DNA from: Phycisphaerales bacterium
GTDB taxonomy: Bacteria > Planctomycetota > Phycisphaerae > Phycisphaerales > UBA1924
Assembly: GCA_029260495.1 (NCBI GenBank)
Contig: JAJDDD010000020.1
Span: forward strand, 310,001 to 374,000
Reading direction: 5' to 3'
Length of the DNA: 64,000 bases
A model generated the notes under the pieces. That model did no database searches. It was not told where the DNA came from and was given only the letters and a program-made list of their open reading frames with translations. The position numbers and the translations under genes are program-made. Positions 1 to 64,000 of this stretch are shown here, one piece after another (the first letter of the stretch is position 1; the number at the start of each line of letters is the position of its first letter).

Positions 1-1
1 C

Positions 2-883
2 TTCCCCAACAAAGATTCCCTCAAAGGTGATGAACTCTTCAAAGCATTCATCCACTACCTCCGCACCGACCCCCGATTCTACCACCAAACACCAGAAGAA
101 CTCCTCACCGGCTACCGCGACATCTGCAAACGCATGGACGCCGAGCTCCCCAAACTCTTCGGCAAACTCCCCCGCCTCCCATACGGCGTCCGCGAAATGC
201 CCTCCTTCATCGCCCGCTCCGCCCCCACCGCCTACTACTACCCCGGCTCAATCAAAAACGGCGTCTCCGGAACATTCATCGCCAACACACACCGCCTCGA
301 CATGCGCCCCAAATATGAAATGATCCCCCTCGCCCTCCACGAAGCAATGCCCGGCCATCACCTCCAAATCGCACTCGCCCAGGAGCTCGAAGAAGAAGGC
401 CTCCCCGAATGGCGCACCGAGCTCGGCTACACCGCATTCGTCGAAGGCTGGGGGCTCTACTCCGAACGCCTCGGCCTCGAAGTCGGCGGCCCGCCCGGCG
501 GACGCGGCTTCTACCAAAACCCCTACGACGACTTCGGCAGACTCTCCTACGAAATGTGGCGCGCCATGCGCCTCGTCGTCGACACCGGCATGCACGCCCT
601 CGGCTGGTCACGCCAACAAGCAATCGACTACATGCTCGAAAACAGCGCCCTCTCAGAAGCAAACATCATCAGCGAAGTCGACCGCTACATCGCCTGGCCC
701 GGCCAGGCACTCGGCTACAAAATCGGCGAACTCAAAATCCGAGAACTCCGCGCCCACGCCGAACAACAACTCGCCGACAAATTCAACATCCGCGCCTTCC
801 ACGACACACTCCTCGCCGCCGGCGCCGTGCCCCTGCCAATCCTCGAAACACGGATTGATGAGTGGATTGAAGAAACGAAGTGA
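2..883 (+). CDS. DUF885 family metallopeptidase-like protein (5' end missing)
   Basis: The frame is open from base 2 with no start, so the gene begins before the window; 293 codons plus the stop are present. The segment HEAMPGHH near the middle is the HExxxGHH-type zinc-binding signature of DUF885 proteins, and the downstream aromatic stretch around 'FVEGWGLYSERLG' is also typical of that family. DUF885 proteins are often exported hydrolases in marine bacteria, with substrates mostly unknown. Codons strongly favour C at third positions. The gene runs convergently towards the KAP NTPase gene with a 27-bp gap. The family call is firm; the peptidase activity is inferred from the zinc motif. Confidence 0.85.
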   Translation, partial: FPNKDSLKGDELFKAFIHYLRTDPRFYHQTPEELLTGYRDICKRMDAELPKLFGKLPRLPYGVREMPSFIARSAPTAYYYPGSIKNGVSGTFIANTHRLDMRPKYEMIPLALHEAMPGHHLQIALAQELEEEGLPEWRTELGYTAFVEGWGLYSERLGLEVGGPPGGRGFYQNPYDDFGRLSYEMWRAMRLVVDTGMHALGWSRQQAIDYMLENSALSEANIISEVDRYIAWPGQALGYKIGELKIRELRAHAEQQLADKFNIRAFHDTLLAAGAVPLPILETRIDEWIEETK

Positions 884-910
884 CGATTACCGAAGTGTGA
901 CAGACGTACA

Positions 911-3658
911 CTAGGTGTCGTTTTTGCGCTCGATATATGCAATCGCAGGTTCATGTGCTGCCTTCCAGTTTCTGGAAAGCTGGTCCTCGCCATCAAGTTC
1001 GAACGGCTCAGTGTCGGCAAGAATGCGCATCAATCGTTCAAAGTTGAACAACCGCCGTGCCGCTTCCTCATCAAATTCATCAACCCGTTCATGACGATCC
1101 TCGGGCTCACCGAACTCATCGGATTTGCGCTCGTTGAGACGCTTGCTTCTGCTCATCACAAATGGCACGATCAGAGGAACGCCGCGCTGGGGGTCTTTTT
1201 CTGCCGCATCAAGTAAGACGTCAGCCATGACTTCCCATCCCTTCCACGGTTGGCCTTGAGTTTGATTGGATCCCTCCCATCCAAGTACCCGGCAAATCTC
1301 GATAACGATGTAAGGCGTTCCATCGCGGATAGCAGCAAGAAGACGCTCGCTCGAGCCACGCAGAAACGACGACCGGAAGGTTTCAAAAAAAGCAGCATCA
1401 ACTTGCTTCCTAGTTCCTTCATCGAGTAGCCGAGGGACATCGCCTTCCGAAGCTGTAAAGTAGTGGTGAAGGATATGTGCGAGAGGAAGGTGGTTTGGTG
1501 TGACTTTCTGGATAAGCTCGTTGAGCACTTTAGCAAGGGCATCAGAGCGGGGGCGGTACCGATCCATCATGCGCCAAATAGATTCAATTGCGGGCGGATA
1601 GCCTTCGTCTGCCCAAGTCTTCGCTGATTGGTTGAGTAAAACATCAACCGTCTCCTTCAAAAGTCGAAGTAGATCGGCAGCGCTGAACTGCCCAACAAAC
1701 GTCTCAATTTGCCTGGATTTGTCGCCATCAAGCAATCGAGCAACGAGCTCGTTTTTCTCTCCATTCTTCCACGCAGCGATTGTTCTGAGAGCTACCTGGT
1801 CCCTTGCGTCTTCAATATTGTCAGAAAGAGTGAGATATCGCTGCCAATAGTTCACATGCCTGTTCACACTGAGACCTTGAGGGCATTGGATATATTCATG
1901 CGAGTCCGTATTGCGGAATTCCCTGAGCGCCGCCGGAAAAACAAATGTAATCACTCGCTGAATCGCAGCGCGCATCCGCTCAGTTTCAGTTTCAAGTATC
2001 TTTTCAAGCTGCTTCTTCTCAGGCCGCTTCTTCTTGTAATCACTGCTAAATGGATCGTGAAACCCTGATCGAAACTGATCAACGTGCTTATCGATGAAAG
2101 CAAACACATCGGGTCGAGCAACGCGCAGCGTGGAAACAACCAACACGTCGTCGAAGTCAATCTCACCTCGGAGTTGATCCCAGGTATCCCATGTGAGACG
2201 AAGCGCCGACTTAAGTGCTCGGGGTGTTTCGAGCAGTAGCGCGACGGACTCTTGAATACGAGGCTCCGTGTGCTGAATCGACCAGAGCCACATATCGAAA
2301 TGTCCACCGTCTTCAGGAGGATCAAGTTGAGTGCGGCGTTGATGGCTCGCCGGATCAATAAACTTTTCGGCGAGGCATCCTTTGCGTAGGATTGCGATCT
2401 GTTTCCAAACATACTTCGGTGTCAGCCGAGGCGGCCTCTCAACGAACCGCGCGATCTTCCCAATGTCCAGGCGCGAGTCGAGCGACGTGTCACTGATGAT
2501 GACCGAAATGCGCTCGCAACGATCAAGTAAATAGAGCAGCGAAAGGATAGCCCCTTGGCGCTCGTAAATCGCAGTGGCGTCCGTTCCCAGACGATCGGCG
2601 CCGGTGAATCGTTCCAGATCCTCGATCCACAGGACAAGCTTGATGCCGGAAGCCTTGGCAATAGTTGCCAAACTGTCGAGAACTGCTTCGGGCTGTGATT
2701 CACCATGGAGATGCCTGGCCAGCGCTCCCCAGCGACCACCAACGCGCTCAATAGTGGAAACATACTGTTCAGAGAGGCCGGTGAGAGCCAGCGTGTTGAC
2801 ATGCTCGCCCAGCGATTGGATAACCGCTCGGAGTATGCCCGCGACAGCAGCCTCCGAAGAATCAAAAGGCCAGAGACTAAGGCTTACCATTTGGACAGAA
2901 GAATCCTCATCAAGGTCATGCGCCACAAGCGCACGAATCGTTGACTTGCCCGAGCCAAGTTCTCCTACGACCGCCATCGTCGGACTCTCGCCTGATTTGG
3001 TCAACCGCCCAACGATGCGCCGCGCGACCTCCATGTGACCGAATCGATCATCGTCCCGATGCGTGACCTCTTCATCGTCTTGAATCCACTCACGCAACTT
3101 TTCCCAATCTGTGCACAGTTGTTCCTTGCGTGACCCGTTGTTGGGGCTGCTGACAAGCCATTGGTGAGGGGCCACAATGAACTTGATGATTTGGCGGAGA
3201 TATGGATTGGGGCTGCTGACAAGCCGTTGGCCAGCGACAACGCCAATCGTGCCAACGATACCCACCGCGACCCACGGGCTGCTCGTGATATGCCACAACG
3301 CCGTGTCAACTGCATCAAAGATTGGCTGCAGGCCAGATGTTCTCCAAGTGTAGGCGCCAAGAAACGCCAGCGCTACGACCACGGCGAGCCACAAAGGTGG
3401 ATACGAGAAAAAGTGCTGAATTCCGAAAAATGCTCGCCAGCGGCGGCGCCCGAAAGGCCAGAAAATCGCTGCAATCACAATGAAGATCAACGGCGCAAGA
3501 AAATGAGAGGGAATCAAGCCGAGATGTTCGCTGACAGACCCCAGTGATGATTTGACTGCACCGCCAACGAGAATCCAGACAACAGCCGCAAGCGCGCCGC
3601 ATGACAACAGACTGACCCACCGACCCGCGATGACCCGAAGTCGCTTCATCTCACCCAT
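911..3658 (-). CDS. KAP-family P-loop NTPase with N-terminal membrane segments
   Basis: A 915-residue protein. Hydrophobic segments lie at about residues 15-35, 52-68, 88-103 and 128-145, followed by a soluble part. The Walker A motif GELGSGKST is at about 232-240 and a Walker B-like 'KLVLWIEDLERF' at about 340-351. Membrane helices combined with a P-loop of this type are the hallmark of KAP NTPases (Kidins220/ARMS and bacterial PifA relatives), which organise membrane complexes; PifA-type members take part in phage exclusion. Nothing next to it identifies a partner. A small direct repeat lies near residues 146-175 ('LVSSPNP' and 'LVSSPNN', 64 bp apart in DNA). The function here is not established. 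Confidence 0.75.
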   Translation of the reverse strand: MGEMKRLRVIAGRWVSLLSCGALAAVVWILVGGAVKSSLGSVSEHLGLIPSHFLAPLIFIVIAAIFWPFGRRRWRAFFGIQHFFSYPPLWLAVVVALAFLGAYTWRTSGLQPIFDAVDTALWHITSSPWVAVGIVGTIGVVAGQRLVSSPNPYLRQIIKFIVAPHQWLVSSPNNGSRKEQLCTDWEKLREWIQDDEEVTHRDDDRFGHMEVARRIVGRLTKSGESPTMAVVGELGSGKSTIRALVAHDLDEDSSVQMVSLSLWPFDSSEAAVAGILRAVIQSLGEHVNTLALTGLSEQYVSTIERVGGRWGALARHLHGESQPEAVLDSLATIAKASGIKLVLWIEDLERFTGADRLGTDATAIYERQGAILSLLYLLDRCERISVIISDTSLDSRLDIGKIARFVERPPRLTPKYVWKQIAILRKGCLAEKFIDPASHQRRTQLDPPEDGGHFDMWLWSIQHTEPRIQESVALLLETPRALKSALRLTWDTWDQLRGEIDFDDVLVVSTLRVARPDVFAFIDKHVDQFRSGFHDPFSSDYKKKRPEKKQLEKILETETERMRAAIQRVITFVFPAALREFRNTDSHEYIQCPQGLSVNRHVNYWQRYLTLSDNIEDARDQVALRTIAAWKNGEKNELVARLLDGDKSRQIETFVGQFSAADLLRLLKETVDVLLNQSAKTWADEGYPPAIESIWRMMDRYRPRSDALAKVLNELIQKVTPNHLPLAHILHHYFTASEGDVPRLLDEGTRKQVDAAFFETFRSSFLRGSSERLLAAIRDGTPYIVIEICRVLGWEGSNQTQGQPWKGWEVMADVLLDAAEKDPQRGVPLIVPFVMSRSKRLNERKSDEFGEPEDRHERVDEFDEEAARRLFNFERLMRILADTEPFELDGEDQLSRNWKAAHEPAIAYIERKNDT

Positions 3659-3682
3659 GCCTATGAGTTTAGCGACACCAAC

Positions 3683-3763
3683 CTAAAACCGTCCCACCCC
3701 CATCGCTCCCAAATCAACACTTAACTTCTCACCCGCAATCTTCTCCACCAACCGCTTCCCTGC
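3683..3763 (-). pseudogene. Relic of the 3' end of a DadA-like gene
   Basis: On the minus strand this stretch reads as about 26 codons ending '...AGEKLSVDLGAMGVGRF' plus TAG. The intact DadA-like gene at 6400-7674 ends '...AGEELSVDLGAMGVGRF' followed by six more residues. By eye about 69 of 81 bases match. The relic starts about 6 bases after the stop codon of the FG-GAP gene (3770) and has no start or upstream gene body. It is therefore a leftover tail of a second copy. Confidence 0.8.
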
Positions 3764-3769
3764 CCAACA

Positions 3770-6265
3770 TCAAAAACAACCCGCTCCCCAACTCCCCAAA
3801 AGAATCGCAAGGTCCGCTGCCCCCGTCGCGCCGTCACAGTTCAGGTCCGTCGCCCCGCCGGCGCCCCACGCGCCCAGCAACTGCGCCATATCCGCAGACC
3901 CCACGCATCCGTCCCCGCTGAAATCCGCCGCGATGATCGGCCCAACATCAAAGGCATACGCGGCGCCGGTGGTTATTCCACCAGTTGCTGCGGAAAAAGC
4001 GCCCACGACAGCCGTCTTTCCGCTCAACGCAATCGCGTCGCCGAAGCTGTCGCCCGCTGTGCCGCCGTCGGCAAACAGCTTGGCAAGCTGCTCGCCCGTC
4101 GTCACATCAAACACATACGCCGAGCCCGCCAACGAACCGTTGTCATCATCACGATCAGCGCCAATCACCGCCGTCGTCCCGCTCACCGCAACAGATCGCC
4201 CGAATCGATCGCCGATTGCGCCGTCGCTTGGCAGCAACTTAAAAAGCTCCTGTCCCGTCGTCACATCAAAAACATACGCCGAGCCGGAATCAACGCCATT
4301 GTCATCATCGCCCTGAGCGCCCACCACAGCGACCGTTCCGCTCACCGCGACGGCAAAGCCAAACTGATCGCTCATCGCACCGTCGCCCGGCAGCAACTTA
4401 AAGAGCTCCTGCCCCGTCGCTGCATCAAAGAGATACGCCGAGCCCGAGCTGGCGCCAAAATCATCATCCCCGCTCGCCCCAATGATCGCCGTCGCTCCGC
4501 TCATCGCGACAGCCCGGCCGAAAAAGTCGCCCGCTGCATTGTCGCTCGCCAGCAGCTTGAAAAGCTGCTGTCCCGTCGTCGCGCTAAAGAGATACGCCGA
4601 ACCGGAGTTCGCCCCATTCTCAGCGTCGCCGCCCGCCCCAATGACAGCAGTCGTCCCGTCCATCCCAACCGCAACGCCGAACTCATCACCCGCAGCGCCA
4701 TCGCTCGCGAGCAGTTTAAAAAGCTGCTGCCCCGTTTCTGTCTTGAATAGATACGCCGAACCGGAGTCCGCCCCGTTGTCATCATCATGATGAGCGCCGA
4801 CAATCGCAACCAACCCGCTCACCCCAACGGAAAGACCAAACCGGTCACCCGCCGCGCCGTCATTCGGCAGCAGTTCAAAAAGCTCCAGCCCCGTCGTGGT
4901 GTCAAAAAGATACGCCGCGCCTGAAGCGCCGCCGTTGTCGTCATGACCATTGGCGCCCGCGACAGCAAGTGTCCCGCTCACCGCGACGGTCCCGCCAAAG
5001 GAATCGCCAGCCGCGCCATCGCTGGCAAGCAGTTCGGAAAGCTGCCGCTCCGTCGTCACATTGAAAACAAACGCCGCGCCCGCGTTGATGCCGCCATCAT
5101 CCTCCAGCGCAGCCCCAACGAGCGCCGTCCTCCCGCTCATCGCCACAGACCCGCCAAAGAAATCACCAGCCATGCCATCGCTCGGCAGCAACTTAACAAG
5201 CTCCTCACCGGTGAACACATCAAAGACATGCGCCGCGCCCGAATTAGCGCCGTTCTCGTCGTCGCCGATAGCCCCAACCACCGCCATCGCGCCGCTCACC
5301 GTCACCGAACTTCCAAAGAAGTCACCCGCCGCATTGTCGCCCGGCGCCAGCTTGAAACGCTGCAGACCCGTCGTCACATCAAAAACATACGCCGAGCCCG
5401 AGTCGCCGCCATTGTCATCATTCCCGAAAGCCCCCACGACAGCCGTCGTACCGCTCAGCGCGATCGTATCGCCGAAAAAATCATCCGCGGCGCCGTCATC
5501 AGGAAGCAGTTTGAAAAGCTGCTGCCCCGTCGTCACATCAAAAACATACGCCGAACCCGAGTCCGCGCCGTTGTCATCATCAAACCGCGCCCCCACAACC
5601 GCAACCGTTCCGCTCACAGCGACTGAAAAACCAAACTGATCGCCCGCCGCCCCATCGCTCGGCGTCAACTTGCATAGCTCCTGCCCCGTGGTCACATCAA
5701 ACACATACGCCGAACCCGAAGCATTCCCATTCACATTGTCAAACCGAGCGCCAATAACCGCGACCGTTTCACTCACCGCAACAGCCCCGCCAAACACATC
5801 CCCCGCCGCGTTGTCACTCGGAATCAGTTTAAATAGTTGCGGCGCGGTTCCCCGCCCCGGTCCCGTCGTCACATCAAAGACATACGCCGAACCGGAGTTC
5901 GCGCCGTTGTCATCATCAAACCCGGCGCCAACAACCACTGTCGCGCCGCTGATCGCAACAGACACTCCAAACTGATCGCTCGCCGCTCCATCGTCTGGCA
6001 ACAGCTTAAAAATCTGCAAACCCGTTCTGACATCAAATACATACGCCGAACCGGAGTTTGCGCCGTTGTCATCATCAAATCTGGAGCCAGCAACCGCCAT
6101 CGTTCCACTCACCCCAACAGGCCGGCCAAACTCATCCAGCGCTGCGCCATCGCCCGCGACCAACTTGAAAAGCTCCGCCTGAACTTCAACCTCGGCCTGC
6201 CCGCGCTGGCTTGCGCACACCATCACCAACGCCCCCAACCAAATCCATCCCAACCGCTTCGTCAC
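3770..6265 (-). CDS. Exported FG-GAP repeat protein, 14 repeats, dockerin-like tail
   Basis: An 831-residue protein with a signal peptide (basic start, hydrophobic 7-18, cleavage near 24). Residues 32-775 are 14 near-identical repeats of about 53 residues, each with a pattern such as 'DGAAGDQFG..VAVSG..AVVGA..DDDNG..SGSAYVFD.TTG'. This is the FG-GAP/integrin-alpha blade with an Asp-rich calcium-binding-like loop; 14 blades would fit two seven-bladed propellers. The last 56 residues hold two dockerin-like elements ending 'LLGAWG' and 'LLGSWG'. The start is GTG at 6265, supported by GGAAGGGG upstream. Probably a cell-surface or secreted protein. It lies between the DadA-like gene and a relic of that gene's tail. 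Confidence 0.85.
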   Translation of the reverse strand: MTKRLGWIWLGALVMVCASQRGQAEVEVQAELFKLVAGDGAALDEFGRPVGVSGTMAVAGSRFDDDNGANSGSAYVFDVRTGLQIFKLLPDDGAASDQFGVSVAISGATVVVGAGFDDDNGANSGSAYVFDVTTGPGRGTAPQLFKLIPSDNAAGDVFGGAVAVSETVAVIGARFDNVNGNASGSAYVFDVTTGQELCKLTPSDGAAGDQFGFSVAVSGTVAVVGARFDDDNGADSGSAYVFDVTTGQQLFKLLPDDGAADDFFGDTIALSGTTAVVGAFGNDDNGGDSGSAYVFDVTTGLQRFKLAPGDNAAGDFFGSSVTVSGAMAVVGAIGDDENGANSGAAHVFDVFTGEELVKLLPSDGMAGDFFGGSVAMSGRTALVGAALEDDGGINAGAAFVFNVTTERQLSELLASDGAAGDSFGGTVAVSGTLAVAGANGHDDNGGASGAAYLFDTTTGLELFELLPNDGAAGDRFGLSVGVSGLVAIVGAHHDDDNGADSGSAYLFKTETGQQLFKLLASDGAAGDEFGVAVGMDGTTAVIGAGGDAENGANSGSAYLFSATTGQQLFKLLASDNAAGDFFGRAVAMSGATAIIGASGDDDFGASSGSAYLFDAATGQELFKLLPGDGAMSDQFGFAVAVSGTVAVVGAQGDDDNGVDSGSAYVFDVTTGQELFKLLPSDGAIGDRFGRSVAVSGTTAVIGADRDDDNGSLAGSAYVFDVTTGEQLAKLFADGGTAGDSFGDAIALSGKTAVVGAFSAATGGITTGAAYAFDVGPIIAADFSGDGCVGSADMAQLLGAWGAGGATDLNCDGATGAADLAILLGSWGAGCF
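3941..6172 (-). repeat. 159-bp tandem repeat, 14 units, coding
   Basis: Coding tandem repeat of the FG-GAP protein, about 53 codons per unit. Recurrent strings such as 'cccgtcgtcacatcaaa' and 'atacgccga' appear on the plus strand in most units. Units differ at scattered positions. Unit 2 carries a six-codon insertion after 'VTTG'. Copy number could vary by recombination. Confidence 0.85.
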
Positions 6266-6399
6266 GAGAGCCCCTTCCGCAAAAACAAAAACACGAGTGC
6301 GGAACCGAGAGTATCACTGACGGCCTCCAGATCCAACCTCTAACTTCTAAATGCCCACCCCCCTTTTCCCATCAAACGTGCGGAAAAAGTAAGTATCTA

Positions 6400-7674
6400 T
6401 TAAAAACAAGAATCACCCGAAAACCGCCCCACTCCCATCGCCCCCAAATCAACACTCAACTCCTCACCCGCAATCTTCTCCGCCAAGACCTTCCCCGTCG
6501 CCGGCCCCTGCGTCAGCCCCAGCATCGCATGCCCCGTCGCGATCAAAACATTCCCAAACCCCGGCGCCGCCCCAATGATCGGCAGCCCGTCAGGCGTGCA
6601 AGGCCGCAAGCCCATCCATTCCGAGCTTGGCGGTGAATCGTTTACGTTCACTAAATACTTTCTGGCGCCGCGCGTGAGCATTTCAAGTCGTTTGGGGCGC
6701 ATGGAGTCATTTAACCCTGAAAATTCCAGTGTTCCCGCCAGCCGCATGAATGAGTTCATGGGTGTGCAGACCATGTTTTGCTCGCCTAAAAAGCAGGCGG
6801 TCGTCAGCGGCGGGTCGGAATGGGGGATGTCGCGGTGGTAGCCTTTGGCGGGTTGCATGGGGATTTTTATGTTGAGCGCGCGCACGAGGGCGGGTGTCCA
6901 GGCGCCGGCAGCGATGATGAGATGCGCACATTCGAGGTGTTCGCCACCCTCCAGTTCTACACCTGTTGTGCGCGATTCCCTTGTTTTTATGCGCACAACT
7001 TTTTTGTTTTCGCGCACGTCGGCGCCGTTTTTTTGGGCAAGCGCTGCGACGGCGCGCACAAAATCATAGGGGTTGCAGAAGGCGCTTTGGGGCCAATACA
7101 CCGCTCCGACACACTCCGGCGAGAGGGCCGGCTCGCGGGCCAGGAGCTCATCGTGAGCAAGCGGCTGGAAATCAAAACCGAATCTGCGGGATATTTCCGC
7201 CTGCTGACAGCATGTCTTGAGGGCTTTTTCGGTGCGAAAGACCTCCATGTAGCCGTGCGATTCATAGAAGAAGGCGCCCTCTGTTTCATCCAACAGTTCT
7301 TCAAAGAGGCCGAGCGAGGCGCGATAAAGATCGCAGAGCGCTCGCATGTTTTCTTCTAACTTTTGTTTATTGCAGGCGGCGCGGAAGCGCCAGAGCCAGT
7401 TTATTAATGCCGGGTCGAAACGTGGCGAGATGTAGAGGGGGCTTTCGCTGTCGAACATCCATTTGAGGGTTTGTTTGATGACGCCGGGGCGGGGGATGGG
7501 GAGATGGCCGAAGGAGATGAGCCCGGCGCTGCCGAAGGAGCAGGCGCCGCCGACTTCGCCAGCGTCAAGAAGCGTGACGGGGATGTTGCGCTTGGCGAGA
7601 TAGTGGGCAGCGCAAACGCCGATGACGCCGGCGCCGACGATGATGGTTCTGTCTGTGCCCGCATTGGTCGGCAT
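6400..7674 (-). CDS. DadA-like FAD-dependent D-amino-acid dehydrogenase/oxidase
   Basis: A 424-residue protein. An N-terminal Rossmann FAD-binding motif 'TIIVGAGVIGVCAAHYLAKR' lies at about residues 9-28, followed by the DAO-family fold; near the C-terminus 'MGLRPCTPDGLPIIGAAP' is the second FAD-contact region typical of DadA. These enzymes oxidise D-amino acids to 2-oxo acids, passing electrons to quinone or oxygen. The frame is open further upstream, but the FAD motif sits right after ATG 7674, so that start is chosen. The last ~65 codons use G/T-ending codons while the rest prefers C-ending ones. Relics of this gene's 5' and 3' ends lie on either side of it. Exact substrate is unknown. Confidence 0.85.
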   Translation of the reverse strand: MPTNAGTDRTIIVGAGVIGVCAAHYLAKRNIPVTLLDAGEVGGACSFGSAGLISFGHLPIPRPGVIKQTLKWMFDSESPLYISPRFDPALINWLWRFRAACNKQKLEENMRALCDLYRASLGLFEELLDETEGAFFYESHGYMEVFRTEKALKTCCQQAEISRRFGFDFQPLAHDELLAREPALSPECVGAVYWPQSAFCNPYDFVRAVAALAQKNGADVRENKKVVRIKTRESRTTGVELEGGEHLECAHLIIAAGAWTPALVRALNIKIPMQPAKGYHRDIPHSDPPLTTACFLGEQNMVCTPMNSFMRLAGTLEFSGLNDSMRPKRLEMLTRGARKYLVNVNDSPPSSEWMGLRPCTPDGLPIIGAAPGFGNVLIATGHAMLGLTQGPATGKVLAEKIAGEELSVDLGAMGVGRFSGDSCF

Positions 7675-7723
7675 GGGGAGCGATTGTAGGGGGAATGACC
7701 GGTCGCCGGCCGCGCGGCTTGGG

Positions 7724-8074
7724 TCAGCCGCGATCGTAGTAAAACCGTTCGTGGACGATCTTGCCGGCATCGTTCCACTTGGCCACGACGACCTGCTCGA
7801 CGTGGTAGTCCTTGCCGTCGGCGCCGGTCCAATCCATGACGTTTTCGTAGACGGAGGTGTCGCCATCAATCGCAACGGTCGGCGTTTCGAAGCCCTTGAA
7901 CTGCGCCACGGATTCGACGAAGTGCTGCTCGCGCTTCAGGTTGGCGGCGAGTCCGTCGGTGGCGCCATAGGCGGGCTCGGTCATGACGACATTGTCAGCG
8001 TAGAACTCATTCATGGCGTCCATAATGCGGCCAGCGCGAACGTACTCATGGAGCTCGTGGATTCGGACAGTCAT
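7724..8074 (-). CDS. SnoaL-like (NTF2-fold) domain protein
   Basis: A 116-residue single-domain protein. The pattern of an N-terminal helix ('IHELHEYVRAGRIMDAMNEF'), 'YADNVVMTEP' and a C-terminal 'VVVAKWNDAGKIVHERFYYD' matches SnoaL-like/NTF2-fold proteins, a small cone-shaped fold used for ligand binding or isomerase and hydrolase chemistry. The ATG at 8074 is preceded by AAAGGAAAG at good spacing, which decides the start. It lies 49 bp upstream of the DadA-like gene on the same strand, so co-transcription is likely. A 40-bp piece similar to its middle recurs at 10197-10236. The substrate cannot be inferred. Confidence 0.75.
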   Translation of the reverse strand: MTVRIHELHEYVRAGRIMDAMNEFYADNVVMTEPAYGATDGLAANLKREQHFVESVAQFKGFETPTVAIDGDTSVYENVMDWTGADGKDYHVEQVVVAKWNDAGKIVHERFYYDRG

Positions 8075-8120
8075 ATCACTTTCCTTTGGTGTTTTTATGT
8101 GGATGCGGAGCATAGGCGCT

Positions 8121-8172
8121 GATGGCTCTGTCTGTTCCCGCGTGGTCGGTGTGGGGAGTGATTGTAGGGAGA
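8121..8172 (-). pseudogene. Relic of the 5' end of a DadA-like gene
   Basis: This stretch aligns with 7642-7693, the start-codon region of the DadA-like gene. Both contain 'ctgtctgt.cccgc' and 'ggggag.gattgtaggg' on the plus strand. About 44 of 52 bases match by eye with a one-base gap, and the relic has lost the ATG. It lies in the leader of the SnoaL-like gene, so the SnoaL gene sits between this relic and the intact gene's start. Confidence 0.6.
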
Positions 8173-8226
8173 TGGGGTAGGCGGCGGCGGTGAGGCTTCG
8201 TGCGCTGCACGCATATACTGTTGGCC

Positions 8227-9867
8227 ATGGCGCCTGGAAAGAACCCACTTAAGCTTTGGGACGGTTTCCGCCGGAATATACCGGCGCCGGATGGGATGGC
8301 GCCTGCATCCCGTGTGTTGCTGGTATGGCTTGCGCAAGTCGCCGTGGTGACCATCATCGCACGGATTCTTGCATTCCCACACTGGGCGCTACTTTCTGCG
8401 ATTGTTGCGCTGATGGTGGGCGTGTTGCTCTGTAGATGCTCGGGTAAATGGAGAATCGCTGGCTACTTGATGTGCGGCATGACGATCCTGGCGGTTGGCA
8501 GCGCTGGCGCTTTACTTACGATCGTGGATCATCGAGAGAGAGAGCGGATCAAGCTGCAAGCGCCAGAGCAGCATGATGGCGCGGCGCAAACGAAGAGTCT
8601 TGACGAACAGCGGCGACAGGGTGAGATGCTGGCGCAGATGCTCGAACTCGCTCGCCGGGAAAAGATGTCGGCAGCGGAGTTAGAAGAAACACTTCGCGCG
8701 GAGATTGAGCACGAATTTGCGGGGAAGCTTGCAGATGATGAGCGCGACGCTCGCGCTGCTGCGGAGAGGGCGGCGCGAGCCCTACTTGATGTGATGGATG
8801 TGCCTGGCATTGTGGAGGCGCTGCGCGAGAATGGCGGCAGGGCAATCGTCGATGCGCTTCTGACACGTTCCCCGAAGTCAGAGGCTGACAAAGCTGAAGC
8901 ACATCGGAATGTGTTGCAATGGGCGTATTTGATTGGAGATATCGAGCAAGCTGAGCGATCAGCGAACAACCTGCTCGCGTACAACGAGCACGATCTTGAT
9001 GCGATCAATCATCTTGGGCATATCTATATTGTGCGGGGCCAGTTGTCAGAGGCTGAGGCGCAGTATCACAAGCTGCTGGAGCGGGCGCCGGATGATGATG
9101 TTTGGCGCGCCATTGCTTATAGCAACCTCGGGCTGATTTACGAAACGCGCGGCGAGCTCGCCGAAGCGGAACAGATGCACCTCAAGGCGCTCGCCATTAA
9201 CGAAAAGTCAGGACGCCTCGGGGGCAAGGCCACCAACTATGGCAACCTCGGGGTGGTCTATCGAATGCGCGGCGAGCTTGATGAGGCAGAGGATATGCAC
9301 CGCAAGTCGCTTGCCATCCACGAAAAGCTGGGGCGCCTGGAGGGCATGGCCGCCGCCTACGGCAACCTCGGGGTGATTCATCAAACGCGCGGCGAGCTCG
9401 ACGAGGCGGAGGAGATGCTCCGCAAGGCGCTCGCCATCAACGAAAGGCTGGACCACAAAGAATACATGGCCGCCAATTACGGCAACCTCGGAGTGATCTA
9501 TGAATCGTGCAGCGAGCTTGATGAAGCGGAGGAAATGCACCGCAAGTCGCTTGCCATCCACGAAAAGTTGATGCATCTGGAAGGTATGGCCGCGAATTAC
9601 AACAACCTTGGACCGATCTATATATCGCGCGGCGAACTCGACGAGGCAGAGCGAATGTATCGAGGGTTGTTGGAGATTCACGAAAAGCTGGGACGCCTGG
9701 AAGGCATGGCCCGCGACTACGGCATTCTTGGGGCGATTTATTTAAAACGTGGCGAGCTAGAAGAAGCCCGGCGATTGTTGATTCAATCACGAGATTTGTT
9801 TGCACAGCTTGGCGCACAGCACATGGTCGAGAGGGCACAGGGATTGATTAACGGGCTAGCTGAATGA
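8227..9867 (+). CDS. Membrane-anchored TPR protein
   Basis: A 546-residue protein. Hydrophobic segments at about residues 29-50, 54-70 and 78-99 suggest membrane anchoring near the N-terminus. A charged Glu/Arg-rich helical region (about 105-190) follows, then TPR units. The last six units are nearly identical 40-residue repeats ('YGNLGVIY..RGELDEAEEMHRKSLAIHEKLGRLEGMAAN'-like pattern), the kinesin-light-chain-like TPR type that binds peptides and scaffolds complexes. ATG 8227 is preferred over an upstream in-frame ATG at 8200 because it lies closer to the hydrophobic part. It is divergent from the SnoaL-like gene. The partner is unknown. Confidence 0.8.
   Translation: MAPGKNPLKLWDGFRRNIPAPDGMAPASRVLLVWLAQVAVVTIIARILAFPHWALLSAIVALMVGVLLCRCSGKWRIAGYLMCGMTILAVGSAGALLTIVDHRERERIKLQAPEQHDGAAQTKSLDEQRRQGEMLAQMLELARREKMSAAELEETLRAEIEHEFAGKLADDERDARAAAERAARALLDVMDVPGIVEALRENGGRAIVDALLTRSPKSEADKAEAHRNVLQWAYLIGDIEQAERSANNLLAYNEHDLDAINHLGHIYIVRGQLSEAEAQYHKLLERAPDDDVWRAIAYSNLGLIYETRGELAEAEQMHLKALAINEKSGRLGGKATNYGNLGVVYRMRGELDEAEDMHRKSLAIHEKLGRLEGMAAAYGNLGVIHQTRGELDEAEEMLRKALAINERLDHKEYMAANYGNLGVIYESCSELDEAEEMHRKSLAIHEKLMHLEGMAANYNNLGPIYISRGELDEAERMYRGLLEIHEKLGRLEGMARDYGILGAIYLKRGELEEARRLLIQSRDLFAQLGAQHMVERAQGLINGLAE
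9118..9838 (+). repeat. 120-bp coding tandem repeat (six TPR units)
   Basis: Six successive 40-codon TPR units with very similar DNA, for example 'ggcgagctcgacgaggcgga' and 'gccatccacgaaaagctg' recurring every 120 bp. The middle four are closest to each other and the last is degenerate. Such conserved DNA suggests recent unit duplication or homogenisation. Confidence 0.8.
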
Positions 9868-9901
9868 CGCTGCGTTTGTGCCAGCGCACTTGCCCGCTTC
9901 A

Positions 9902-10180
9902 CTACGGCGCCGCCGGCAGCTCCGCTCCATCGAGATAGGGCGCCAACTCCGGCTCGCGTAATGCTTCATCAAGATTCGTAATAGCCCGTTCGATGGCTTG
10001 GGTTGTGGCGGGGTAGTCATGCTCGGTGTGGTAGAAGTAGCGGGCGACATCGGTGTCGATGACGAAGATGCGGTCGGACTTAATATCGGGCATGCGGATC
10101 ATTTTGCCGACGGAGAAGTTGCGGACGGTCATGCGCTCTTCGCCGCCGTTGAGGTGGATGATGCGCTTGGGGATGAGGGA
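9902..10180 (-). pseudogene. Truncated copy of the 3' end of the exporter-secretin gene
   Basis: The minus strand encodes about 90 residues matching the last ~88 residues of the 1527-residue protein (12216-16799), from 'KRIIHLNGGEERMTVRNF' to 'LDGAELPAAP' plus TAG. DNA identity is very high; roughly 107 bases (about 10066-10172) appear identical to 12379-12485. No signal, start or upstream domain belongs to it. A weak in-frame GTG at 10204 gives an open frame, but it enters through a different gene's relic. I read this as a non-functional duplicated tail. Confidence 0.8.
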
Positions 10181-10196
10181 TGGCGAGGCTAATGGC

Positions 10197-10236
10197 GGCG
10201 CCACAGGCGGGCTCGGTCATAACGCCATCATCTGTG
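10197..10236 (-). pseudogene. Short relic of a SnoaL-like gene
   Basis: Aligns with 7961-8000 of the SnoaL-like gene, about 33 of 40 bases by eye, with a shared run around 'aggcgggctcggtcat'. On the minus strand it reads 'DGVMTEPACGAA' against 'NVVMTEPAYGAT'. It joins directly to the duplicated secretin tail and overlaps the stop codon of the unknown gene at 10228. Confidence 0.55.
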
Positions 10237-10896
10237 AGTTGAGATTTGCTTCTTCGCATACTCCAATCGCTTTTCTTCCACCGGTGTCAAGTCTGCGCGG
10301 ATTGATGCATACAACTCCGCCACCTTCGACAGGTTTTTCTTCTGCCAAGCTAGCTCTGCAGATTTTCGGATCGGCTGATTGACACCCTTGCGCGTGTATT
10401 CTTCATCCCGCTTTGAAGTAAAGGCCTTAATTTTCTGCCACACAGCAGCATTATCGCCGAGGATCGGGCCGTAGTGTTGTTTGACCAAATCCGCAGCTGT
10501 CTCAACACAGCTTCGCACATTTTCTTGGGTGCTGGCCTGCAGGTAATAGCTGTTCTGGTGATGGGTTTCATTCAACACTGCTCCGAGCACATCGGGGAGT
10601 CGGTAGCCGCGCTCCGGTGCGTCAGCACGCAAACAACCAACTTCGACGCCAATCTCGTAGGAGATCCGTCCGTGATAGACATTGACGAACATTCTTTCAG
10701 ACTCGTAGCGAACAAAGGTCACTTCGGTGCTCATTATTTGGAACCCAAAGCTCTCTTCCAGAAAGCTGAACGCATTCTTGACAGATTCCAAAAAGCAGAA
10801 ATGGTAACGATTCGCTTTTATTTTATAGATATCTTCATCCATTGTGTTCATCGAGAAGAACTCCAAAACGTCGCGCGTAAATTCTAAATCCAACAC
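10228..10896 (-). CDS. Hypothetical protein, AT-richer than neighbours
   Basis: A 222-residue protein that I do not recognise. It has no signal peptide or membrane helix. It begins 'MLDLEFTRDVLEFFSM', is rich in charged residues and ends in a long charged helix. Its base composition is visibly more AT-rich than the surrounding genes (codons such as ata, aaa, ttt), suggesting recent acquisition. Its stop codon lies inside a relic of a SnoaL-like gene and a secretin-tail relic follows, so it sits within a mosaic. Size and soluble mixed composition resemble immunity-like or accessory proteins, but no motif supports a function. Confidence 0.6.
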   Translation of the reverse strand: MLDLEFTRDVLEFFSMNTMDEDIYKIKANRYHFCFLESVKNAFSFLEESFGFQIMSTEVTFVRYESERMFVNVYHGRISYEIGVEVGCLRADAPERGYRLPDVLGAVLNETHHQNSYYLQASTQENVRSCVETAADLVKQHYGPILGDNAAVWQKIKAFTSKRDEEYTRKGVNQPIRKSAELAWQKKNLSKVAELYASIRADLTPVEEKRLEYAKKQISTHR

Positions 10897-11045
10897 AAAC
10901 TCTTCATAGGGTCTTTACATAGCTCTTAAAGACTGATGTTGTTGATCTCCATCGAGGACGATCGACACTGCTGCGATCATCGGTGTTTATTGCAAGCGTT
11001 CTTGCTCACCTCCAAGAATGCGGCGTCTTTGCCAGCTAACAATCG

Positions 11046-11078
11046 CTACGACACTTCCGGCAGCTCTGCTCCACCAGA
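11046..11078 (-). pseudogene. Possible third trace of the secretin gene's last codons
   Basis: The minus strand reads 'GGAELPEVS' plus TAG. The intact gene ends 'LDGAQLPESP' plus TAA, and the copy at 9902 ends 'LDGAELPAAP' plus TAG. About 22 of 33 bases match the intact end, with a core of 17 matches in 19. It lies 9 bases after the K+ channel stop codon. It is short enough that chance cannot be excluded. Confidence 0.35.
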
Positions 11079-11087
11079 AAACGCCTT

Positions 11088-12128
11088 CTACGCCGCGAGT
11101 TTGGCGACGCCTACGTTGGCGACATCCTGTGTTGTGCCGGCGATGATGAGGACGTCGCCCTCATTCAGCACATGGGCGGGGGCTGGACGCATGACGAGCC
11201 CACCGTCATTTGATTTTGCAGCGACGAAGACGATGCGGGGGTGGTCGGCGCCGAAGTCGCTGATGGTTCGGCCGAGTTGGGGGCTTTGGCGAGTGATTGA
11301 GAACTCTGCGAACTGGAGGGAGTCGGCGTTGTGCTCATCATCACCAAAGAGGAGGCGGGCGAGTTCGGGGCGGACCATGCTTTGGGCGACGCCGTCGCCG
11401 CCGTAGCGCGAGGGGCTGATGACGATGGAGGCTCCGGCGCGGCGGAGTTTGTGGATGGATTCATCGCCTTCGGCGCGGGCGGTGATGGCGATATTTGGCG
11501 CAAGGGCGCGAGCGGAGAGGCAGATCATGGCGTTGGCGGCGTCGCAGGATGTGACGGCGGCGACGGCGGCGGCGCGTTTGACGCCGGCTGCGAGGAGGGT
11601 GTGGTCGTCGGCGGCGTCGCCGTCGAGGACGATGAAGCCTTCTTCCCGGAGTCTTGCGATGATGGTTTGGTTTGAATCGATGGCGACGGTTTCGAAACCT
11701 TCGACGGCGAGTTTGCGCATGACGCGCTGGCCGGTGCGTCCGAGGCCGCAGATGATGTGGTGATTTGACATCTTGCTTGCTTGCTTGATCATGCGGCTCT
11801 CCGGGTGCATGGCGAGGTTGGTGGCGTGCTGGATGAGTTGGGTGGCGGCGTATGAAACGCTGGCGATGCCGCCGATCATGAGGATGGCGGCGAAGCGCTG
11901 GCCGGCCTCGGTGAGTCCGTAGTCGCCGTAGCCGACGGTGGTGAGTGTGACGAGTGTGAAGAAGAGGGAGCGCCAGGTGGACCAGCCTTCGATCCACATG
12001 AAGCCGGCGGCGCCGAAGAGGATGACAGCGGAACACAGCAACAGGGACCGCTTAACCGCGGGGTTCCAGTTCGTCAGGAGCGCAATGAGCAGGGAGAGTC
12101 GGTCGCTCATGCATCGACTATCGGACAT
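11088..12128 (-). CDS. Potassium channel with TrkA-N/RCK domain
   Basis: A 346-residue protein. Two membrane helices flank a pore loop with the selectivity filter TVGYGD at about residues 64-69. The cytoplasmic part begins with a Rossmann motif 'HHIICGLGRTGQRVMRKLAV' (TrkA-N) at about 123-142 and ends with a TrkA-C-like region. This is the Kch/MthK-type architecture: a tetrameric K+ channel gated by ligand binding to the RCK domain. An internal ATG at residue 7 (12110) is an alternative start; neither has a clear ribosome site. It lies 87 bp downstream of the exporter-secretin gene on the same strand. Confidence 0.9.
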   Translation of the reverse strand: MSDSRCMSDRLSLLIALLTNWNPAVKRSLLLCSAVILFGAAGFMWIEGWSTWRSLFFTLVTLTTVGYGDYGLTEAGQRFAAILMIGGIASVSYAATQLIQHATNLAMHPESRMIKQASKMSNHHIICGLGRTGQRVMRKLAVEGFETVAIDSNQTIIARLREEGFIVLDGDAADDHTLLAAGVKRAAAVAAVTSCDAANAMICLSARALAPNIAITARAEGDESIHKLRRAGASIVISPSRYGGDGVAQSMVRPELARLLFGDDEHNADSLQFAEFSITRQSPQLGRTISDFGADHPRIVFVAAKSNDGGLVMRPAPAHVLNEGDVLIIAGTTQDVANVGVAKLAA

Positions 12129-12215
12129 GCGATGGCCGGGCTTAAGTGAGGATGCGCGGGCTAGTTTTTGGGGGCGAGTGCAGCGGGTGGGCGTCTGGTG
12201 TTTGTATGCGACGCT

Positions 12216-15200
12216 TTATGGTGATTCCGGCAGCTGGGCTCCATCAAGATATGGCGCCAGCTCCGGCTCGCGTAATGCTTCATCAAGATTCATAATCGCG
12301 CGTTCGATGGCTTGTGTTGTCGCTGGGTAGTAATGCTCGGTGTGGTAGAAGTACCGGGCGACGTCGGCATCGATCACGAAGATGCGGTCGGACTTAATAT
12401 CGGGCATGCGGATCATTTTGCCGACGGAGAAGTTGCGGACGGTCATGCGCTCTTCGCCGCCGTTGAGGTGGATGATGCGCTTGAGGAGCAGGGCGCGGCG
12501 GAGGCGGGTGAGGTCCTGGGGAGAATGCAGAAGGATGGTGTAGCGTTGGCGGCCATCGGTGAGGGGTTGGTTGAGATCCCAGAGGAGCTTGCCCCATTCT
12601 TCGCGGCTGGCGCAGGGGATGGACATGATTTCGGGGACGGGTTCGGTGCCGAGCGCGCCGGGGCGCATGAGTTCGCGGTCGTAGGTGTAGGTGAGGGCGA
12701 GGGCGCGGTCGGGGTTTTGCGTGAAGAAGGATTCGAGGGCGGCGCCGTCGCCGAGCCTTGACATGAGGTGTTCGAGGAACTGGACGCGGTAGCCGGCGCT
12801 GGGGTCGGGCTCGAAGTAGATGATGCGGTCGTTTCCGACGCGGGCATCGGTCTGGAGGCGCTTGACGACTTCGTAGATCATGCGGTGGACGACGATGTCT
12901 TCGCTGGGGATGCGATCATCGACGAAGAGGGAGAAGGGCGGCTGTTGGGCGAGGGGGAAGTTTCGCTGGGCGACGTGGTCGGCGAGGGATTTATAGAGAA
13001 CGAGGCGTTTGTTTTTGAAGAGGAACTCGAGATCGAAGACTTCTTCTTCGCGAAGGCGGTAGGCATCGCGGAAGAGCTCGTTGCCGAAGGTGTCGAACTG
13101 GTCTTCGGTTTTGGGGATGGTGCGGCCGAGGGAGTCGCCGTCGGTGAGGACGTAGGGAGTGAGGACGATGATGACTTCGCGTTTGGCGGTGAGGCGTGAT
13201 TCTGACCGGAAGAGGGCGCCGACGAAGGGGAGATCGCCGAGGAGGGGGACTTTTTCTTCGATGACGGATTCGTCGCGTGAGACGAGGCCGCCGATGATGA
13301 AGGGGGTGTTGTTGGCGATGCGTGCGTAGGTTTGTACGCGGCGGCTTGAGATGGTGGGGGCGGAGGCGAGGAGGACGTTGTCAGCGTCGCGTATTTCGAG
13401 GTCGGCGCCGGGGACGCGGGCGGAGACAGTGGTGTCGATCTGCATTGAGATTTGGTCGCTGGCGGCGTCGATGCGCGGGCGGACGTTGAGGAGGATGCCA
13501 GTGGGGATGTAGCGGAAGTCGAATGCGATTTTGTTTGAGTTGCCGCTGGTGCCTTCCTGGCTGGTTGCGATTGGGATGTCTTCGCCGACGCGGATGGTGG
13601 CCTGGCGGTTGTCGAGCGTAAGGATGCTTGGGCGGGAGAGGATTTCGGCTTTGCCGTCGCGGATGAGGGCGCGGATTTGTGTGCGGAAGTTTGCAGCGAG
13701 GCTTTGGTTGTCGTCAAAGAGGAAGTCGAGGGTTTGGTTGCCGGCGGCGCCGGGGATGAGCGAGCCGAGAATGGCGCGTGCGGAGCCGTCGGCGAGTTGC
13801 CATTCGATGCCGAGCTCTTTGAGGCCGGATTCTGAGATTTCGAGGATCATCCCTTCGATGAAGACCTGGCGCGCGGGGACGTCGATGAGATCGTTGAGGA
13901 GTGAACGGACCTTGCTGGCCTGCTCGGGGTGGGCGGGGTGAGAGAGGAGCAGAAGCTGGGCGAGGGGGCCGGCGACGGTTTGGTTGGGGAGTTTGCTGGC
14001 GACGGAAGGGATGATGGTGAGGCCGCGGTTGTCGCGCCCGACTTGTTGCTCCTGGCCGATGAGCGTGGTGGCATCGGGATGGGGCGCGGGCATGGTGGCG
14101 ACGATGGGAAGACGGGAGAACTCGATGGTTTCGGGAGTTTGGTCGGCGGCGGCGACGATGGTGACGCCGACGGCGCGCAGGGCGGCGAGGGCTTGAGCAG
14201 CGTCGACAAAGCTGAGCTGGATTGTTTCTGCGTCAAGGTCGGCGACGGAGAGCGTCTCGCGCATGTAGTCGAGGCTGGCGAGGGCTTCGGCGACGGCGGG
14301 CTCGATGGCGGGCATGTCCGGGTTGACGACGACGGTTTCGGGTTTGATGAGAACGGCGTAGACCCAGAGCTGGGCGGCTTGTGAAACGAAGGAGCGATAG
14401 CCGAGCCGGATGACGCGCAGGCCTTCATCGGTTGAGCGAGCGATGATGTCCCCGCGCGCGACGCGGTCGGGAAGGGCAGGGAGCATGTCTGCGATGACGG
14501 GGCCGGCGTGGGCGTAGCCGAGCTCAGTCTGAAGGCGCAACTTGAGCGCGTCGATTATTTCCCCGATTTCAATGGGGCTGAGCTTGGGTAGGGCGTGGAG
14601 CTTGCCGGCGTCAGCAGGGAAACGCGAGATTTCAACTGTCTGGTTGGCGGCGCGAGCTTCACGGGCAGTGGGCTGATCTGCGGGATTGGGCTTCTTCTGA
14701 AGGACTTCAGTCTGCTCAAGAAGCTCAACCTGGGCGCGAAGCTGGGCGAGGCGATCCTGGGCTTCTTGTGTTTCGATGGCGTCGAGGAGCGCCTGCTGGG
14801 TTGCGGCGTCACTTTCCTCAGTCAGCCAGCCATGACTGACGCGCGGAGATTCCATTTGCACAGAGCGATCCGCGATTTTGGTTTCTGAAACGCAGGAAGT
14901 CGTGAGCGCGCCAACAAGCAAGGCGGCGCCGAGACATGAGGCAGCGGGACCGAAGCCATTGCTCGATTGCGGGGGAATCGGTGTTGCTGGCGCGGCGTCC
15001 TCGTTGTCTTCATCGTTTGATTGGGAGGGACTGTGACGAACGGTTTCGATTTCGACGATGCGACCTTCTGCGATGTGGATAATGCGATTGGCCATGTGGG
15101 CAATTTCGGGATCGTGGGTAATCATGACGACGGTCCTGCCGGCCATTTGATCGAGAATGTCGCGCATGATTCGCACTGAAGATTCGGGATCGAGTGAAGC

Positions 15201-16799
15201 GGTTGCTTCGTCGAGGATGAGGACGGCGGGATCGCGCAGAAGAGCGCGTGCGAGTGTGATGCGCTGCTTTTCGCCGCGAGAGAAGCGGCCGGTGATTTCA
15301 TCAGTGCTGGCGCCATATCCTGTGGGAAGGGCGTCGATGAAGTCGTGAGCTCCGGTGAGTTTGCAGACATCGACGATTTCATCGACGGTCGCGTTGGTGC
15401 GGGCGTACAAAAGGTTCTCGAAAATGGAGCAGTTAAAGAGGAAGACCTCCTGAAACGCGATGCCGACGCAGCGGCGCAGGCTGCGGACGGGCAGGGTGTC
15501 GGCGTCGGCGTCGTCAAAGAACATCTTGCCCTGCGTGGGACGATTGAAACGTGAGATCAGGCTGACGAGCGTCGTCTTGCCGGCGCCGCTGGGGCCGACG
15601 ACGGCGATGTGCTCACCTTGAGCGATGGAGAGATTGATATTTTCGAGGACGGGGCTGTTCTCGTCATAACCAAAGGAGACGTTGTCGAAGGTGATAGCGC
15701 CTTTGAGAACGAGCGGGCGATCGTCGGCGCTGTCACCCGCGCCGAGTTCTGTGGCTTCCTCTTCGAGCAGTTCAGAGATGCGTTCAATGCTCCCGGTGGC
15801 GCGGGCGAGATGGGCGGCGCCGGAGAGGACCTCCAGGACGGTGGGATAGAGCATGGTGACGTAGCCGAAGAACATGAAGAACTCGCCAACGGTCATGGTT
15901 CGAGTGACGACCTGCCAGGCGCCGAACCCGAGCAAAAGGACAGTGCCGACGCCGATGAGAAGGTCGGCGGCGACTTTCTGGGAAAAGTGGAAACGCTGGG
16001 TGCGAATCTGACTTCGGCGTGTGGCGTTGATGGCGCGGCTGAATTGCTGGCTTTCTCGGCGCTCAGCGGAGAAGCCCTTCACAACTTCGACACCGAGGAT
16101 GCGCTCGACGAGCGAGCCGTACACATCGGAAAGATGCTCCTGGGCCTGCGTGTGGCTGCGCTTGAGTGGAGCGTGAAAATATCGGTACGCAAGGAAGTGC
16201 AACGGGAGGACGAGAGCGCTGACAGCAGCGAGTTTCCAGTTCACCACGAAGATGATGATGAGCAGGATGTGAAACATGAGAACATTCAGAAGCAGAGTGG
16301 GGAACTTGTCCTGAATGAAGAGCTGAATTTTGTAGGTGTCATCAAGAACGCGCGAGCTGATGCGTCCGACCTGATTGGCGCGGTAAAAGTCAAGCCCAAG
16401 CCGCTGAAGGTGCTCGAAGAGCTCTGAGCGCTGCGCGACACAGAGATCTTCTGCGATGCGGACGGAAAACATGCGACTCGTGAAGAAGAAGACATTGCGC
16501 ACGACATAGAGAAGTGCGACACCGGGGAGAATGATCCACAGCAGGCGCCAGTTGCCCTCGACGCCGTCCGTGGGGAATACGTCATCGACGAGCACTTTGA
16601 GCGCGAAGGGGAGGACCATATTGGTTGCGGCGAGAGCAGTGAGAAGGAGCAGGACGAGCGCCAGAGGCCAGAAAAAGGGCCTGAGCATGCTGGTGAAAAG
16701 TTCGCCACCGGAGGGGCCTGCTTGTGATTCGCGTTGTGACAAGCTGGCCGCCTTCATGCTCCGAGGGGTGCGACTGTCGAGGGGACGCCGATCTCTCAT
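12216..16799 (-). CDS. ABC exporter fused to a secretin (single 1527-residue frame)
   Basis: Residues 1-590 form a complete ABC exporter half-transporter: membrane helices at about 35-310, Walker A GPSGAGKTT (402-410), a deviant signature FSRGE (506-510), Walker B 'VLILDEATASLD' (526-537) and H-loop 'MITHD' (559-563). An acidic, Pro-rich linker (590-615) leads to a hydrophobic stretch and a lipobox-like ALTTSC with Cys 636. After that come secretin N-type regions (about 740-960) and a secretin core (about 975-1215, from 'RQVFIEGMILEISESGLKEL' to 'REVIIVLTPYVLTDGD'). A ~310-residue C-terminal domain of unknown type follows. No in-frame ATG, GTG or TTG lies shortly before the lipobox, so an independent secretin start is not visible. 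It follows sthA after 117 bp. Either a true fusion or two genes merged by a lost base. Confidence 0.8.
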   Translation of the reverse strand: MRDRRPLDSRTPRSMKAASLSQRESQAGPSGGELFTSMLRPFFWPLALVLLLLTALAATNMVLPFALKVLVDDVFPTDGVEGNWRLLWIILPGVALLYVVRNVFFFTSRMFSVRIAEDLCVAQRSELFEHLQRLGLDFYRANQVGRISSRVLDDTYKIQLFIQDKFPTLLLNVLMFHILLIIIFVVNWKLAAVSALVLPLHFLAYRYFHAPLKRSHTQAQEHLSDVYGSLVERILGVEVVKGFSAERRESQQFSRAINATRRSQIRTQRFHFSQKVAADLLIGVGTVLLLGFGAWQVVTRTMTVGEFFMFFGYVTMLYPTVLEVLSGAAHLARATGSIERISELLEEEATELGAGDSADDRPLVLKGAITFDNVSFGYDENSPVLENINLSIAQGEHIAVVGPSGAGKTTLVSLISRFNRPTQGKMFFDDADADTLPVRSLRRCVGIAFQEVFLFNCSIFENLLYARTNATVDEIVDVCKLTGAHDFIDALPTGYGASTDEITGRFSRGEKQRITLARALLRDPAVLILDEATASLDPESSVRIMRDILDQMAGRTVVMITHDPEIAHMANRIIHIAEGRIVEIETVRHSPSQSNDEDNEDAAPATPIPPQSSNGFGPAASCLGAALLVGALTTSCVSETKIADRSVQMESPRVSHGWLTEESDAATQQALLDAIETQEAQDRLAQLRAQVELLEQTEVLQKKPNPADQPTAREARAANQTVEISRFPADAGKLHALPKLSPIEIGEIIDALKLRLQTELGYAHAGPVIADMLPALPDRVARGDIIARSTDEGLRVIRLGYRSFVSQAAQLWVYAVLIKPETVVVNPDMPAIEPAVAEALASLDYMRETLSVADLDAETIQLSFVDAAQALAALRAVGVTIVAAADQTPETIEFSRLPIVATMPAPHPDATTLIGQEQQVGRDNRGLTIIPSVASKLPNQTVAGPLAQLLLLSHPAHPEQASKVRSLLNDLIDVPARQVFIEGMILEISESGLKELGIEWQLADGSARAILGSLIPGAAGNQTLDFLFDDNQSLAANFRTQIRALIRDGKAEILSRPSILTLDNRQATIRVGEDIPIATSQEGTSGNSNKIAFDFRYIPTGILLNVRPRIDAASDQISMQIDTTVSARVPGADLEIRDADNVLLASAPTISSRRVQTYARIANNTPFIIGGLVSRDESVIEEKVPLLGDLPFVGALFRSESRLTAKREVIIVLTPYVLTDGDSLGRTIPKTEDQFDTFGNELFRDAYRLREEEVFDLEFLFKNKRLVLYKSLADHVAQRNFPLAQQPPFSLFVDDRIPSEDIVVHRMIYEVVKRLQTDARVGNDRIIYFEPDPSAGYRVQFLEHLMSRLGDGAALESFFTQNPDRALALTYTYDRELMRPGALGTEPVPEIMSIPCASREEWGKLLWDLNQPLTDGRQRYTILLHSPQDLTRLRRALLLKRIIHLNGGEERMTVRNFSVGKMIRMPDIKSDRIFVIDADVARYFYHTEHYYPATTQAIERAIMNLDEALREPELAPYLDGAQLPESP

Positions 16800-16916
16800 C
16801 GGCGCGCTGAGAACGTGCGATTATCGGAGATCATCGCGATCAGTGTAGATGCGTTCAGAAATCGCGTGGAGATTTTCTGCGCTTTGGCGCCATCCATCAC
16901 TGGAAACGGGCGTGAG

Positions 16917-18347
16917 TTACGCAGCGGCCTGGAAGAGCGTTGGGAGAGGCGCCTCGGAGCAGGGTGCGCCCTGACGGTTGATGCCGTCGAGAGCAGCGAC
17001 TTTGTAGCACTCAGCGAGGGTGGGATAGTTGAAGACATTGTTGACGAAGTAGTCGATGGTTCCGCCGAGCGTCATGACCGCCTGGCCGATGTGGATGAGC
17101 TCGGTGGCGCCTTCGCCGATGATGTGGACGCCGAGAATGGAGCGATCTTCGGCGTGGAAGAGGATTTTGAGGATTCCGGCCTGATCGCCGATGATCTGCC
17201 CGCGTGAAATTTCCGAATAGCGCGCGACGCCAACTTCATAGGGAATATTGTCGCGCGTGAGGGCTGCTTCGTCACGGCCGACGATGGATATTTCCGGAAT
17301 GGTGTAGATGCCGTAGGGGAAGAGCTCCGGGTGGCTGTCGCGTTCGACGCCGAAGGCGAGGCTGGTGGCGAGGCGACCCTGCTCCATGGAAGTTGAGGCG
17401 AGCGCGGGGAAGCCGATGACATCGCCGGCAGCGAGAATATGGGGAACTTCGGTTTGCATGCGCTCGTTAACACTGAGCCGGCCGCGATTGTCTGCGGTGA
17501 GGCCCGCGTTGTCGAGGCAAAGCTTTCCGGTGGCTCCCTGGCGACCGATGGTATAGAGGAGCACGCGCGACGTGACCTGCTTGCCGCTCACGAGCTTGGC
17601 GCGGACGCCTTCAAGATTCATAGAAATTTCATCGACATCTTCGCCGAGCAGAAGTCGAATGCCAGCGCGACGGACCTGATATTGCAGGGATTCGACGATC
17701 TCGGAGTCGAGCATCTCAAGCAGGCGGGGGCGGCGATCGATCAGCGTCACCTTGACGCCGACCGCTTGGAGCATGCATGCGTATTCAACACCGATGACGC
17801 CGGCGCCGACGATGGTTATTGAAGAAGGCAGACTCTCGAGTTGGAGAAGTTCGTCAGAATCGATCACACGCCCCGGAGTGAAGGGAACATTGTCGGGACG
17901 GGCTGGCTCTGTGCCGGTGGCGATGAGGATGCAATCGCCAGTGATGTCGGTGTGGGCGCCGTACCGAGAGACGCGAATGGTGTGCGGGTCAACGAAGGAG
18001 GCGCGGCCCTGGACGACATCAACATTGTTGCGGCGCATCTGCCCGCGGATGACATCAACCTCGCGACGGATGATGTGATTGCAGCGAAAGATAAGATCGT
18101 TCATGGTGATGTCATGCTTGACGGCGTAGCTCTCGCCGTAGACCGAGCGCTCGCGGTATCCGGTGAGATGCATGACTGCTTCGCGGATGGACTTTGAGGG
18201 GATGGTGCCGGTGTGGATGCAGACGCCGCCGGGCGCTTCCTGAGCCTCGATGAGGGCGACGCGCTTTCCGAGCTTGGCGGCGTTGACCGCGCCTTTCTGG
18301 CCTGCGGGTCCGGAGCCGATGACGATGAGGTCGAAGTGGCCGAGCAT
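16917..18347 (-). CDS. sthA: Soluble pyridine nucleotide transhydrogenase
   Basis: A 476-residue flavoprotein of the pyridine nucleotide-disulfide oxidoreductase family. The FAD motif 'DLIVIGSGPAGQKGAVNA' is at residues 6-23. The usual redox CxxxxC is replaced by 'IHTGTIPSKSIREA', which is the SthA pattern rather than lipoamide dehydrogenase. The NAD(P) motif 'ITIVGAGVIGVEYA' and the FAD contact 'HILAAGDVIGFPALAS' follow. SthA interconverts NADPH and NADH in the cytosol. ATG 18347 places the FAD motif at the usual distance; the frame is open to 18428 but the extra residues do not fit the family. It has a length close to E. coli SthA. Confidence 0.92.
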   Translation of the reverse strand: MLGHFDLIVIGSGPAGQKGAVNAAKLGKRVALIEAQEAPGGVCIHTGTIPSKSIREAVMHLTGYRERSVYGESYAVKHDITMNDLIFRCNHIIRREVDVIRGQMRRNNVDVVQGRASFVDPHTIRVSRYGAHTDITGDCILIATGTEPARPDNVPFTPGRVIDSDELLQLESLPSSITIVGAGVIGVEYACMLQAVGVKVTLIDRRPRLLEMLDSEIVESLQYQVRRAGIRLLLGEDVDEISMNLEGVRAKLVSGKQVTSRVLLYTIGRQGATGKLCLDNAGLTADNRGRLSVNERMQTEVPHILAAGDVIGFPALASTSMEQGRLATSLAFGVERDSHPELFPYGIYTIPEISIVGRDEAALTRDNIPYEVGVARYSEISRGQIIGDQAGILKILFHAEDRSILGVHIIGEGATELIHIGQAVMTLGGTIDYFVNNVFNYPTLAECYKVAALDGINRQGAPCSEAPLPTLFQAAA

Positions 18348-18884
18348 GTCGATTCTCTTTTCGATTCTTGCGATGCAGGGAGCGCACAAACCAGGGGACG
18401 CCTGAAAACCCTGCTGATAATGCGTCAATCGGCGGAATTGGGGCCAGCGTTGACGCGCGCGATCGTGGGACTTGAGCTTTGCATATGTCAGCGTCCGAGA
18501 AGAGAGGAGTCTCGCCGGCGCGTCTGCGGGCCGGCGACGCCAAGACAGGCGAGTCGACTTGCCAGCGCAACAGGACCAGGGTGTCAGGAATACGCCTGAT
18601 TTTTGGGTAAACCATTGCTCAAACGGGCCTGGGCCCTACACTTCAGTCGATTGGGAATACTGCTTGTGCATGCCTTCGTGGGCAGAACATTCGTGGGTCG
18701 TACAGAGATGACGATGAGATGTTTTCGGACGACGCGGACTGGGACGCTCAGTTGAAGAGTTTCCTGCGGGCTTGTTGGGCAGACCACAAGCCAGCGCCCT
18801 CGCAGCGAGTGAGGACGCGGGCTTTAAGAGAGAGAAGAACGATTCGCCCATGAGAACGGCGGATCATGTGGAGGAGCTGGGAGA
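18348..18884. other. Intergenic region, divergent sthA / cytochrome
   Basis: About 540 bp between the divergent starts of sthA and the cytochrome gene. It must hold both promoters. I see no convincing -35/-10 pair, riboswitch or strong hairpin. A 44-codon frame at 18719-18853 is the only coding candidate. Confidence 0.5.
18719..18853 (+). CDS. Possible 44-residue small protein
   Basis: ATG 18719 to TGA 18853 gives a 44-residue peptide starting 'MFSDDADWDAQLKSFL', acidic at the N-terminus and Arg-rich at the C-terminus. It lies just upstream of the cytochrome gene on the same strand. There is only a weak GAG-type ribosome site and no known family. It could be a leader peptide or chance. Confidence 0.22.
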   Translation: MFSDDADWDAQLKSFLRACWADHKPAPSQRVRTRALRERRTIRP

Positions 18885-20831
18885 ATGTCGTTTAAACCTG
18901 GGAAGAGCGTCGGCGCGATGGCGGCGGCGATGGGAATCGGCGCCGTTGTGCTCATTGGGCTGGCGGCCGGCCGGACAGCATCGGCTGAAGGTGATCCGGC
19001 TGCGCGAGGCGGGCAGGTGCAACTGAACACCACGCTGGCGGATTTCTTCGAGCCGGGCACGCAGCCAATCCAGGCCGGCGATCCCTTTGTGCCGGTCTTT
19101 TCTGCGGTCGGATGCAGGAACTGCCACGGGAACTTCTTCAATAACGGCTTGCCGCTCGAAGGTGAACCCCTGCGCAACTGGGCCGGCAGCATGATGGGGC
19201 AGACGATCCGGGACCCGATCTTCCAGGCGGCGCTGACGATTGCAAACCAGGACGCAAACTTCGGCGGGGACTTGTGCCTGCGCTGTCATGCGCCTGGCGC
19301 GTGGGTGACGGGTCGCTCGACGCCCACAGATATGTCCGCGTTTGTGGATCCGTCAGACTTTGAGGGTGTGACATGTCACGCCTGCCATCGGTTTGTTGAT
19401 CCTGTTTATAAACCGGGTGTGAGCCCGCTGATTGATTTCGGCGTGCTGCGCGATCTGGAAACCAGAGGCGAGATGCTTCCAACACAAGTGGGCAATGCCC
19501 AGTTTGTCTTTGATATGGATGATCGCCGGCGCGGTCCATTTAACGATCTGGCGAATCCATTGATTCACGGCGTGCCCGCGGTCTTCTCGCCCTTCCACCA
19601 GACCGCAGAGTTCTGCGGACAGTGCCACGATGTCAGCAATCCAGCCTTCGAGCGCCAGCCCGACGGCACATATGAGCTCGGCGCGCTGGATGCGCCGCAT
19701 GCGACGCTATTGAAAGAGGACATGGTCCCCGAGCAGCGCACCTACAGCGAATGGCTGCACAGTGACTTTGGCAATGGCGGCGTGCAGATGAACGGTCGAT
19801 TCGGGGGCAATCATCCGACGGGCGTCATGGAGACCTGTCAGGATTGCCATATGCCTGATGTTGAATCTCCCGGGTGCGTCATCAATGGTTTCCCAGCGCG
19901 GCCGAACATGCCTCAGCACGCTCTCTCCGGCGCCAACACCTGGGTGCTGAAAGCGGTGCGCGATCTCTACGACGATTTCGAGACGAATCTATCTGATGAA
20001 ACGCTGGCAGATGGATTGGCGCGCGTGCAGGAAATGCACACGAACGCCTCAGACATGGACCTTTCCCACGATGGGGTCGATCTCAATGTGCGCGTCACCA
20101 ACATGACCGGACACAAACTCCCAACCGGGTATCCCGAGGGACGGCGGATGTGGCTGAACGTCAGGTTCTTCGACGAGAACAGTCAGTTGGTCGCTGAGCA
20201 CGGCGCCTATGACGAAGTCACAGCGACTCTGAACGAAGGCGACACCAAGATCTATGAAATGAAACTGGGTCTGACCGATTCGGTGGCGCAGGCGGTGGGC
20301 CTTCCTTCGGGCGAATCCCAGCATGTGCTGCTGTTCAATGAGGTGCTTAAGGACAATCGAATCCCGCCGATGGGCTTTACCAACGTGAACTTCGAAGCGA
20401 TTCAATCAGCGCCAATCGGCGCCGCGTATGCTGACGGTCAGCACTGGGATGACACAATGTTTGCCATCCCAGCAGGCGCTGAAACAGCAAGTGTGACGCT
20501 CTTCTACCAGACGACATCGAAGCGCTACATCGAGTTTCTGCGCGACGCGAACGTCACCAACAACCTCGGGCAGGTCGCCTACGACCAGTGGGAACTGCAC
20601 GGCAAGAGCGAGCCGGCGGTGATGGATCAGGTGTTGATCAGCTTTGTGAGCGGGATTTCGCCTGCGGACCTGAATGGCGACGGCCAAATCGGAGCTGCGG
20701 ACTTTGCGATTCTGCTCGGCTCGTGGGGACCGTGCCCGCCGGCGCCAACGCCTTGCGCTGCGGACCTCGACTCCGACGGAACAGTTGGATCAAGCGATCT
20801 TGCAGTTCTGCTGGGTCTGTGGGGCACATGA
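18885..20831 (+). CDS. Exported five-heme cytochrome c with dockerin-like tail
   Basis: A 648-residue protein with a signal peptide (hydrophobic 11-28, cleavage near 34). Five CxxCH heme-binding motifs are visible: CRNCH (about 77), CLRCH (131), CHACH (164), CGQCH (about 243) and CQDCH (about 323). The middle part is beta-rich. Two dockerin-like elements lie at the C-terminus ('DLNGDGQIGAADFAILLGSW' and 'DLDSDGTVGSSDLAVLLGLW'). The fold resembles cytochrome c554-type multiheme proteins of periplasmic electron transfer. The ATG is preceded by GGAGGAGCTGGGAG. A strong bidirectional terminator follows. Electron donor and acceptor are unknown. Confidence 0.85.
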   Translation: MSFKPGKSVGAMAAAMGIGAVVLIGLAAGRTASAEGDPAARGGQVQLNTTLADFFEPGTQPIQAGDPFVPVFSAVGCRNCHGNFFNNGLPLEGEPLRNWAGSMMGQTIRDPIFQAALTIANQDANFGGDLCLRCHAPGAWVTGRSTPTDMSAFVDPSDFEGVTCHACHRFVDPVYKPGVSPLIDFGVLRDLETRGEMLPTQVGNAQFVFDMDDRRRGPFNDLANPLIHGVPAVFSPFHQTAEFCGQCHDVSNPAFERQPDGTYELGALDAPHATLLKEDMVPEQRTYSEWLHSDFGNGGVQMNGRFGGNHPTGVMETCQDCHMPDVESPGCVINGFPARPNMPQHALSGANTWVLKAVRDLYDDFETNLSDETLADGLARVQEMHTNASDMDLSHDGVDLNVRVTNMTGHKLPTGYPEGRRMWLNVRFFDENSQLVAEHGAYDEVTATLNEGDTKIYEMKLGLTDSVAQAVGLPSGESQHVLLFNEVLKDNRIPPMGFTNVNFEAIQSAPIGAAYADGQHWDDTMFAIPAGAETASVTLFYQTTSKRYIEFLRDANVTNNLGQVAYDQWELHGKSEPAVMDQVLISFVSGISPADLNGDGQIGAADFAILLGSWGPCPPAPTPCAADLDSDGTVGSSDLAVLLGLWGT

Positions 20832-20884
20832 GTTGAACATCACATCTCCGACCCAAGTGGGACGGTGATGAACAAACAAAAAAA

Positions 20885-20922
20885 GCGAGCCGGCGCCGCG
20901 TTGCGCTCCGGCTCGCTTTTTT
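20885..20922 (+). terminator. Bidirectional rho-independent terminator
   Basis: A perfect 9-bp stem, GCGAGCCGG (20885-20893) with CCGGCTCGC (20908-20916), is followed by TTTTTT on the plus strand and preceded by a run of A, which gives a T-tract on the minus strand. It sits between the convergent cytochrome and ASPIC/UnbV genes and can serve both. Confidence 0.92.
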
Positions 20923-20996
20923 ACGTCGCGGGCAAGTCGCCGCGAACCGAGGAGATACAATTCAAACCTCGCGCAAGCTCACAAATTATCGGAAGG

Positions 20997-22739
20997 TCAG
21001 GGCGTGAGCGTCCAACGCGCAAGGAGGATGGCGAGATCGGCGGCGCCGACAAATCCGTCACTATTGAGATCCGTAACGCCGCCCAATGCCCCCCATGTTC
21101 CAAGCAGCATCGCAGCGTCAGCGCTCGCGATGACACCGTCTGTATTGATGTCGCCGATCCCGGCGTAGGTAATGACGAGCCGCTGATTCGGCGCCAGATT
21201 GGTCTTGATGACTGTTGATCCGTCAGGAAAGTCAAAGCGCAGCTCGTCGATGGAGGCTGCCGGGCCGAGTCCGAAGTGAGCGATGAGTTCGCTGGTACTG
21301 AGATAGCTGCACCCGCTGTCGACGAAGCGCGAGTGGATGACGCCGGCTGCGGTGAGCGTGAGTTTGGCGCCGATGCCGTTGGGCGCAAGATTGGAAGCGG
21401 GGCCGGTGTCGATCTCAACGATGAGCCAATCGCCCAGGCTGGCGCCATTGTCATTGCGCCAAAGCTGGAGTTCGCCGCCCCAGGAGAACGCGACAAAATC
21501 AAGATCGCCGTCGCGATCGTAATCGAGACTGACAAGCCCGCGGCCGGAGAGTGTGTGCTCGAAGCCGGCCTGCTGGGCGATTTCCGTAAAAACGCCGCCG
21601 CCGGCATTGAGAAAGACCTTGGCGCGTTCGTTAATGAAGTCCAGATGAGAACCAAAGCCGTTTACTTCGAGAATATCAACGAGCCCGTCGTGATTGACAT
21701 CCGCAGCGACGGTTCCCCATCCCCAGCCGCCATCGTCAACGCCGGCGAGCGCCGCTGTTTCCGTGAAAAAATCGGCGCCGGAGTTCAAATACAGTTTGTT
21801 GCCTTCACGTCCGATCGCGATTTCCTGATGGATCGACGTGACATACCAATCCATGACGCCGTCGTTGTCGAAGTCGGCGCAGGCTTGACCCATGCCGTTG
21901 GAGTCGAGCCCCGCTCCGGAAGCAGCTGTCATGTCGGTGAAGGTTCCGTCGGTGTTGTTAACGTAATACTTGCTGGTGTAGAAATCGCCCGCCAAAAGGA
22001 GTTCGGGCCAGAGGTCGCCGTTCATATCGATGAAGCGCGGGCTGAAGCCGTGTGTGTTGATGTTGAAAACGCCGGCCGCAACGGTGACATCTGTGAACGT
22101 TTCATCGCCATTGTTTTGGAAGAGACGGCAGCCTTCGCTGTTCTGCACCCAGCCGCCGACGAAGAGGTCAAGATCACCGTCGCAGTCATAGTCGCCGAAT
22201 GAGGAGCCAAAACCGTCTGCCATCGCCGGGCTGACGAAGTCAACACCGGCGGCGGTTGCGACGTTGGTAAAGGTTCCGTCGCCGTTGTTCTTGTAGAGTC
22301 GATGATGCCCCGGCGCATAGCCCGAAGCAAGCGTGCCTACGCTGGTGACAAAGACATCAAGATGGCCGTCACGATTGAAGTCTCCCACCGAGGCGCCCAT
22401 GCCCCAGTGTGCCTCGGTGAGTCCCCATGCAGCCGATTGATCGGAAAACGTGCCGTCCGTGTTGTTGATGAAGAGTCTGTCCGTCGTGCCGGTCTGCACA
22501 ACGAAGAGGTCGGGCCAGCCGTCGTTGTTGAAATCGCCCACGGCCCCGCCGGCGACCATCGAGTTTCCCGGGAAACCCGCCATCGTGCCGGGGTGAATAA
22601 TGTTGATTCCCGCAGCCGGCGCCTGATTTGAAAACATCACCTGAGCGCGCGCAGCCGGCGCATCAATAATGACGCCAACTGAACAAGTCATTACAGCGCC
22701 AGCGCGAAGAAAAACACAGGCCCTCTGATCGAAGCCCAT
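20997..22739 (-). CDS. Exported FG-GAP/ASPIC-UnbV protein with dockerin-like tail
   Basis: A 580-residue protein with a signal peptide ending near 'ARAQ' (residue 33). FG-GAP/VCBS-type repeats follow, with Asp-rich loops such as 'GDFNNDGWPDLFV', 'GDFNRDGHLDVFV' and 'GDYDCDGDLDLFV'. From about residue 440 an ASPIC/UnbV domain is recognisable ('NGIGAKLTLTAAG' through 'DFPDGSTVIKTNLAPNQRLV'). The last 50 residues carry a dockerin-like pair ('GDINTDGVIASADAAMLLGT', 'DLNSDGFVGAADLAILLARW'). Such proteins are extracellular propellers, abundant in planctomycetes, of mostly unknown role. The start ATG 22739 directly precedes the signal peptide. Confidence 0.88.
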   Translation of the reverse strand: MGFDQRACVFLRAGAVMTCSVGVIIDAPAARAQVMFSNQAPAAGINIIHPGTMAGFPGNSMVAGGAVGDFNNDGWPDLFVVQTGTTDRLFINNTDGTFSDQSAAWGLTEAHWGMGASVGDFNRDGHLDVFVTSVGTLASGYAPGHHRLYKNNGDGTFTNVATAAGVDFVSPAMADGFGSSFGDYDCDGDLDLFVGGWVQNSEGCRLFQNNGDETFTDVTVAAGVFNINTHGFSPRFIDMNGDLWPELLLAGDFYTSKYYVNNTDGTFTDMTAASGAGLDSNGMGQACADFDNDGVMDWYVTSIHQEIAIGREGNKLYLNSGADFFTETAALAGVDDGGWGWGTVAADVNHDGLVDILEVNGFGSHLDFINERAKVFLNAGGGVFTEIAQQAGFEHTLSGRGLVSLDYDRDGDLDFVAFSWGGELQLWRNDNGASLGDWLIVEIDTGPASNLAPNGIGAKLTLTAAGVIHSRFVDSGCSYLSTSELIAHFGLGPAASIDELRFDFPDGSTVIKTNLAPNQRLVITYAGIGDINTDGVIASADAAMLLGTWGALGGVTDLNSDGFVGAADLAILLARWTLTP

Positions 22740-22814
22740 AAGTGCATCTCCAAATTGTCCGCCCGCAGTTCCGACGCCTGAGCGCCCGCCGCGAGCAATC
22801 CCTCATCCCACAAA

Positions 22815-22897
22815 CTCCCGGGGCGTTGATCGCCCCAAGGGAAACCCTTGCCTGACAATCTACTCGGTCGGGGCGCCTGCCCCAAGGAAAATCCTGG
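22815..22897. repeat. Two related two-hairpin elements
   Basis: Element A (22820-22850): hairpin GGGGCG/CGCCCC with loop TTGAT, then AAGGG-AAA-CCCTT. Element B (22870-22895): GGGGC/GCCCC, then AGGA-AAA-TCCT. Both share the order GGGGCG...CCCCAAGG.AAA.CCT. They lie upstream of deoC and of the divergent ASPIC/UnbV gene. Function is unknown; they might be RNA leader structures or a small interspersed repeat. Confidence 0.45.
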
Positions 22898-23016
22898 GTC
22901 CGAGAACCAAATTCAGCACATTCTGGCTGACCAGCCGTCTGCCTCAGATCGGCGATTCCCCGTCACAGAGCCTTGCTGGACCGGGCGCCAACGCCTCGCG
23001 GGCGTACACTTCTCCC

Positions 23017-23898
23017 ATGAAGCTTGTCACTGTCGATCGTGTCATGGTGGATCAACGAGCCGGCGCCTTCCGCCGGCGATCCATCAAAAAGGAAACCAAG
23101 GAAACCGGGCTCCGGCTCATCCTCTCGATGGTGGATCTCACCACGCTCGAAGGCAAGGATTCGGCTGAGAAGGTGCGCTCGTTGTGCCGCAAGGCGATCC
23201 AGCCGGACGCCGCGGACCCGACGCTCCCGCATGTCGGCGCGGTATGCGTCTACCCAGCGATGGTTTCCGTCGCGAAGGAAGAGTTGGAAGGTTCGGGTGT
23301 GCATCTCGCATCCGTCGCGACGGGATTCCCGTCGGGGCAGTACCCGCTGGAGGTGCGCCTTGATGACACACGCCGCGCCGTCGAAGCGGGCGCGGATGAG
23401 ATCGACATGGTCATCAGTCGCGGGCTCTTCCTCGCTGGCGAGCGCGGGCGCGTTTTTGATGAGATCGCCGCGATCAAGGACGCATGCGGCGACGCCCATC
23501 TCAAAGTCATCCTCGAAACCGGCGAGCTGGAAACATATGACAACGTTCGCCAGGCATCTGACCTCGCCATCGCCGCCGGCGGTGATTTCATCAAAACCAG
23601 CACTGGAAAGATTGCCCCAGCAGCGACCATGAGCGTCACGCTTATCATGCTTGAAGCTGTGCGCGATCACTTCCTGCGCACCGGCGTCCATATCGGCGTG
23701 AAGCCCGCCGGCGGAATTCGCACTGCCAAAGACGCACTGCGCTATCTTGTCATGGTCAAGGAAACCGTCGGCGATGACTGGCTCACGCCGGACCTCTTCC
23801 GATTCGGCGCCTCATCACTCACCAATGATGTCCTCATGCAGCTCGGCTACCTGCGCACCGGGCACTACATGGCGCCCTACGACTATTCAGAGGCATGA
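23017..23898 (+). CDS. deoC: Deoxyribose-phosphate aldolase
   Basis: A 293-residue class I aldolase of the DeoC family, converting 2-deoxyribose 5-phosphate into glyceraldehyde 3-phosphate and acetaldehyde in deoxynucleoside catabolism. Schiff-base Lys 193 is in 'GDFIKTSTGK' and the second active-site Lys 229 is in 'GVKPAGGIRT'. It is somewhat longer than E. coli DeoC, with a basic N-terminal extension before 'LILSMVDLTTLEGKD'. Its 3' end overlaps the convergent aroD-aroE gene by 16 bp. Confidence 0.95.
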   Translation: MKLVTVDRVMVDQRAGAFRRRSIKKETKETGLRLILSMVDLTTLEGKDSAEKVRSLCRKAIQPDAADPTLPHVGAVCVYPAMVSVAKEELEGSGVHLASVATGFPSGQYPLEVRLDDTRRAVEAGADEIDMVISRGLFLAGERGRVFDEIAAIKDACGDAHLKVILETGELETYDNVRQASDLAIAAGGDFIKTSTGKIAPAATMSVTLIMLEAVRDHFLRTGVHIGVKPAGGIRTAKDALRYLVMVKETVGDDWLTPDLFRFGASSLTNDVLMQLGYLRTGHYMAPYDYSEA

Positions 23899-25526
23899 GA
23901 CAGCCGCTCCCGCGCCACCTGCTCAAAGAGTTGGATCGGCGCCGGCCTCTTCGTCCAGAGCCCAAACTGCGCCGCAGCCTGGTGAATGAACATTTCAAGC
24001 CCTGAAATGGCGCCCAGATTGCGCTCGCTCGCTGCGCGCAACAAGGGTGTTTCCAGTGGGTTATAAACTGTGTCAAAGATAATGGCGTCAGGCGCAGCGC
24101 GATCGAGATCGCTGCCTGCGATGGGTGATTCATCAGGCGCCGGCCCGGACGCCATCCCAACTGGTGTGCAGTTGATGATGATGTCAAAGTGACGTGGGTC
24201 GAACGAATCAAGAGCGGCGCCCTCAACATCCACACCACCTACACCCGCCCCCGTTGAAGAACACATTTCCTGCGCCAGCGCGATGGCCCGCTCAGCGGTG
24301 CGATTGAAAACACAAACATGGGCGCCCACTTCAGCAAGCCCCGCGACAGCCGCGCGTGCAGCGCCTCCCGCCCCGATCACCGCGACGCGCGCCCCAGCCA
24401 GCTCCCCCACTTGCATTTGCAATGGCGCCATGACTCCAGCTACATCCGTATTCGTCACAAGCCAGCCGCCTTCCTCGGTGCGCATGATGGTGTTGCCAGC
24501 GCCCACCCGCTGCGCGAGCGCATCAATGCGCCAGCCATCGTTCTCGTGCTCCAGCGCAAAGCGAAGAAGGTGCTCTTTATGCGGAATTGTCACGCTGGCG
24601 CCAAAGAAATCCAAATGTTCATCGCTCGCGAGCGCTCCGAGTGTAGCCTTGAAATTTTCCCACTCCGGCGGCACGGGGAGCGGCAGGTACACGCCGTCAA
24701 ACTGTGCGCTCGGAGAAGCAAACCCCGCATTATGAATGTGCGGCGAAAGCGAATGCTCCACCGGCCAACCGATGACGCCGAATACGCGTGTTGACGCGGT
24801 GATCGAATGAAAGTTGTAAAGAGAAAGCAGGTCCGCGAGCGTGGGCTGGCCCGGCGCCGTGGCGGCTTCTCGGCGCAATGATGCAAACGTCAGGAAGCCG
24901 CCAAATTTTGGCGCCAACACGCGCGACATCAACCCGAACCCGCCCATCCCCAGAGCAATCATCGCGCGATCGCGCATCCGCAGCAACTCGAAAAGCTCGA
25001 GGTTGTCGCGAAGGGAGCGAGCCCGGTAGGCGATCTTATGGATTCTCGCTGCAGGCTCTTCGCGCATGCGCACAATTCGCTTCGAAAGATCAGCAGGCCG
25101 GCCGTCAAAATCATGCGCTGAAAGAATCATCGAAGTTGAAAGATCACGCCCCTGCGCAGGATGATCAACCGCGAGCAGCGCTTTCTGTCTGAGATTGGCT
25201 GACCGCTCGAGCGCAGCAAGCTCGATATCAATGTAGCGCGGCGGCACATCAAGCGTCCCGAGCCGCTCGAAGAGACTAATGCGGGCTGATTCATCTCCAT
25301 CGTAGTCCCCGCCTTCCCACGCAGGCCGACATGTCACGATGCACGGCAGCGGTGAGTCGCGCACGATCATCTCAACCGCGCTCGCGCCCTCATCATCGCC
25401 CTCGCCGTGAAAAAGATGATCAATGCGGAACTCAATCAGATCCGCCCCAGCCAGGCGCGCGTGTTTAGCCTCCGCCAGCGCGGATGGCGCGTCTTCAGCC
25501 AGAATGGGCACGCAGAGATACGTCAT
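23883..25526 (-). CDS. aroDE: Bifunctional 3-dehydroquinate dehydratase / shikimate dehydrogenase
   Basis: A 547-residue fusion. Residues 1-230 are a type I dehydroquinase ('GADLIEFRIDHL' and the Schiff-base Lys in 'IHKIAYRARS'). Residues ~250-545 are AroE: shikimate-binding 'GWPVEHSLSPHIHN', catalytic Lys in 'VTIPHKEHLL', NADP-binding 'VAVIGAGGAARAAVAGL', and C-terminal 'GLEMFIHQAAAQFGLW'. It catalyses two consecutive shikimate-pathway steps. The fusion is known from plants, chlamydiae and some planctomycetes. ATG 25526 is chosen over an in-frame GTG at 25553 because 'MTYLCVPI' begins the first strand of the dehydroquinase barrel. Confidence 0.94.
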   Translation of the reverse strand: MTYLCVPILAEDAPSALAEAKHARLAGADLIEFRIDHLFHGEGDDEGASAVEMIVRDSPLPCIVTCRPAWEGGDYDGDESARISLFERLGTLDVPPRYIDIELAALERSANLRQKALLAVDHPAQGRDLSTSMILSAHDFDGRPADLSKRIVRMREEPAARIHKIAYRARSLRDNLELFELLRMRDRAMIALGMGGFGLMSRVLAPKFGGFLTFASLRREAATAPGQPTLADLLSLYNFHSITASTRVFGVIGWPVEHSLSPHIHNAGFASPSAQFDGVYLPLPVPPEWENFKATLGALASDEHLDFFGASVTIPHKEHLLRFALEHENDGWRIDALAQRVGAGNTIMRTEEGGWLVTNTDVAGVMAPLQMQVGELAGARVAVIGAGGAARAAVAGLAEVGAHVCVFNRTAERAIALAQEMCSSTGAGVGGVDVEGAALDSFDPRHFDIIINCTPVGMASGPAPDESPIAGSDLDRAAPDAIIFDTVYNPLETPLLRAASERNLGAISGLEMFIHQAAAQFGLWTKRPAPIQLFEQVARERLSHASE

Positions 25527-25563
25527 ATCCGGCGCACTGTACCGACGGATCACTCGATGGGCC

Positions 25564-26280
25564 TCACCCCGCCCGACGGAGCATGTCGTAGGTCTTGCGC
25601 TTGTCTTCGTCGATCAGCACTTTATACGCCTGGGTGACGAGCACAAAGCGATCGTGCGCCTCCTCATCATCCACGTTGTCTGCCACATCGGGATGAAGCT
25701 TCATCGCCAGAGCGCGATAGGCCCGCTTAACCACATCAGCATGGGCGCCGGGCTCGACGCCAAGGGCGGCGTAGTAATCAGGCAGGTCAATCTCAGCCTG
25801 AGCGTCAACCTGCTGATCGGCGTCGGAAGAATCTCCGCCTGACTCACCACGCTCCGGACCATCCTGATACAGACTGGCGGCGCCATCAAAGTCCGGCGAT
25901 ACAAACCCGAAAGACGCGACCGAATCCAGAATCTGAGCCGACTTCTCGGGAATGTTGAGCAGGCGCACGCCAATCTCAAACGTCTTCAGCGACTTTCGTT
26001 TAATACGGACAGCCTCCCCTGAAACCACGAGTTGCTTGCCGCCAAACCGGAGTTTGAACTGAAGAATTTGCCCGAGCTGGACGGGCGGCTTGCGCTTGCA
26101 GTGAACGCGCATGCCGCCACGAGAGAGATCCGTGACCTCACCAAGCTGACACGAAACATCGCTCACGACGGATCGCCGCGCGATGTCGCGGCGGTTGCCA
26201 TCGGAAGTCTCGACGCCACGAGAACTGTGCCCACGTCCGAACATGGGTATTGCATCGGCGAGCCGGCGGGGTCGCTTCAT
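25564..26280 (-). CDS. PilZ domain fused to a DnaJ J-domain
   Basis: A 238-residue protein. The N-terminal half carries the cyclic-di-GMP PilZ signature: RDIAR (RxxxR) and, after about 25 residues, DLSRGG (DxSxxG). An acidic linker (about 145-170) leads to a C-terminal J-domain: 'DYYAALGVEPGAHADVVKRA', the invariant HPD in 'KLHPDVAD', and helix IV 'AYKVLIDEDKRKTYDMLR'. This suggests a co-chaperone that recruits DnaK under second-messenger control. ATG 26280 ('MKRPRRLADA') is preferred; earlier in-frame starts give a less convincing N-terminus. It ends 37 bp upstream of the AroDE start on the same strand. Confidence 0.85.
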   Translation of the reverse strand: MKRPRRLADAIPMFGRGHSSRGVETSDGNRRDIARRSVVSDVSCQLGEVTDLSRGGMRVHCKRKPPVQLGQILQFKLRFGGKQLVVSGEAVRIKRKSLKTFEIGVRLLNIPEKSAQILDSVASFGFVSPDFDGAASLYQDGPERGESGGDSSDADQQVDAQAEIDLPDYYAALGVEPGAHADVVKRAYRALAMKLHPDVADNVDDEEAHDRFVLVTQAYKVLIDEDKRKTYDMLRRAG

Positions 26281-26416
26281 ATGGCGTGGTGAAATCTGGG
26301 GGGAGAGCCGGGGCATTATCTGCATGCAAACAGCCATCACCGGCGCAGTGATGTTATGAGACTCTTCGGAATCCCCCGAGGACACTTGGAGCAGACTGAA
26401 ATCGCTGAGCGAAATC

Positions 26417-26830
26417 CTACGCTTCGACAGCAGTTCTCACCTCTGCTCGGGAGGCGAGGTAGAAGCGCGCAATGTGGACAGTGAAGGCCTGTCCCTGTTC
26501 GCCGAGCATTTCATAGGCGCCTTCCATCGTGCCCCATTCAGTGCTGATGGGCGCCCAGCTGGTGTACTCGAAGGTTTCGCCGGTGCGCAGCGTTGGCTGC
26601 TGACCCACGACGCCTTCACCTTCCACATCGTGGCGAAGGCCGGCGCCGTTAACGATGACCCAGCGGCGCGAAAGAAGCTGGACGACGCGATCAGAGTTGT
26701 TGGTGATGCGCACGCGGTAGGCGAAGATGTATTTCTTCTCTTCAGGCGTTGATTCTTCGGGAAGAAAGCGCGGCTCAGTTTGAACGCGAATGCCGAGTGT
26801 CGTGGTGTCTGACCCGAGTTCCCTGTTCAT
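26417..26830 (-). CDS. apaG: ApaG domain protein
   Basis: A 137-residue single-domain protein matching ApaG: 'GIRVQTEPRFLPEESTPEE', 'YIFAYRVRITNNSDRVVQLL', 'SRRWVIVNGAG' and 'GTMEGAYEM' follow the family order of an immunoglobulin-like beta-sandwich. ApaG is linked to Co2+/Mg2+ homeostasis in enterobacteria, but its molecular role is unclear. It lies 136 bp upstream of the PilZ-DnaJ gene on the same strand. Confidence 0.92.
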   Translation of the reverse strand: MNRELGSDTTTLGIRVQTEPRFLPEESTPEEKKYIFAYRVRITNNSDRVVQLLSRRWVIVNGAGLRHDVEGEGVVGQQPTLRTGETFEYTSWAPISTEWGTMEGAYEMLGEQGQAFTVHIARFYLASRAEVRTAVEA

Positions 26831-27107
26831 GACTCTTTCGTCCTCACTGAAACAAAATGCGGGGAGCGCCCTCCCGATGCTTCCGCGGCGGGAAGTCTAT
26901 CACGCCGAGGAAGAGAACGTGGCGCTTTTTATGCGAAGAGAGAGCGATCATTTTCATAGTTTGAGGAATATGCCGATCTCGGGAGCTGCGTCTTGCAACT
27001 CGATGACGCCTACTTGACTGGAGGCGCCATGGCGTGAGATGCTGCGCAGACTATCCGGGCTGTGACGCCTGGTAAGAGAGTTGATTTAGGCAAAGGAAAG
27101 AGGAAGC

Positions 27108-28436
27108 ATGTCGAGCGACAGACCACGGCGAACTGGCGGACGCACTTATTCCGTTGGGGCGCTGGCCCTGATTGTGGGCGCGAGCCTGGGGGCGACTGGA
27201 TGCGCGGGATCGCCGTCAGCAGGCGGGACCGATGCGGCGGCGCTGGAGGCGCGGGCTCTGCGCGTGCTGGCGCGCACGCCGCTGATTGACGGGCACAACG
27301 ACGTTCCCTGGCAATATCGAAGTCGCGTGAATCTGCACCTCGATGAGATTGACCTCGCCTCCGACACGAAGCAGCTCGAGCCGGCGATGCACACAGATAT
27401 TGATCGCCTGCGGGCCGGGGGGATGGGTGCGCAGTTCTGGTCGGTCTACATCCCAGCCAAACGCGGAGGCGCGCAGCCCGGCGACGGCCGCATTCTTATC
27501 GAACAGATTGATTTCACCCGCCGAATGATCGATCGGTATTCCGACACGTTCGAGCTCGCCGAGACAGCGGATGACATTGTGCGCATTCACAGGAAGGGGA
27601 AGATTGCATCGCTGATGGGGATCGAAGGGGGGCATTCGATTGAGCATTCGCTGGGTGTGCTGCGCATTGCCTATCTCGCGGGCGCGCGCTACATGGGGCT
27701 GACGCACACGCTGAACGCTGCGTGGGCGGATTCCGGGACGGATGATCCGGTGAGTGGCGGGCTGACGGAGTTTGGGCGTGAGGTTGTGCGGGAGATGAAC
27801 CGGATGGGGATGCTCGTCGATCTTGCGCACACGTCTGTCGAAACGATGCACGACACGCTGGATATCGCCCAGGCGCCGGTGATTTTTTCACACGCAAGCG
27901 CGCGGGCCGTGACGGATCATCCAAGGAATGTGCCTGACGATGTGCTGGACCGCGTGAAAGAAAACGGCGGCGTGGTGATGGTGACGTTTGTGCCGATTTA
28001 TGTGTCGCGGGGGGCGATGGAGTGGTTCGAGGCGCGGACGGCGAAGATGCAGGAACTGCAGGATGCGCATCCGGAGGATGCGGAACGGGTGCAGGAGGAG
28101 ATCGCGGCGTGGGGGAAAGCGCACCCGCGTGTGCGCGCGACCTTGAGCGATGTGGCGGATCATATTGACCATATCCGAGCGCGGATCGGCGCGGAGCATG
28201 TTGGGATTGGCGGGGATTATGACGGGATTACGCACCTGCCGATCGGATTGGAAGATGTTTCAAAGTATCCAGCGTTATTCGCGGAGCTGTATCGGCGGGG
28301 GTGGTCGGATGCCGAAATTGAGATGATCGCGGGACAAAATTTGCTGCGGGCGATGCGCGGGGCGGAGCGGGCGGCGGCGCGACTTCAGCGCGAGCGAGCG
28401 CCGTCTGATGTGCGCATGGAGGAAGTTGATCAGTGA
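27108..28436 (+). CDS. Membrane dipeptidase-like lipoprotein (peptidase M19)
   Basis: A 442-residue protein with a lipoprotein signal ending 'SLGATGC' (Cys about 32). The M19 renal-dipeptidase fold is shown by 'PLIDGHNDVPWQY' (zinc ligands His and Asp), 'GIEGGHSIEH' with the bridging Glu, 'GLTHTLNAAWADS', 'DLAHTS', 'FSHASARAV' and 'GIGGDYDGI'. These dizinc enzymes cleave dipeptides, including D-residue-containing ones. It is probably anchored on the periplasmic side. GGAAAGAGGAAGC precedes the ATG. It is transcribed towards the FKBP gene. Confidence 0.93.
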   Translation: MSSDRPRRTGGRTYSVGALALIVGASLGATGCAGSPSAGGTDAAALEARALRVLARTPLIDGHNDVPWQYRSRVNLHLDEIDLASDTKQLEPAMHTDIDRLRAGGMGAQFWSVYIPAKRGGAQPGDGRILIEQIDFTRRMIDRYSDTFELAETADDIVRIHRKGKIASLMGIEGGHSIEHSLGVLRIAYLAGARYMGLTHTLNAAWADSGTDDPVSGGLTEFGREVVREMNRMGMLVDLAHTSVETMHDTLDIAQAPVIFSHASARAVTDHPRNVPDDVLDRVKENGGVVMVTFVPIYVSRGAMEWFEARTAKMQELQDAHPEDAERVQEEIAAWGKAHPRVRATLSDVADHIDHIRARIGAEHVGIGGDYDGITHLPIGLEDVSKYPALFAELYRRGWSDAEIEMIAGQNLLRAMRGAERAAARLQRERAPSDVRMEEVDQ

Positions 28437-28470
28437 TTTTTGTGCGCACACAGGACTCGAAAGTGCGCAT

Positions 28471-28499
28471 AAAAAAACGCCGATCCGAGGGGACCGGCG
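28471..28499 (-). terminator. Rho-independent terminator of the FKBP gene
   Basis: Read on the minus strand, CGCCGGTCC-CCTC-GGATCGGCG forms a 9-bp stem (one G-U pair) followed by TTTTTTT. It lies 27 bp past the FKBP stop codon. The plus-strand dipeptidase gene ends 35 bp upstream of it, where the T-tract polarity is less suitable. Confidence 0.85.
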
Positions 28500-28525
28500 C
28501 TCTAAAAAACTATGAGATCAATGGA

Positions 28526-29419
28526 TTATTCAGCGCGGCTGACGACTTCCATATCGAAGATGAGCAGCGCGTTTGGCGGGATGCGCGGAGTACTTTGCGG
28601 GCCGTAGGCGAGGTGGGCGGGGATGAGGAGTTTGCGTTTTTCGCCGACTTTCATGGCTTTGAGGGCTTCGAGCCAGCCTGGGATGACGCCTAATGATGTG
28701 TTGACGGGGAGGGGCTCACCGCGATCGACGGAGCTGTCGAACTTGGTTCCGTCAACGAGCCAGCCGGAGTAGTGAGCCATGACGTTGACATTGGGGCCGA
28801 GGGGCTCGCCGACGCCTTCCTTGAGAACGTAGTACTTGAGGCCGGAGGATGTTGTGATGGGTTCACCCTTGACGGGGTCGCCGGGCAGGCCGCCGACCTG
28901 ATCGTGGGAGATGAGTTCGTTGGAGTTGGCGTTGACAGTGACGCGATGCAGCGATTCCTTGGTGTAGAGTTCGACGATGCACACAGGCTCGGGGCCTTGG
29001 GGCGAGATGGAGCAGCTTTGGACGATTCCGCCTCCGGCGAGCTCTTTGGCTTTGTTGATGGCGTTGGCTGTTGCGTCTTTGGGGTAGATGGCGACGGGGG
29101 TCTTTTTGAGAATGGAGCCGTCGCTCATGTTGATAATGACCTGGTAGGCGGCCTCGGGGCCGAAGACGATCATTTCGGCCTTTGGAGCATCTCCTACCGT
29201 GTCGATATGTGCGCCAGCGACGACGCCGTCTGTCGCTAGCTCTGCAGTGGCGATAGCTTCTTCGAGTGTGACGCTGAGCGCTTCGAGATTGGCGTACTGC
29301 TGTTCTGCTGAGGGGAGAAGCCGCGAATAATCCTGGGCGACGACAGCGACGGTGAGGGCGCCGAGCGCGAAGGAGGCGAGCGCGAGGGCTCCGATGCGAA
29401 TACGTGATGTGCGGGTCAT
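28526..29419 (-). CDS. Exported FKBP-type peptidyl-prolyl isomerase with PepSY-like N-terminal region
   Basis: A 297-residue protein with a signal peptide or anchor (hydrophobic 10-27). Residues ~45-190 contain two similar alpha-beta units ('LEEAIATAELATDGVVAGAH' and 'ANAINKAKELAGGGIVQSCS') that look like PepSY-type domains. Residues ~195-297 are an FKBP domain ('VMAHYSGWLVDGTKFDSS', 'VIPGWLEALKAMKVGEKRKL', 'HLAYGPQ..RIPPNALLIFD'). FKBPs accelerate proline isomerisation in folding exported proteins. ATG 29419 begins the signal peptide. A terminator follows closely. The PepSY assignment is by pattern only. Confidence 0.88.
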   Translation of the reverse strand: MTRTSRIRIGALALASFALGALTVAVVAQDYSRLLPSAEQQYANLEALSVTLEEAIATAELATDGVVAGAHIDTVGDAPKAEMIVFGPEAAYQVIINMSDGSILKKTPVAIYPKDATANAINKAKELAGGGIVQSCSISPQGPEPVCIVELYTKESLHRVTVNANSNELISHDQVGGLPGDPVKGEPITTSSGLKYYVLKEGVGEPLGPNVNVMAHYSGWLVDGTKFDSSVDRGEPLPVNTSLGVIPGWLEALKAMKVGEKRKLLIPAHLAYGPQSTPRIPPNALLIFDMEVVSRAE

Positions 29420-29603
29420 GTTGGATTCCGTTTCGTGAAACTGGTCTTGTTTGACTCTTGAACGCGGCGGCAACCGGACTGGTCGGCTGGGTCGCGGAGA
29501 TGCACAATAGGCATGGCGGGCGGAGTGTGCGAGAATGGGCCGCGGACATGTGGAATTGGGCGGGAAAAGGGCGGAATATTGGCGCAAAGAGAAGGAGATG
29601 GTG

Positions 29604-30065
29604 ATGCAGCGATGGAGTGTTTACCTGTCAGGGGAGATTCATTCAGACTGGCGTGAGCGGATCACGGCGGGGATTGAGCAGCGGGGGCTGCCGGTGACGC
29701 TGACGGCTCCGGTGACGGACCACAGCGCGAGCGATGATTGCGGGGTGGAGATTCTGGGTGAAGAAACCGAGGCGTTCTGGAAGGATCACAAGGGGGCGAA
29801 GGTGAACGCGATGCGCACGCGGACGCTCATTGAACGGGCGGACATTGTGGTGGTGCGGTTTGGGGAGAATTATAAACAGTGGAATGCAGCGTTTGACGCA
29901 GGGTACGCGGCGGCACTGGGGAAGAAAATCATCACGCTGCACGGACCGGAGCTGACCCACGCGTTGAAAGAGGTTGACTCTGCGGCGCTGGCAGTCGCGC
30001 AGGAGCCGGAGCAGGTGGTGCGTTTGATTGAGTATGTGGTGACGGGGAGGCTGGATCGGGAATGA
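29604..30065 (+). CDS. ytoQ: YtoQ family protein
   Basis: A 153-residue cytosolic protein. 'WSVYLSGEIHSDWRERI', 'FWKDHKGAKVNAMRTRTLIE', 'ADIVVVRFGENYKQWNAAFD' and 'GKKIITLHGPELTHALKEVD' match YtoQ, a conserved family related to nucleoside 2-deoxyribosyltransferase-like folds with unknown function. The AGGAG six bases before ATG 29604 selects this start over the upstream in-frame ATG at 29535. Confidence 0.88.
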   Translation: MQRWSVYLSGEIHSDWRERITAGIEQRGLPVTLTAPVTDHSASDDCGVEILGEETEAFWKDHKGAKVNAMRTRTLIERADIVVVRFGENYKQWNAAFDAGYAAALGKKIITLHGPELTHALKEVDSAALAVAQEPEQVVRLIEYVVTGRLDRE

Positions 30066-30100
30066 GGGAGCTGTGAAGAATGTGGCGAGCTGCGCTGGTT

Positions 30101-31333
30101 TCATTTCTTTTTTTCAAGAACAAATGAGCGTTCCGCGTAGAGTTGCTCCATGCGTTTGGTGATGGGCTCTGCGGCGTCGAGGTTGGCGCCTGCCGCGATA
30201 AGCAGATCGATGAGATTGTGAAAATCCTCGACAGCGATGAACTCGGGCGCGATGGTTGCTTTGATTGATTCTTCGGGGTCATTGCGGGCGACAGCTTGCT
30301 GCACTTCGTCGAGATCACCCATGTTGTGATAAGCGCCGAGCGGGAGGCAGATGCAGGTGGCGTCGTAGCCGAACGCGCAGAATGCGGTTGCTTCGCAGGC
30401 GCCGCCGGGCATGAGTTTGCGTTGCCAATTGAAGTTGGATTTGGCGGCAGGATCTGCGACCTGGCCGACTTTTTTTTCCTCTTCACCGGCGAGCTTGAGA
30501 GCGACGCTCGCGACGGCGCGGTTGAGGGCGGGGCTGAATGTGGACATGCGATCGCCGACGCGAACGATGGGGCCGGCGCCGATGGGTGAATCGGGAAACG
30601 CGCGGGAGTTTTCGAGGGCGAGCACCTGGGCGCCCTTTGGGATGGTGTTGAGCTTGCAGGCAGCGATAGCGCCGACGAAGCCGACCTCTTCTGCGAGTGT
30701 GAAGAGGATGCGGGCGTCAGGTGGGGTCTTGTGTTGTCGGAGGACATCCATTGCGCAGAGCGCGGCGGCGGCGGCGGCGAGATCATCACAGGCGGGAGCG
30801 TGGAAGATGCCCTCCTTATCAACGAGCGGCGCCGGGAGAGCCCAGGTAAGGAGATCGCCGACGTTTGGCGTATGCGCGGGCTCGGCGTCGAGTTCGATGA
30901 TGCAGCGCTGGAAGAGTTCGCCTGGCTCGCGCTGGACGATGATTCCGGGGGAAGGTGGTGAGGGGGAGCTGGCTGCGGAGTGGAGGTGGACGCGGGCGCC
31001 GATGAAATAGGCAGGTAAAACGCCGCCGCGGAAACTGGCTTCGATGACGGCGGGGGCGATGATGCGGTCGATAACGAAGGCAGGGTGATCGAGATGTGCG
31101 GTGAAGTAGATGGGGGGGCGGCCCGAGACAGCAGCGTTCGTGATCGAGATGGTGAGGTTGCCGGCGGCGTCGGAGGTGAGTTTGAGGTTGTCGCGCTGGC
31201 GAACCCAGTCTTTGATGAAATTGATGACGCGGTCTTCCTTGCCGGCGCCGGTGGGGATGCCGGCGAGGTCGTGAAGGCAGCGAAGATGCTGACAGTGCGC
31301 TGTGTTTTGTGCAGTTGGGGGAGGGGTAGTCAT
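30101..31333 (-). CDS. M42/M20-type metallo-aminopeptidase
   Basis: A 410-residue protein of the dizinc exopeptidase superfamily. Metal and catalytic motifs are in order: 'YFTAHLDHPAFV' (His and Asp), 'HAPACDDLAAAAAAL' (bridging Asp), 'LFTLAEEVGFVGA' (catalytic Glu and ligand Glu), 'LALENSRAF' and, near the end, 'PLGAYHNMGD' (ligand His). The internal beta domain between the first and second motif fits the M42 glutamyl-aminopeptidase type better than M20. No signal peptide, so cytosolic. ATG 31333 is chosen; the open frame reaches 31357. It converges on ytoQ with a 35-bp gap. Confidence 0.82.
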   Translation of the reverse strand: MTTPPPTAQNTAHCQHLRCLHDLAGIPTGAGKEDRVINFIKDWVRQRDNLKLTSDAAGNLTISITNAAVSGRPPIYFTAHLDHPAFVIDRIIAPAVIEASFRGGVLPAYFIGARVHLHSAASSPSPPSPGIIVQREPGELFQRCIIELDAEPAHTPNVGDLLTWALPAPLVDKEGIFHAPACDDLAAAAAALCAMDVLRQHKTPPDARILFTLAEEVGFVGAIAACKLNTIPKGAQVLALENSRAFPDSPIGAGPIVRVGDRMSTFSPALNRAVASVALKLAGEEEKKVGQVADPAAKSNFNWQRKLMPGGACEATAFCAFGYDATCICLPLGAYHNMGDLDEVQQAVARNDPEESIKATIAPEFIAVEDFHNLIDLLIAAGANLDAAEPITKRMEQLYAERSFVLEKKK

Positions 31334-31440
31334 GGCGGCAGCGTACCGCGCGAACACAGGGCGGCGGCGCGGGGCAGCGTGACGGCTGGCAAACTAGAAG
31401 TTGGATGACTCCGCACCGCGGGTCAGGTTTAGCAGTTGAG

Positions 31441-31854
31441 TCAGCCGATGGGGAGCTGCTTGCGGCGAAGGGCGAGGACAGTGACGGAGGCGAGGAATGC
31501 GACGCTGGCCATCATGAACATGGTCATGAAATCGCCTTCCATGCCGACGGGGCCGAAGTGGGAGCCGATGGCGCCGATCATGATCAGTGCGGCGAGACTG
31601 GCGCCGTAGACGGCGGTCTTGGGGATGAGTAAAAGGATGATGGCGATGAACTCGAGGGCGCCGATGGCGTAGACGGCGGATTGCCCGCCGGGAACTTTCG
31701 CTGCGAGCGCATCGGCTCCGCCGGTGAATTTGGGGATGGCGCCCATCGCGAAGATGGCGACGACGACAATCTGAGCGATCCATGTGACGATGGTCATCGC
31801 TTTGGCGTTGGAAGCAGGAGTTGCAGCAGTCGATGGTGCGGGGGTGTCGGACAT
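31441..31854 (-). CDS. DoxX-like integral membrane protein
   Basis: A 137-residue protein with four hydrophobic helices (about residues 20-38, 58-78, 80-97 and 108-128) and the pattern 'AIFAMGAIPKFTGGADAL' near the first helix, typical of DoxX/DoxX-like proteins. Members of the family are linked to redox or detoxification modules, but most have no known function. The frame is open far upstream, yet ATG 31854 with AAGAGG upstream and the length of ~137 fit the family. It lies 107 bp upstream of the peptidase gene on the same strand. Confidence 0.8.
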   Translation of the reverse strand: MSDTPAPSTAATPASNAKAMTIVTWIAQIVVVAIFAMGAIPKFTGGADALAAKVPGGQSAVYAIGALEFIAIILLLIPKTAVYGASLAALIMIGAIGSHFGPVGMEGDFMTMFMMASVAFLASVTVLALRRKQLPIG

Positions 31855-32167
31855 GGGGCGAAACCTCTTTTGGGCCAGTCTGAGGGGCATCCATGGAGTT
31901 GGACGCCGGGAGGCTGGGTGATTGCTGATAATTGCTCTTTCGGTTCGAGAGAGCAAGGCGCTGGAATGTGAAACGCGCTGGGGGGCGAGGTTATTCCCAA
32001 GCGGGGCTGGATTGGGGTTGAGATGGGACGGTTCGGGGGCTGTGGTGGCGATTTGAGCCGTTGGAGGCCAGAATCGTTCCGGCGCGGGGATTTTCCGGAC
32101 GATCGGCGTCTGGCGGAAGAGTGAGTGATGAGAATCGCTGTGAGTTTGTTCTGAGAAGGAGTCAGTT
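31855..32167. other. Intergenic region, divergent DoxX-like / M14 peptidase
   Basis: About 310 bp between divergent starts. A hairpin with arms TTGCTCTTTC and GAGAGAGCAA (31932-31956; one G-U pair, 5-base loop) lies in the leader of the DoxX-like gene and has no T-tract. Otherwise I see nothing distinct. Confidence 0.45.
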
Positions 32168-34837
32168 GTGCGTAGAGATTTTGGCCGACGTTTTTCTTTG
32201 ATCCTGGCGGTGGCAGCGACGGCGAGTGTTGCGTTGTTGGGATGCGCCTTTGCACAGGCTGAACCGAGCGCGGTGGGAGCGAGGGGAGGGGAGATTTCTT
32301 TTGAGTATTTTGGGGGGCTGGTCTTTGATCGCGATGTGCCGAGCCCGGCGGAAGCGCTGGGGCATGCCATTGGCGAGCGATTTACGCAGCATTCGGATGT
32401 GGTGCGGTACGGGGAGATTTTGGCGCGGGAGTCGGCGCGTGTGCAGGCGCGTGCGTATGGGCGGACGCATCAGGGGCGGTCGCTGAACATTTGGACGATC
32501 AGCTCGCCGGAGAACCTGCGCGATCTTGAAGGGATCTTGGCGCGGAATCGTGAGCTGACGGACCCGCGCGGGCTTTCAGCTGCGCGTCGGAGTGAGATTG
32601 TGCGCAGCAATCCGGCGATTGTGTGGCTGAGCTATAACGTGCATGGGAATGAAGCGTCGGCGAGCGAGGCGGCGGTGCAGCTTGCGTACACGATGGCGGC
32701 GGCGACGAACCGGGAAGTTGAAGACATTCTTGAGAAGGTTGTGCTGGTGATCGATCCGATGCTGAACCCGGATGGGCGCGAGCGGTATGTGAGTTTTTTC
32801 AAGAATACGGTGGGGGCGGGCGGCGCGAATGCGAATCCGGATGCGGCGGAGCATGATGAGCCGTGGCCGAGCGGGCGGATGAATCATTACATGTTTGATC
32901 TGAATCGTGACTGGCTGTGGCTGACGCAGCCGGAGTCGCGGGCGCGGCTGCCGATGTACCGGGAGTATCGGCCGCAGCTTCATATTGATTATCACGAGCA
33001 GGGGTATCGGTCGCCTTACTTTTTCGGAGCGGGGGATGATCCTTACAACACGAACATCCCAGCGGAGACGCGGGAGTGGGTGGAGATGTATGGATCGGCG
33101 AATGCGGATGTGTTTGATTCGCAGGGGCTTGTGTACGCGACGAAGGAGCGGTTTGACTATTTGTATCCGGGGTATGGGAAGGTGATGCCTTGCTATCACG
33201 GGGCGGTGGGGATGTTGTGTGAGCAGGCGGGGCATGGGTTTGCGGGGCGGGCGGTGGAGGTGAGCGATCAGTACACGCTGACGCTGCGCGAGCGGGCGCA
33301 GCATCACTTCCTGACGAGCATGAGTTATCTGGAAACGACAGCGGCGAAGAGACAGGAGCAGCTTGAGCGGTTTGCGCGCTATTTTGAAGAGTCGATGGAG
33401 GTGCGCGAAGGTCATCCGGCGGCGATTGTGATTCATGCGGAGAACGATCCGAAGCTGCTCGCTCGCACATGGGAGCTGTGCAACACACATGGAATCGAGA
33501 TTGAAGCTCTGGTTGAGACAAACTCTCTTTCTGGATTGCGCTCATATGAGACAGGGGAGGAGCTTGAAGATGCACTTGATGTGCAGGCGGGCTCGTGGAT
33601 TATTCGCTGTGATCAGCCGATGGGGCGGCTGGCGAGCGCGGTTTTTGAGCGCGAGACGGAAGTGACGGCTGACGAGACGTATGACATTACGGGATGGTCG
33701 CTCCCGATTTCGTATGGGCTTGACGCGCACTACTCAATGGAGCCGCTGCGCGTGCGCAGCGAGAAGCTGACGAAGTGGAACTCGGGCGAGGCTGGGGCGA
33801 CCGGCGATGGCGACGTTGCGTTGCTGATCGACGCGCGGCAGATGAACTTTCCGCAGGCGGTGGGAATTGCAGCGCAGCACGAGATTTTTGCGCGAGCGAC
33901 GGGCAAGGAGATTGAGATTGAGGGCGATGTGTTCGGGCCGGGGAGTTTGATTATCCACACGATTCGCAACCCTGAGCGCGATCTTGACGCATTCGTCGTT
34001 GAGCTTGCTAACGCGGGAATCCGGGTTCGGCGGGTCGGCACGGGCATGACGACGCGCGGGCGAGTGCTGGGCGCGAACGCGAACTGGCTTTTTGAACTGC
34101 CCAAAGTGCTGCTCGTGCGCAGTGAGCCGACGAGCCCGTACAGCTTTGGGCAGCATTGGTGGTTTTTGGATCAGGATCAGCGTTTCCCGTATACAGCCGT
34201 CAATGCCGACGCACTTTCTCGTGTGAATCTCGGCGATTACAACACGCTGGTGATTCCCGACACCTGGGGCGATCTTGACGGCGCGCTTGGCGAGCGCACG
34301 GTGGAGCGCATTAAAGACTGGGTGCGACAGGGCGGAGCGCTGGTGGCGACTGGGGGAGCGGCGCAGTGGGCGAGCAACACTGTGCTCCAGATCGAAGATG
34401 AAGAGGAAGAAGTAAGTAAAGATGCTGAGGATGGCGACGAGGATAAGCCCGCGTTGAATGAGCTTTCGTGGGAAGAGCGGCGTTTGCGGAGAGTTGAAGA
34501 GAATATGCCGGGCCCTTTACTGCGCGCGCGTGTGGATACAACGCATCCGCTGGCGGCGGGTGTGCGCAGCTGGGTGGGCGTGATTAAGCGAAACTCAGGA
34601 ACGCTGCCGATCGGTGAGAATGGGCATGTTGTGGCGCGGTTTGTTGATGAGCCGCGCGTTGGCGGTCTGCTTTCAGGGAGAAATGCGGAGAAGGTTGCTG
34701 GGACGCCTTTTATGACTCATCACAGCATGGGGTCCGGGGCTGTGATTTGTTTATCTGATGATCCGACGATTCGCGGGTTTATGCACGCGCCGACGCGTTT
34801 GCTTTTGAATGCGATTGTGTACGGCCCGAGTTTGTGA
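32168..34837 (+). CDS. Exported M14 family zinc carboxypeptidase-like protein
   Basis: An 889-residue protein with an N-terminal signal (hydrophobic 9-29; a cysteine at 26 in 'ALLGC' could be a lipobox). The peptidase M14 domain spans about residues 60-390. Zinc ligands are in 'SYNVHGNEAS' (HxxE) and 'LHIDYHEQG' (His), and the substrate-binding stretch 'NPDGRERY' is present. Later parts resemble a class I glutamine amidotransferase-like domain, common in large M14 proteins. GTG start at 32168, with AGGAG upstream. Likely periplasmic or extracellular peptide scavenging; substrate unknown. Confidence 0.88.
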   Translation: MRRDFGRRFSLILAVAATASVALLGCAFAQAEPSAVGARGGEISFEYFGGLVFDRDVPSPAEALGHAIGERFTQHSDVVRYGEILARESARVQARAYGRTHQGRSLNIWTISSPENLRDLEGILARNRELTDPRGLSAARRSEIVRSNPAIVWLSYNVHGNEASASEAAVQLAYTMAAATNREVEDILEKVVLVIDPMLNPDGRERYVSFFKNTVGAGGANANPDAAEHDEPWPSGRMNHYMFDLNRDWLWLTQPESRARLPMYREYRPQLHIDYHEQGYRSPYFFGAGDDPYNTNIPAETREWVEMYGSANADVFDSQGLVYATKERFDYLYPGYGKVMPCYHGAVGMLCEQAGHGFAGRAVEVSDQYTLTLRERAQHHFLTSMSYLETTAAKRQEQLERFARYFEESMEVREGHPAAIVIHAENDPKLLARTWELCNTHGIEIEALVETNSLSGLRSYETGEELEDALDVQAGSWIIRCDQPMGRLASAVFERETEVTADETYDITGWSLPISYGLDAHYSMEPLRVRSEKLTKWNSGEAGATGDGDVALLIDARQMNFPQAVGIAAQHEIFARATGKEIEIEGDVFGPGSLIIHTIRNPERDLDAFVVELANAGIRVRRVGTGMTTRGRVLGANANWLFELPKVLLVRSEPTSPYSFGQHWWFLDQDQRFPYTAVNADALSRVNLGDYNTLVIPDTWGDLDGALGERTVERIKDWVRQGGALVATGGAAQWASNTVLQIEDEEEEVSKDAEDGDEDKPALNELSWEERRLRRVEENMPGPLLRARVDTTHPLAAGVRSWVGVIKRNSGTLPIGENGHVVARFVDEPRVGGLLSGRNAEKVAGTPFMTHHSMGSGAVICLSDDPTIRGFMHAPTRLLLNAIVYGPSL

Positions 34838-34866
34838 AGCGTTGCGCCGCGCCCGGTAATTGCGCT

Positions 34867-35919
34867 TCATTGCGCTTTGTTTGACCAGGCGAGGCCGTCG
34901 GGCTCGGCGCCGGCGGTGAGGCGTTTGGAGATTTTCCAGGTTTTGAGGTCGATGACGGTGATGATGTCGGCGTTGGTGTTGGCGATGTAGGCACGGCTGC
35001 CGTCGGGCTCGATGAGAATGCCGATGGGCACGGGGCTGGCGCCGAAGGAGTCGCCGAAGAGGCGTTTGGATTTTTCATCTTCATTTACAGCTTTTTCAGT
35101 CATTTTGATGCGGCGGAGCTCTTTGCGCGTGTTGGCGTCGAAGATGACGACATCGCCTGTGCGCGCGCAGGAGACGAGAGCGTGGGCGCCATCCGGCGTG
35201 AAGGCGACCCGAATGGGAAACTCGCCGCAATCGAGCTCGACTTCTTCTTCGAGTGTGTTGGTATTGATGACGCTGACAGTGTTGGCGACGCGGTTCGTCA
35301 CCCAGACTTCATCGCGTATCGGATGGGCGGCGACGCCCTCGGCGCCGGGCGCGGTCTCGAGAACCTTGATGAGCTTGTGCGTGTTGATGTCAATAATGGA
35401 CACACTGCCGGAGCCGATGTTGGCGACGAAGGCGAAGTGAGCATCGGGGGTGAGCGCGACCATGTGGGAGATATCCTGATCGGTGTCGATTGCAGCTTCG
35501 ACGGCGCCTTCTTTGATGTTGACGATGAGGAGTTTGCGCTCCTGCTCTACGGTGACGATGAGGCGGTCGCCGGCGGGGAGGAACTGAATGCCGTGCGGGC
35601 GGTGGTATTTTTTGAGATCGATTTCACGGACAACTTTATTTGTGGCAACGTCGATGATGGAGAGTGTTGAGCCGAGGGTGGCGCGGTCGCCGTAGTTGCA
35701 AACGACGACGATGCTTCCATCGGGGCTGGTCGCAGCTTCGTGGGGGCCGACATTAACGGGGATGGTGGCGGAGGACTTGCCGGTGTTGGGATCGATGACG
35801 GAGACGGTGGCGTCGGATTTATTGAGAACGAAGAGCGCGCCCTCGGAAGCGGCGCAGAGTGCGGCGACGAACGAGAACGCGAAGACGGCGGCGAGGAAGA
35901 GTAGATGAGGATGGGGCAT
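34867..35919 (-). CDS. Exported YVTN-type beta-propeller protein
   Basis: A 350-residue protein with a signal peptide (hydrophobic 6-22, cleavage near 'CAAS'). Seven or so repeats of about 42-45 residues follow the YVTN pattern, for example 'LFVLNKSDATVSVIDPNTGK', 'VWVTNRVANTVSVINTNTLE' and 'AYIANTNADIITVIDLKTWK'. A seven-bladed periplasmic or surface propeller is expected; such proteins may bind ligands or act as surface antigens. ATG 35919 has a strong AAGGAG site. It lies 97 bp downstream of mqnE on the same strand but with its own ribosome site. Confidence 0.88.
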   Translation of the reverse strand: MPHPHLLFLAAVFAFSFVAALCAASEGALFVLNKSDATVSVIDPNTGKSSATIPVNVGPHEAATSPDGSIVVVCNYGDRATLGSTLSIIDVATNKVVREIDLKKYHRPHGIQFLPAGDRLIVTVEQERKLLIVNIKEGAVEAAIDTDQDISHMVALTPDAHFAFVANIGSGSVSIIDINTHKLIKVLETAPGAEGVAAHPIRDEVWVTNRVANTVSVINTNTLEEEVELDCGEFPIRVAFTPDGAHALVSCARTGDVVIFDANTRKELRRIKMTEKAVNEDEKSKRLFGDSFGASPVPIGILIEPDGSRAYIANTNADIITVIDLKTWKISKRLTAGAEPDGLAWSNKAQ

Positions 35920-36016
35920 GGCGAGCTCCTTTTGGGGGAGATCATATGTGCTGTGGCTGGGGAGTTTTTGTGTCACAAATAAATTGCACGTGGGGCGCAG
36001 GAAAACGGCAAGACGA

Positions 36017-37345
36017 CTACGCCAGCTGCCAGTTTTTGCCTTCGCGTGTGATTGGGCGGTAGAGGGTGTCGCGTTCGATGGGGGTGAAGCCGGCCTGGCG
36101 GGCGGCGTTGCAAAGGTCTTGTGCGGTTGTTTCCTGATGCGTTGTCGCGCCGGCGACTTTGGTGATGTCGTACCAGACGACGGTGCCGTCGATGTCGTCG
36201 GCGCCGGCGAGGAGTTGGAGCTGGGCCATCGCGAGGGTTTGCATGATCCAGAATGCTTTGACATGGGGGAAGTTGTCGAGCATCAGGCGGGCGACGGCGA
36301 GTGTGCGCAAGTTCTCGACGCCGCCGGGCCCGGGGAGGTGTTCGAGCTCGGAGCCGTCGGGGAGGAAGGGGAGGGGGATAATGGTTTGGAAGTAGCCGCC
36401 GGCGGGGGATGAAGAATCTGCTTGATTCAAAGTTGGTGTTGGGAGCGCAGCATTTTCAGCGGAGAGCGTGATGGCGCCTTCATTGTCCGCGGCGTATCCG
36501 AGGCGGGCGAGGGCCTCGTCCTGTGCTGTACGCAGCATGTCCATGTGAATGAGCCGATCGTCGCGGGATTCGATGTGGCCGTAGAGCATGGTTGCGTTGG
36601 TGTTCAGGCCGAGCTCGTGGGCGACGCGGTGAACATCGAGCCAGACATCGGAGCGGATCTTTCCTTTGAATGCTTCGTCGTGTACGCGATCGTCGAAGAC
36701 TTCGGCGCCGCCGCCGGGGAGAGAGCCGAGTCCGGCCTCTTTCAACTGTTGCAACACCCAGCGGATGCCGGCGGTTCGATCTGTCGCTTTGTATACCTTG
36801 GCGATGCGGGCGAAGTGGACAATCTCGACAGCGGTGAAGGCTTTGATGTGGAGCTCGGGGGCAGACTCACAAATCGCGCGGAGCATGTCGGTGTAATACT
36901 CGAAGGGGAGATAGGGGTGGAGGCCGCCGACGATGTGCATTTCTGTGGCGCCGGCGTCGCGGGCGCTGATCGCTTCGGCGCGGATGTCATCAAGCGAATG
37001 CTCATACGCGCCCTCGTCGCCGCGTTTGCGGTAGAACTCGCAGAACTTGCATGAGAGGGCGCAAACGTTTGAGTAGTTCAGGTGCCTGTTGATGTTGTAG
37101 TAGCACACGTCGCCGTGCATACGCCGACGGACGAAGTCGGCAAGCTGACAGACGAACCAGATGTCGGGTGTACTAAAGAGCGCCCGACCGTGCGTGAGGG
37201 AGAGACGTTTGCCAGCGAGGACGCGATCGCGAATTGCCTGGAGTTGTTCGTCTGCTGATCGTGGCGCCACGCGGGCCTGCTCGGTTTCGCGCGGTTCCTC
37301 GCCGGGCGGCGCGAGCGTTTGAGTTGATAGAGCGGCGGTTGTCAC
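36017..37345 (-). CDS. mqnE: Aminofutalosine synthase (radical SAM)
   Basis: A 442-residue radical SAM enzyme. 'NINRHLNYSNVCALSCKFCE' carries the 4Fe-4S CxxxCxxC motif. 'EMHIVGGLHPYLPFEYYTDM', 'AGLGSLPGGGAEVFDDRVHD' and 'NATMLYGHIE' are characteristic of MqnE rather than MqnC. It makes aminofutalosine from 3-[(1-carboxyvinyl)oxy]benzoate and S-adenosylmethionine, the second step of the futalosine route to menaquinone. No other mqn gene is in the window. Residues ~310-325 hold a short insertion rich in Ser and Pro. Confidence 0.92.
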   Translation of the reverse strand: MTTAALSTQTLAPPGEEPRETEQARVAPRSADEQLQAIRDRVLAGKRLSLTHGRALFSTPDIWFVCQLADFVRRRMHGDVCYYNINRHLNYSNVCALSCKFCEFYRKRGDEGAYEHSLDDIRAEAISARDAGATEMHIVGGLHPYLPFEYYTDMLRAICESAPELHIKAFTAVEIVHFARIAKVYKATDRTAGIRWVLQQLKEAGLGSLPGGGAEVFDDRVHDEAFKGKIRSDVWLDVHRVAHELGLNTNATMLYGHIESRDDRLIHMDMLRTAQDEALARLGYAADNEGAITLSAENAALPTPTLNQADSSSPAGGYFQTIIPLPFLPDGSELEHLPGPGGVENLRTLAVARLMLDNFPHVKAFWIMQTLAMAQLQLLAGADDIDGTVVWYDITKVAGATTHQETTAQDLCNAARQAGFTPIERDTLYRPITREGKNWQLA

Positions 37346-37728
37346 GAGTGGTCCAAATGTGGGTGTGCGCGAGGTGTAGAGTGAACAAATGGGCGAAACC
37401 GGGTCGATTCGGCTCGATTTTCAGAAGTATCTGAAAGTATTGTAGGCTATTTGCAGCCTCCCGGTGATGCCTGACGATGCGGGTGTTCTGATGGGTCACA
37501 ACGCCCGGCCGGCCCGATATCCATCGCCCGATTTCTGAAAATCTCCAGCGGCGCCGTCCATGTCGATTATGCAGCAGGTGTTCGGCCCTGTTTCCTGTGG
37601 GGTGGGGCCCGGGCATTCAGGGCGCGCCCGTCGAGGCCGATAGTGAGCAGGCTGAGGCCCGATGCGCTGATGCGCGCGGTGTGTGCGCGGGTGATCGGAG
37701 CTTTGGTTGAGTAGGGCGCGCAATCCAT
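37346..37728. other. Intergenic region, divergent mqnE / coiled-coil protein
   Basis: About 380 bp with both promoters. The clearest element is the hyphenated palindrome at 37419-37436. No convincing gene, RNA structure or terminator was found. Confidence 0.45.
37419..37436. promoter_or_regulatory. Hyphenated palindrome, possible operator
   Basis: TTTCAG-AAGTAT-CTGAAA is a perfect 6-6-6 inverted repeat about 75-90 bp upstream of the mqnE start. A related 'TTTCTGAAAATC' occurs again near 37533. Such geometry suits a dimeric regulator, but no regulator gene is nearby. Confidence 0.28.
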
Positions 37729-40044
37729 ATGGCTCACGAACCCAAAAACCGTCCGACAGATGGACAGGCGTCAGATGGTCGTTACAAAGACCAATCACCG
37801 CCTCCCGCCGAGCCCACGCCCGGCGGCGAAGCTATGGATCTGATCTCCTCGATGGAGGCCCAGCTTGAAACCGTCAAGCGGGCCCGCGCCAAGCAGGAAG
37901 AAGTTGAACAGCGCTTCGCGCAGCAACAGCAGGAGCTTGCTCAGCGTGAGCAGCAACTCCAGCAAGCGAGCGCCGAGCTTGACGAAGCGCGCAGCGCTCT
38001 TTCTGAACATTCCGCAGAGCTTGATGAGAGCAAGCGCTCGCTGCAGAAGCAGCGCGATGAGCTGGCCAGGGCTCGCGAGGAGCTCTCAAAGGAACGAGAG
38101 CAGAACGAGCACATCGCCAAGCAACTCCATGCCGCAAACGATCAGCTCTCTTCTGAGCGACGAGAGCTCGAAACCCAGCGGGCCGCGACAGGCAAGCTTC
38201 GGGCGGAGGTTGAAGAGCATCAGCTTGAACTCAAGGAGAAGAGCGACCAACTCCAGCAGCGCATTGAACAGATTGAGCGCGAGCGCATCGAACATCAGAG
38301 TGAACTTGAAGCCAAGGAAGCGGAGCTTCAGGAAGCGACGAATACGCTCGAATCCGCGATCGCCCATGCTTCCGAGCGGGCTGGAGTTCTTTCGCGCGAG
38401 CGCGACAAGCTGGAGCAGGAGCGCCGCCAGCTCTCTGCGCAAACTGGAGATCAGAGCGATCGCATCGCTGCGCTGGAAGAGCAACTCGCGGAGGCGCAAT
38501 CCCAGCTTGATCGCACCAACAGCTCATCGAGTGAAGCTGTCGAGCAGATTCGCGAGCTCACGGATCGGTGTGTCGAGCTTGAAGGCAAGCGGGCGGACCT
38601 TGAAAAAGCGCACGGCGACCTTGAAGAGCTGCGCCAGGTTCATCAACAATCGCAGGCAAAGACCGCTGAGGATGAACAACAGCTGGCAGCGCTGCAGGCC
38701 GAACTGGTTGCACGGTCAGAGGTCAATAACAAACTGACCGCTGAGCTTGACGACGTGCAAAGCGCCGCCGAAGCTGTACGCGCGCAGATTCAGGCGAAGA
38801 ACGATGAGGTGGATCGCCTGAACAAGGCTTTCAACGATTCGGCCTCCGGGTCAAACGAACAAATCGAAGCGCTCACCCAGCAGATCAGCGCCCAGCTTGA
38901 AGGAATCAAAACGCTCGAAGGGGAGAAGGAGCAGGCACAAAAAGAGCTTCGCGCCACGCGCAAGCAGCTCTCTGAGCTTGAAGAGCAAATCAGTGTGGGC
39001 GGGGCGGAAGTCGCTTCGGCCCAGCAGTTGGCGAGCCTCAAGGAAGGCGTCGCGAAGCGCGACACCGCGATCGCCCAACTCCAGCAGCAGCTCGACAAGA
39101 CCAAACGCTGGGCCCAAAAAATGCAGCAGCGTGTCGAAAGCGCTTCCGCAGATGGCGAGATGGGCCCGGATCATGATGAAGAGTTCATGAACAGGCGCCG
39201 GGAGCGACTGCGCCGGTACAAGAAGATGTTGCGCGATCAATCAGGAAAAATCCTTCAGGCCCGCGAGGTGCTCACCACGCGCAGCGCTGAATATGAACGA
39301 CTTCTCCAAAAGCGCATTGAACTGGCTGAGGTGAAAGCCTGCCTTGAGAAGAAAGCCACGTCGCTGCAGTCACAGTCGTCGCGCAATAAGGTTGCGATCG
39401 CGATTATGGCGTTCGTCTCTACGATTGGAATTCTTGGAGCTCTGAGCTGGAGCGTTGCGCAGCGCGCCATCCCTGCGACGCATATTATGCAGGCGACCAT
39501 CGCTGTTCAGGAGGAAGGCGAGGCGATCGCGCCCGAACATCTGGTGTCGTGGACGGCTGCGATCGAGCAGATCGCTGACGACCCGCGTTTGATGGAGATG
39601 GCTGCTGAACGCATGAAACGTCGCGGGATTCTTGATCTCAGCACGCCGGGCGACCTTGGCGCGAGGCTCAACGCTGATCTTGATCTTCTCTCTACTCAGC
39701 CGGGGCAGGTGACGCTTGCGCTCAAGGGTGAGGGTGTCGAACGCACGGCGCGCACACTTGAAACGTACACGGCGGCTCTCATCGCGATCGCGAACGAGGG
39801 GAAGAGCCGCCGGAATGATCGCGCCATGACCGCGATGACCCAGGGCCCCAATCGAAACGCCGACCCGATTGATCAGCCGCACATTGTTGTCGCGGGCATG
39901 ATCTGGGCCGGCTCGTCGCTGGGCGCCTTGCTGATCGGGCTCATCGCGTGGGCCAAGCTCGCTCGGGCGCGACGCAAGTTTGAGGAAGAGAACCCCATTT
40001 TGCATTCGCTCGACGAAAGCCGCTGGCCCCAAATGAGCGCGTAG
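37729..40044 (+). CDS. Long coiled-coil membrane protein with a Wzz-like region
   Basis: A 771-residue protein. Residues ~35-550 are almost continuous heptad-rich coiled coil (Glu, Gln, Leu, Arg; 'LEEQLAEAQSQLDRTNSSSS'-like patterns). A membrane helix follows at about 555-575 ('AIAIMAFVSTIGILGALSW'). Then comes a ~140-residue domain beginning 'YATHIMQATIAV'-like ('ATHIMQATIAVQEEG') and a second helix at about 718-742 ('IVVAGMIWAGSSLGALLIGL'). Two helices bracketing a mixed domain near the C-terminus resemble chain-length determinant (Wzz) or GumC topology. Function unknown; a cytoplasmic scaffold attached to the envelope is my inference. The start has no clear ribosome site. Confidence 0.7.
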   Translation: MAHEPKNRPTDGQASDGRYKDQSPPPAEPTPGGEAMDLISSMEAQLETVKRARAKQEEVEQRFAQQQQELAQREQQLQQASAELDEARSALSEHSAELDESKRSLQKQRDELARAREELSKEREQNEHIAKQLHAANDQLSSERRELETQRAATGKLRAEVEEHQLELKEKSDQLQQRIEQIERERIEHQSELEAKEAELQEATNTLESAIAHASERAGVLSRERDKLEQERRQLSAQTGDQSDRIAALEEQLAEAQSQLDRTNSSSSEAVEQIRELTDRCVELEGKRADLEKAHGDLEELRQVHQQSQAKTAEDEQQLAALQAELVARSEVNNKLTAELDDVQSAAEAVRAQIQAKNDEVDRLNKAFNDSASGSNEQIEALTQQISAQLEGIKTLEGEKEQAQKELRATRKQLSELEEQISVGGAEVASAQQLASLKEGVAKRDTAIAQLQQQLDKTKRWAQKMQQRVESASADGEMGPDHDEEFMNRRRERLRRYKKMLRDQSGKILQAREVLTTRSAEYERLLQKRIELAEVKACLEKKATSLQSQSSRNKVAIAIMAFVSTIGILGALSWSVAQRAIPATHIMQATIAVQEEGEAIAPEHLVSWTAAIEQIADDPRLMEMAAERMKRRGILDLSTPGDLGARLNADLDLLSTQPGQVTLALKGEGVERTARTLETYTAALIAIANEGKSRRNDRAMTAMTQGPNRNADPIDQPHIVVAGMIWAGSSLGALLIGLIAWAKLARARRKFEEENPILHSLDESRWPQMSA

Positions 40045-40068
40045 GCGAGTTGCAATCTTGCAGTCGCG

Positions 40069-40755
40069 CTACTGATGGCGCGAGGCCCGGTGCATCCGGT
40101 GAAGTTGATCGCGCATTGTGGAAATTTCGCGCCGAAGGCGCTCCAGGGCGGCGTCGGGACCATCTTTGAGAAGTTCATCATGGGCGATGGGCTCTCCGAC
40201 CATGATTGAGATGCGCTGGCGCCAGAAACGCGGCCTCTTTCGGGAGCGTGGCCAGGCGTCGTAGGGGCCTTCGATAGCGATTGGCAGGACGGGGCATGAT
40301 GAGCGTTTGACGAGAAGCGCCGCGCCCCGTTGAAAGGGGGAGACGGCGCCATCAAAGGTGCGCGAGCCTTCGGGAAAGATGACGACAGCGGCGCCATTTT
40401 TGAGTCGCATCAGCGCTTCTTTCATGGCGGCGACATCGCCGGCGCCCTCGCGGATGGGGATGGCGTTGAGCGCGCGAATGAGCCAGGCGAGCGGACGGAT
40501 GTTGAAAAGGCCAACCCGGGCGACCGGGTGTATTTCGCGGTGAGAAAGACAGACGCCGATCAGGGGTGGATCAAGATACGACTGGTGGTTGGCGACGATG
40601 AGCACAGGACCTGTTCGCGGCACGCGGTCGATATGCAAACGACGCAGACGGTAGGCCAGTGTGAAGACTGCGAGGCTGAAAGAGCGGCAGAAGCTGAAGA
40701 AGGCGCGATGCGCCAAGGAGGATTTTGCTGCTTTGACGGCTGCTCGCTCGCTCAT
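40069..40755 (-). CDS. 1-acyl-glycerol-3-phosphate acyltransferase (PlsC family)
   Basis: A 228-residue protein with the acyltransferase block I 'NHQSYLDPPLIG' (HxxxxD) at about residues 57-68 and block III 'FPEGSRTFDG' at about 125-134. PlsC-type enzymes acylate lysophosphatidate to phosphatidate at the inner membrane. A hydrophobic segment near the N-terminus fits membrane association. Its ATG overlaps the cmk stop codon (ATGA), so the two genes are translationally coupled. Confidence 0.9.
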   Translation of the reverse strand: MSERAAVKAAKSSLAHRAFFSFCRSFSLAVFTLAYRLRRLHIDRVPRTGPVLIVANHQSYLDPPLIGVCLSHREIHPVARVGLFNIRPLAWLIRALNAIPIREGAGDVAAMKEALMRLKNGAAVVIFPEGSRTFDGAVSPFQRGAALLVKRSSCPVLPIAIEGPYDAWPRSRKRPRFWRQRISIMVGEPIAHDELLKDGPDAALERLRREISTMRDQLHRMHRASRHQ

Positions 40756-41489
40756 GTTCCCCGGTTGACCCTGGCGGCGAGCTGGGTGCGAACGACGCGC
40801 TCAAGCTCGTCGACCACATCATCGAACTCAATGCGCGAGGTATCGACGCGGACGGCGTCGGCTGGACAGACGAGCGGCCCAACGGGGCGGTTGGCGTCTG
40901 CATCATCGCGGGCGATTTGCTCGCGTTCGATGTCATCAAGATTGACCTGAACACCCATTTCAGCAAGTTGGGCGACGCGGCGGGCGGCGCGCACACGGGC
41001 GGAGGCGTCAAGATAGATTTTGACATCAGCGTCGGGAAAAACGACGGAGCCCTGATCGCGCCCTTCCGAAACGAGGCGGGGATGCTGTCTGCCGATGAGC
41101 ATCTGCTTGCGGGCGAGGACATCGCGAACTTCGCGAAGGGAAGCGACGGCGGAGACAGCGGATGTGACGTCCGAATCACGAAGGCGCGTGACGTATGGTT
41201 TTTGATGGGCGAGAAGAGTTGGGGGGTCGGCGGCCCACACGAAGTGAAGGTCGGCGTCGGCGGCGAGGCGCGCGACGGCGGGGCCGTCGGTGATGTCAAC
41301 ACCTTGATCGAGGGCCAAGGCGGTGGCGGCGCGATACATGGCGCCGGTGTCGAGGAACTCGAGGCCGATGCGATTCGCGAGAGCGCGTCCGACGGAGGAT
41401 TTTCCGGTCCCGGCGGGGCCGTCGATCGTGATAATCAGGTTGGGGAAGGAGTCGCCATCGAAGGTTGAATCGTCACACGTCAACGCCAC
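40752..41489 (-). CDS. cmk: Cytidylate kinase
   Basis: A 245-residue nucleotide kinase. The P-loop 'ITIDGPAGTGKSSVGRALA' is at about 20-38, 'LEFLDTGAMYRAAT' and the CMP-binding 'EGRDQGSVVFPDADVKIYLD' follow, and 'RDDADANRPVGPL' matches the C-terminal lid of Cmk. It phosphorylates CMP and dCMP. Length and order are normal. Operon partner of the acyltransferase, a pairing often seen in bacteria. Confidence 0.95.
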   Translation of the reverse strand: MALTCDDSTFDGDSFPNLIITIDGPAGTGKSSVGRALANRIGLEFLDTGAMYRAATALALDQGVDITDGPAVARLAADADLHFVWAADPPTLLAHQKPYVTRLRDSDVTSAVSAVASLREVRDVLARKQMLIGRQHPRLVSEGRDQGSVVFPDADVKIYLDASARVRAARRVAQLAEMGVQVNLDDIEREQIARDDADANRPVGPLVCPADAVRVDTSRIEFDDVVDELERVVRTQLAARVNRGT

Positions 41490-41545
41490 GCGAGGGGCTC
41501 CGCAACTTGGAGAGAGTGTTGTTTCCTGAATATCTCGGTCTGAAT

Positions 41546-42337
41546 TTATGACTCAGCTCCCATCAGGAGTCGCTCGAACAGTTCCTTTGACCGCGCCAGC
41601 CCCTTGGTGACGTCGCCGGAGCCTCGATAATCGAGAGCGACGGCGCCATCGTATCCGACGCTGCGAAGACCTTCGGCGCAGACCTCAAGATCGTAGGCAT
41701 CGTGAACGCCGGCTTTGTTGAACTTCACGGTGGAGGCGGAGACAACGGGCGCGTAGGGGGACAGGCGCCGGAGGTAGGCGACCGGGTCTTCTGAGGCGGC
41801 GGCGGCCTGGAAATCAGGCATTGACCCGATGCGGAATCCCCCCACTTTCTTGATGAGGTCGGTGGCGCGCTCGGGAGTTTCGGTGAGGCCTTTCATCGGG
41901 GCGATCAGAAGACTGAGATCAAGGCGTTCGGCGCGAGTGGCGAGGGGGCGCATTCGCTTGGCGGCGAGCTCCATGGCGACATCCGTCGCGGGGCCGGCGA
42001 TGGACATCGCGGCGGAGCTGCACCCGAGCCGATGGGCGGCTGTCAGAACGCGGTCGAGCCTGTCGATGGAGGTCATGGCCTGTTCAACGCCCTCAATGCC
42101 GAGGGGATGGGCCTCGGACTCGATGAGCGTGAGGACGGGGCAGGACGCTTTGTCAGAGGCGTCGCGGAAGGCGTCGAGATCGCGGAGATCGGCTCCTCTG
42201 AGGAAATCTGTGGGGGCGACGAGTCCGCGCAACCCCAGCTCCTCATGCGCAATGCGCGGGAGATCTGCAAGGGTGACGCCCGCCGAGCCGGAAAGCACAT
42301 CCTTGCGATACGAACTCGCTGCGAGAACAAGTAGCAT
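41546..42337 (-). CDS. TIM-barrel sugar-phosphate isomerase/epimerase-like protein
   Basis: A 263-residue protein whose strand-helix pattern matches xylose isomerase-like TIM barrels (AP endonuclease 2 superfamily): 'LGLRGLVAPTDF', 'AAHRLGCSSAAMSIAG', 'LSLLIAPMKG', 'VVSASTVKFNKAGVHDAY' and C-terminal 'SVGYDGAVALDYRGSGD'. The Glu/His metal ligands of classical members are only partly recognisable, so the activity is uncertain. ATG 42337 is used; a TTG lies one codon upstream. Confidence 0.72.
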   Translation of the reverse strand: MLLVLAASSYRKDVLSGSAGVTLADLPRIAHEELGLRGLVAPTDFLRGADLRDLDAFRDASDKASCPVLTLIESEAHPLGIEGVEQAMTSIDRLDRVLTAAHRLGCSSAAMSIAGPATDVAMELAAKRMRPLATRAERLDLSLLIAPMKGLTETPERATDLIKKVGGFRIGSMPDFQAAAASEDPVAYLRRLSPYAPVVSASTVKFNKAGVHDAYDLEVCAEGLRSVGYDGAVALDYRGSGDVTKGLARSKELFERLLMGAES

Positions 42338-42523
42338 CAAACCCTCGGCGGCACTCTACCCGGATGGGCGTCGATGTGAAACCGGGGGCCGGATGGGCGG
42401 CCGAGCGGGTGAGTTTGCTGTGGTCCACGCCTTGCCACGTCCGGCGCCTCGGCTAGCATGACGCTCGGGCCCGATGGTCGCGGGCCGATTGCAGCACCAA
42501 CTCGATTCGCATCGGGAGACGAT

Positions 42524-42901
42524 ATGCCCAGCCCCTCTGATCGCAGGTATACGGATTCGCACGAATGGCACAAGCTCACGGGCGAAACACTGACGCTGGG
42601 CCTGACGAAGCACGCGGTCGAGGAGCTGACGGACATCACCTATGTGGAGATGAAGCCGGCGGGGACTGAAATTGAACCCGGGAGTGAAGTCGGGGAAGTT
42701 GAGTCCGTGAAGGCAACGAGCGAGGTCTACTGCGCCGTGGGCGGCGAGATCATTGAAATAAACGACAAGCTGATGGATGATCCGTCGCTCCTCAATAACG
42801 ACCCCTATGAAGAGGGATGGCTGGTTCGGCTGCGCGTCACAGATGCGAGCACATTGGACGAGTTGATGTCCGGCGAGGCGTACGACGAGCGGTACGGTTG
42901 A
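42524..42901 (+). CDS. gcvH: Glycine cleavage system H protein
   Basis: A 125-residue lipoyl carrier. 'RRYTDSHEWHKLTGETLTLG' opens the family fold, and the lipoylated Lys is in 'GEVESVKATSEVYC'. 'INDKLMDDPSLLNNDPYEEGW' and 'DELMSGEAYDE' complete it. GcvH shuttles the aminomethyl group between P, T and L proteins. ATG 42524 is preceded by GGGAG. gcvT is in the same window, 15.5 kb away on the same strand; gcvP is absent here. Confidence 0.95.
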   Translation: MPSPSDRRYTDSHEWHKLTGETLTLGLTKHAVEELTDITYVEMKPAGTEIEPGSEVGEVESVKATSEVYCAVGGEIIEINDKLMDDPSLLNNDPYEEGWLVRLRVTDASTLDELMSGEAYDERYG

Positions 42902-43032
42902 GAGAGCCGGCGGCTCAGGGTCGGTCTCAAACGAAGGAGAAGTGCGGAGCTGTGCCAGTTGCTGCGCGAAATTCCGGCGCGCGGGCGACGAATGAATCTT
43001 CAGGCGGCGAAGCCTCGCGCGCAGGAGATGCG

Positions 43033-43761
43033 ATGGTTCGATGCGTGGATGTTCATAAGAGCTACCAGCTCGGCCAGCGACGGGTTGAGGCGCTGCGCGG
43101 CCTGAGCCTGGAAATTAATGAGAGCGGGTTCTACGGCGTCATGGGCGCTTCGGGCAGCGGCAAATCGACGCTGCTCCATCTCATCGCGGCGCTGGACACA
43201 CCAGATCAGGGCGAGGTCTCTATCTCGGGCCGACGGATCAATGATCTTTCAGAGCGCGAGCTTACCATGTTCCGCAGGCGCGAGATCGGGATTATATTTC
43301 AGCAGTTCAATCTGATTCCAACGATGACGGCGAAGCAAAATGTGCAGCTGCCCGGCCTTCTGGCAGGTGAGTCACAAAAACAACTTGATGATCGCAGTGA
43401 TGAGTTGCTTGAGGCGCTGGGTGTTGGAGATCGGAAAGGGCATCGACCTGATGCGCTTTCAGGTGGCGAACAGCAGCGAGTTGCGATTGCGCGGGCTCTG
43501 TTTTTTTCACCGGGACTGTTGCTGGCGGACGAGCCAACGGGCAATCTGGATTCGCGATCTAGTGACGAGCTCTGGGCCCTCCTCGCGGAAATCGCACAAC
43601 AGCACGACCTGACTGTTGTAATGGTGACGCATGAACCGTCGGCGGCGACACACTGCCGACGGATTTTCGTGTTGAACGACGGCGTCATCACCGGTCACTT
43701 TGAAACGGAAGGACTCGATGTCAGCGGCGTGGCGACTCGCTATCAACAGCTTGTCGGGTAG
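43033..43761 (+). CDS. LolD/MacB-type ABC transporter ATP-binding protein
   Basis: A 242-residue ATPase. Walker A 'GASGSGKST', Q-loop 'IIFQQFNLIPTMTAKQNV', signature 'LSGGEQQRVAIARAL', Walker B 'LLLADEPTGNLD' and H-loop 'MVTHE' are all intact. The sequence belongs to the LolD/MacB/FtsE-like group that pairs with FtsX-type permeases. ATG 43033, with AGGAG upstream, is chosen over earlier in-frame starts because 'MVRCVDVHKSYQLG' is the normal N-terminus. It overlaps the permease gene by 44 bp. Confidence 0.93.
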   Translation: MVRCVDVHKSYQLGQRRVEALRGLSLEINESGFYGVMGASGSGKSTLLHLIAALDTPDQGEVSISGRRINDLSERELTMFRRREIGIIFQQFNLIPTMTAKQNVQLPGLLAGESQKQLDDRSDELLEALGVGDRKGHRPDALSGGEQQRVAIARALFFSPGLLLADEPTGNLDSRSSDELWALLAEIAQQHDLTVVMVTHEPSAATHCRRIFVLNDGVITGHFETEGLDVSGVATRYQQLVG

Positions 43762-46279
43762 GCGCCTGCGAACAGGCCTGCTCGCGACTGCGGTCGCGCT
43801 GGCGACGGCGCTGGTCGTTGCTGTGGGGTGCGCGATTGCTTCGCTCAACGCTGCGATGGAGCTGCGCCTTGAAACAACAATCGGCAGCGCCGACGGAAAA
43901 GTGAAACACGTCGGCGGCAGGCCTTTTGAGGCGAGTGTGCTGGAGAGCGTGCTGGGGTGGGAGGAAGTGCGCATCGCAGCGCCGCGCGCGCAAGGAGCGG
44001 TTCCGCTGATCAACCCCAAAACAGGCGCGACGGAGGTCGCGGTGGGGATCGGAGGCGATCCGGAGCTGGAGTTTCAGATTCATCGGCCGAACCTGACTGC
44101 CGGCAGAGCGGTCGCGCGCGACGGCGAGATTATGATCGAAACGCGCACGGCGCGCAAGCTGAGTGTGGGTGTCGGCGATCGGGTGCATGTGCATCAGTTC
44201 GGGCCGGTGATTGAACTCGAGGTGGTGGGTGTGACACTCCCCTCGCCGATGGCCCAACTTCAGCGGCCGGTGGCGAACCTCTCGCTCGCAACATTGAGCG
44301 AGATAACCGGAACCGCGAACAAGCTTTCTTCGATCTTCATTGAGCTCGAGCCGGACGAGGACGCGATGATGTTCGCTCAGCGGCGGACGGCTGACCTTCC
44401 CGAAGGGATCGCAGTGCATCCGACGGTGCGCGTCAGTTCGGGGCTTGGGAACAATGTGAAGTCATTCAACCTGGCGCTCATCGTGATTTCGATCATTACG
44501 TTCCTGGGCGCGTCGTTCATTGTGCTGACAGGGCTTACAACGAATGTGATTGAGAAGCAGCGAGAGCTGGCGATCGTTCGCTGTATTGGCGGTTCGGTAG
44601 GGCAGATCGGCTGGGCCCAGCTTTTTATTGGCGCGATCGTGGGTGTTATTGGCGCGCTCGCGGGGTTGCCGATCGGCGTGTTTCTCGCGTGGGTCGCGAC
44701 GGTGATATTCCCCGAACAGCTTCAAGCCGGCCTGCGCTTGTCGGGACTTGGATTGACACTGGCGCTGTGTGGGGCGATGTGCGCAGGCTTGCTGGGCGCC
44801 AGTTGGCCGGCAATTCTGGCGGGAAGGACATCGCCGCTCACGGCGCTAGCCTCACGAGCAAAACCTCCCAGTAAACTTGCGATTCCGATACTGACAGTCG
44901 CGGGCCTGCTCTTGATCTTTGCGCAGTATGCGATGGCGTTTTGGCCGGATGATGTTCAGATTTCCTACTGGCTGACGATTGGATTTGGGCTCGCGGCCAT
45001 GTACACAGGGTATTTCCTGCTTGGACCTCCGGTGTCGCGCGTGCTGGGGCATGTGATCGGACCGGCTCTCTCGCGGATGCTTCGCTTACCCAAGGGCTTG
45101 CTGGAGGGGGCGCTGGACGCGAAGCCAATTCGTCACGGCCTGACGGCTGGATCGCTGATGGTCGGCGTCGCGGTGCTGACCCAGCTTTGGACGGAAGGCT
45201 CAGCGATCACGCGGGACTGGGTGGGCGCGATCAACTTTCCCGATGCGTTTGTGCATGGATTGCAGGGGCTCACGCCTGAAGATCGGGCTCGGGTGGACGC
45301 GCTTCCCTTTGTTGAAGAAACGAGCGCCATCACCCTTGTGAACGTTGAAAACGACACCTTCGGCATCCGCGCGATCAACCAACTCGGAACACACTTCATC
45401 GCATTCGAGCCCGAGTCATTCCTGCGGATGACGAATCTACAGTGGATCGAAGGCGACCCCGCCTACGCGGCCCACCGGCTTAGCGAAGGTGGAGCGATTT
45501 GTGTGGCGCGCGAGTTCAAAATTGCAGGCGGATATTCGGTCGGCGACACATTCTCACTCAAGCATGAGGGGCAGGCGTTTGACTTTGAAATTGTCGGAGT
45601 CTTCACAAGCCCCGGGCTGGAGCTGGCGAGCAGGTACTTTGACATTGGCGATCAGTATTACAAGCAGTCGCTGCACGCGGTCTTCGGATCGCGGAAAGAC
45701 TTGATTGAGAAGTTCAAGAACGATGCGATCCATATGATTCAAGTTGATCTTGCAGATGATGTGGACGACGAGCAAGCGCTCAACGAGATGCGCAAAGCAC
45801 TGGGGAACACACTACTCACCGCCGGCTCCGGGCGCGAAATTAAGTCGATGATCACTTCGATCGGCGAAAGTTCAATGAAGATCATCTATGTCGTGGCGCT
45901 GGCCGCGGTGGTGATGGCGTGTTTCGGCGTCGGGAACATTGTGATCGCGGGGATTGACGCCCGGCGTTTTGAGTTTGGCGTGCTACGCGCAATCGGAGCG
46001 GAGGGGAAAACGCTCATGCGCCTCGTCTTGGCGGAGGTGATTGTGATCGCGCTGGCGGCATGCGTGCTGGGGACGGCGACGGGATTGCAAGGTGCAGCGA
46101 CCGGGCTCATGTTTCAGCGGGAGGTTCTGGGGCTGAGCCCGCGGTTTATCGCGCCGATCGGGCCGATCGCGATTGGATGGGCGATGCTGATCTCACTCAC
46201 ACTGCTGGCGGCGGCGCCCGCAGCGGTGGCGCTGGCCCGGCGGGCGCCTCGGGAGCTTCTTGCAGCAACGCGCGGCTGA
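43718..46279 (+). CDS. FtsX-like/MacB-type ABC permease
   Basis: An 853-residue permease. The order is: N-terminal helix (about 20-42), a large periplasmic region, three helices around 255-370, two to three more around 390-460, a second periplasmic region (about 490-700) and three C-terminal helices (about 715-840). The duplicated FtsX-type topology and motif 'VIEKQRELAIVRCIGGSVGQ' / 'ARRFEFGVLRAIGAEGKTLM' are typical of LolCE/MacB-like mechanotransmission transporters for lipoproteins or other envelope substrates. ATG 43718, preceded by GGAAGGA, starts inside the ATPase gene. Confidence 0.9.
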   Translation: MSAAWRLAINSLSGRRLRTGLLATAVALATALVVAVGCAIASLNAAMELRLETTIGSADGKVKHVGGRPFEASVLESVLGWEEVRIAAPRAQGAVPLINPKTGATEVAVGIGGDPELEFQIHRPNLTAGRAVARDGEIMIETRTARKLSVGVGDRVHVHQFGPVIELEVVGVTLPSPMAQLQRPVANLSLATLSEITGTANKLSSIFIELEPDEDAMMFAQRRTADLPEGIAVHPTVRVSSGLGNNVKSFNLALIVISIITFLGASFIVLTGLTTNVIEKQRELAIVRCIGGSVGQIGWAQLFIGAIVGVIGALAGLPIGVFLAWVATVIFPEQLQAGLRLSGLGLTLALCGAMCAGLLGASWPAILAGRTSPLTALASRAKPPSKLAIPILTVAGLLLIFAQYAMAFWPDDVQISYWLTIGFGLAAMYTGYFLLGPPVSRVLGHVIGPALSRMLRLPKGLLEGALDAKPIRHGLTAGSLMVGVAVLTQLWTEGSAITRDWVGAINFPDAFVHGLQGLTPEDRARVDALPFVEETSAITLVNVENDTFGIRAINQLGTHFIAFEPESFLRMTNLQWIEGDPAYAAHRLSEGGAICVAREFKIAGGYSVGDTFSLKHEGQAFDFEIVGVFTSPGLELASRYFDIGDQYYKQSLHAVFGSRKDLIEKFKNDAIHMIQVDLADDVDDEQALNEMRKALGNTLLTAGSGREIKSMITSIGESSMKIIYVVALAAVVMACFGVGNIVIAGIDARRFEFGVLRAIGAEGKTLMRLVLAEVIVIALAACVLGTATGLQGAATGLMFQREVLGLSPRFIAPIGPIAIGWAMLISLTLLAAAPAAVALARRAPRELLAATRG

Positions 46280-46332
46280 ATTGATCGCAGCAGGATCAGA
46301 ACCGAACCCGTTTCGTTCATACACTTTGCCCA

Positions 46333-48483
46333 ATGCTGGTTCATCCTTCCAGGCCGTTTGAGATTATTTCGGAGATGACGCCGACAGGCGATCAGCCCGA
46401 GGCGATCAACGCGCTCACGGAGCAGGTGCTCTACGGGAAGAACGCAATGTGCCTGCTCGGCGCGACCGGGACGGGAAAAACATTCACGATGGCGCACGTC
46501 ATCCAGAGGGTGCAAAAGCCGACCCTGATTCTGAGCCACAACAAGACCCTCGCAGCTCAGCTCTTCGAGGAGATGCGCGAGCTCTTCCCGAACAACGCGG
46601 TGTGCTACTTCGTAAGCTACTACGACTATTACCAGCCCGAGGCGTACATCCCGCAGCGCGACATTTACATCGAGAAGGATGCGTCGCGCAATGATGAGCT
46701 GGATCGGCTGCGACTGGCTGCGACGAGCAGCCTGATGGGGCGCGGCGATTGCATAATTGTCGCATCGGTTTCGTGCATTTTCGGCCTGGGTTCACCTGAT
46801 GAATACAAGAAAAAGGTGCTCAGCATCACACGCGGAGCGACGCTCGATCGGCGCGCCTTCCTGCTCGCTCTCGCCGACATGCAATACCAGCGCAACGATA
46901 TTGAGTTCCAACGCGGTCGGTATCGCGTGCGCGGGGACACGATTGAAATATTTCCGGCCTACGAGCAGTTTGCGATTCGACTCGAGCTGTTCGGCGATGA
47001 GATCGAAGCGATCCAGCTCATCAACCCAACCTCAGGCGAGGAACTCGCACAAGAGAAACAGTTCTTCCTCTATCCAGCCGTTCATTATGTGCTGCCTGAG
47101 GATCGGGTGGAAGCCGCGATCGCGAGCATTCGCAAGGAGCTCGATGAGCAGGCGCTTCGCCTTCGTTCTGAAGGAAAGCTGCTCGAGGCGCAGCGGTTGC
47201 TTGCGCGCACGAAATATGACATCGAGATGATTCAGGAAGTGGGGTATTGCTCCGGAATCGAGAACTATTCAAGACATCTGGATGGGCGTCCGCCCGGCGC
47301 CAAGCCTTTTACTTTGCTGGATTACTTTGATTACACACCGCCGGCGCCTGCGTCGGCGCCTTCGGGCGGCGCGGACTGGCTGTGCATGATTGATGAGAGC
47401 CATGTGACCATGCCGCAGGTGCGCGCGATGTTTAACGGCGATCAGGCCCGCAAGCGCGTCCTGGTGGAGCATGGGTTTCGACTCCCCAGCGCCCTGGACA
47501 ACCGGCCGTTGCGCTTTGAGGAGTTTGAAGCTGTCGTCGAACAAATGGTCTTCGTCAGCGCGACGCCGGCGCCCTATGAACTGGAGCGGTGCGGCGGCGA
47601 GGTTGTCGAGCAGGTAATCCGGCCGACCGGCCTCGTTGATCCTGAAATTGAAATCAGGCCCGCGCGAGGGCAAGTGACGGACCTCATGGAGCGGTGTCGG
47701 GAGCAGATTGAGCTTGGACAACGCATTCTTGTGACAGCGCTCACAAAAAGACTCTGCGAAGATCTGACCACATTTCTGGCTGATCATGACCTGCGCGTGC
47801 GGTATCTCCACAGCGAGATAGAGACGCTGGAGCGCATTGAGATTCTGCGCGATCTGCGCGCCGGCGAGTTTGACATTCTCGTGGGCGTGAACCTGCTGCG
47901 CGAGGGGCTTGATCTGCCTGAGGTGTCTCTGGTGTGCATTCTCGATGCGGACAAAACAGGATTTCTGCGCAGCGCGACATCGTTGATCCAGCAGATGGGC
48001 CGGGCAGCGCGGAATGTGAACTCAAAGGTAATCTTGTACGCAGACGCAATGACTCCGGCTATGCAATCCGCGATCGAGGAAACTGAGCGACGGCGAACAA
48101 AACAGCTTGCGCACAACAAGAAACATGGGATTACACCAACGCAGGTGCAGAAAGCGATCCGGCGCGGTATTGAGCTTGAGCTCAAGGCCCATCGCACCGC
48201 GCGTGAGGCGATCGCAGCTGATGAGCCCGAATATGAAGTTGACGAAATGGTGCGGATTCTCGAAACGGAAATGCTCGAAGCAGCTGAAGAGCTTGAGTTT
48301 GAGCAGGCAGGCAGGCTGCGAGATCAGATTGCGCACATCAAACGTGCGAGCGCCACAAAAAGAGTTCGGCGATCAGAAATTGAAAAGGCAGCCATGACCA
48401 AGAATGCGCGAGATCGCACGCTTCCCGGCGCGCCGGGCTCGCACCCGCGCAAGTCTGGCAGAAAAAAACGTGGCGGACGGTGA
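46333..48483 (+). CDS. uvrB: Excinuclease ABC subunit B
   Basis: A 716-residue helicase-like repair protein. Walker A '[15 protein letters not shown]', the beta-hairpin '[20 protein letters not shown]' for strand insertion, '[11 protein letters not shown]' and the motif VI region '[19 protein letters not shown]' are intact. A C-terminal UvrC-binding UVR motif is visible ('[20 protein letters not shown]'). It is longer than E. coli UvrB (673) because of a basic tail. With UvrA it recognises and verifies bulky DNA damage. No SOS-like box is obvious upstream. Confidence 0.97.
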
Positions 48484-48496
48484 ACCTCGCCCAAAG

Positions 48497-49972
48497 TCAT
48501 TCGCTGGCGGATTCATCAATCGCAGCAAGAAGGTCGCCCAAATGGGTTTCGTAGTGACGCCACCTCTCGACCGATGTCGTATAGACCGGCTGGCGCACCT
48601 GATCCATGCTGTTCGTGTTGGCGATGCGCTTGGTTTCGTAGAACCTCAAGCACGCATTGTCCCATTCGAGCCCAACAAAGGAAACCAGCCTGCGGCTTAC
48701 CGTTTCCTGATCCTTAATGAGCTCTTCATATGAAACATCCATAATCGGCAGGTCAATCGTCGTCTTCCAGTGGCGCATGAGTCGCCGATAGTCATTGTAA
48801 TAGGCGCCAAGGCTCTTAAGATTGTACGCGTACGGAATGGAGCCCCTGAACTTGTGAAAATAGCAGGACAGGCACGTGTCGATCGGATTCCGCGTGCAAT
48901 GAATAATCCGCGCCGAAGGAAACAGGCACGCGATCATCCCAAGCCTGATGAAGTTGTCCGGCAGCTTGTCGATGAAGCGGCTTGCCTGGTCAGCCCCGGT
49001 TGCCTTGAGATACCACGCACTTGCGGAGGCAACGGTTTTCTCAGTCAGCTTCTCCGGTTGATTAAAAAATATTCCAAGAGATGGGTCCATCTTCGGCGCC
49101 AGCCGATGCGCAACCTGGGGAAGCTCGATTCTCTCGCCGCCAGCCTGGACCGCGGGGTGACTCGCAAGAATCTGCTCGACCAGCGTTGTGCCTGACCTCG
49201 CCATTCCGACAATAAAAATAGGCGATTCAACCGAACGTCCCTTCGACGCATCTGCGATCGCTTCTCGACTCCAGCTTTCGATCGTCTCATCAATCCGCTG
49301 TCTGTGCTTGTGCGCATCAAACGGAGCGGGGACCATCTCGTTAGCCTCCCTGAACGCCGCGAAGGCGTCTTCGTATTCACCCAGTTTGTCGAGTGACGCC
49401 CCAAGCGTAAAGAGTAGGTGCGTCCGCAAGTGACTCCCGAGCTCTTGATTTTCAAGCTGGCGACGAATCACAGCGGCAGCTAGTTCATGTCGCTTGGAGC
49501 GCGCACAAGCGGTCGCGTATGCCAACGCCAGCCACGGCGCTTTCGCATCCTTCCCCTTTTCAATCAGCGGGGCGAGCAGATCATGCGCTTCGTCAGCCCG
49601 CCCAAATGCGCACAAAAGATCACTCTTGTACGCCAGCAGTTCGGTGTGATCGGATCGCAGACGAAGCCCAGTGTCAATGTTGACGAGCGCTTCATCAAAT
49701 CGACCCTCCATGCGGTCGCACGCCGCCAAATCGCGGTACGCCTCAGCCAGTGCTGGCTGAAGCGCCAGGGCGCGCTTGAGCGTCTCGCGAGCGAGAGGAA
49801 CGCTCCCCGCCTGGGACTGGGCCGATCCGAGCAGCCGCAACAGCCTGGCGTCCCGGCGCCGAAGCTGGCTCAGCGGATGAAGCAACGCAACGGCGCCCGC
49901 AAAGTCTCCGCGGTCATATCGCGCCGTCGCTTCACGAAAGTGCGCTTCCTGCTGTTGGCGTGGCATCGTCAT
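48497..49972 (-). CDS. TPR-sulfotransferase
   Basis: A 491-residue protein. TPR units occupy about residues 10-220 ('AEAYRDLAACDRMEGRFDEA' and others). A PAPS-dependent sulfotransferase domain follows: 5'-phosphosulfate loop 'PIFIVGMARSGTTLVEQIL' (about 250-268) and 3'-phosphate motif 'IIHCTRNPIDTCLSCYFHKF' (about 355-374). Fusions of this kind are common in marine bacteria and planctomycetes; the acceptor may be a protein tyrosine or a glycan. It lies between uvrB (convergent, 13-bp gap) and uvrA (divergent). Confidence 0.9.
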   Translation of the reverse strand: MTMPRQQQEAHFREATARYDRGDFAGAVALLHPLSQLRRRDARLLRLLGSAQSQAGSVPLARETLKRALALQPALAEAYRDLAACDRMEGRFDEALVNIDTGLRLRSDHTELLAYKSDLLCAFGRADEAHDLLAPLIEKGKDAKAPWLALAYATACARSKRHELAAAVIRRQLENQELGSHLRTHLLFTLGASLDKLGEYEDAFAAFREANEMVPAPFDAHKHRQRIDETIESWSREAIADASKGRSVESPIFIVGMARSGTTLVEQILASHPAVQAGGERIELPQVAHRLAPKMDPSLGIFFNQPEKLTEKTVASASAWYLKATGADQASRFIDKLPDNFIRLGMIACLFPSARIIHCTRNPIDTCLSCYFHKFRGSIPYAYNLKSLGAYYNDYRRLMRHWKTTIDLPIMDVSYEELIKDQETVSRRLVSFVGLEWDNACLRFYETKRIANTNSMDQVRQPVYTTSVERWRHYETHLGDLLAAIDESASE

Positions 49973-50111
49973 CGGGTCGCTCCAACCGGAAAGATAGCGA
50001 CGCCAAGCCTTCTACGCCCGCGTACACTTGCCGGACTGCGACTGCTGACGCTGAAGCGGATCGGTCGGAACCTGTCGTTTGTACTGCACCTTGGCGAGAA
50101 GAGAGTTGAAC

Positions 50112-53100
50112 GTGGCCAAATCCCCCCGGCGCCCCGCTGGACAACCCGAACGAAGCATCCGTGTTCGCGGAGCGCGCGAGCATAATCTTCGCTCGATCGA
50201 TGTTGACATCCCGCGCGATCAGCTCGTTGTGGTGACCGGACTTTCGGGATCGGGGAAGTCATCGCTGGCCTTTGACACAATTTTTGCTGAGGGCCAGCGG
50301 AAATACATGGAATCGCTCTCTGCCTATGCCCGGCAGTTCCTCCAGCAACTTTCCAAACCCGATATTGATGACATCGAAGGATTGCCCCCCACCATCGCAA
50401 TTGAACAGCGATCAAGCGGGCACAATCCGCGCTCCACTGTCGCGACGAGCACGGAAATTTACGACTACCTTCGCCTGCTCTATGCGCGCTGCGGCGCCCC
50501 GACCTGCTGGAAGACGACCAGGACGAATCGCAACGGCGCCATCCTCGCCCGGTGCAGCAAACCAATCGAAGCAAGCGGCGCGACACAGATTGTCGACGCG
50601 GTGATGGACCTCCCCGCGAAGACCCGGCTCATGGCGCTCAGCCCGGTGGTGCGCGGAAAGAAAGGGCATCACAAGGACGTCGCGGAGGATCTGCAAAAGC
50701 AAGGTTTTATCCGCGCGCGCATTGATGGGGACATTCGTGATCTGCGCGAGGCGCTCAAGGAAGGCGGAGAAAACCCGCTGAATCTCGGGCGCTACGAGCG
50801 GCACTCCATCGAAGCGGTGGTCGATCGGCTTGTGATGTCCGCAGATGTGCGCTCGCGCTTGGCTGACTCTGTTGAAACGGCGCTGAAGCTGGGCGAAGGC
50901 GTTGTCATCATCGCGGTCGAGGAAGATGGCGACTGGACCGATCGGGTGTTCAGCGAGAAGCACGCCTGCGCAGCGCACCCTGAGTGCGCACTCGAAGAGC
51001 TTGAGCCTCGTCTTTTTTCCTTTAACTCACCGTATGGCGCCTGCCCGGCCTGCGACGGGCTCGGGACGATCAATGAGTTTGATGAAGCGATCATTGTGCC
51101 TGATGAAACACTGAGCTTGTCAGAGGGCGCCATCAAGCCCTGGGCGAAGAAAGGCCCGGTGCGGGTGTGGTTTTCTCGACGGCTTAAAAAATTCTGCAAG
51201 GCCTTCGGCGCGTCGTATACAGCGCCGCTGAAGGAGATGAAAGCAGAAACCCGGCAGATTCTGATTCATGGCGCTTCCGATGCGCAGCGCAAAAAACGCG
51301 GCGCGCGGTGGAAGGGCGTGCTCCCGATGGTGCAGGAGTGGTGGCAGACCACAGAGAGCCCGAGCATTAAGGAATGGCTCTCGGGTTTTCTCGCGGATAC
51401 GCCCTGTTCAACATGCCAGGGCGCCCGACTGCGCATCGAAGCGCTGAGCGTGCTGATGGAGAGCGGGACAGCGCTCCCTGATACGGTGGTCGCGCAGCGC
51501 CGGGCGCTCGGACTGACAAAAGATCCGCATCAGGTGACGATCGCGGATTTCACGCACCTCAACATCTCCACTGCCCTCGCGGTGGCGCGGTCGCTGAAAC
51601 TCTCAAAAGAGCAACTCCAGATTGCAGAACCGATCCTGCGCGAAATCGGGAATCGGCTGACATTCCTGGAATCGGTGGGCTTGGACTATTTGTCGCTGGA
51701 TCGAAAAATGGGAACGCTCTCCGGCGGCGAAGCTCAGCGAATTCGACTCGCGACGCAGATCGGCTCCGGGCTGGTGGGCTCCTGCTATGTGCTCGATGAG
51801 CCCACGATCGGGCTCCATCAGAAGGACAACGACCGGCTTATCGGCGCGCTGCGCCGGCTGACGAACATCGGAAACACGGTGATCGTCGTCGAGCACGATG
51901 AAGACATGATTCGCTCTGCGGACCACATCGTTGATGTCGGGCCGGGCCCAGGCGTGCATGGCGGACGGATTGTCGCGCAAGGGACAGCAAAGGACATTAT
52001 CGCGACCCCGGAATCACTGACAGGGCAGTATTTGTCAGGATCGCGCTCGATCGAAACGCCAACTGGCCGGCGCAAAATGAATGAAAAATCATCGATCACA
52101 GTCAAGGGGGCGCGGCACAACAACCTGAAGTCGATCGATGTGAACTTCCCACTGGGCGGGATTATCTGCGTGACGGGCGTGTCGGGATCAGGAAAATCCA
52201 CGCTGGTGAATGACATTCTGCTTCAGGCGGTTCGGAAAAAGCTGTACAGCTCGCGCGTGAAGATCGGCGAGCATACGCGCGTGACGGGGCTGCACAGGAT
52301 TGATCGCGTGATCGAGGTGGATCAGTCACCGATCGGCAGAACGCCTCGCTCAAACTCAGCGACATACACCAATGTCTTCGATGAAGTCCGCAAGGTCTTC
52401 ACCAAGACGAAGGAAGCGAAGATTCGCGGATACCTGCCGGGACGGTTCAGCTTTAACGTGAAGGGCGGTCGCTGTGAGGCGTGCCAGGGGCAGGGTGTGA
52501 AGAAGATCGAGATGCACTTCCTGCCCGATGTGTTTGTCGAGTGTGAGGTCTGCCAGGGGGCGCGGTACAACCGCGAGACTCTTGAAGTGACCTACCGCGG
52601 GCGCACAATTGCTGATGTGTTGCGCATGACGGTGGAGGATGCGTGTGAGTTTTTCGAGAATCACCCCAAGATTTTGCGCATTGTTGAATGCCTGCGCGAT
52701 GTCGGACTTGATTACATCCAGCTCGGACAACCCTCGACAACCCTCTCCGGCGGCGAAGCCCAGCGAATTAAACTCGCAGCGGAGCTCTCGAAGGGAACGG
52801 GCATTAATAGCGCCGCGGGGCACACGCTCTATATTCTTGATGAACCCACGACCGGGCTGCACTTTGAGGACATCCGCAAGCTGATGCTGGTGTTGAATCA
52901 GCTCGCCGATCGCGGGAACACGCTCGTCGTGATTGAGCACAATCTGGATGTCATCAAGTGTGCAGACTGGATTATCGACCTTGGGCCCCAGGGCGGGGAT
53001 CGGGGTGGAACGGTTGTGGCGTCGGGGACGCCTGAAGATGTGGCGCGCACGAAGGGGTCATACACCGGGGAATACCTGGCGCCTTTGGTGAAAACAAAAA

Positions 53101-53159
53101 CGGCCAAGCCGCGCAAGAAGACTGGAAGAAAAAAGCGCGTCGCCAGCTCAGCGCATTGA
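50112..53159 (+). CDS. uvrA: Excinuclease ABC subunit A
   Basis: A 1015-residue tandem ABC ATPase. The first NTP site has '[20 protein letters not shown]' and '[18 protein letters not shown]'; the second has '[15 protein letters not shown]' and '[18 protein letters not shown]'. Zinc modules are present ('CPACDGLG', 'CSTCQGARL' and the hairpin finger '[20 protein letters not shown]' with its partner '[14 protein letters not shown]'). GTG 50112 is chosen because '[17 protein letters not shown]' then starts near the N-terminus as in the family; an upstream TTG at 50079 is possible. The C-terminus is basic. It overlaps murA by 12 bp. Confidence 0.97.
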   Translation: [1015 protein letters not shown]

Positions 53160-54563
53160 AGCGGCGCTGAGGGCGAGACGGGCTTCGCTTTCGACCTTGC
53201 CCGAGGCGATGGATTTTTCATCAACCCGCTCGATGTGGGCGCCGAGAGCCTGCAGCGCGACATCGAGATGTTCGTAGCCGCGATCAATGTGGTAGACGCG
53301 ATGGATGGTTGTCGTGCCGCGAGCAGCGATGGCTGCGAGCACGAGCGATGCTGATGCGCGCAGGTCAGATGCCATCACAGGGGCGCCAACGAGCGCGCCG
53401 ACGCCGGACACAATAACTGTCGCGCCCTGGCGGAAGAGCTGGGCGCCCATTCGTGAAAGCTCCGCGACGTGCATAAAGCGATCGGGGAAGATGCGCTCAG
53501 TAATGACACTATTGCCCTCCGCGAGAGAAAGCAGAGCCATCATCTGAGCCTGAAGGTCGGTGGGGAAGCCGGGATGGGGCTGGGTTGTCACTTGCACAGG
53601 ATTCAGACGAGCAGGAGCAGAAACGCGGCAGGTGGCGCGAAGCGCATTAATGGGAGAATCCATCTCGGTCTCAACACGGACTCCGACCCGTTCGAGACGA
53701 TCGACGACAGCGAGCATCGAGTCCAGAGGACAGTTTTCGATGGTGAGTTCGCCCCCTGAAATGACGGCGGCGATCATAAGCGTGCCCGCTTCGATGCGAT
53801 CGGGCATGACTCGATGCTCAGCCCCGGCGAGGCGTTCGACCCCTTCGATGGAGATGCGGGGCGAGCCGGCGCCGGAAATATTGGCGCCCATCGCGGTGAG
53901 CAGACGGGCGAGGTCGACAATCTCAGGTTCGCAGGCTGCGGATTCGATGGTGGTGCGTCCCTCAGCGAGGGCAGCGGCGCACATGACATTGGCGGTGCCG
54001 AGCACGGTGGAGCCGAAGGGCCCGCCGAGAAAAACGGTCGCTCCCTTGAGTCTCCCGGGCTTACTGGCGGTGTGTCCGGGGGCGGTGGCGAGGATGTCGC
54101 CGGAATCGAGGCGGATTTCGGCGCCAAGGGCAGCGAGCCCGCGGAGGTGGAGATCGACGGGGCGATCGCCGATCGCGCAGCCGCCAGGCATTGAAACGCG
54201 AGCCTGGCCCCGGCGCGCGAGCAAAGGTCCGAGAGCGCAGATGCTGGCTCGCATGGTGCGGACAAGGTCATATCGGGCGTGGCTGGCGCCGCCGTTGACG
54301 GTCTGGATGCCAAGCCGGCGTCCTATGGATCGGGTTGGCTCACCAGTGGACGCGGGCGCCGAGTCTTCCTGAACGACGCAGCCCAGCTCTTCGAGCAGCT
54401 GAACCATGCTGGCGATGTCAGCGAGGCGCGGGACATCGTGAAAGACGAGCGGTTGTTCCGTCAGAAGAGCGGCGGCGAGGAGTGGAAGGGCGGCGTTCTT
54501 GGACCCATTAACAGTGATGCGCCCGGTTAGAGGGGCTCCTCCCTGAATCACGAAAGCATCCAT
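53148..54563 (-). CDS. murA: UDP-N-acetylglucosamine 1-carboxyvinyltransferase
   Basis: A 471-residue enzyme of the first committed step of peptidoglycan synthesis, transferring enolpyruvate from PEP to UDP-GlcNAc. Active-site 'NGSKNAALPLLAAALL' (Lys/Asn) and the fosfomycin-reactive Cys in 'MPGGCAIGDRPVDLHL' are intact. 'PHPGFPTDLQAQMMAL' and 'NRFMHVAEL'-like 'FPDRFMHVAELSRMGA' complete the family order. It is longer than the usual ~420 residues because of an inserted loop at about 65-85 and a C-terminal extension. Relevant because some planctomycetes were long thought to lack peptidoglycan. Confidence 0.95.
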   Translation of the reverse strand: MDAFVIQGGAPLTGRITVNGSKNAALPLLAAALLTEQPLVFHDVPRLADIASMVQLLEELGCVVQEDSAPASTGEPTRSIGRRLGIQTVNGGASHARYDLVRTMRASICALGPLLARRGQARVSMPGGCAIGDRPVDLHLRGLAALGAEIRLDSGDILATAPGHTASKPGRLKGATVFLGGPFGSTVLGTANVMCAAALAEGRTTIESAACEPEIVDLARLLTAMGANISGAGSPRISIEGVERLAGAEHRVMPDRIEAGTLMIAAVISGGELTIENCPLDSMLAVVDRLERVGVRVETEMDSPINALRATCRVSAPARLNPVQVTTQPHPGFPTDLQAQMMALLSLAEGNSVITERIFPDRFMHVAELSRMGAQLFRQGATVIVSGVGALVGAPVMASDLRASASLVLAAIAARGTTTIHRVYHIDRGYEHLDVALQALGAHIERVDEKSIASGKVESEARLALSAASMR

Positions 54564-54589
54564 GCTCGCTACCTCTTGTCGTTGCTGAG

Positions 54590-54787
54590 TTATTCAAGCT
54601 CTGCCGCAGTGTATCGGACGAAACCGCGTGCGGCGCGGGTCCGATTATACATCGGCTGAAACAGCGTGAAGAGACGAAGCGCGGAAGGCGCTCCGCGCGA
54701 GATGGCGCCGTCGCGCCAGGCGGTCCACCTTACCCCTTGAATCATGCCTTGCTGCTTTGACGCGAAAAACTGAATCGTACGTTTCAT
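54590..54787 (-). CDS. Possible 65-residue basic protein upstream of murA
   Basis: ATG 54787 to a stop at 54590 gives a 65-residue, Arg-rich peptide starting 'MKRTIQFFASKQQGMIQG'. It ends 26 bp before the murA start on the same strand, and GGAACTCC precedes the ATG as a weak ribosome site. I recognise no family. It may be a small operon member or chance. Confidence 0.3.
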   Translation of the reverse strand: MKRTIQFFASKQQGMIQGVRWTAWRDGAISRGAPSALRLFTLFQPMYNRTRAARGFVRYTAAELE

Positions 54788-54856
54788 GGAGTTCCGGCCG
54801 ACCGGTCACGCGGGCTTCTGCGGATCGATCGCCACCGTAGCGAGGAGGTTTTGACC

Positions 54857-55831
54857 ATGAATCGTGAAACAGCAATGAACACAGCTTTGACAGCTCTTGG
54901 TTTGGCAGCGGCGGCAGGTCTGGTGATGCTCAGCATGCCGCAGAGCGCCGACGCAAGCCCAGGTTCGTCAAGCACGTCCGGCCCCGGCGGACTTGAGACG
55001 GTTGATGAGGCGGTCGACCCGAATGAGCGGTTGCCAGAGGCGATTACGCTGACGGGCATCGTGCGCGACTTCAGAGAGCGCTCGCTCGAAAACGGGCATA
55101 CCGACTTTGAGAAACAGCCCGATGAAGGCTTCGGACATTACATGGGCAACGTCGCGCCGCAGTTGGGCGAAGACAGCAAGCCTGTCTTCACTGGCAGCGG
55201 CAAGCGCGTGAACTCGCAGTGGCGCGACAGTGACGGGAACAATATTCATCCGTCATTTTATGACCCGGAAATGGGCGATCAGACTGGCAGCTTCGGAGTT
55301 GACTCCACCGGCGGCATCGCCAGCGCTGACAGCTTCCGCTCCTGGTATCGCGACTCCCCGGGCAAGAATGTCTCGTTGCCGATGGACATCACGCTGCGGA
55401 AGGTTGAGGGATCGAACCTCTACGTCTTTGACGATCGTGAGGATGATTTCTTCCAGGATCGCGGCGGCTTCTTCCCGATCAACGCTGAGCTCTTCGGCAA
55501 CTCGTCGGGCGACTCCAAGAACTTCCACTTCACTTTCGAGCTCGCGACCGAGTTCACCTACAAGGCCGGTGAAGGCCAGTCATTCACGTTCACCGGCGAT
55601 GACGATGTCTGGGTGTTCATCAACGGGCAGTTGGTCATCGACATCGGCGGCGTTCACTCGAAGGTCTCCCAGACGGTGCATCTGGACCGCCTGGGACTCA
55701 ACGACGGGAAGAAGTACCCCTTGACCTTCTTCTTCGCGGAGCGTCACCGGACGCAGAGCAACTTCCGCATCGAGACGACCTTGTCCCTGCGGAACGCTGA
55801 GCTGCCTTCAGCGATGGCGATGTTCGACTGA
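54857..55831 (+). CDS. Exported fibro-slime domain protein
   Basis: A 324-residue protein with a signal peptide (hydrophobic 9-24, cleavage near 'ADAS'). 'ITLTGIVRDFRERS' opens a fibro-slime domain, whose core is 'FTFTGDDDVWVFINGQLVID' and 'IGGVHSKVSQTVHLDRLGL' followed by 'YPLTFFFAERHRTQSNFRIE'. The fold is PA14-like and is found in extracellular matrix and adhesion proteins. ATG 54857 is preceded by GAGGAGG. A strong terminator follows, so it is probably monocistronic. Confidence 0.9.
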   Translation: MNRETAMNTALTALGLAAAAGLVMLSMPQSADASPGSSSTSGPGGLETVDEAVDPNERLPEAITLTGIVRDFRERSLENGHTDFEKQPDEGFGHYMGNVAPQLGEDSKPVFTGSGKRVNSQWRDSDGNNIHPSFYDPEMGDQTGSFGVDSTGGIASADSFRSWYRDSPGKNVSLPMDITLRKVEGSNLYVFDDREDDFFQDRGGFFPINAELFGNSSGDSKNFHFTFELATEFTYKAGEGQSFTFTGDDDVWVFINGQLVIDIGGVHSKVSQTVHLDRLGLNDGKKYPLTFFFAERHRTQSNFRIETTLSLRNAELPSAMAMFD

Positions 55832-55914
55832 TTCTGATCGATCCATCAGATCGCCCCGGCGGCGCACCCGCTGCTTCGTGATCTGAGTTTCATAAGCCTC
55901 CAACCACGCCGACG

Positions 55915-55952
55915 CCCGGACCGTTTCCTTCGGTCCGGGTGTTGTTTTTTTT
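55915..55952 (+). terminator. Rho-independent terminator of the fibro-slime gene
   Basis: A 9-bp stem, CCCGGACCG (55915-55923) and CGGTCCGGG (55931-55939), with loop TTTCCTT is followed by TGTTGTTTTTTTT. It lies 84 bp after the fibro-slime stop codon. Confidence 0.93.
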
Positions 55953-55965
55953 GGAGTTCGGGCTT

Positions 55966-56451
55966 TCAGCGTCCAGCTTTGTCGGCGCGGAGAGTGATGC
56001 GGCCCCCTTCAGTCGGCAGGCCGGCGGCTTTCCATGCGTCAACGCCCCCATCGAAGAGCTGCACATTGTCGTAGCCGGCAGTGAGCAGACGCTTGGCGAC
56101 CGCGACCGCGGTGGCTGATCCCGGATTCTGGGCGTACACAACCAACGTGCGGAAACGGGAGAGGCGGGGATCGCGGGTTGTCGAGGAGACCTGGGCCAGG
56201 CCCATCCGGATGGCGCCGGGAAGATGGGCCTCTTCATAGACCTCCTGCGGGCGTGTGTCGATGAGCAGCAGGCTCTTGCCGTCATCGCGCTGGACGCGGG
56301 CGAGAACGTCGGAGGCGCCGACACGGGTGAGATTTGCGTCCGAAATCGAGGTCTTGCACCCGATCAGGGGCGAAAAAGAGAGAAGAACGAGCAGGGCGAG
56401 AGCCCTGATTTGCAGGGGGGACGATCGAAATTGGGAAACTTGGTTTGGCAT
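55966..56451 (-). CDS. Rhodanese-like lipoprotein lacking the catalytic Cys
   Basis: A 161-residue protein with a lipoprotein signal ending 'SFSPLIGC' (Cys 32 or so). The rhodanese fold is clear: 'SLLLIDTRPQEVYEEAHLPG' , 'GAIRMGLAQVS' and 'GYDNVQLFDGGVDAWKAAGL'. The active-site loop reads 'LVVYAQNPGSATA', with Ala-Gln where active enzymes have Cys, so sulfurtransferase activity is unlikely. ATG 56451 starts a normal signal peptide. It is divergent from the DsbD-alpha-like gene with a 38-bp gap between starts. Confidence 0.85.
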   Translation of the reverse strand: MPNQVSQFRSSPLQIRALALLVLLSFSPLIGCKTSISDANLTRVGASDVLARVQRDDGKSLLLIDTRPQEVYEEAHLPGAIRMGLAQVSSTTRDPRLSRFRTLVVYAQNPGSATAVAVAKRLLTAGYDNVQLFDGGVDAWKAAGLPTEGGRITLRADKAGR

Positions 56452-56489
56452 GAGCGTAGAATAATGGAAAGGCGTCGGCAGTTTATGTA

Positions 56490-57455
56490 ATGGACAGTTG
56501 TTCGTATCTCTCTGGCGCCACCCGCATTGCACAGCGGCCCCCTCCCTGGACAGGATGCTTCGATTTGCTCACCGGAATCAAAAAACCTGTGGTTTACGTT
56601 CAGCGACGCTGGATCGGCGCCGCGGCGGCAATCGGGATTTGGACGGGTATCTGGGCGACGGGCATCGCGGGGGCTGGCCCCTTCGATTGGGATGAGCCGG
56701 AAGATCCAGCAGAGCTCGTGGAGGCCAGGCTGATCGCTCAAGTCAACGCGATCGCGCCCGGCGAGACGGTGTATGTGGGTGTGCATTTTGAGATCGCGCC
56801 GGAATGGCATCTCTACTGGAAGAATAACGGCGACACCGGCGCCCCCCTCTCCGTGACGATTTCCGGGCCTGAGAGTGTGGAGATCGGAGAGCTGCTCTGG
56901 CCGGCGCCGCGCCGATATCCGCATGACATTTCTGTTGATTACATCTACGAAAACGCGGTGACGCTTCTGGCGCCGATTCGCCTGAAAGCGAACGCATCGA
57001 CCGACGACATCGTGCAACTGAGCGCGAAGGCTTCCTGGCTTGTGTGCAAAACGGAATGCATCTTCGGTGAGGCGGAGCTTTCGCTGGAGATCCCCGTGCA
57101 GGAGCAGGTCGGCGAACCCTCGAAAGATGCGGAGCTCTTCACACGGGCTCGTGATCGGCTGCCTCTGAGCGCCGAAGCTGGCGAACGTCGCGGGCTGCAA
57201 ACCTCGTGGTCCGGCGATGAGCTGGTCATACAGGTGCAGGGAGCAACAGGATTGGTGTTTTTTCCTTTGGCGCCGGAAATGCCCCAGGCGATGAACCTGC
57301 GCGATGGCGGAGCGGTACAAGGGGATGAGATTCGGATCTCGTACCCCGCTGACATCCAGAAGGCGGTGATGGTGTCAGGCGTGGTTGAAGTCATCACGGA
57401 CGATTCACATTCGGTGTATTACGCCGTTGAGGTGGCCCCACCGGGGGCCATGTGA
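56490..57455 (+). CDS. Stand-alone DsbD N-terminal (alpha) domain protein
   Basis: A 321-residue exported protein with a hydrophobic segment at about 42-62. 'EIAPEWHLYWKNNGDTGAPL' and 'ASWLVCKTECIFGEAELSLE' are the hallmark of the periplasmic DsbD alpha domain, whose two cysteines accept electrons from the membrane part. The usual eight-helix beta domain and C-terminal thioredoxin domain are missing. A later GTG start at 56589 would place the signal segment closer to the N-terminus. The downstream CPYC redoxin (91-bp gap, same strand) may be its partner. Confidence 0.82.
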   Translation: MDSCSYLSGATRIAQRPPPWTGCFDLLTGIKKPVVYVQRRWIGAAAAIGIWTGIWATGIAGAGPFDWDEPEDPAELVEARLIAQVNAIAPGETVYVGVHFEIAPEWHLYWKNNGDTGAPLSVTISGPESVEIGELLWPAPRRYPHDISVDYIYENAVTLLAPIRLKANASTDDIVQLSAKASWLVCKTECIFGEAELSLEIPVQEQVGEPSKDAELFTRARDRLPLSAEAGERRGLQTSWSGDELVIQVQGATGLVFFPLAPEMPQAMNLRDGGAVQGDEIRISYPADIQKAVMVSGVVEVITDDSHSVYYAVEVAPPGAM

Positions 57456-57546
57456 CGGCTTTTCATATGGTATTGATGCTCGGCGGGCAGTGGCGCTCGC
57501 GAGCAAGAACACATATCTCGCGATGGTGCGAGAGGAGACCTTTCCC

Positions 57547-58212
57547 ATGAAGAAGTTTCGTTTTGCAGCTGGTTTGATCGGCGCGTTTGCCTTGACTGCC
57601 TCCGCCCTCACGCTCATGACTGAGTCGGCGACGGCTCAGTATGAGAAACCGTCGATGGAGAAAGTCGAGACGGTGAAGGTTGGCGAAAAGGCGCCGGACT
57701 TCACGCTTGTCGATCTTAACGGCAAGAAGCACACGCTGAGCGACTACACCAAAGACGGGAAGACCGTCGTTGTTGAGTGGTTCAACCCGATGTGCCCGTA
57801 CTGCGTCTACCATTACGAGGCCGGCACGATGGTTGAGACCTTTGACAAGTTCAAGGGTGAGGATGTTGTCTGGCTGCTGGTGAACTCCGGAACTCCGACA
57901 AGCGGCACTGGCAGCCCGGCGCTCAATGCGGAGAAGAAGAAGGATTGGGGCTTTGATTTCCCAGTGCTTCTGGACGCCAACGGCAAGGTGGGCAAGACCT
58001 ACGGCGCCAAGACCACGCCGCACATGTTCATCATCGATGGCGAAGGCGTGCTGCGCTATGACGGCGCCCTCGACAACAACCGTCGTCCCGCGCCCCCGGC
58101 CGACGAAGCGACCTATGTCAACTACGTTGAGCAGGGTCTGAAGCAGGTGTTGGCCGGCGAGACCGTCACATCTGAGAAGACCAAGTCCTATGGCTGCAGC
58201 GTGAAGTACTGA
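57547..58212 (+). CDS. Exported thioredoxin-like redoxin with CPYC
   Basis: A 221-residue protein with a signal peptide (hydrophobic 7-24, cleavage near 'ATAQ'). The AhpC/TSA-redoxin fold begins at 'VGEKAPDFTLVDLNGKKHTL'. The active site is 'WFNPMCPYCVYHYEAGT' with a CPYC pair, and 'KTYGAKTTPHMFIIDGEGVL' carries the cis-Pro region. It likely reduces or oxidises thiols in the periplasm. ATG 57547 is preceded by GAGAGGAGA. A terminator follows. Confidence 0.9.
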   Translation: MKKFRFAAGLIGAFALTASALTLMTESATAQYEKPSMEKVETVKVGEKAPDFTLVDLNGKKHTLSDYTKDGKTVVVEWFNPMCPYCVYHYEAGTMVETFDKFKGEDVVWLLVNSGTPTSGTGSPALNAEKKKDWGFDFPVLLDANGKVGKTYGAKTTPHMFIIDGEGVLRYDGALDNNRRPAPPADEATYVNYVEQGLKQVLAGETVTSEKTKSYGCSVKY

Positions 58213-58270
58213 ACGCCAACCTCCCGATGACGCGCCGCCAGTCGCGGTGAGTCGTTTGAAGTCGAATATC

Positions 58271-58307
58271 AACAGGCCCAGCTGAGCGATCGGCCGGGCC
58301 TGTTTTT
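58271..58307 (+). terminator. Rho-independent terminator of the redoxin gene
   Basis: CAGGCCC (58273-58279) pairs with GGGCCTG (58296-58302), flanked by an A-rich 5' side and TTTTT. It lies about 60 bp after the redoxin stop codon and before gcvT. Confidence 0.88.
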
Positions 58308-58404
58308 ATGCGCCGAAGCAGGCGCCTTGGCGAAAAGAGGCGGGCTGGTGGTATGGTGCGGGACTATTGAGTTATCACCGAGAAGACTGGCGAGGAGTGC
58401 GGAT

Positions 58405-59523
58405 GTGCTGAAGACGCCGTTTTATGATTTTCATGTCGAGCACGGGGCGAAGATGGTGGACTTCGCCGGCTGGGAGATGCCCATCCTCTATTCGGGGATT
58501 ATTGAGGAGCATCGGCAGGTGCGATCGTCCGGCGGGCTCTTTGATGTCTCGCACATGGGGCGGTTCTGGGTGCGCGGCAGACATGCGCGAAGGCTGCTTG
58601 AGCGCGTATGCTCACGGCGAGTTTCCGATATGCAGGTCGGGCAATGCCGATATTCGCTGGTCTGCAATGAGCAGGGCGGCGTGCGCGATGATGTTCTGGT
58701 GTACCGGCTGGATGACGACGCATTTATGGTTGTCGTCAACGCTTCAAACCGGGAGAAGCTCTTCGAGCATTTTGAATCCGCGCGGGGAGACTGGGTCTTC
58801 AAGCTGGAAGATCGAACAGTAGAGACAGCGATGGTCGCCCTGCAGGGGCCCAATGCGATGGGGTTGATCGGCAAAGTAAGCCAGGAGGTTCCATCACTGA
58901 AGCGGTTTCGGTTTGTGGAGAAGAACCTGCTCATCGCGAAACTGCTTGTGAGCCGCACCGGATACACCGGCGAGGACGGCGTCGAGGCAATCCTGCCCGC
59001 GAACTTTGTCAACCACGCGATGAAGCTGCTCCTCAAGGATGTGAACATGTCGGAGGCGGAAGCGGCGATCAAGCCGGCCGGCCTCGGCGCCCGCGACACC
59101 TTGCGCATGGAAGCGGGCATGCCCCTATATGGACATGAGCTTGAGGAAGACTTGTGCGCGCTTTCGTGCGGGCTGGATTTTGCAATCTCCATGGACAAGG
59201 ACGGCGATGAGCGCGGCGAGCCCTTCATCGGGCTCGAAGCCCTCCGGCGTGCGCAGCAGGAAGGCATTCGTGAGAAGATCGTGGGGCTCATGCTTGATGG
59301 CCGCCGAACGGCGCGCCCGAACATGGCGGTCATGAATGGCGACAAGCAGGTCGGACGCATCACGAGCGCATGCCTGAGTCCGACACTCGGGCGGCCGATC
59401 GCGATGGCGCTGGTTGAGATCAAACACGCTGAGCCCGGCGCGACGCTTGAGGTGGAGACTGGCCGAGCGAGGATTGAGGCGGAAGTGACGAAGTTGCCGT
59501 TCTATCAGGCGCCAAAGAAGTAA
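58405..59523 (+). CDS. gcvT: Aminomethyltransferase (glycine cleavage T protein)
   Basis: A 372-residue enzyme. 'LKTPFYDFHVEHGAKMVDFA' and 'GLFDVSHMGRFWVRG' form the N-terminal half; 'LVSRTGYTGEDGVEAIL' is the folate-binding region and 'IKPAGLGARDTLRMEAGMPL' follows. It releases ammonia from the GcvH-bound aminomethyl group and forms 5,10-methylene-tetrahydrofolate. GTG 58405, preceded by GAGGAG at seven bases, is clearly the start; upstream in-frame residues do not fit the family. gcvH is at 42524. Confidence 0.95.
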   Translation: MLKTPFYDFHVEHGAKMVDFAGWEMPILYSGIIEEHRQVRSSGGLFDVSHMGRFWVRGRHARRLLERVCSRRVSDMQVGQCRYSLVCNEQGGVRDDVLVYRLDDDAFMVVVNASNREKLFEHFESARGDWVFKLEDRTVETAMVALQGPNAMGLIGKVSQEVPSLKRFRFVEKNLLIAKLLVSRTGYTGEDGVEAILPANFVNHAMKLLLKDVNMSEAEAAIKPAGLGARDTLRMEAGMPLYGHELEEDLCALSCGLDFAISMDKDGDERGEPFIGLEALRRAQQEGIREKIVGLMLDGRRTARPNMAVMNGDKQVGRITSACLSPTLGRPIAMALVEIKHAEPGATLEVETGRARIEAEVTKLPFYQAPKK

Positions 59524-59597
59524 ACCCAGCTCACGCAAGAGCTTGCCGAAGCGCCTACATCTCGCCATTCGATCGGGCGCGTGGTAGCCTGTCCTGT

Positions 59598-62441
59598 ATG
59601 AGCGCGTCTGAGAGGCCGACGGCGCCGGGGAATGATCACGATTCGGGCGATCTGTCGCCGGAGACAGCGTCTGTGCGCGCAAAGGGCGCCCGGGAACGGT
59701 CAATCGAACACGGGCCCGGCGCAGTTGATCCAGCGACTGTGGTCGGCGGGCTTGATGACGCCGCCCCTTCGCGCATCGGGCCTTACCGAATTCTCGAAAC
59801 GCTCGGCGAGGGCGGCATGGGTGTCGTCTACCACGCGGAGCAAACAAAGCCTGTTCGGCGGCGAGTCGCGCTGAAGGTCATCAAGCTGGGCATGGACACG
59901 CGCGAGGTCGTCGCTCGATTTGAAGCAGAACGCCAGGCGCTCGCGGTGATGGATCACCCGAATATCGCGCATGTGTTTGACGCAGGAGCGACAGAGACGG
60001 GTCGCCCGTACTTCGTCATGGAGCTTGTGAGCGGTGAGTCAATCACGCAGTATTGCGACCGGCACAAGCTCTCAACGCCGCAACGATTGAAGTTGTTTGA
60101 GTTGGTTTGTCGCGCGGTGCAGCATGCGCATCAAAAAGGTGTGATTCATCGAGATTTGAAGCCGAGCAATATTCTGGTTGAGGTGCGCGACGGACAGCCG
60201 ATTCCCAAGATCATTGATTTCGGCGTCGCCAAAGCAACCGGTCAGCAGCTCAGTGAGCACACGCTCTTCACCGAGCAAGGCCAACTCATCGGCACGCCGG
60301 AGTATATGAGCCCGGAGCAGGCAGAGATGTCCGGGCTTGATATCGACACGCGAACCGATGTGTATTCGCTGGGTGTGATTTTGTATGAACTGCTCACCAG
60401 CGCGCTGCCTTTCAATCCGCAGACGTTGCGCGGCGCGGGTTTCGCTGAGATTCAGCGGATTATTCGCGAAGAGGATCCCCCACGGCCGAGCACGCGATTA
60501 AGCGCCATGGCGGAAAAAACAGGGGAGATCGCACGGGCGCGGGGGACGGACGCCCGGGGGCTGACGAAGTCGCTCAAGGGGGAGCTCGACTGGATCGTCA
60601 TGAAGTGCCTGGAGAAGGATCGCACGCGTCGATATGAAACGGCCACCTCGCTGGCGGCGGATGTGCAGCGGCATCTGCAGAACGAGCCAGTGACGGCCCG
60701 TCCGCCCAGCGCCACATACAAACTTGGCAAGTTCATCCGCAGGAACCGCGCGGGCGTGTTGGCGGGAACAATGGGAGTTGTTCTGGCGGCCGGCGGCGTG
60801 GCGGGGATCAGTTGGCAGGCTGTCCGGGCGACCAATGCGCAGCGCGAAACCGAACGCCAGGCCGCGATCGCGCGAGCGGTCAATGAGTTTCTTAATCAAG
60901 ACCTTCTCGCTGCGGTCAACCCCGTCAACACTGCTGATCGGGATATCACTATGCGTGAAGTGCTCAACGCAGCGGCGCAGCGGATTGAAGACAAGTTTGA
61001 CGGCCAGCCCCTGGTTGAGGCATCGATCCGAGAGACGCTCGGCGATACATATATGGCGCTCGGGCTCTACGACGAGGCGGCGCCGCACCTGGAACAGGCA
61101 TTTAAGATTCGCACGCGCGAACTGGGTGATGAGGATATTGCGACGGCCGGATCGATGGCGCGGCTGGCGTCACTTCGCGGATCGCAGGGAAACTATGAAG
61201 AAGCCGAAAACTTGTGTAAAGATGCCCTGGAGCGCCGCCGGCGGCTGCTCGGAGAGGATCACGCGCAAACGCTGGCTTCGTGGAGCAATCTCGCCCATGT
61301 GTACCGCTCGCAAGGACGTGAGGCAGAAGCTGAGCCGATCTATCTGGACGTCCTCGATCGTCGAAGGCGCACACTGGGCGACTCGCACACGGAAACGCTG
61401 GGATCGCTGAACAATCTGGCGATTCTGTACATGAAGCAGAATCGCTTTGATGAAGCAGAGCCCCTGTATCTGGAGGCGATGGAAAAGCGACGCCGCACAC
61501 TGGACGAGAACCATCCGGATGTCCTTAGTTCGGAGTTGAACGTCGCGGTGCTGCGCAAAGAACAAGAACGATATGACGAAGCAGAGCGCATGTATCTGCT
61601 CACGCTCGCCAAACATCGGCGCGTTTTTGGAGAAGATCATCCCAAGACGCTGGCGGTCGTAAACAATCTCGGCGTCCTCTACAAAAACCAAAAACTGTGG
61701 AGCAAGGCAGAGCCGTTGTACATCGAAACACTGGAAAAACGGCGAGCGTTCCGAGGCCCGGATCACCCCAGCGCACTGCGGTCGCTCAGCAACTTGATGA
61801 TCCTGTACGGCGAGCAAGAGCTCTGGGACAAGGCTGAACCATTGGCGAGTGAATCTGTCGAACGACATAAGCGAGCGTTCAGGACGGACCATCCGCGAAC
61901 GTTGACAGCCCAACACAATCTCGCAGCCATCTGGGCGGCGCAGGGAAGATTTAGAGAATCCGAGCAGCTCTTTCAGGAGACGCTAGCCCAAAGACGACAC
62001 GAACTCGGACGGAATCATCGACTGACCGTGCGCACGCTGGACGAGCTTGTCGGCGTCATGATTCAAGCTGGACGGGCTGAGGAGGCGCGAGAGTTTGTCA
62101 TCGAGTTGATTGAGATCCGGCGAGCAAACGCAATTGCCGCGGAAGCAACAGTGGATACGATAAATCAGTTCGCCTGGCTTCTTGTCACCTGCCAGCCGGA
62201 GGATCTGCGCGATCCGAAAGAATCGCTGCGATTTGCACAGCAGGCCGACCAAATGACAAAACGTGGTGACGCAAATGTGCTGAGCACCATGGCGCGAGCA
62301 CAATATCAGCTCGGCGAACGCGAATCTGCGATCGCCACACTGCGCGAGGCGCTGGAGTTGGTTGAGGGAGATGCTGAATCTCGTGAAGAGATGGCGGAGC
62401 AACTGCGCGAGTATGAAGCTGCTTTGCACCCCGCGGAGTGA
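59598..62441 (+). CDS. Ser/Thr protein kinase with TPR extracellular/periplasmic part
   Basis: A 947-residue protein. The kinase domain spans about 62-362: Gly loop 'LGEGGMGVVYHA', catalytic Lys 94 in 'VALKVIK', 'HRDLKPSN' at 185-192, DFG at 207-209 and 'GTPEYMSPEQA'. One membrane helix lies at about 387-407 ('GVLAGTMGVVLAAGGVAGIS'). The C-terminal half (about 470-880) is kinesin-light-chain-type TPR repeats of 42 residues ('GEDHAQTLASWSNLAHVYRS'-like). PknB-type kinase plus TPR is a common planctomycete sensor architecture. The TPR part is presumably outside the membrane and binds a ligand or partner. Confidence 0.92.
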   Translation: MSASERPTAPGNDHDSGDLSPETASVRAKGARERSIEHGPGAVDPATVVGGLDDAAPSRIGPYRILETLGEGGMGVVYHAEQTKPVRRRVALKVIKLGMDTREVVARFEAERQALAVMDHPNIAHVFDAGATETGRPYFVMELVSGESITQYCDRHKLSTPQRLKLFELVCRAVQHAHQKGVIHRDLKPSNILVEVRDGQPIPKIIDFGVAKATGQQLSEHTLFTEQGQLIGTPEYMSPEQAEMSGLDIDTRTDVYSLGVILYELLTSALPFNPQTLRGAGFAEIQRIIREEDPPRPSTRLSAMAEKTGEIARARGTDARGLTKSLKGELDWIVMKCLEKDRTRRYETATSLAADVQRHLQNEPVTARPPSATYKLGKFIRRNRAGVLAGTMGVVLAAGGVAGISWQAVRATNAQRETERQAAIARAVNEFLNQDLLAAVNPVNTADRDITMREVLNAAAQRIEDKFDGQPLVEASIRETLGDTYMALGLYDEAAPHLEQAFKIRTRELGDEDIATAGSMARLASLRGSQGNYEEAENLCKDALERRRRLLGEDHAQTLASWSNLAHVYRSQGREAEAEPIYLDVLDRRRRTLGDSHTETLGSLNNLAILYMKQNRFDEAEPLYLEAMEKRRRTLDENHPDVLSSELNVAVLRKEQERYDEAERMYLLTLAKHRRVFGEDHPKTLAVVNNLGVLYKNQKLWSKAEPLYIETLEKRRAFRGPDHPSALRSLSNLMILYGEQELWDKAEPLASESVERHKRAFRTDHPRTLTAQHNLAAIWAAQGRFRESEQLFQETLAQRRHELGRNHRLTVRTLDELVGVMIQAGRAEEAREFVIELIEIRRANAIAAEATVDTINQFAWLLVTCQPEDLRDPKESLRFAQQADQMTKRGDANVLSTMARAQYQLGERESAIATLREALELVEGDAESREEMAEQLREYEAALHPAE

Positions 62442-62592
62442 CGAATCAACCTTCCAGCGGCATCGCTTTGATGGCGGCGCCGAAGGGCTTGCAGTGCAGA
62501 CAAACGCCCAAGCCCGCCTGGCCGTTGCAACCTGGATCAAAAGACACGGAGGCCCGCCTGTTGAAACTGGCGGAGCTGTGTATTCTGCGTGG

Positions 62593-63924
62593 GTGAAGTA
62601 CGCCCTTGTCATTCTTTCCGGCGCCAGCGATGCGCCTCTCGAAGAGCTTGGTCAGCTCACGCCCCTGCAGGCCGCCCAGACTCCCGCGATGGATGAAGTC
62701 GCGCGGCTTGGCCGGGTTGGGGCCGTGCGATCGACGCCGGTGAAATCCGCGCCGACGCTGGTGGGCGCTCAGGCGACGCTGCTCGGGATTGACGCGTGGA
62801 TGCATCGAGTCACGCCCGGCGCGCTCGAAGCGGTTGGCGTGGACGAAGACCTCGCGCTTCAGGACAGCGCCTTTGCGGTCAGCCTGCTCAGCGCCGACCT
62901 TGAAGATGGACCCACCGGACCCGGCCTGCTGTTCGATCATGCGCCGACCGGCCTGACCAAGCGCGAAACGACAGCCCTCTTTGAAACAGTCGAACGGTGC
63001 TGGCGCGAACGCGAGCCGGGGTTGATGCGCGAAGTTTCCCTCCGAACGCTCGGCCCGGCCCGCGGACTTCTGATTGACCGCTCCAGCAGAGCCTACGAGC
63101 GAACGCACATGACCCCCCCTGCTCACTTCATTCGACAGCGATGGCGCGATTACCTGCCCGATGGCGAGCACGCACCAGTTCTCAACACGCTTATTGATCT
63201 TTCCATTGACGCCCTGATGGACCATGAGATCAACATCGCGCGCAAGGAGAATGGGCTCGGGCAGGTCACTCTTGCCTGGCCCTGGGGCGGTGGGAATCTT
63301 GAACCGCTCACGCCGTTCGCCGAATCATTCAATCTCCGGACAGCGGCCGTCACAGCCAGCGATTCCTTCGCCGGCCTGGTCCGCCTGCTCGGCATTGATC
63401 GGCTACCCGCTCCCGGAGTCTCTGCTGAGACGGCGACCGAAGACATCAACTCCCTGGGCGCGTACGCCGCCGCCGGGCTTGATCGGTATGACATGGTGAT
63501 TGCGCACGTCTCCGGCGCGCGAGCGTGCTCACTCAACGGCGATGGCGCCGAAAAGACGAAGCTGCTCGAACGAATCGACGCCGGCGTTGTGGCGCCTCTG
63601 CTGGTGAAGCTGCAATCATTTGGCGACGCTGAGCAAAGCGCCGCGTCCAATCCCGAAGAAGGATGGAGGATGCTCATCGCAGTGGACCAGACCTGTGACA
63701 CCAACCGCCGAACGCCCACAGCGGCGCCTTGCCCCTTTGTGATGGCCGGCGCCTGGATTCGCAGCGTGCTTGACTTGCCATTCGATGAGCACGGGGCTGC
63801 ACAGAGTGATATCGGCGTTGATCCGGGGCATGATCTGATGGAGTACTTTCTCTTCTCAGCCTTGAAAACAGCTCGGCCGCGCTCGGAACGAACGCGCCAG
63901 CGAGGAGGTGTGTCGCATGGCTGA
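62593..63924 (+). CDS. ApgM-like phosphoglycerate mutase homologue with lost metal ligands
   Basis: A 443-residue protein of the alkaline-phosphatase superfamily, closest to archaeal-type 2,3-bisphosphoglycerate-independent phosphoglycerate mutase: 'LSGASDAPLEELGQLTPLQA', 'TPAMDEVARLGRVGAVRSTP' and 'LLIDRSSRAYERTH' follow that order. By eye several metal or catalytic positions differ: first Asp to Ser in 'LSGASD', catalytic Ser region 'PTLVGAQATLLG', and the last His motif as 'VDQTCDTNRRTPTAAPCPF'. GTG 62593 is the likely start ('VKYALVILSG'). It may be a pseudoenzyme or have changed chemistry. The next gene starts inside its last codons. Confidence 0.75.
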   Translation: MKYALVILSGASDAPLEELGQLTPLQAAQTPAMDEVARLGRVGAVRSTPVKSAPTLVGAQATLLGIDAWMHRVTPGALEAVGVDEDLALQDSAFAVSLLSADLEDGPTGPGLLFDHAPTGLTKRETTALFETVERCWREREPGLMREVSLRTLGPARGLLIDRSSRAYERTHMTPPAHFIRQRWRDYLPDGEHAPVLNTLIDLSIDALMDHEINIARKENGLGQVTLAWPWGGGNLEPLTPFAESFNLRTAAVTASDSFAGLVRLLGIDRLPAPGVSAETATEDINSLGAYAAAGLDRYDMVIAHVSGARACSLNGDGAEKTKLLERIDAGVVAPLLVKLQSFGDAEQSAASNPEEGWRMLIAVDQTCDTNRRTPTAAPCPFVMAGAWIRSVLDLPFDEHGAAQSDIGVDPGHDLMEYFLFSALKTARPRSERTRQRGGVSHG

Positions 63925-64000
63925 AAGTGAACACGAACCATTCGATCTTGAACCCGAAGAGCCGAAAAAAGATGCGACGCCCCCAGCCAAGGCCCGGCCG
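63917..64000 (+). CDS. Start of an unidentified gene (truncated by window end)
   Basis: ATG 63917 overlaps the stop of the preceding gene and has GAGGAGG upstream. The 28 visible codons begin 'MAESEHEPFDLEPEEPKKDA' and are acidic and Pro/Lys-rich, as in a linker-like N-terminus. Tight overlap and a strong ribosome site indicate co-translation with the ApgM-like gene. Function cannot be told from this part. Confidence 0.7.
   Translation, partial: MAESEHEPFDLEPEEPKKDATPPAKARP

Follow-up and report, generated by a model that had tools for sequence, protein, structure and literature searches.

To our knowledge, ABC exporters and secretins have been described as components of separate machines. 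An ABC exporter is a dimer, and a secretin ring comprises a dozen or more subunits. The closest described systems are type I secretion (HlyB-HlyD-TolC), in which the ABC exporter has an HlyD adaptor and TolC as its outer-membrane partner, and the systems of the type II secretion system (T2SS) secretin GspD and the type IV pilus secretin PilQ, which have a secretion ATPase gene (T2SSE) nearby. For a bacterial polyprotein, the closest case is FbcH of Bradyrhizobium japonicum, a cytochrome b/c1 polyprotein that is cut at an internal signal sequence. A literature search found no description of an ABC-secretin fusion, which is weak evidence given its thin coverage of subscription papers; the word 'secretin' is absent from the accessible part of PMC8277102, and PMC4827864 presents outer-membrane pore proteins as only rarely fused to other domains. 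In this study, we describe a gene that encodes both modules in a window of 64,000 nucleotides from a Phycisphaerales bacterium (assembly GCA_029260495.1, contig JAJDDD010000020.1, positions 310,001 to 374,000 of the forward strand). Its product is probably a natural polyprotein from which signal peptidase cutting yields two cooperating proteins, an ABC exporter of the inner membrane and a secretin of the outer membrane.

The gene occupies positions 12216-16799 of the minus strand as a single open frame, with an ATG at 16799, a stop at 12216-12218, and 1527 codons for a protein of 1527 aa. A Pfam search of the protein gave three domains above the curated cut-offs: ABC_membrane at residues 47-317 (E = 1.4e-39), ABC_tran at residues 385-534 (E = 1.8e-29), and Secretin at residues 1044-1218 (E = 4.6e-42). 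The ABC transmembrane domain (PF00664) is encoded at 15849..16661 (-) and the nucleotide-binding domain (PF00005), with the signature FSRGEKQ in its translation, at 15198..15647 (-). An acidic, Pro-rich linker (residues 591-611; 14967..15029, -) is followed by an internal signal peptide (14892..14966, -) with its hydrophobic core (h-core) at residues 622-632 and a lipobox-like ALTTSC ending at Cys636 (codon 14892-14894). Beyond it lie the predicted mature N-terminus and a family-specific periplasmic region (residues 637-955; 13935..14891, -), which is conserved and has little match to solved secretins. A GspD/PilQ-like last N-domain and the secretin barrel (residues 956-1222, with PF00263 at 1044-1218; 13134..13934, -) align to solved secretins. 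A sequence-only reading of this DNA had claimed an ABC exporter and a secretin in one unbroken frame, separated by an acidic linker, a hydrophobic stretch, and ALTTSC. The open reading frame and the Pfam domains agree with the former claim, and all three separating elements are present. About 2 kb downstream, a 100-aa ORF includes 267 bp that repeat the 3' end of the gene (9913-10179, -, versus 12227-12493, -; 92.5% identical), a partial duplication.

The protein ends in a domain of about 300 residues (1223-1527; 12219..13133, -) that was absent from the sequence-only reading and is well conserved across the family. This domain matched no Pfam model, and its sole hit among PDB sequences had an E of 0.4, which does not count as a match. 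Its structure model was fair (mean pLDDT 76.8, pTM 0.77), and a Foldseek search with that model gave a best E of 0.22 and no clear fold match, which is not proof of a new fold. Diguanylate cyclase was considered as a relative and not accepted (VIA-align best Z 3.5 over 108 residues, rmsd 4.9). The model of the 894-residue secretin was poor (mean pLDDT 58.9).

The uninterrupted ABC-secretin frame was found in at least 24 genomes, including that of the window. Full-length fusions in other genomes, the check named by the sequence-only reading, are conserved in 23 genomes besides the window: four from a contig scan (L006-L009), 15 from related genomes (G009, G062, G098, G079, G067, G063, G083, G071, G064, G085, G100, G094, G076, G087, and G069), two from a class-wide profile search (G409 and G432), and two from genomes of the phylum to which the L010 genome belongs (G848 and G881). 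Compared with the window, the ABC half of these 23 is 40-60% identical and the secretin half 37-62% identical. Two more genes are fused across the junction or cut short: G075 has a frame break within the ABC part, and G093 is truncated by a contig end. The frame break of G075 (L051:6086-11069) is either an error or decay. In another fused ABC (L067:7086-11783), the H-loop region reads MITTNRD versus MITHDPE in the window; hence, the ATPase of that protein may be altered. That an assembly or sequencing error joined two genes is refuted by these relatives and retains practically no probability: G075 demonstrates that frame breaks occur in this gene, but nothing at the junction points to one, and the same junction is open in 24 separate genomes, so the fusion is not an indel, a chance event, or an assembly artefact.

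The family also occurs in other arrangements. Of the 15 loci in the contig scan, eight (L006-L013) match the secretin half, and seven of these eight also match the ABC half; L006-L009 are single frames, L011-L013 are two adjoining genes, and L010 is a secretin alone. The L011, L012, and L013 records are titled Actinomycetota or Actinomycetes and have the same coordinates as G114, G123, and G104 of the window's class; the titles look wrong. Among the matches listed from 101 related genomes, there are at least 16 uninterrupted fusions in addition to G075 and G093, separate neighbouring genes in at least three genomes (G042, G059, and G017), and a secretin alone in at least two (G091 and G073). 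A profile of the C-terminal domain (A1) matched 31 of 397 genomes of the class. Seventeen of them carry the fusion, of which G311 and G379 were classed by frame length alone and G355 has coordinates identical to those of the L008 genome; seven have separate neighbouring genes; and seven have no adjacent ABC gene. In three of these last seven (G399, G410, and G433), the contig ends inside the gene or immediately ahead of it.

Genomes from beyond the class were searched as well. A sample of the phylum gave 11 matches in 392 genomes, of which eight belong to the class. The match in G549 is fragmentary, and G502 encodes a different secretin, whose 19-kb locus shows no ABC match. Five of 288 genomes from the phylum of the L010 genome (labelled Verrucomicrobia) matched, the L010 genome included, and two of these, G848 and G881, encode fusions with ABC_membrane, ABC_tran, and Secretin domains. 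Among 398 genomes from the phylum of a Marinosulfonomonas genome, the single match was a secretin, and its 20-kb locus gave no ABC match. No family match was found in five unrelated genomes, a sample that says nothing by itself.

Where the two halves are separate, they often remain linked. Separate genes that adjoin with the ABC first were found in G017, G059, G384, and L011-L013, and the secretin comes first in G042 and in the distant G705 of the phylum sample, whose ABC exporter lies directly downstream. The sequence-only reading had named separate genes in close relatives as the result that would speak against a fusion. Such genes do exist in these genomes, but they do not make the fusion an error. 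In the secretin tree, at least six changes between the fused and unfused states are needed with 38 rows and seven with 42 rows, counts in which parsimony cannot separate gain from loss. G705, G985, and L010 are long branches in this tree, and G549 (a fragment), G093 (contig break), G433 (contig end), G311, G379, and G1098 are absent from it. With the distant unfused rows as the outgroup, a short account is a single fusion event, after which the ABC part was separated or lost several times. This direction is supported by the long tails at the linker position of three separate ABC proteins, which extend 93 (G017), 86 (G059), and 101 (G384) residues past the ABC match; the tails in G042, L011-L013, and G705 are 12-25 residues. 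G848, G881, and G914 are nested in the clade of the window's order in the 42-row tree, which suggests transfer between phyla.

The segment between the halves was then compared by a simple, loose rule, a hydrophobic core followed by a Cys- or AxA-type site, in 24 fused rows: the window, 21 relatives (the uninterrupted set without G848 and G881), G075, and G093. Each of the 24 rows has a core with a cleavage-type motif behind it. Cys-type sites account for 13 of these rows; among the control helices, 138 transmembrane segments from the ABC parts of the same proteins, 2 have one. The sole motif in the remaining 11 rows is an AxA-type site; motifs of this type occur after the internal core in 12/24 rows and in 56/138 control helices (p = 0.5), so the AxA evidence has no weight by itself. 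Read by eye, the site in G848 is of the AxA type. In separately encoded secretins the N-terminal signal is this same segment, and 12 of 15 pass the rule; the signal segments of L010, L011, and L013 fail it. Within the Cys clade, the residues after the Cys match between the fused and the separate forms, CVSETKIADRSVQMESPRVSHG in the window and CSSTTKTDTNIAMEQPRVANG in G326 (MESPRVSHG versus MEQPRVANG after the Cys). The 'lipobox' ALTTSC is therefore the secretin's own signal peptide, now internal. As a lipobox it is imperfect: ALTTS|C follows the core and passes the loose rule, with Thr at -3, an internal signal, and no Lys or Arg within the 12 residues before the core. The sites of one genus with Pro at -2 (NPGC, YPGC, and PPAC) are imperfect as well.

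The sequence-only reading had left two alternatives, a lasting covalent link and cleavage at the lipobox. If the protein stayed uncut, the internal hydrophobic segment would be a seventh membrane helix, and ABC exporters would be tethered under the secretin ring. The topology would permit this, with a cytoplasmic ATPase, one helix, and periplasmic domains; a tether would fix the assembly; and AxA-type motifs are no commoner after this helix than in the control helices. However, the Cys-type sites are kept far beyond the control level, the segment is the terminal signal of the unfused relatives, genes separated on several branches indicate that the tether is not essential, and the size of the ring would force at least a dozen ABC halves on each pore. 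We therefore consider an uncut protein unlikely. On sequence evidence, cleavage is favoured over the lasting link, since a signal-peptidase-type site is kept, with Cys in some clades and AxA in others, and unfused relatives have this segment as a genuine N-terminal signal.

Two proteins could also arise from an internal translation start, with the open frame merely coupling their expression. L006-L009 have an ATG 7-10 codons before the h-core, and G071 and G098, among others, have a start codon with a ribosome-binding-like motif. An ATG with such a motif lies within 45 codons of the core in 5/23 fused and 8/15 separate genes (p = 0.08), a contrast that is not firm. By contrast, the stretch of the window gene from M569, in the ATPase part, to residue 627, a TTG inside the h-core, contains no other ATG, GTG, or TTG, and neither the window gene nor G432 has one of these codons in the 45 codons before the core; the separate secretin of G017 does have GAGGAG ahead of its ATG. 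The linker also appears to be translated. Its dN/dS was 0.33-0.58 in six comparisons among G079, G067, G063, G083, and G071, which are not independent, and the upper bootstrap limits were 0.67-0.93. The remaining five comparisons had saturated synonymous sites in some regions or short linkers, and one interval reaches 1.28. Values mostly below 1 in close fused pairs, and below 1 in the g64 genus, point to a translated linker. Given this linker and the missing start codon upstream of the h-core, internal initiation is unlikely in the window gene. As an explanation of the family it is a still weaker candidate than an uncut protein, and initiation of this kind is possible in some relatives, especially L006-L009.

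No third partner was conserved around the gene in the loci compared, where neighbour clusters span at most four loci besides the gene itself. The neighbour calling dropped overlapping ORFs, so genes may have been missed; the two-gene locus L047 is missing from the clusters, probably for this reason. No T2SSE match lies nearer than about 90 kb to the window gene, although the genome has 14 and each of its other four secretins has one within about 16 kb. None of the TolC-type OEP genes of the genome lies within 190 kb on the contig.

Several neighbours are local to the window or to a few loci. In L006-L008, a closely spaced series of genes leads up to the fusion gene from upstream and comprises OEP, HlyD, an ABC ATPase, a pair of FtsX/MacB_PCD genes, and a small gene of lipoprotein-like type; this set was assigned by a Pfam scan in L007 and by clustering in L006 and L008, with L009 outside the clusters. 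In L011-L013, a DUF1571 gene, of which only the end is on the contig in L011, precedes the separate ABC-secretin pair, with a weak LolA_like match in L013. Among the loci compared, the OEP-HlyD-FtsX set occurs only in L006-L008 and DUF1571/LolA_like only beside L011-L013. In the window, a K+ channel gene with TrkA_N and TrkA_C domains (11088-12128, -) lies directly downstream of the fusion gene; the 27 other loci compared contain no relative of its product at E <= 1e-3. Two large predicted exported proteins (18885-20831, +, and 20997-22739, -) carry DxNxDGxxxxxDxAxLL-type C-terminal motifs that by eye resemble dockerin-like repeats, and a 555-aa ORF (8200-9867, +) is, by eye, rich in TPR-like repeats.

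The secretin lacks an adjacent family ABC in 11 loci (L010, G091, G073, G261, G326, G399, G410, G433, G914, G985, and G1098); a contig end falls within or shortly upstream of the secretin gene in G399, G410, G433, and G985. Among the matches listed for seven of these genomes (G261, G326, G399, G410, G433, G091, and G073), there was no full-length match to the family ABC above about 31% identity; for L010, G914, G985, and G1098, the ABC was sought in the locus. The secretin thus need not always work with the ABC. In six of the 11 loci, a gene for an MscS-type channel adjoins the secretin. It lies downstream of the secretin in L069-L072, where the products form one family (69-73% identical to the L071 protein), downstream in L010, and upstream in L080; the L010 and L080 proteins share 41% identity, and each has a cyclic-nucleotide domain. 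Among 33 ABC-linked loci, the same three queries gave an MscS-type gene in one (L041), 2.7 kb away and on the other strand. Fisher's test gives p = 4e-4 for this difference, a value that overstates the evidence because the six loci represent about three lineages.

Near the ABC-less secretins of L069, L070, and L071 is a gene for a protein that joins an NMT1_3 periplasmic-binding domain to TrkA_N; it is downstream of the secretin in L069 and L071 and upstream in L070, and ion-channel helices are weakly matched in L069. The lone secretin of G1098 (L086:7846-11274) is followed on the opposite strand by genes for two proteins, a small cNMP_binding-like one (below the cut-off) and a sulfate permease that has STAS and cNMP_binding domains.

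Loci with a secretin and no ABC would be expected if the halves were merely co-expressed, with the ABC flipping a lipid or drug at the inner membrane and the secretin serving something else. This is improbable, as the linkage survives fusion, separation, and reversed order, and MscS takes a place beside the secretin in six of the 11 ABC-less loci as if an inner-membrane partner were needed. Together, the loci suggest an inner-membrane companion for the secretin, a transporter or a channel, which is usually the ABC exporter and sometimes MscS. A broader proposal, which we put forward tentatively and would not yet rely on, is that the family may be a secretion-system class of its own. A secretin with a new C-terminal domain would take the inner-membrane partner that its lineage offers, mostly the ABC as a signal-peptidase-cut polyprotein and MscS where the ABC is missing, and no separate adaptor would be needed because the periplasmic domains of the secretin would dock on the partner.

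For the window gene, a polyprotein cut by signal peptidase would operate as follows. Translation would produce the ABC exporter half-transporter first, and its ATPase would stay in the cytoplasm. The internal hydrophobic segment would then be the signal sequence that directs the remainder of the chain via Sec to the periplasm. Cutting at the end of the segment would be performed by signal peptidase II in the Cys forms, including the window, or by signal peptidase I in the AxA forms. The ABC part would dimerise in the inner membrane, and the released secretin, a predicted lipoprotein in the window's clade, would form a ring in the outer membrane. Powered by ATP, the ABC protein may expel a substrate from the cytoplasm, and the secretin, equipped with periplasmic domains of its own and the extra C-terminal domain, may pass it across the outer membrane, which would make a two-membrane route with neither a conserved adaptor nor a TolC-type channel. 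The domain order fits the topology needed, namely a cytoplasmic ATPase, a signal sequence, and periplasmic and outer-membrane domains. Against this explanation, a 1:1 polyprotein is mismatched with a dimeric exporter and a many-fold ring. The sequence-only reading had raised an unfamiliar export machine, and conservation in many genomes together with the unfused neighbours lends support to that idea.

Although the modules are known, their pairing and the way in which it is made match no system known to us. The presence of the fusion in some planctomycete and related bacteria points to an undescribed route out of the cell. A conserved pair made as one protein in many genomes would add an export route, as well as an example of a bacterial polyprotein matured by signal peptidase, perhaps that of type II. 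It would raise the directly testable question of how a dimeric pump meets a many-fold ring, and the exchange of the ABC for MscS in some lineages provides a second handle on what the gate passes.

Compared with type I secretion, the window protein has an ABC exporter of the same fold (PF00664 and PF00005) in a two-membrane cell, and its ABC part matches the HlyB and MsbA models of NCBIfam, with scores under the respective cut-offs. However, it contains no HlyD domain, and no HlyD gene lies consistently beside it; in the neighbourhoods compared, HlyD is near the gene in L007 and, by clustering, in L006 and L008 only. Its outer-membrane partner is a secretin instead of TolC, whose type of gene was sought at the locus and on the contig. 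Membership in type I secretion was rejected, as the adaptor and the TolC-type partner were not found with the gene. The barrel and the last N-domain resemble those of GspD and PilQ and align to their solved structures, but the window secretin has its own N-terminal region, a C-terminal domain of about 300 residues, and an attached ABC exporter, and T2SSE is not nearby. The NCBIfam GspD equivalog scored 181.8 bits against a cut-off of 351.35, and the window secretin is below the cut-off of every NCBIfam secretin model among those listed. Identity as a T2SS or type IV pilus secretin was rejected on these scores and on the lack of a nearby T2SSE. With no adaptor, TolC partner, or secretion ATPase beside the gene and a secretin below the cut-offs, the protein is a member of neither type I nor type II secretion. 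FbcH, an unrelated protein, is the likeness in mode of production: a bacterial polyprotein in which cutting at an internal signal peptide, predicted in the window, yields an inner-membrane protein and an exported partner, the latter in the window being an outer-membrane pore that in one clade is a predicted lipoprotein. Judged by its parts, the window protein would combine the exporter of type I secretion with the gate of type II secretion.
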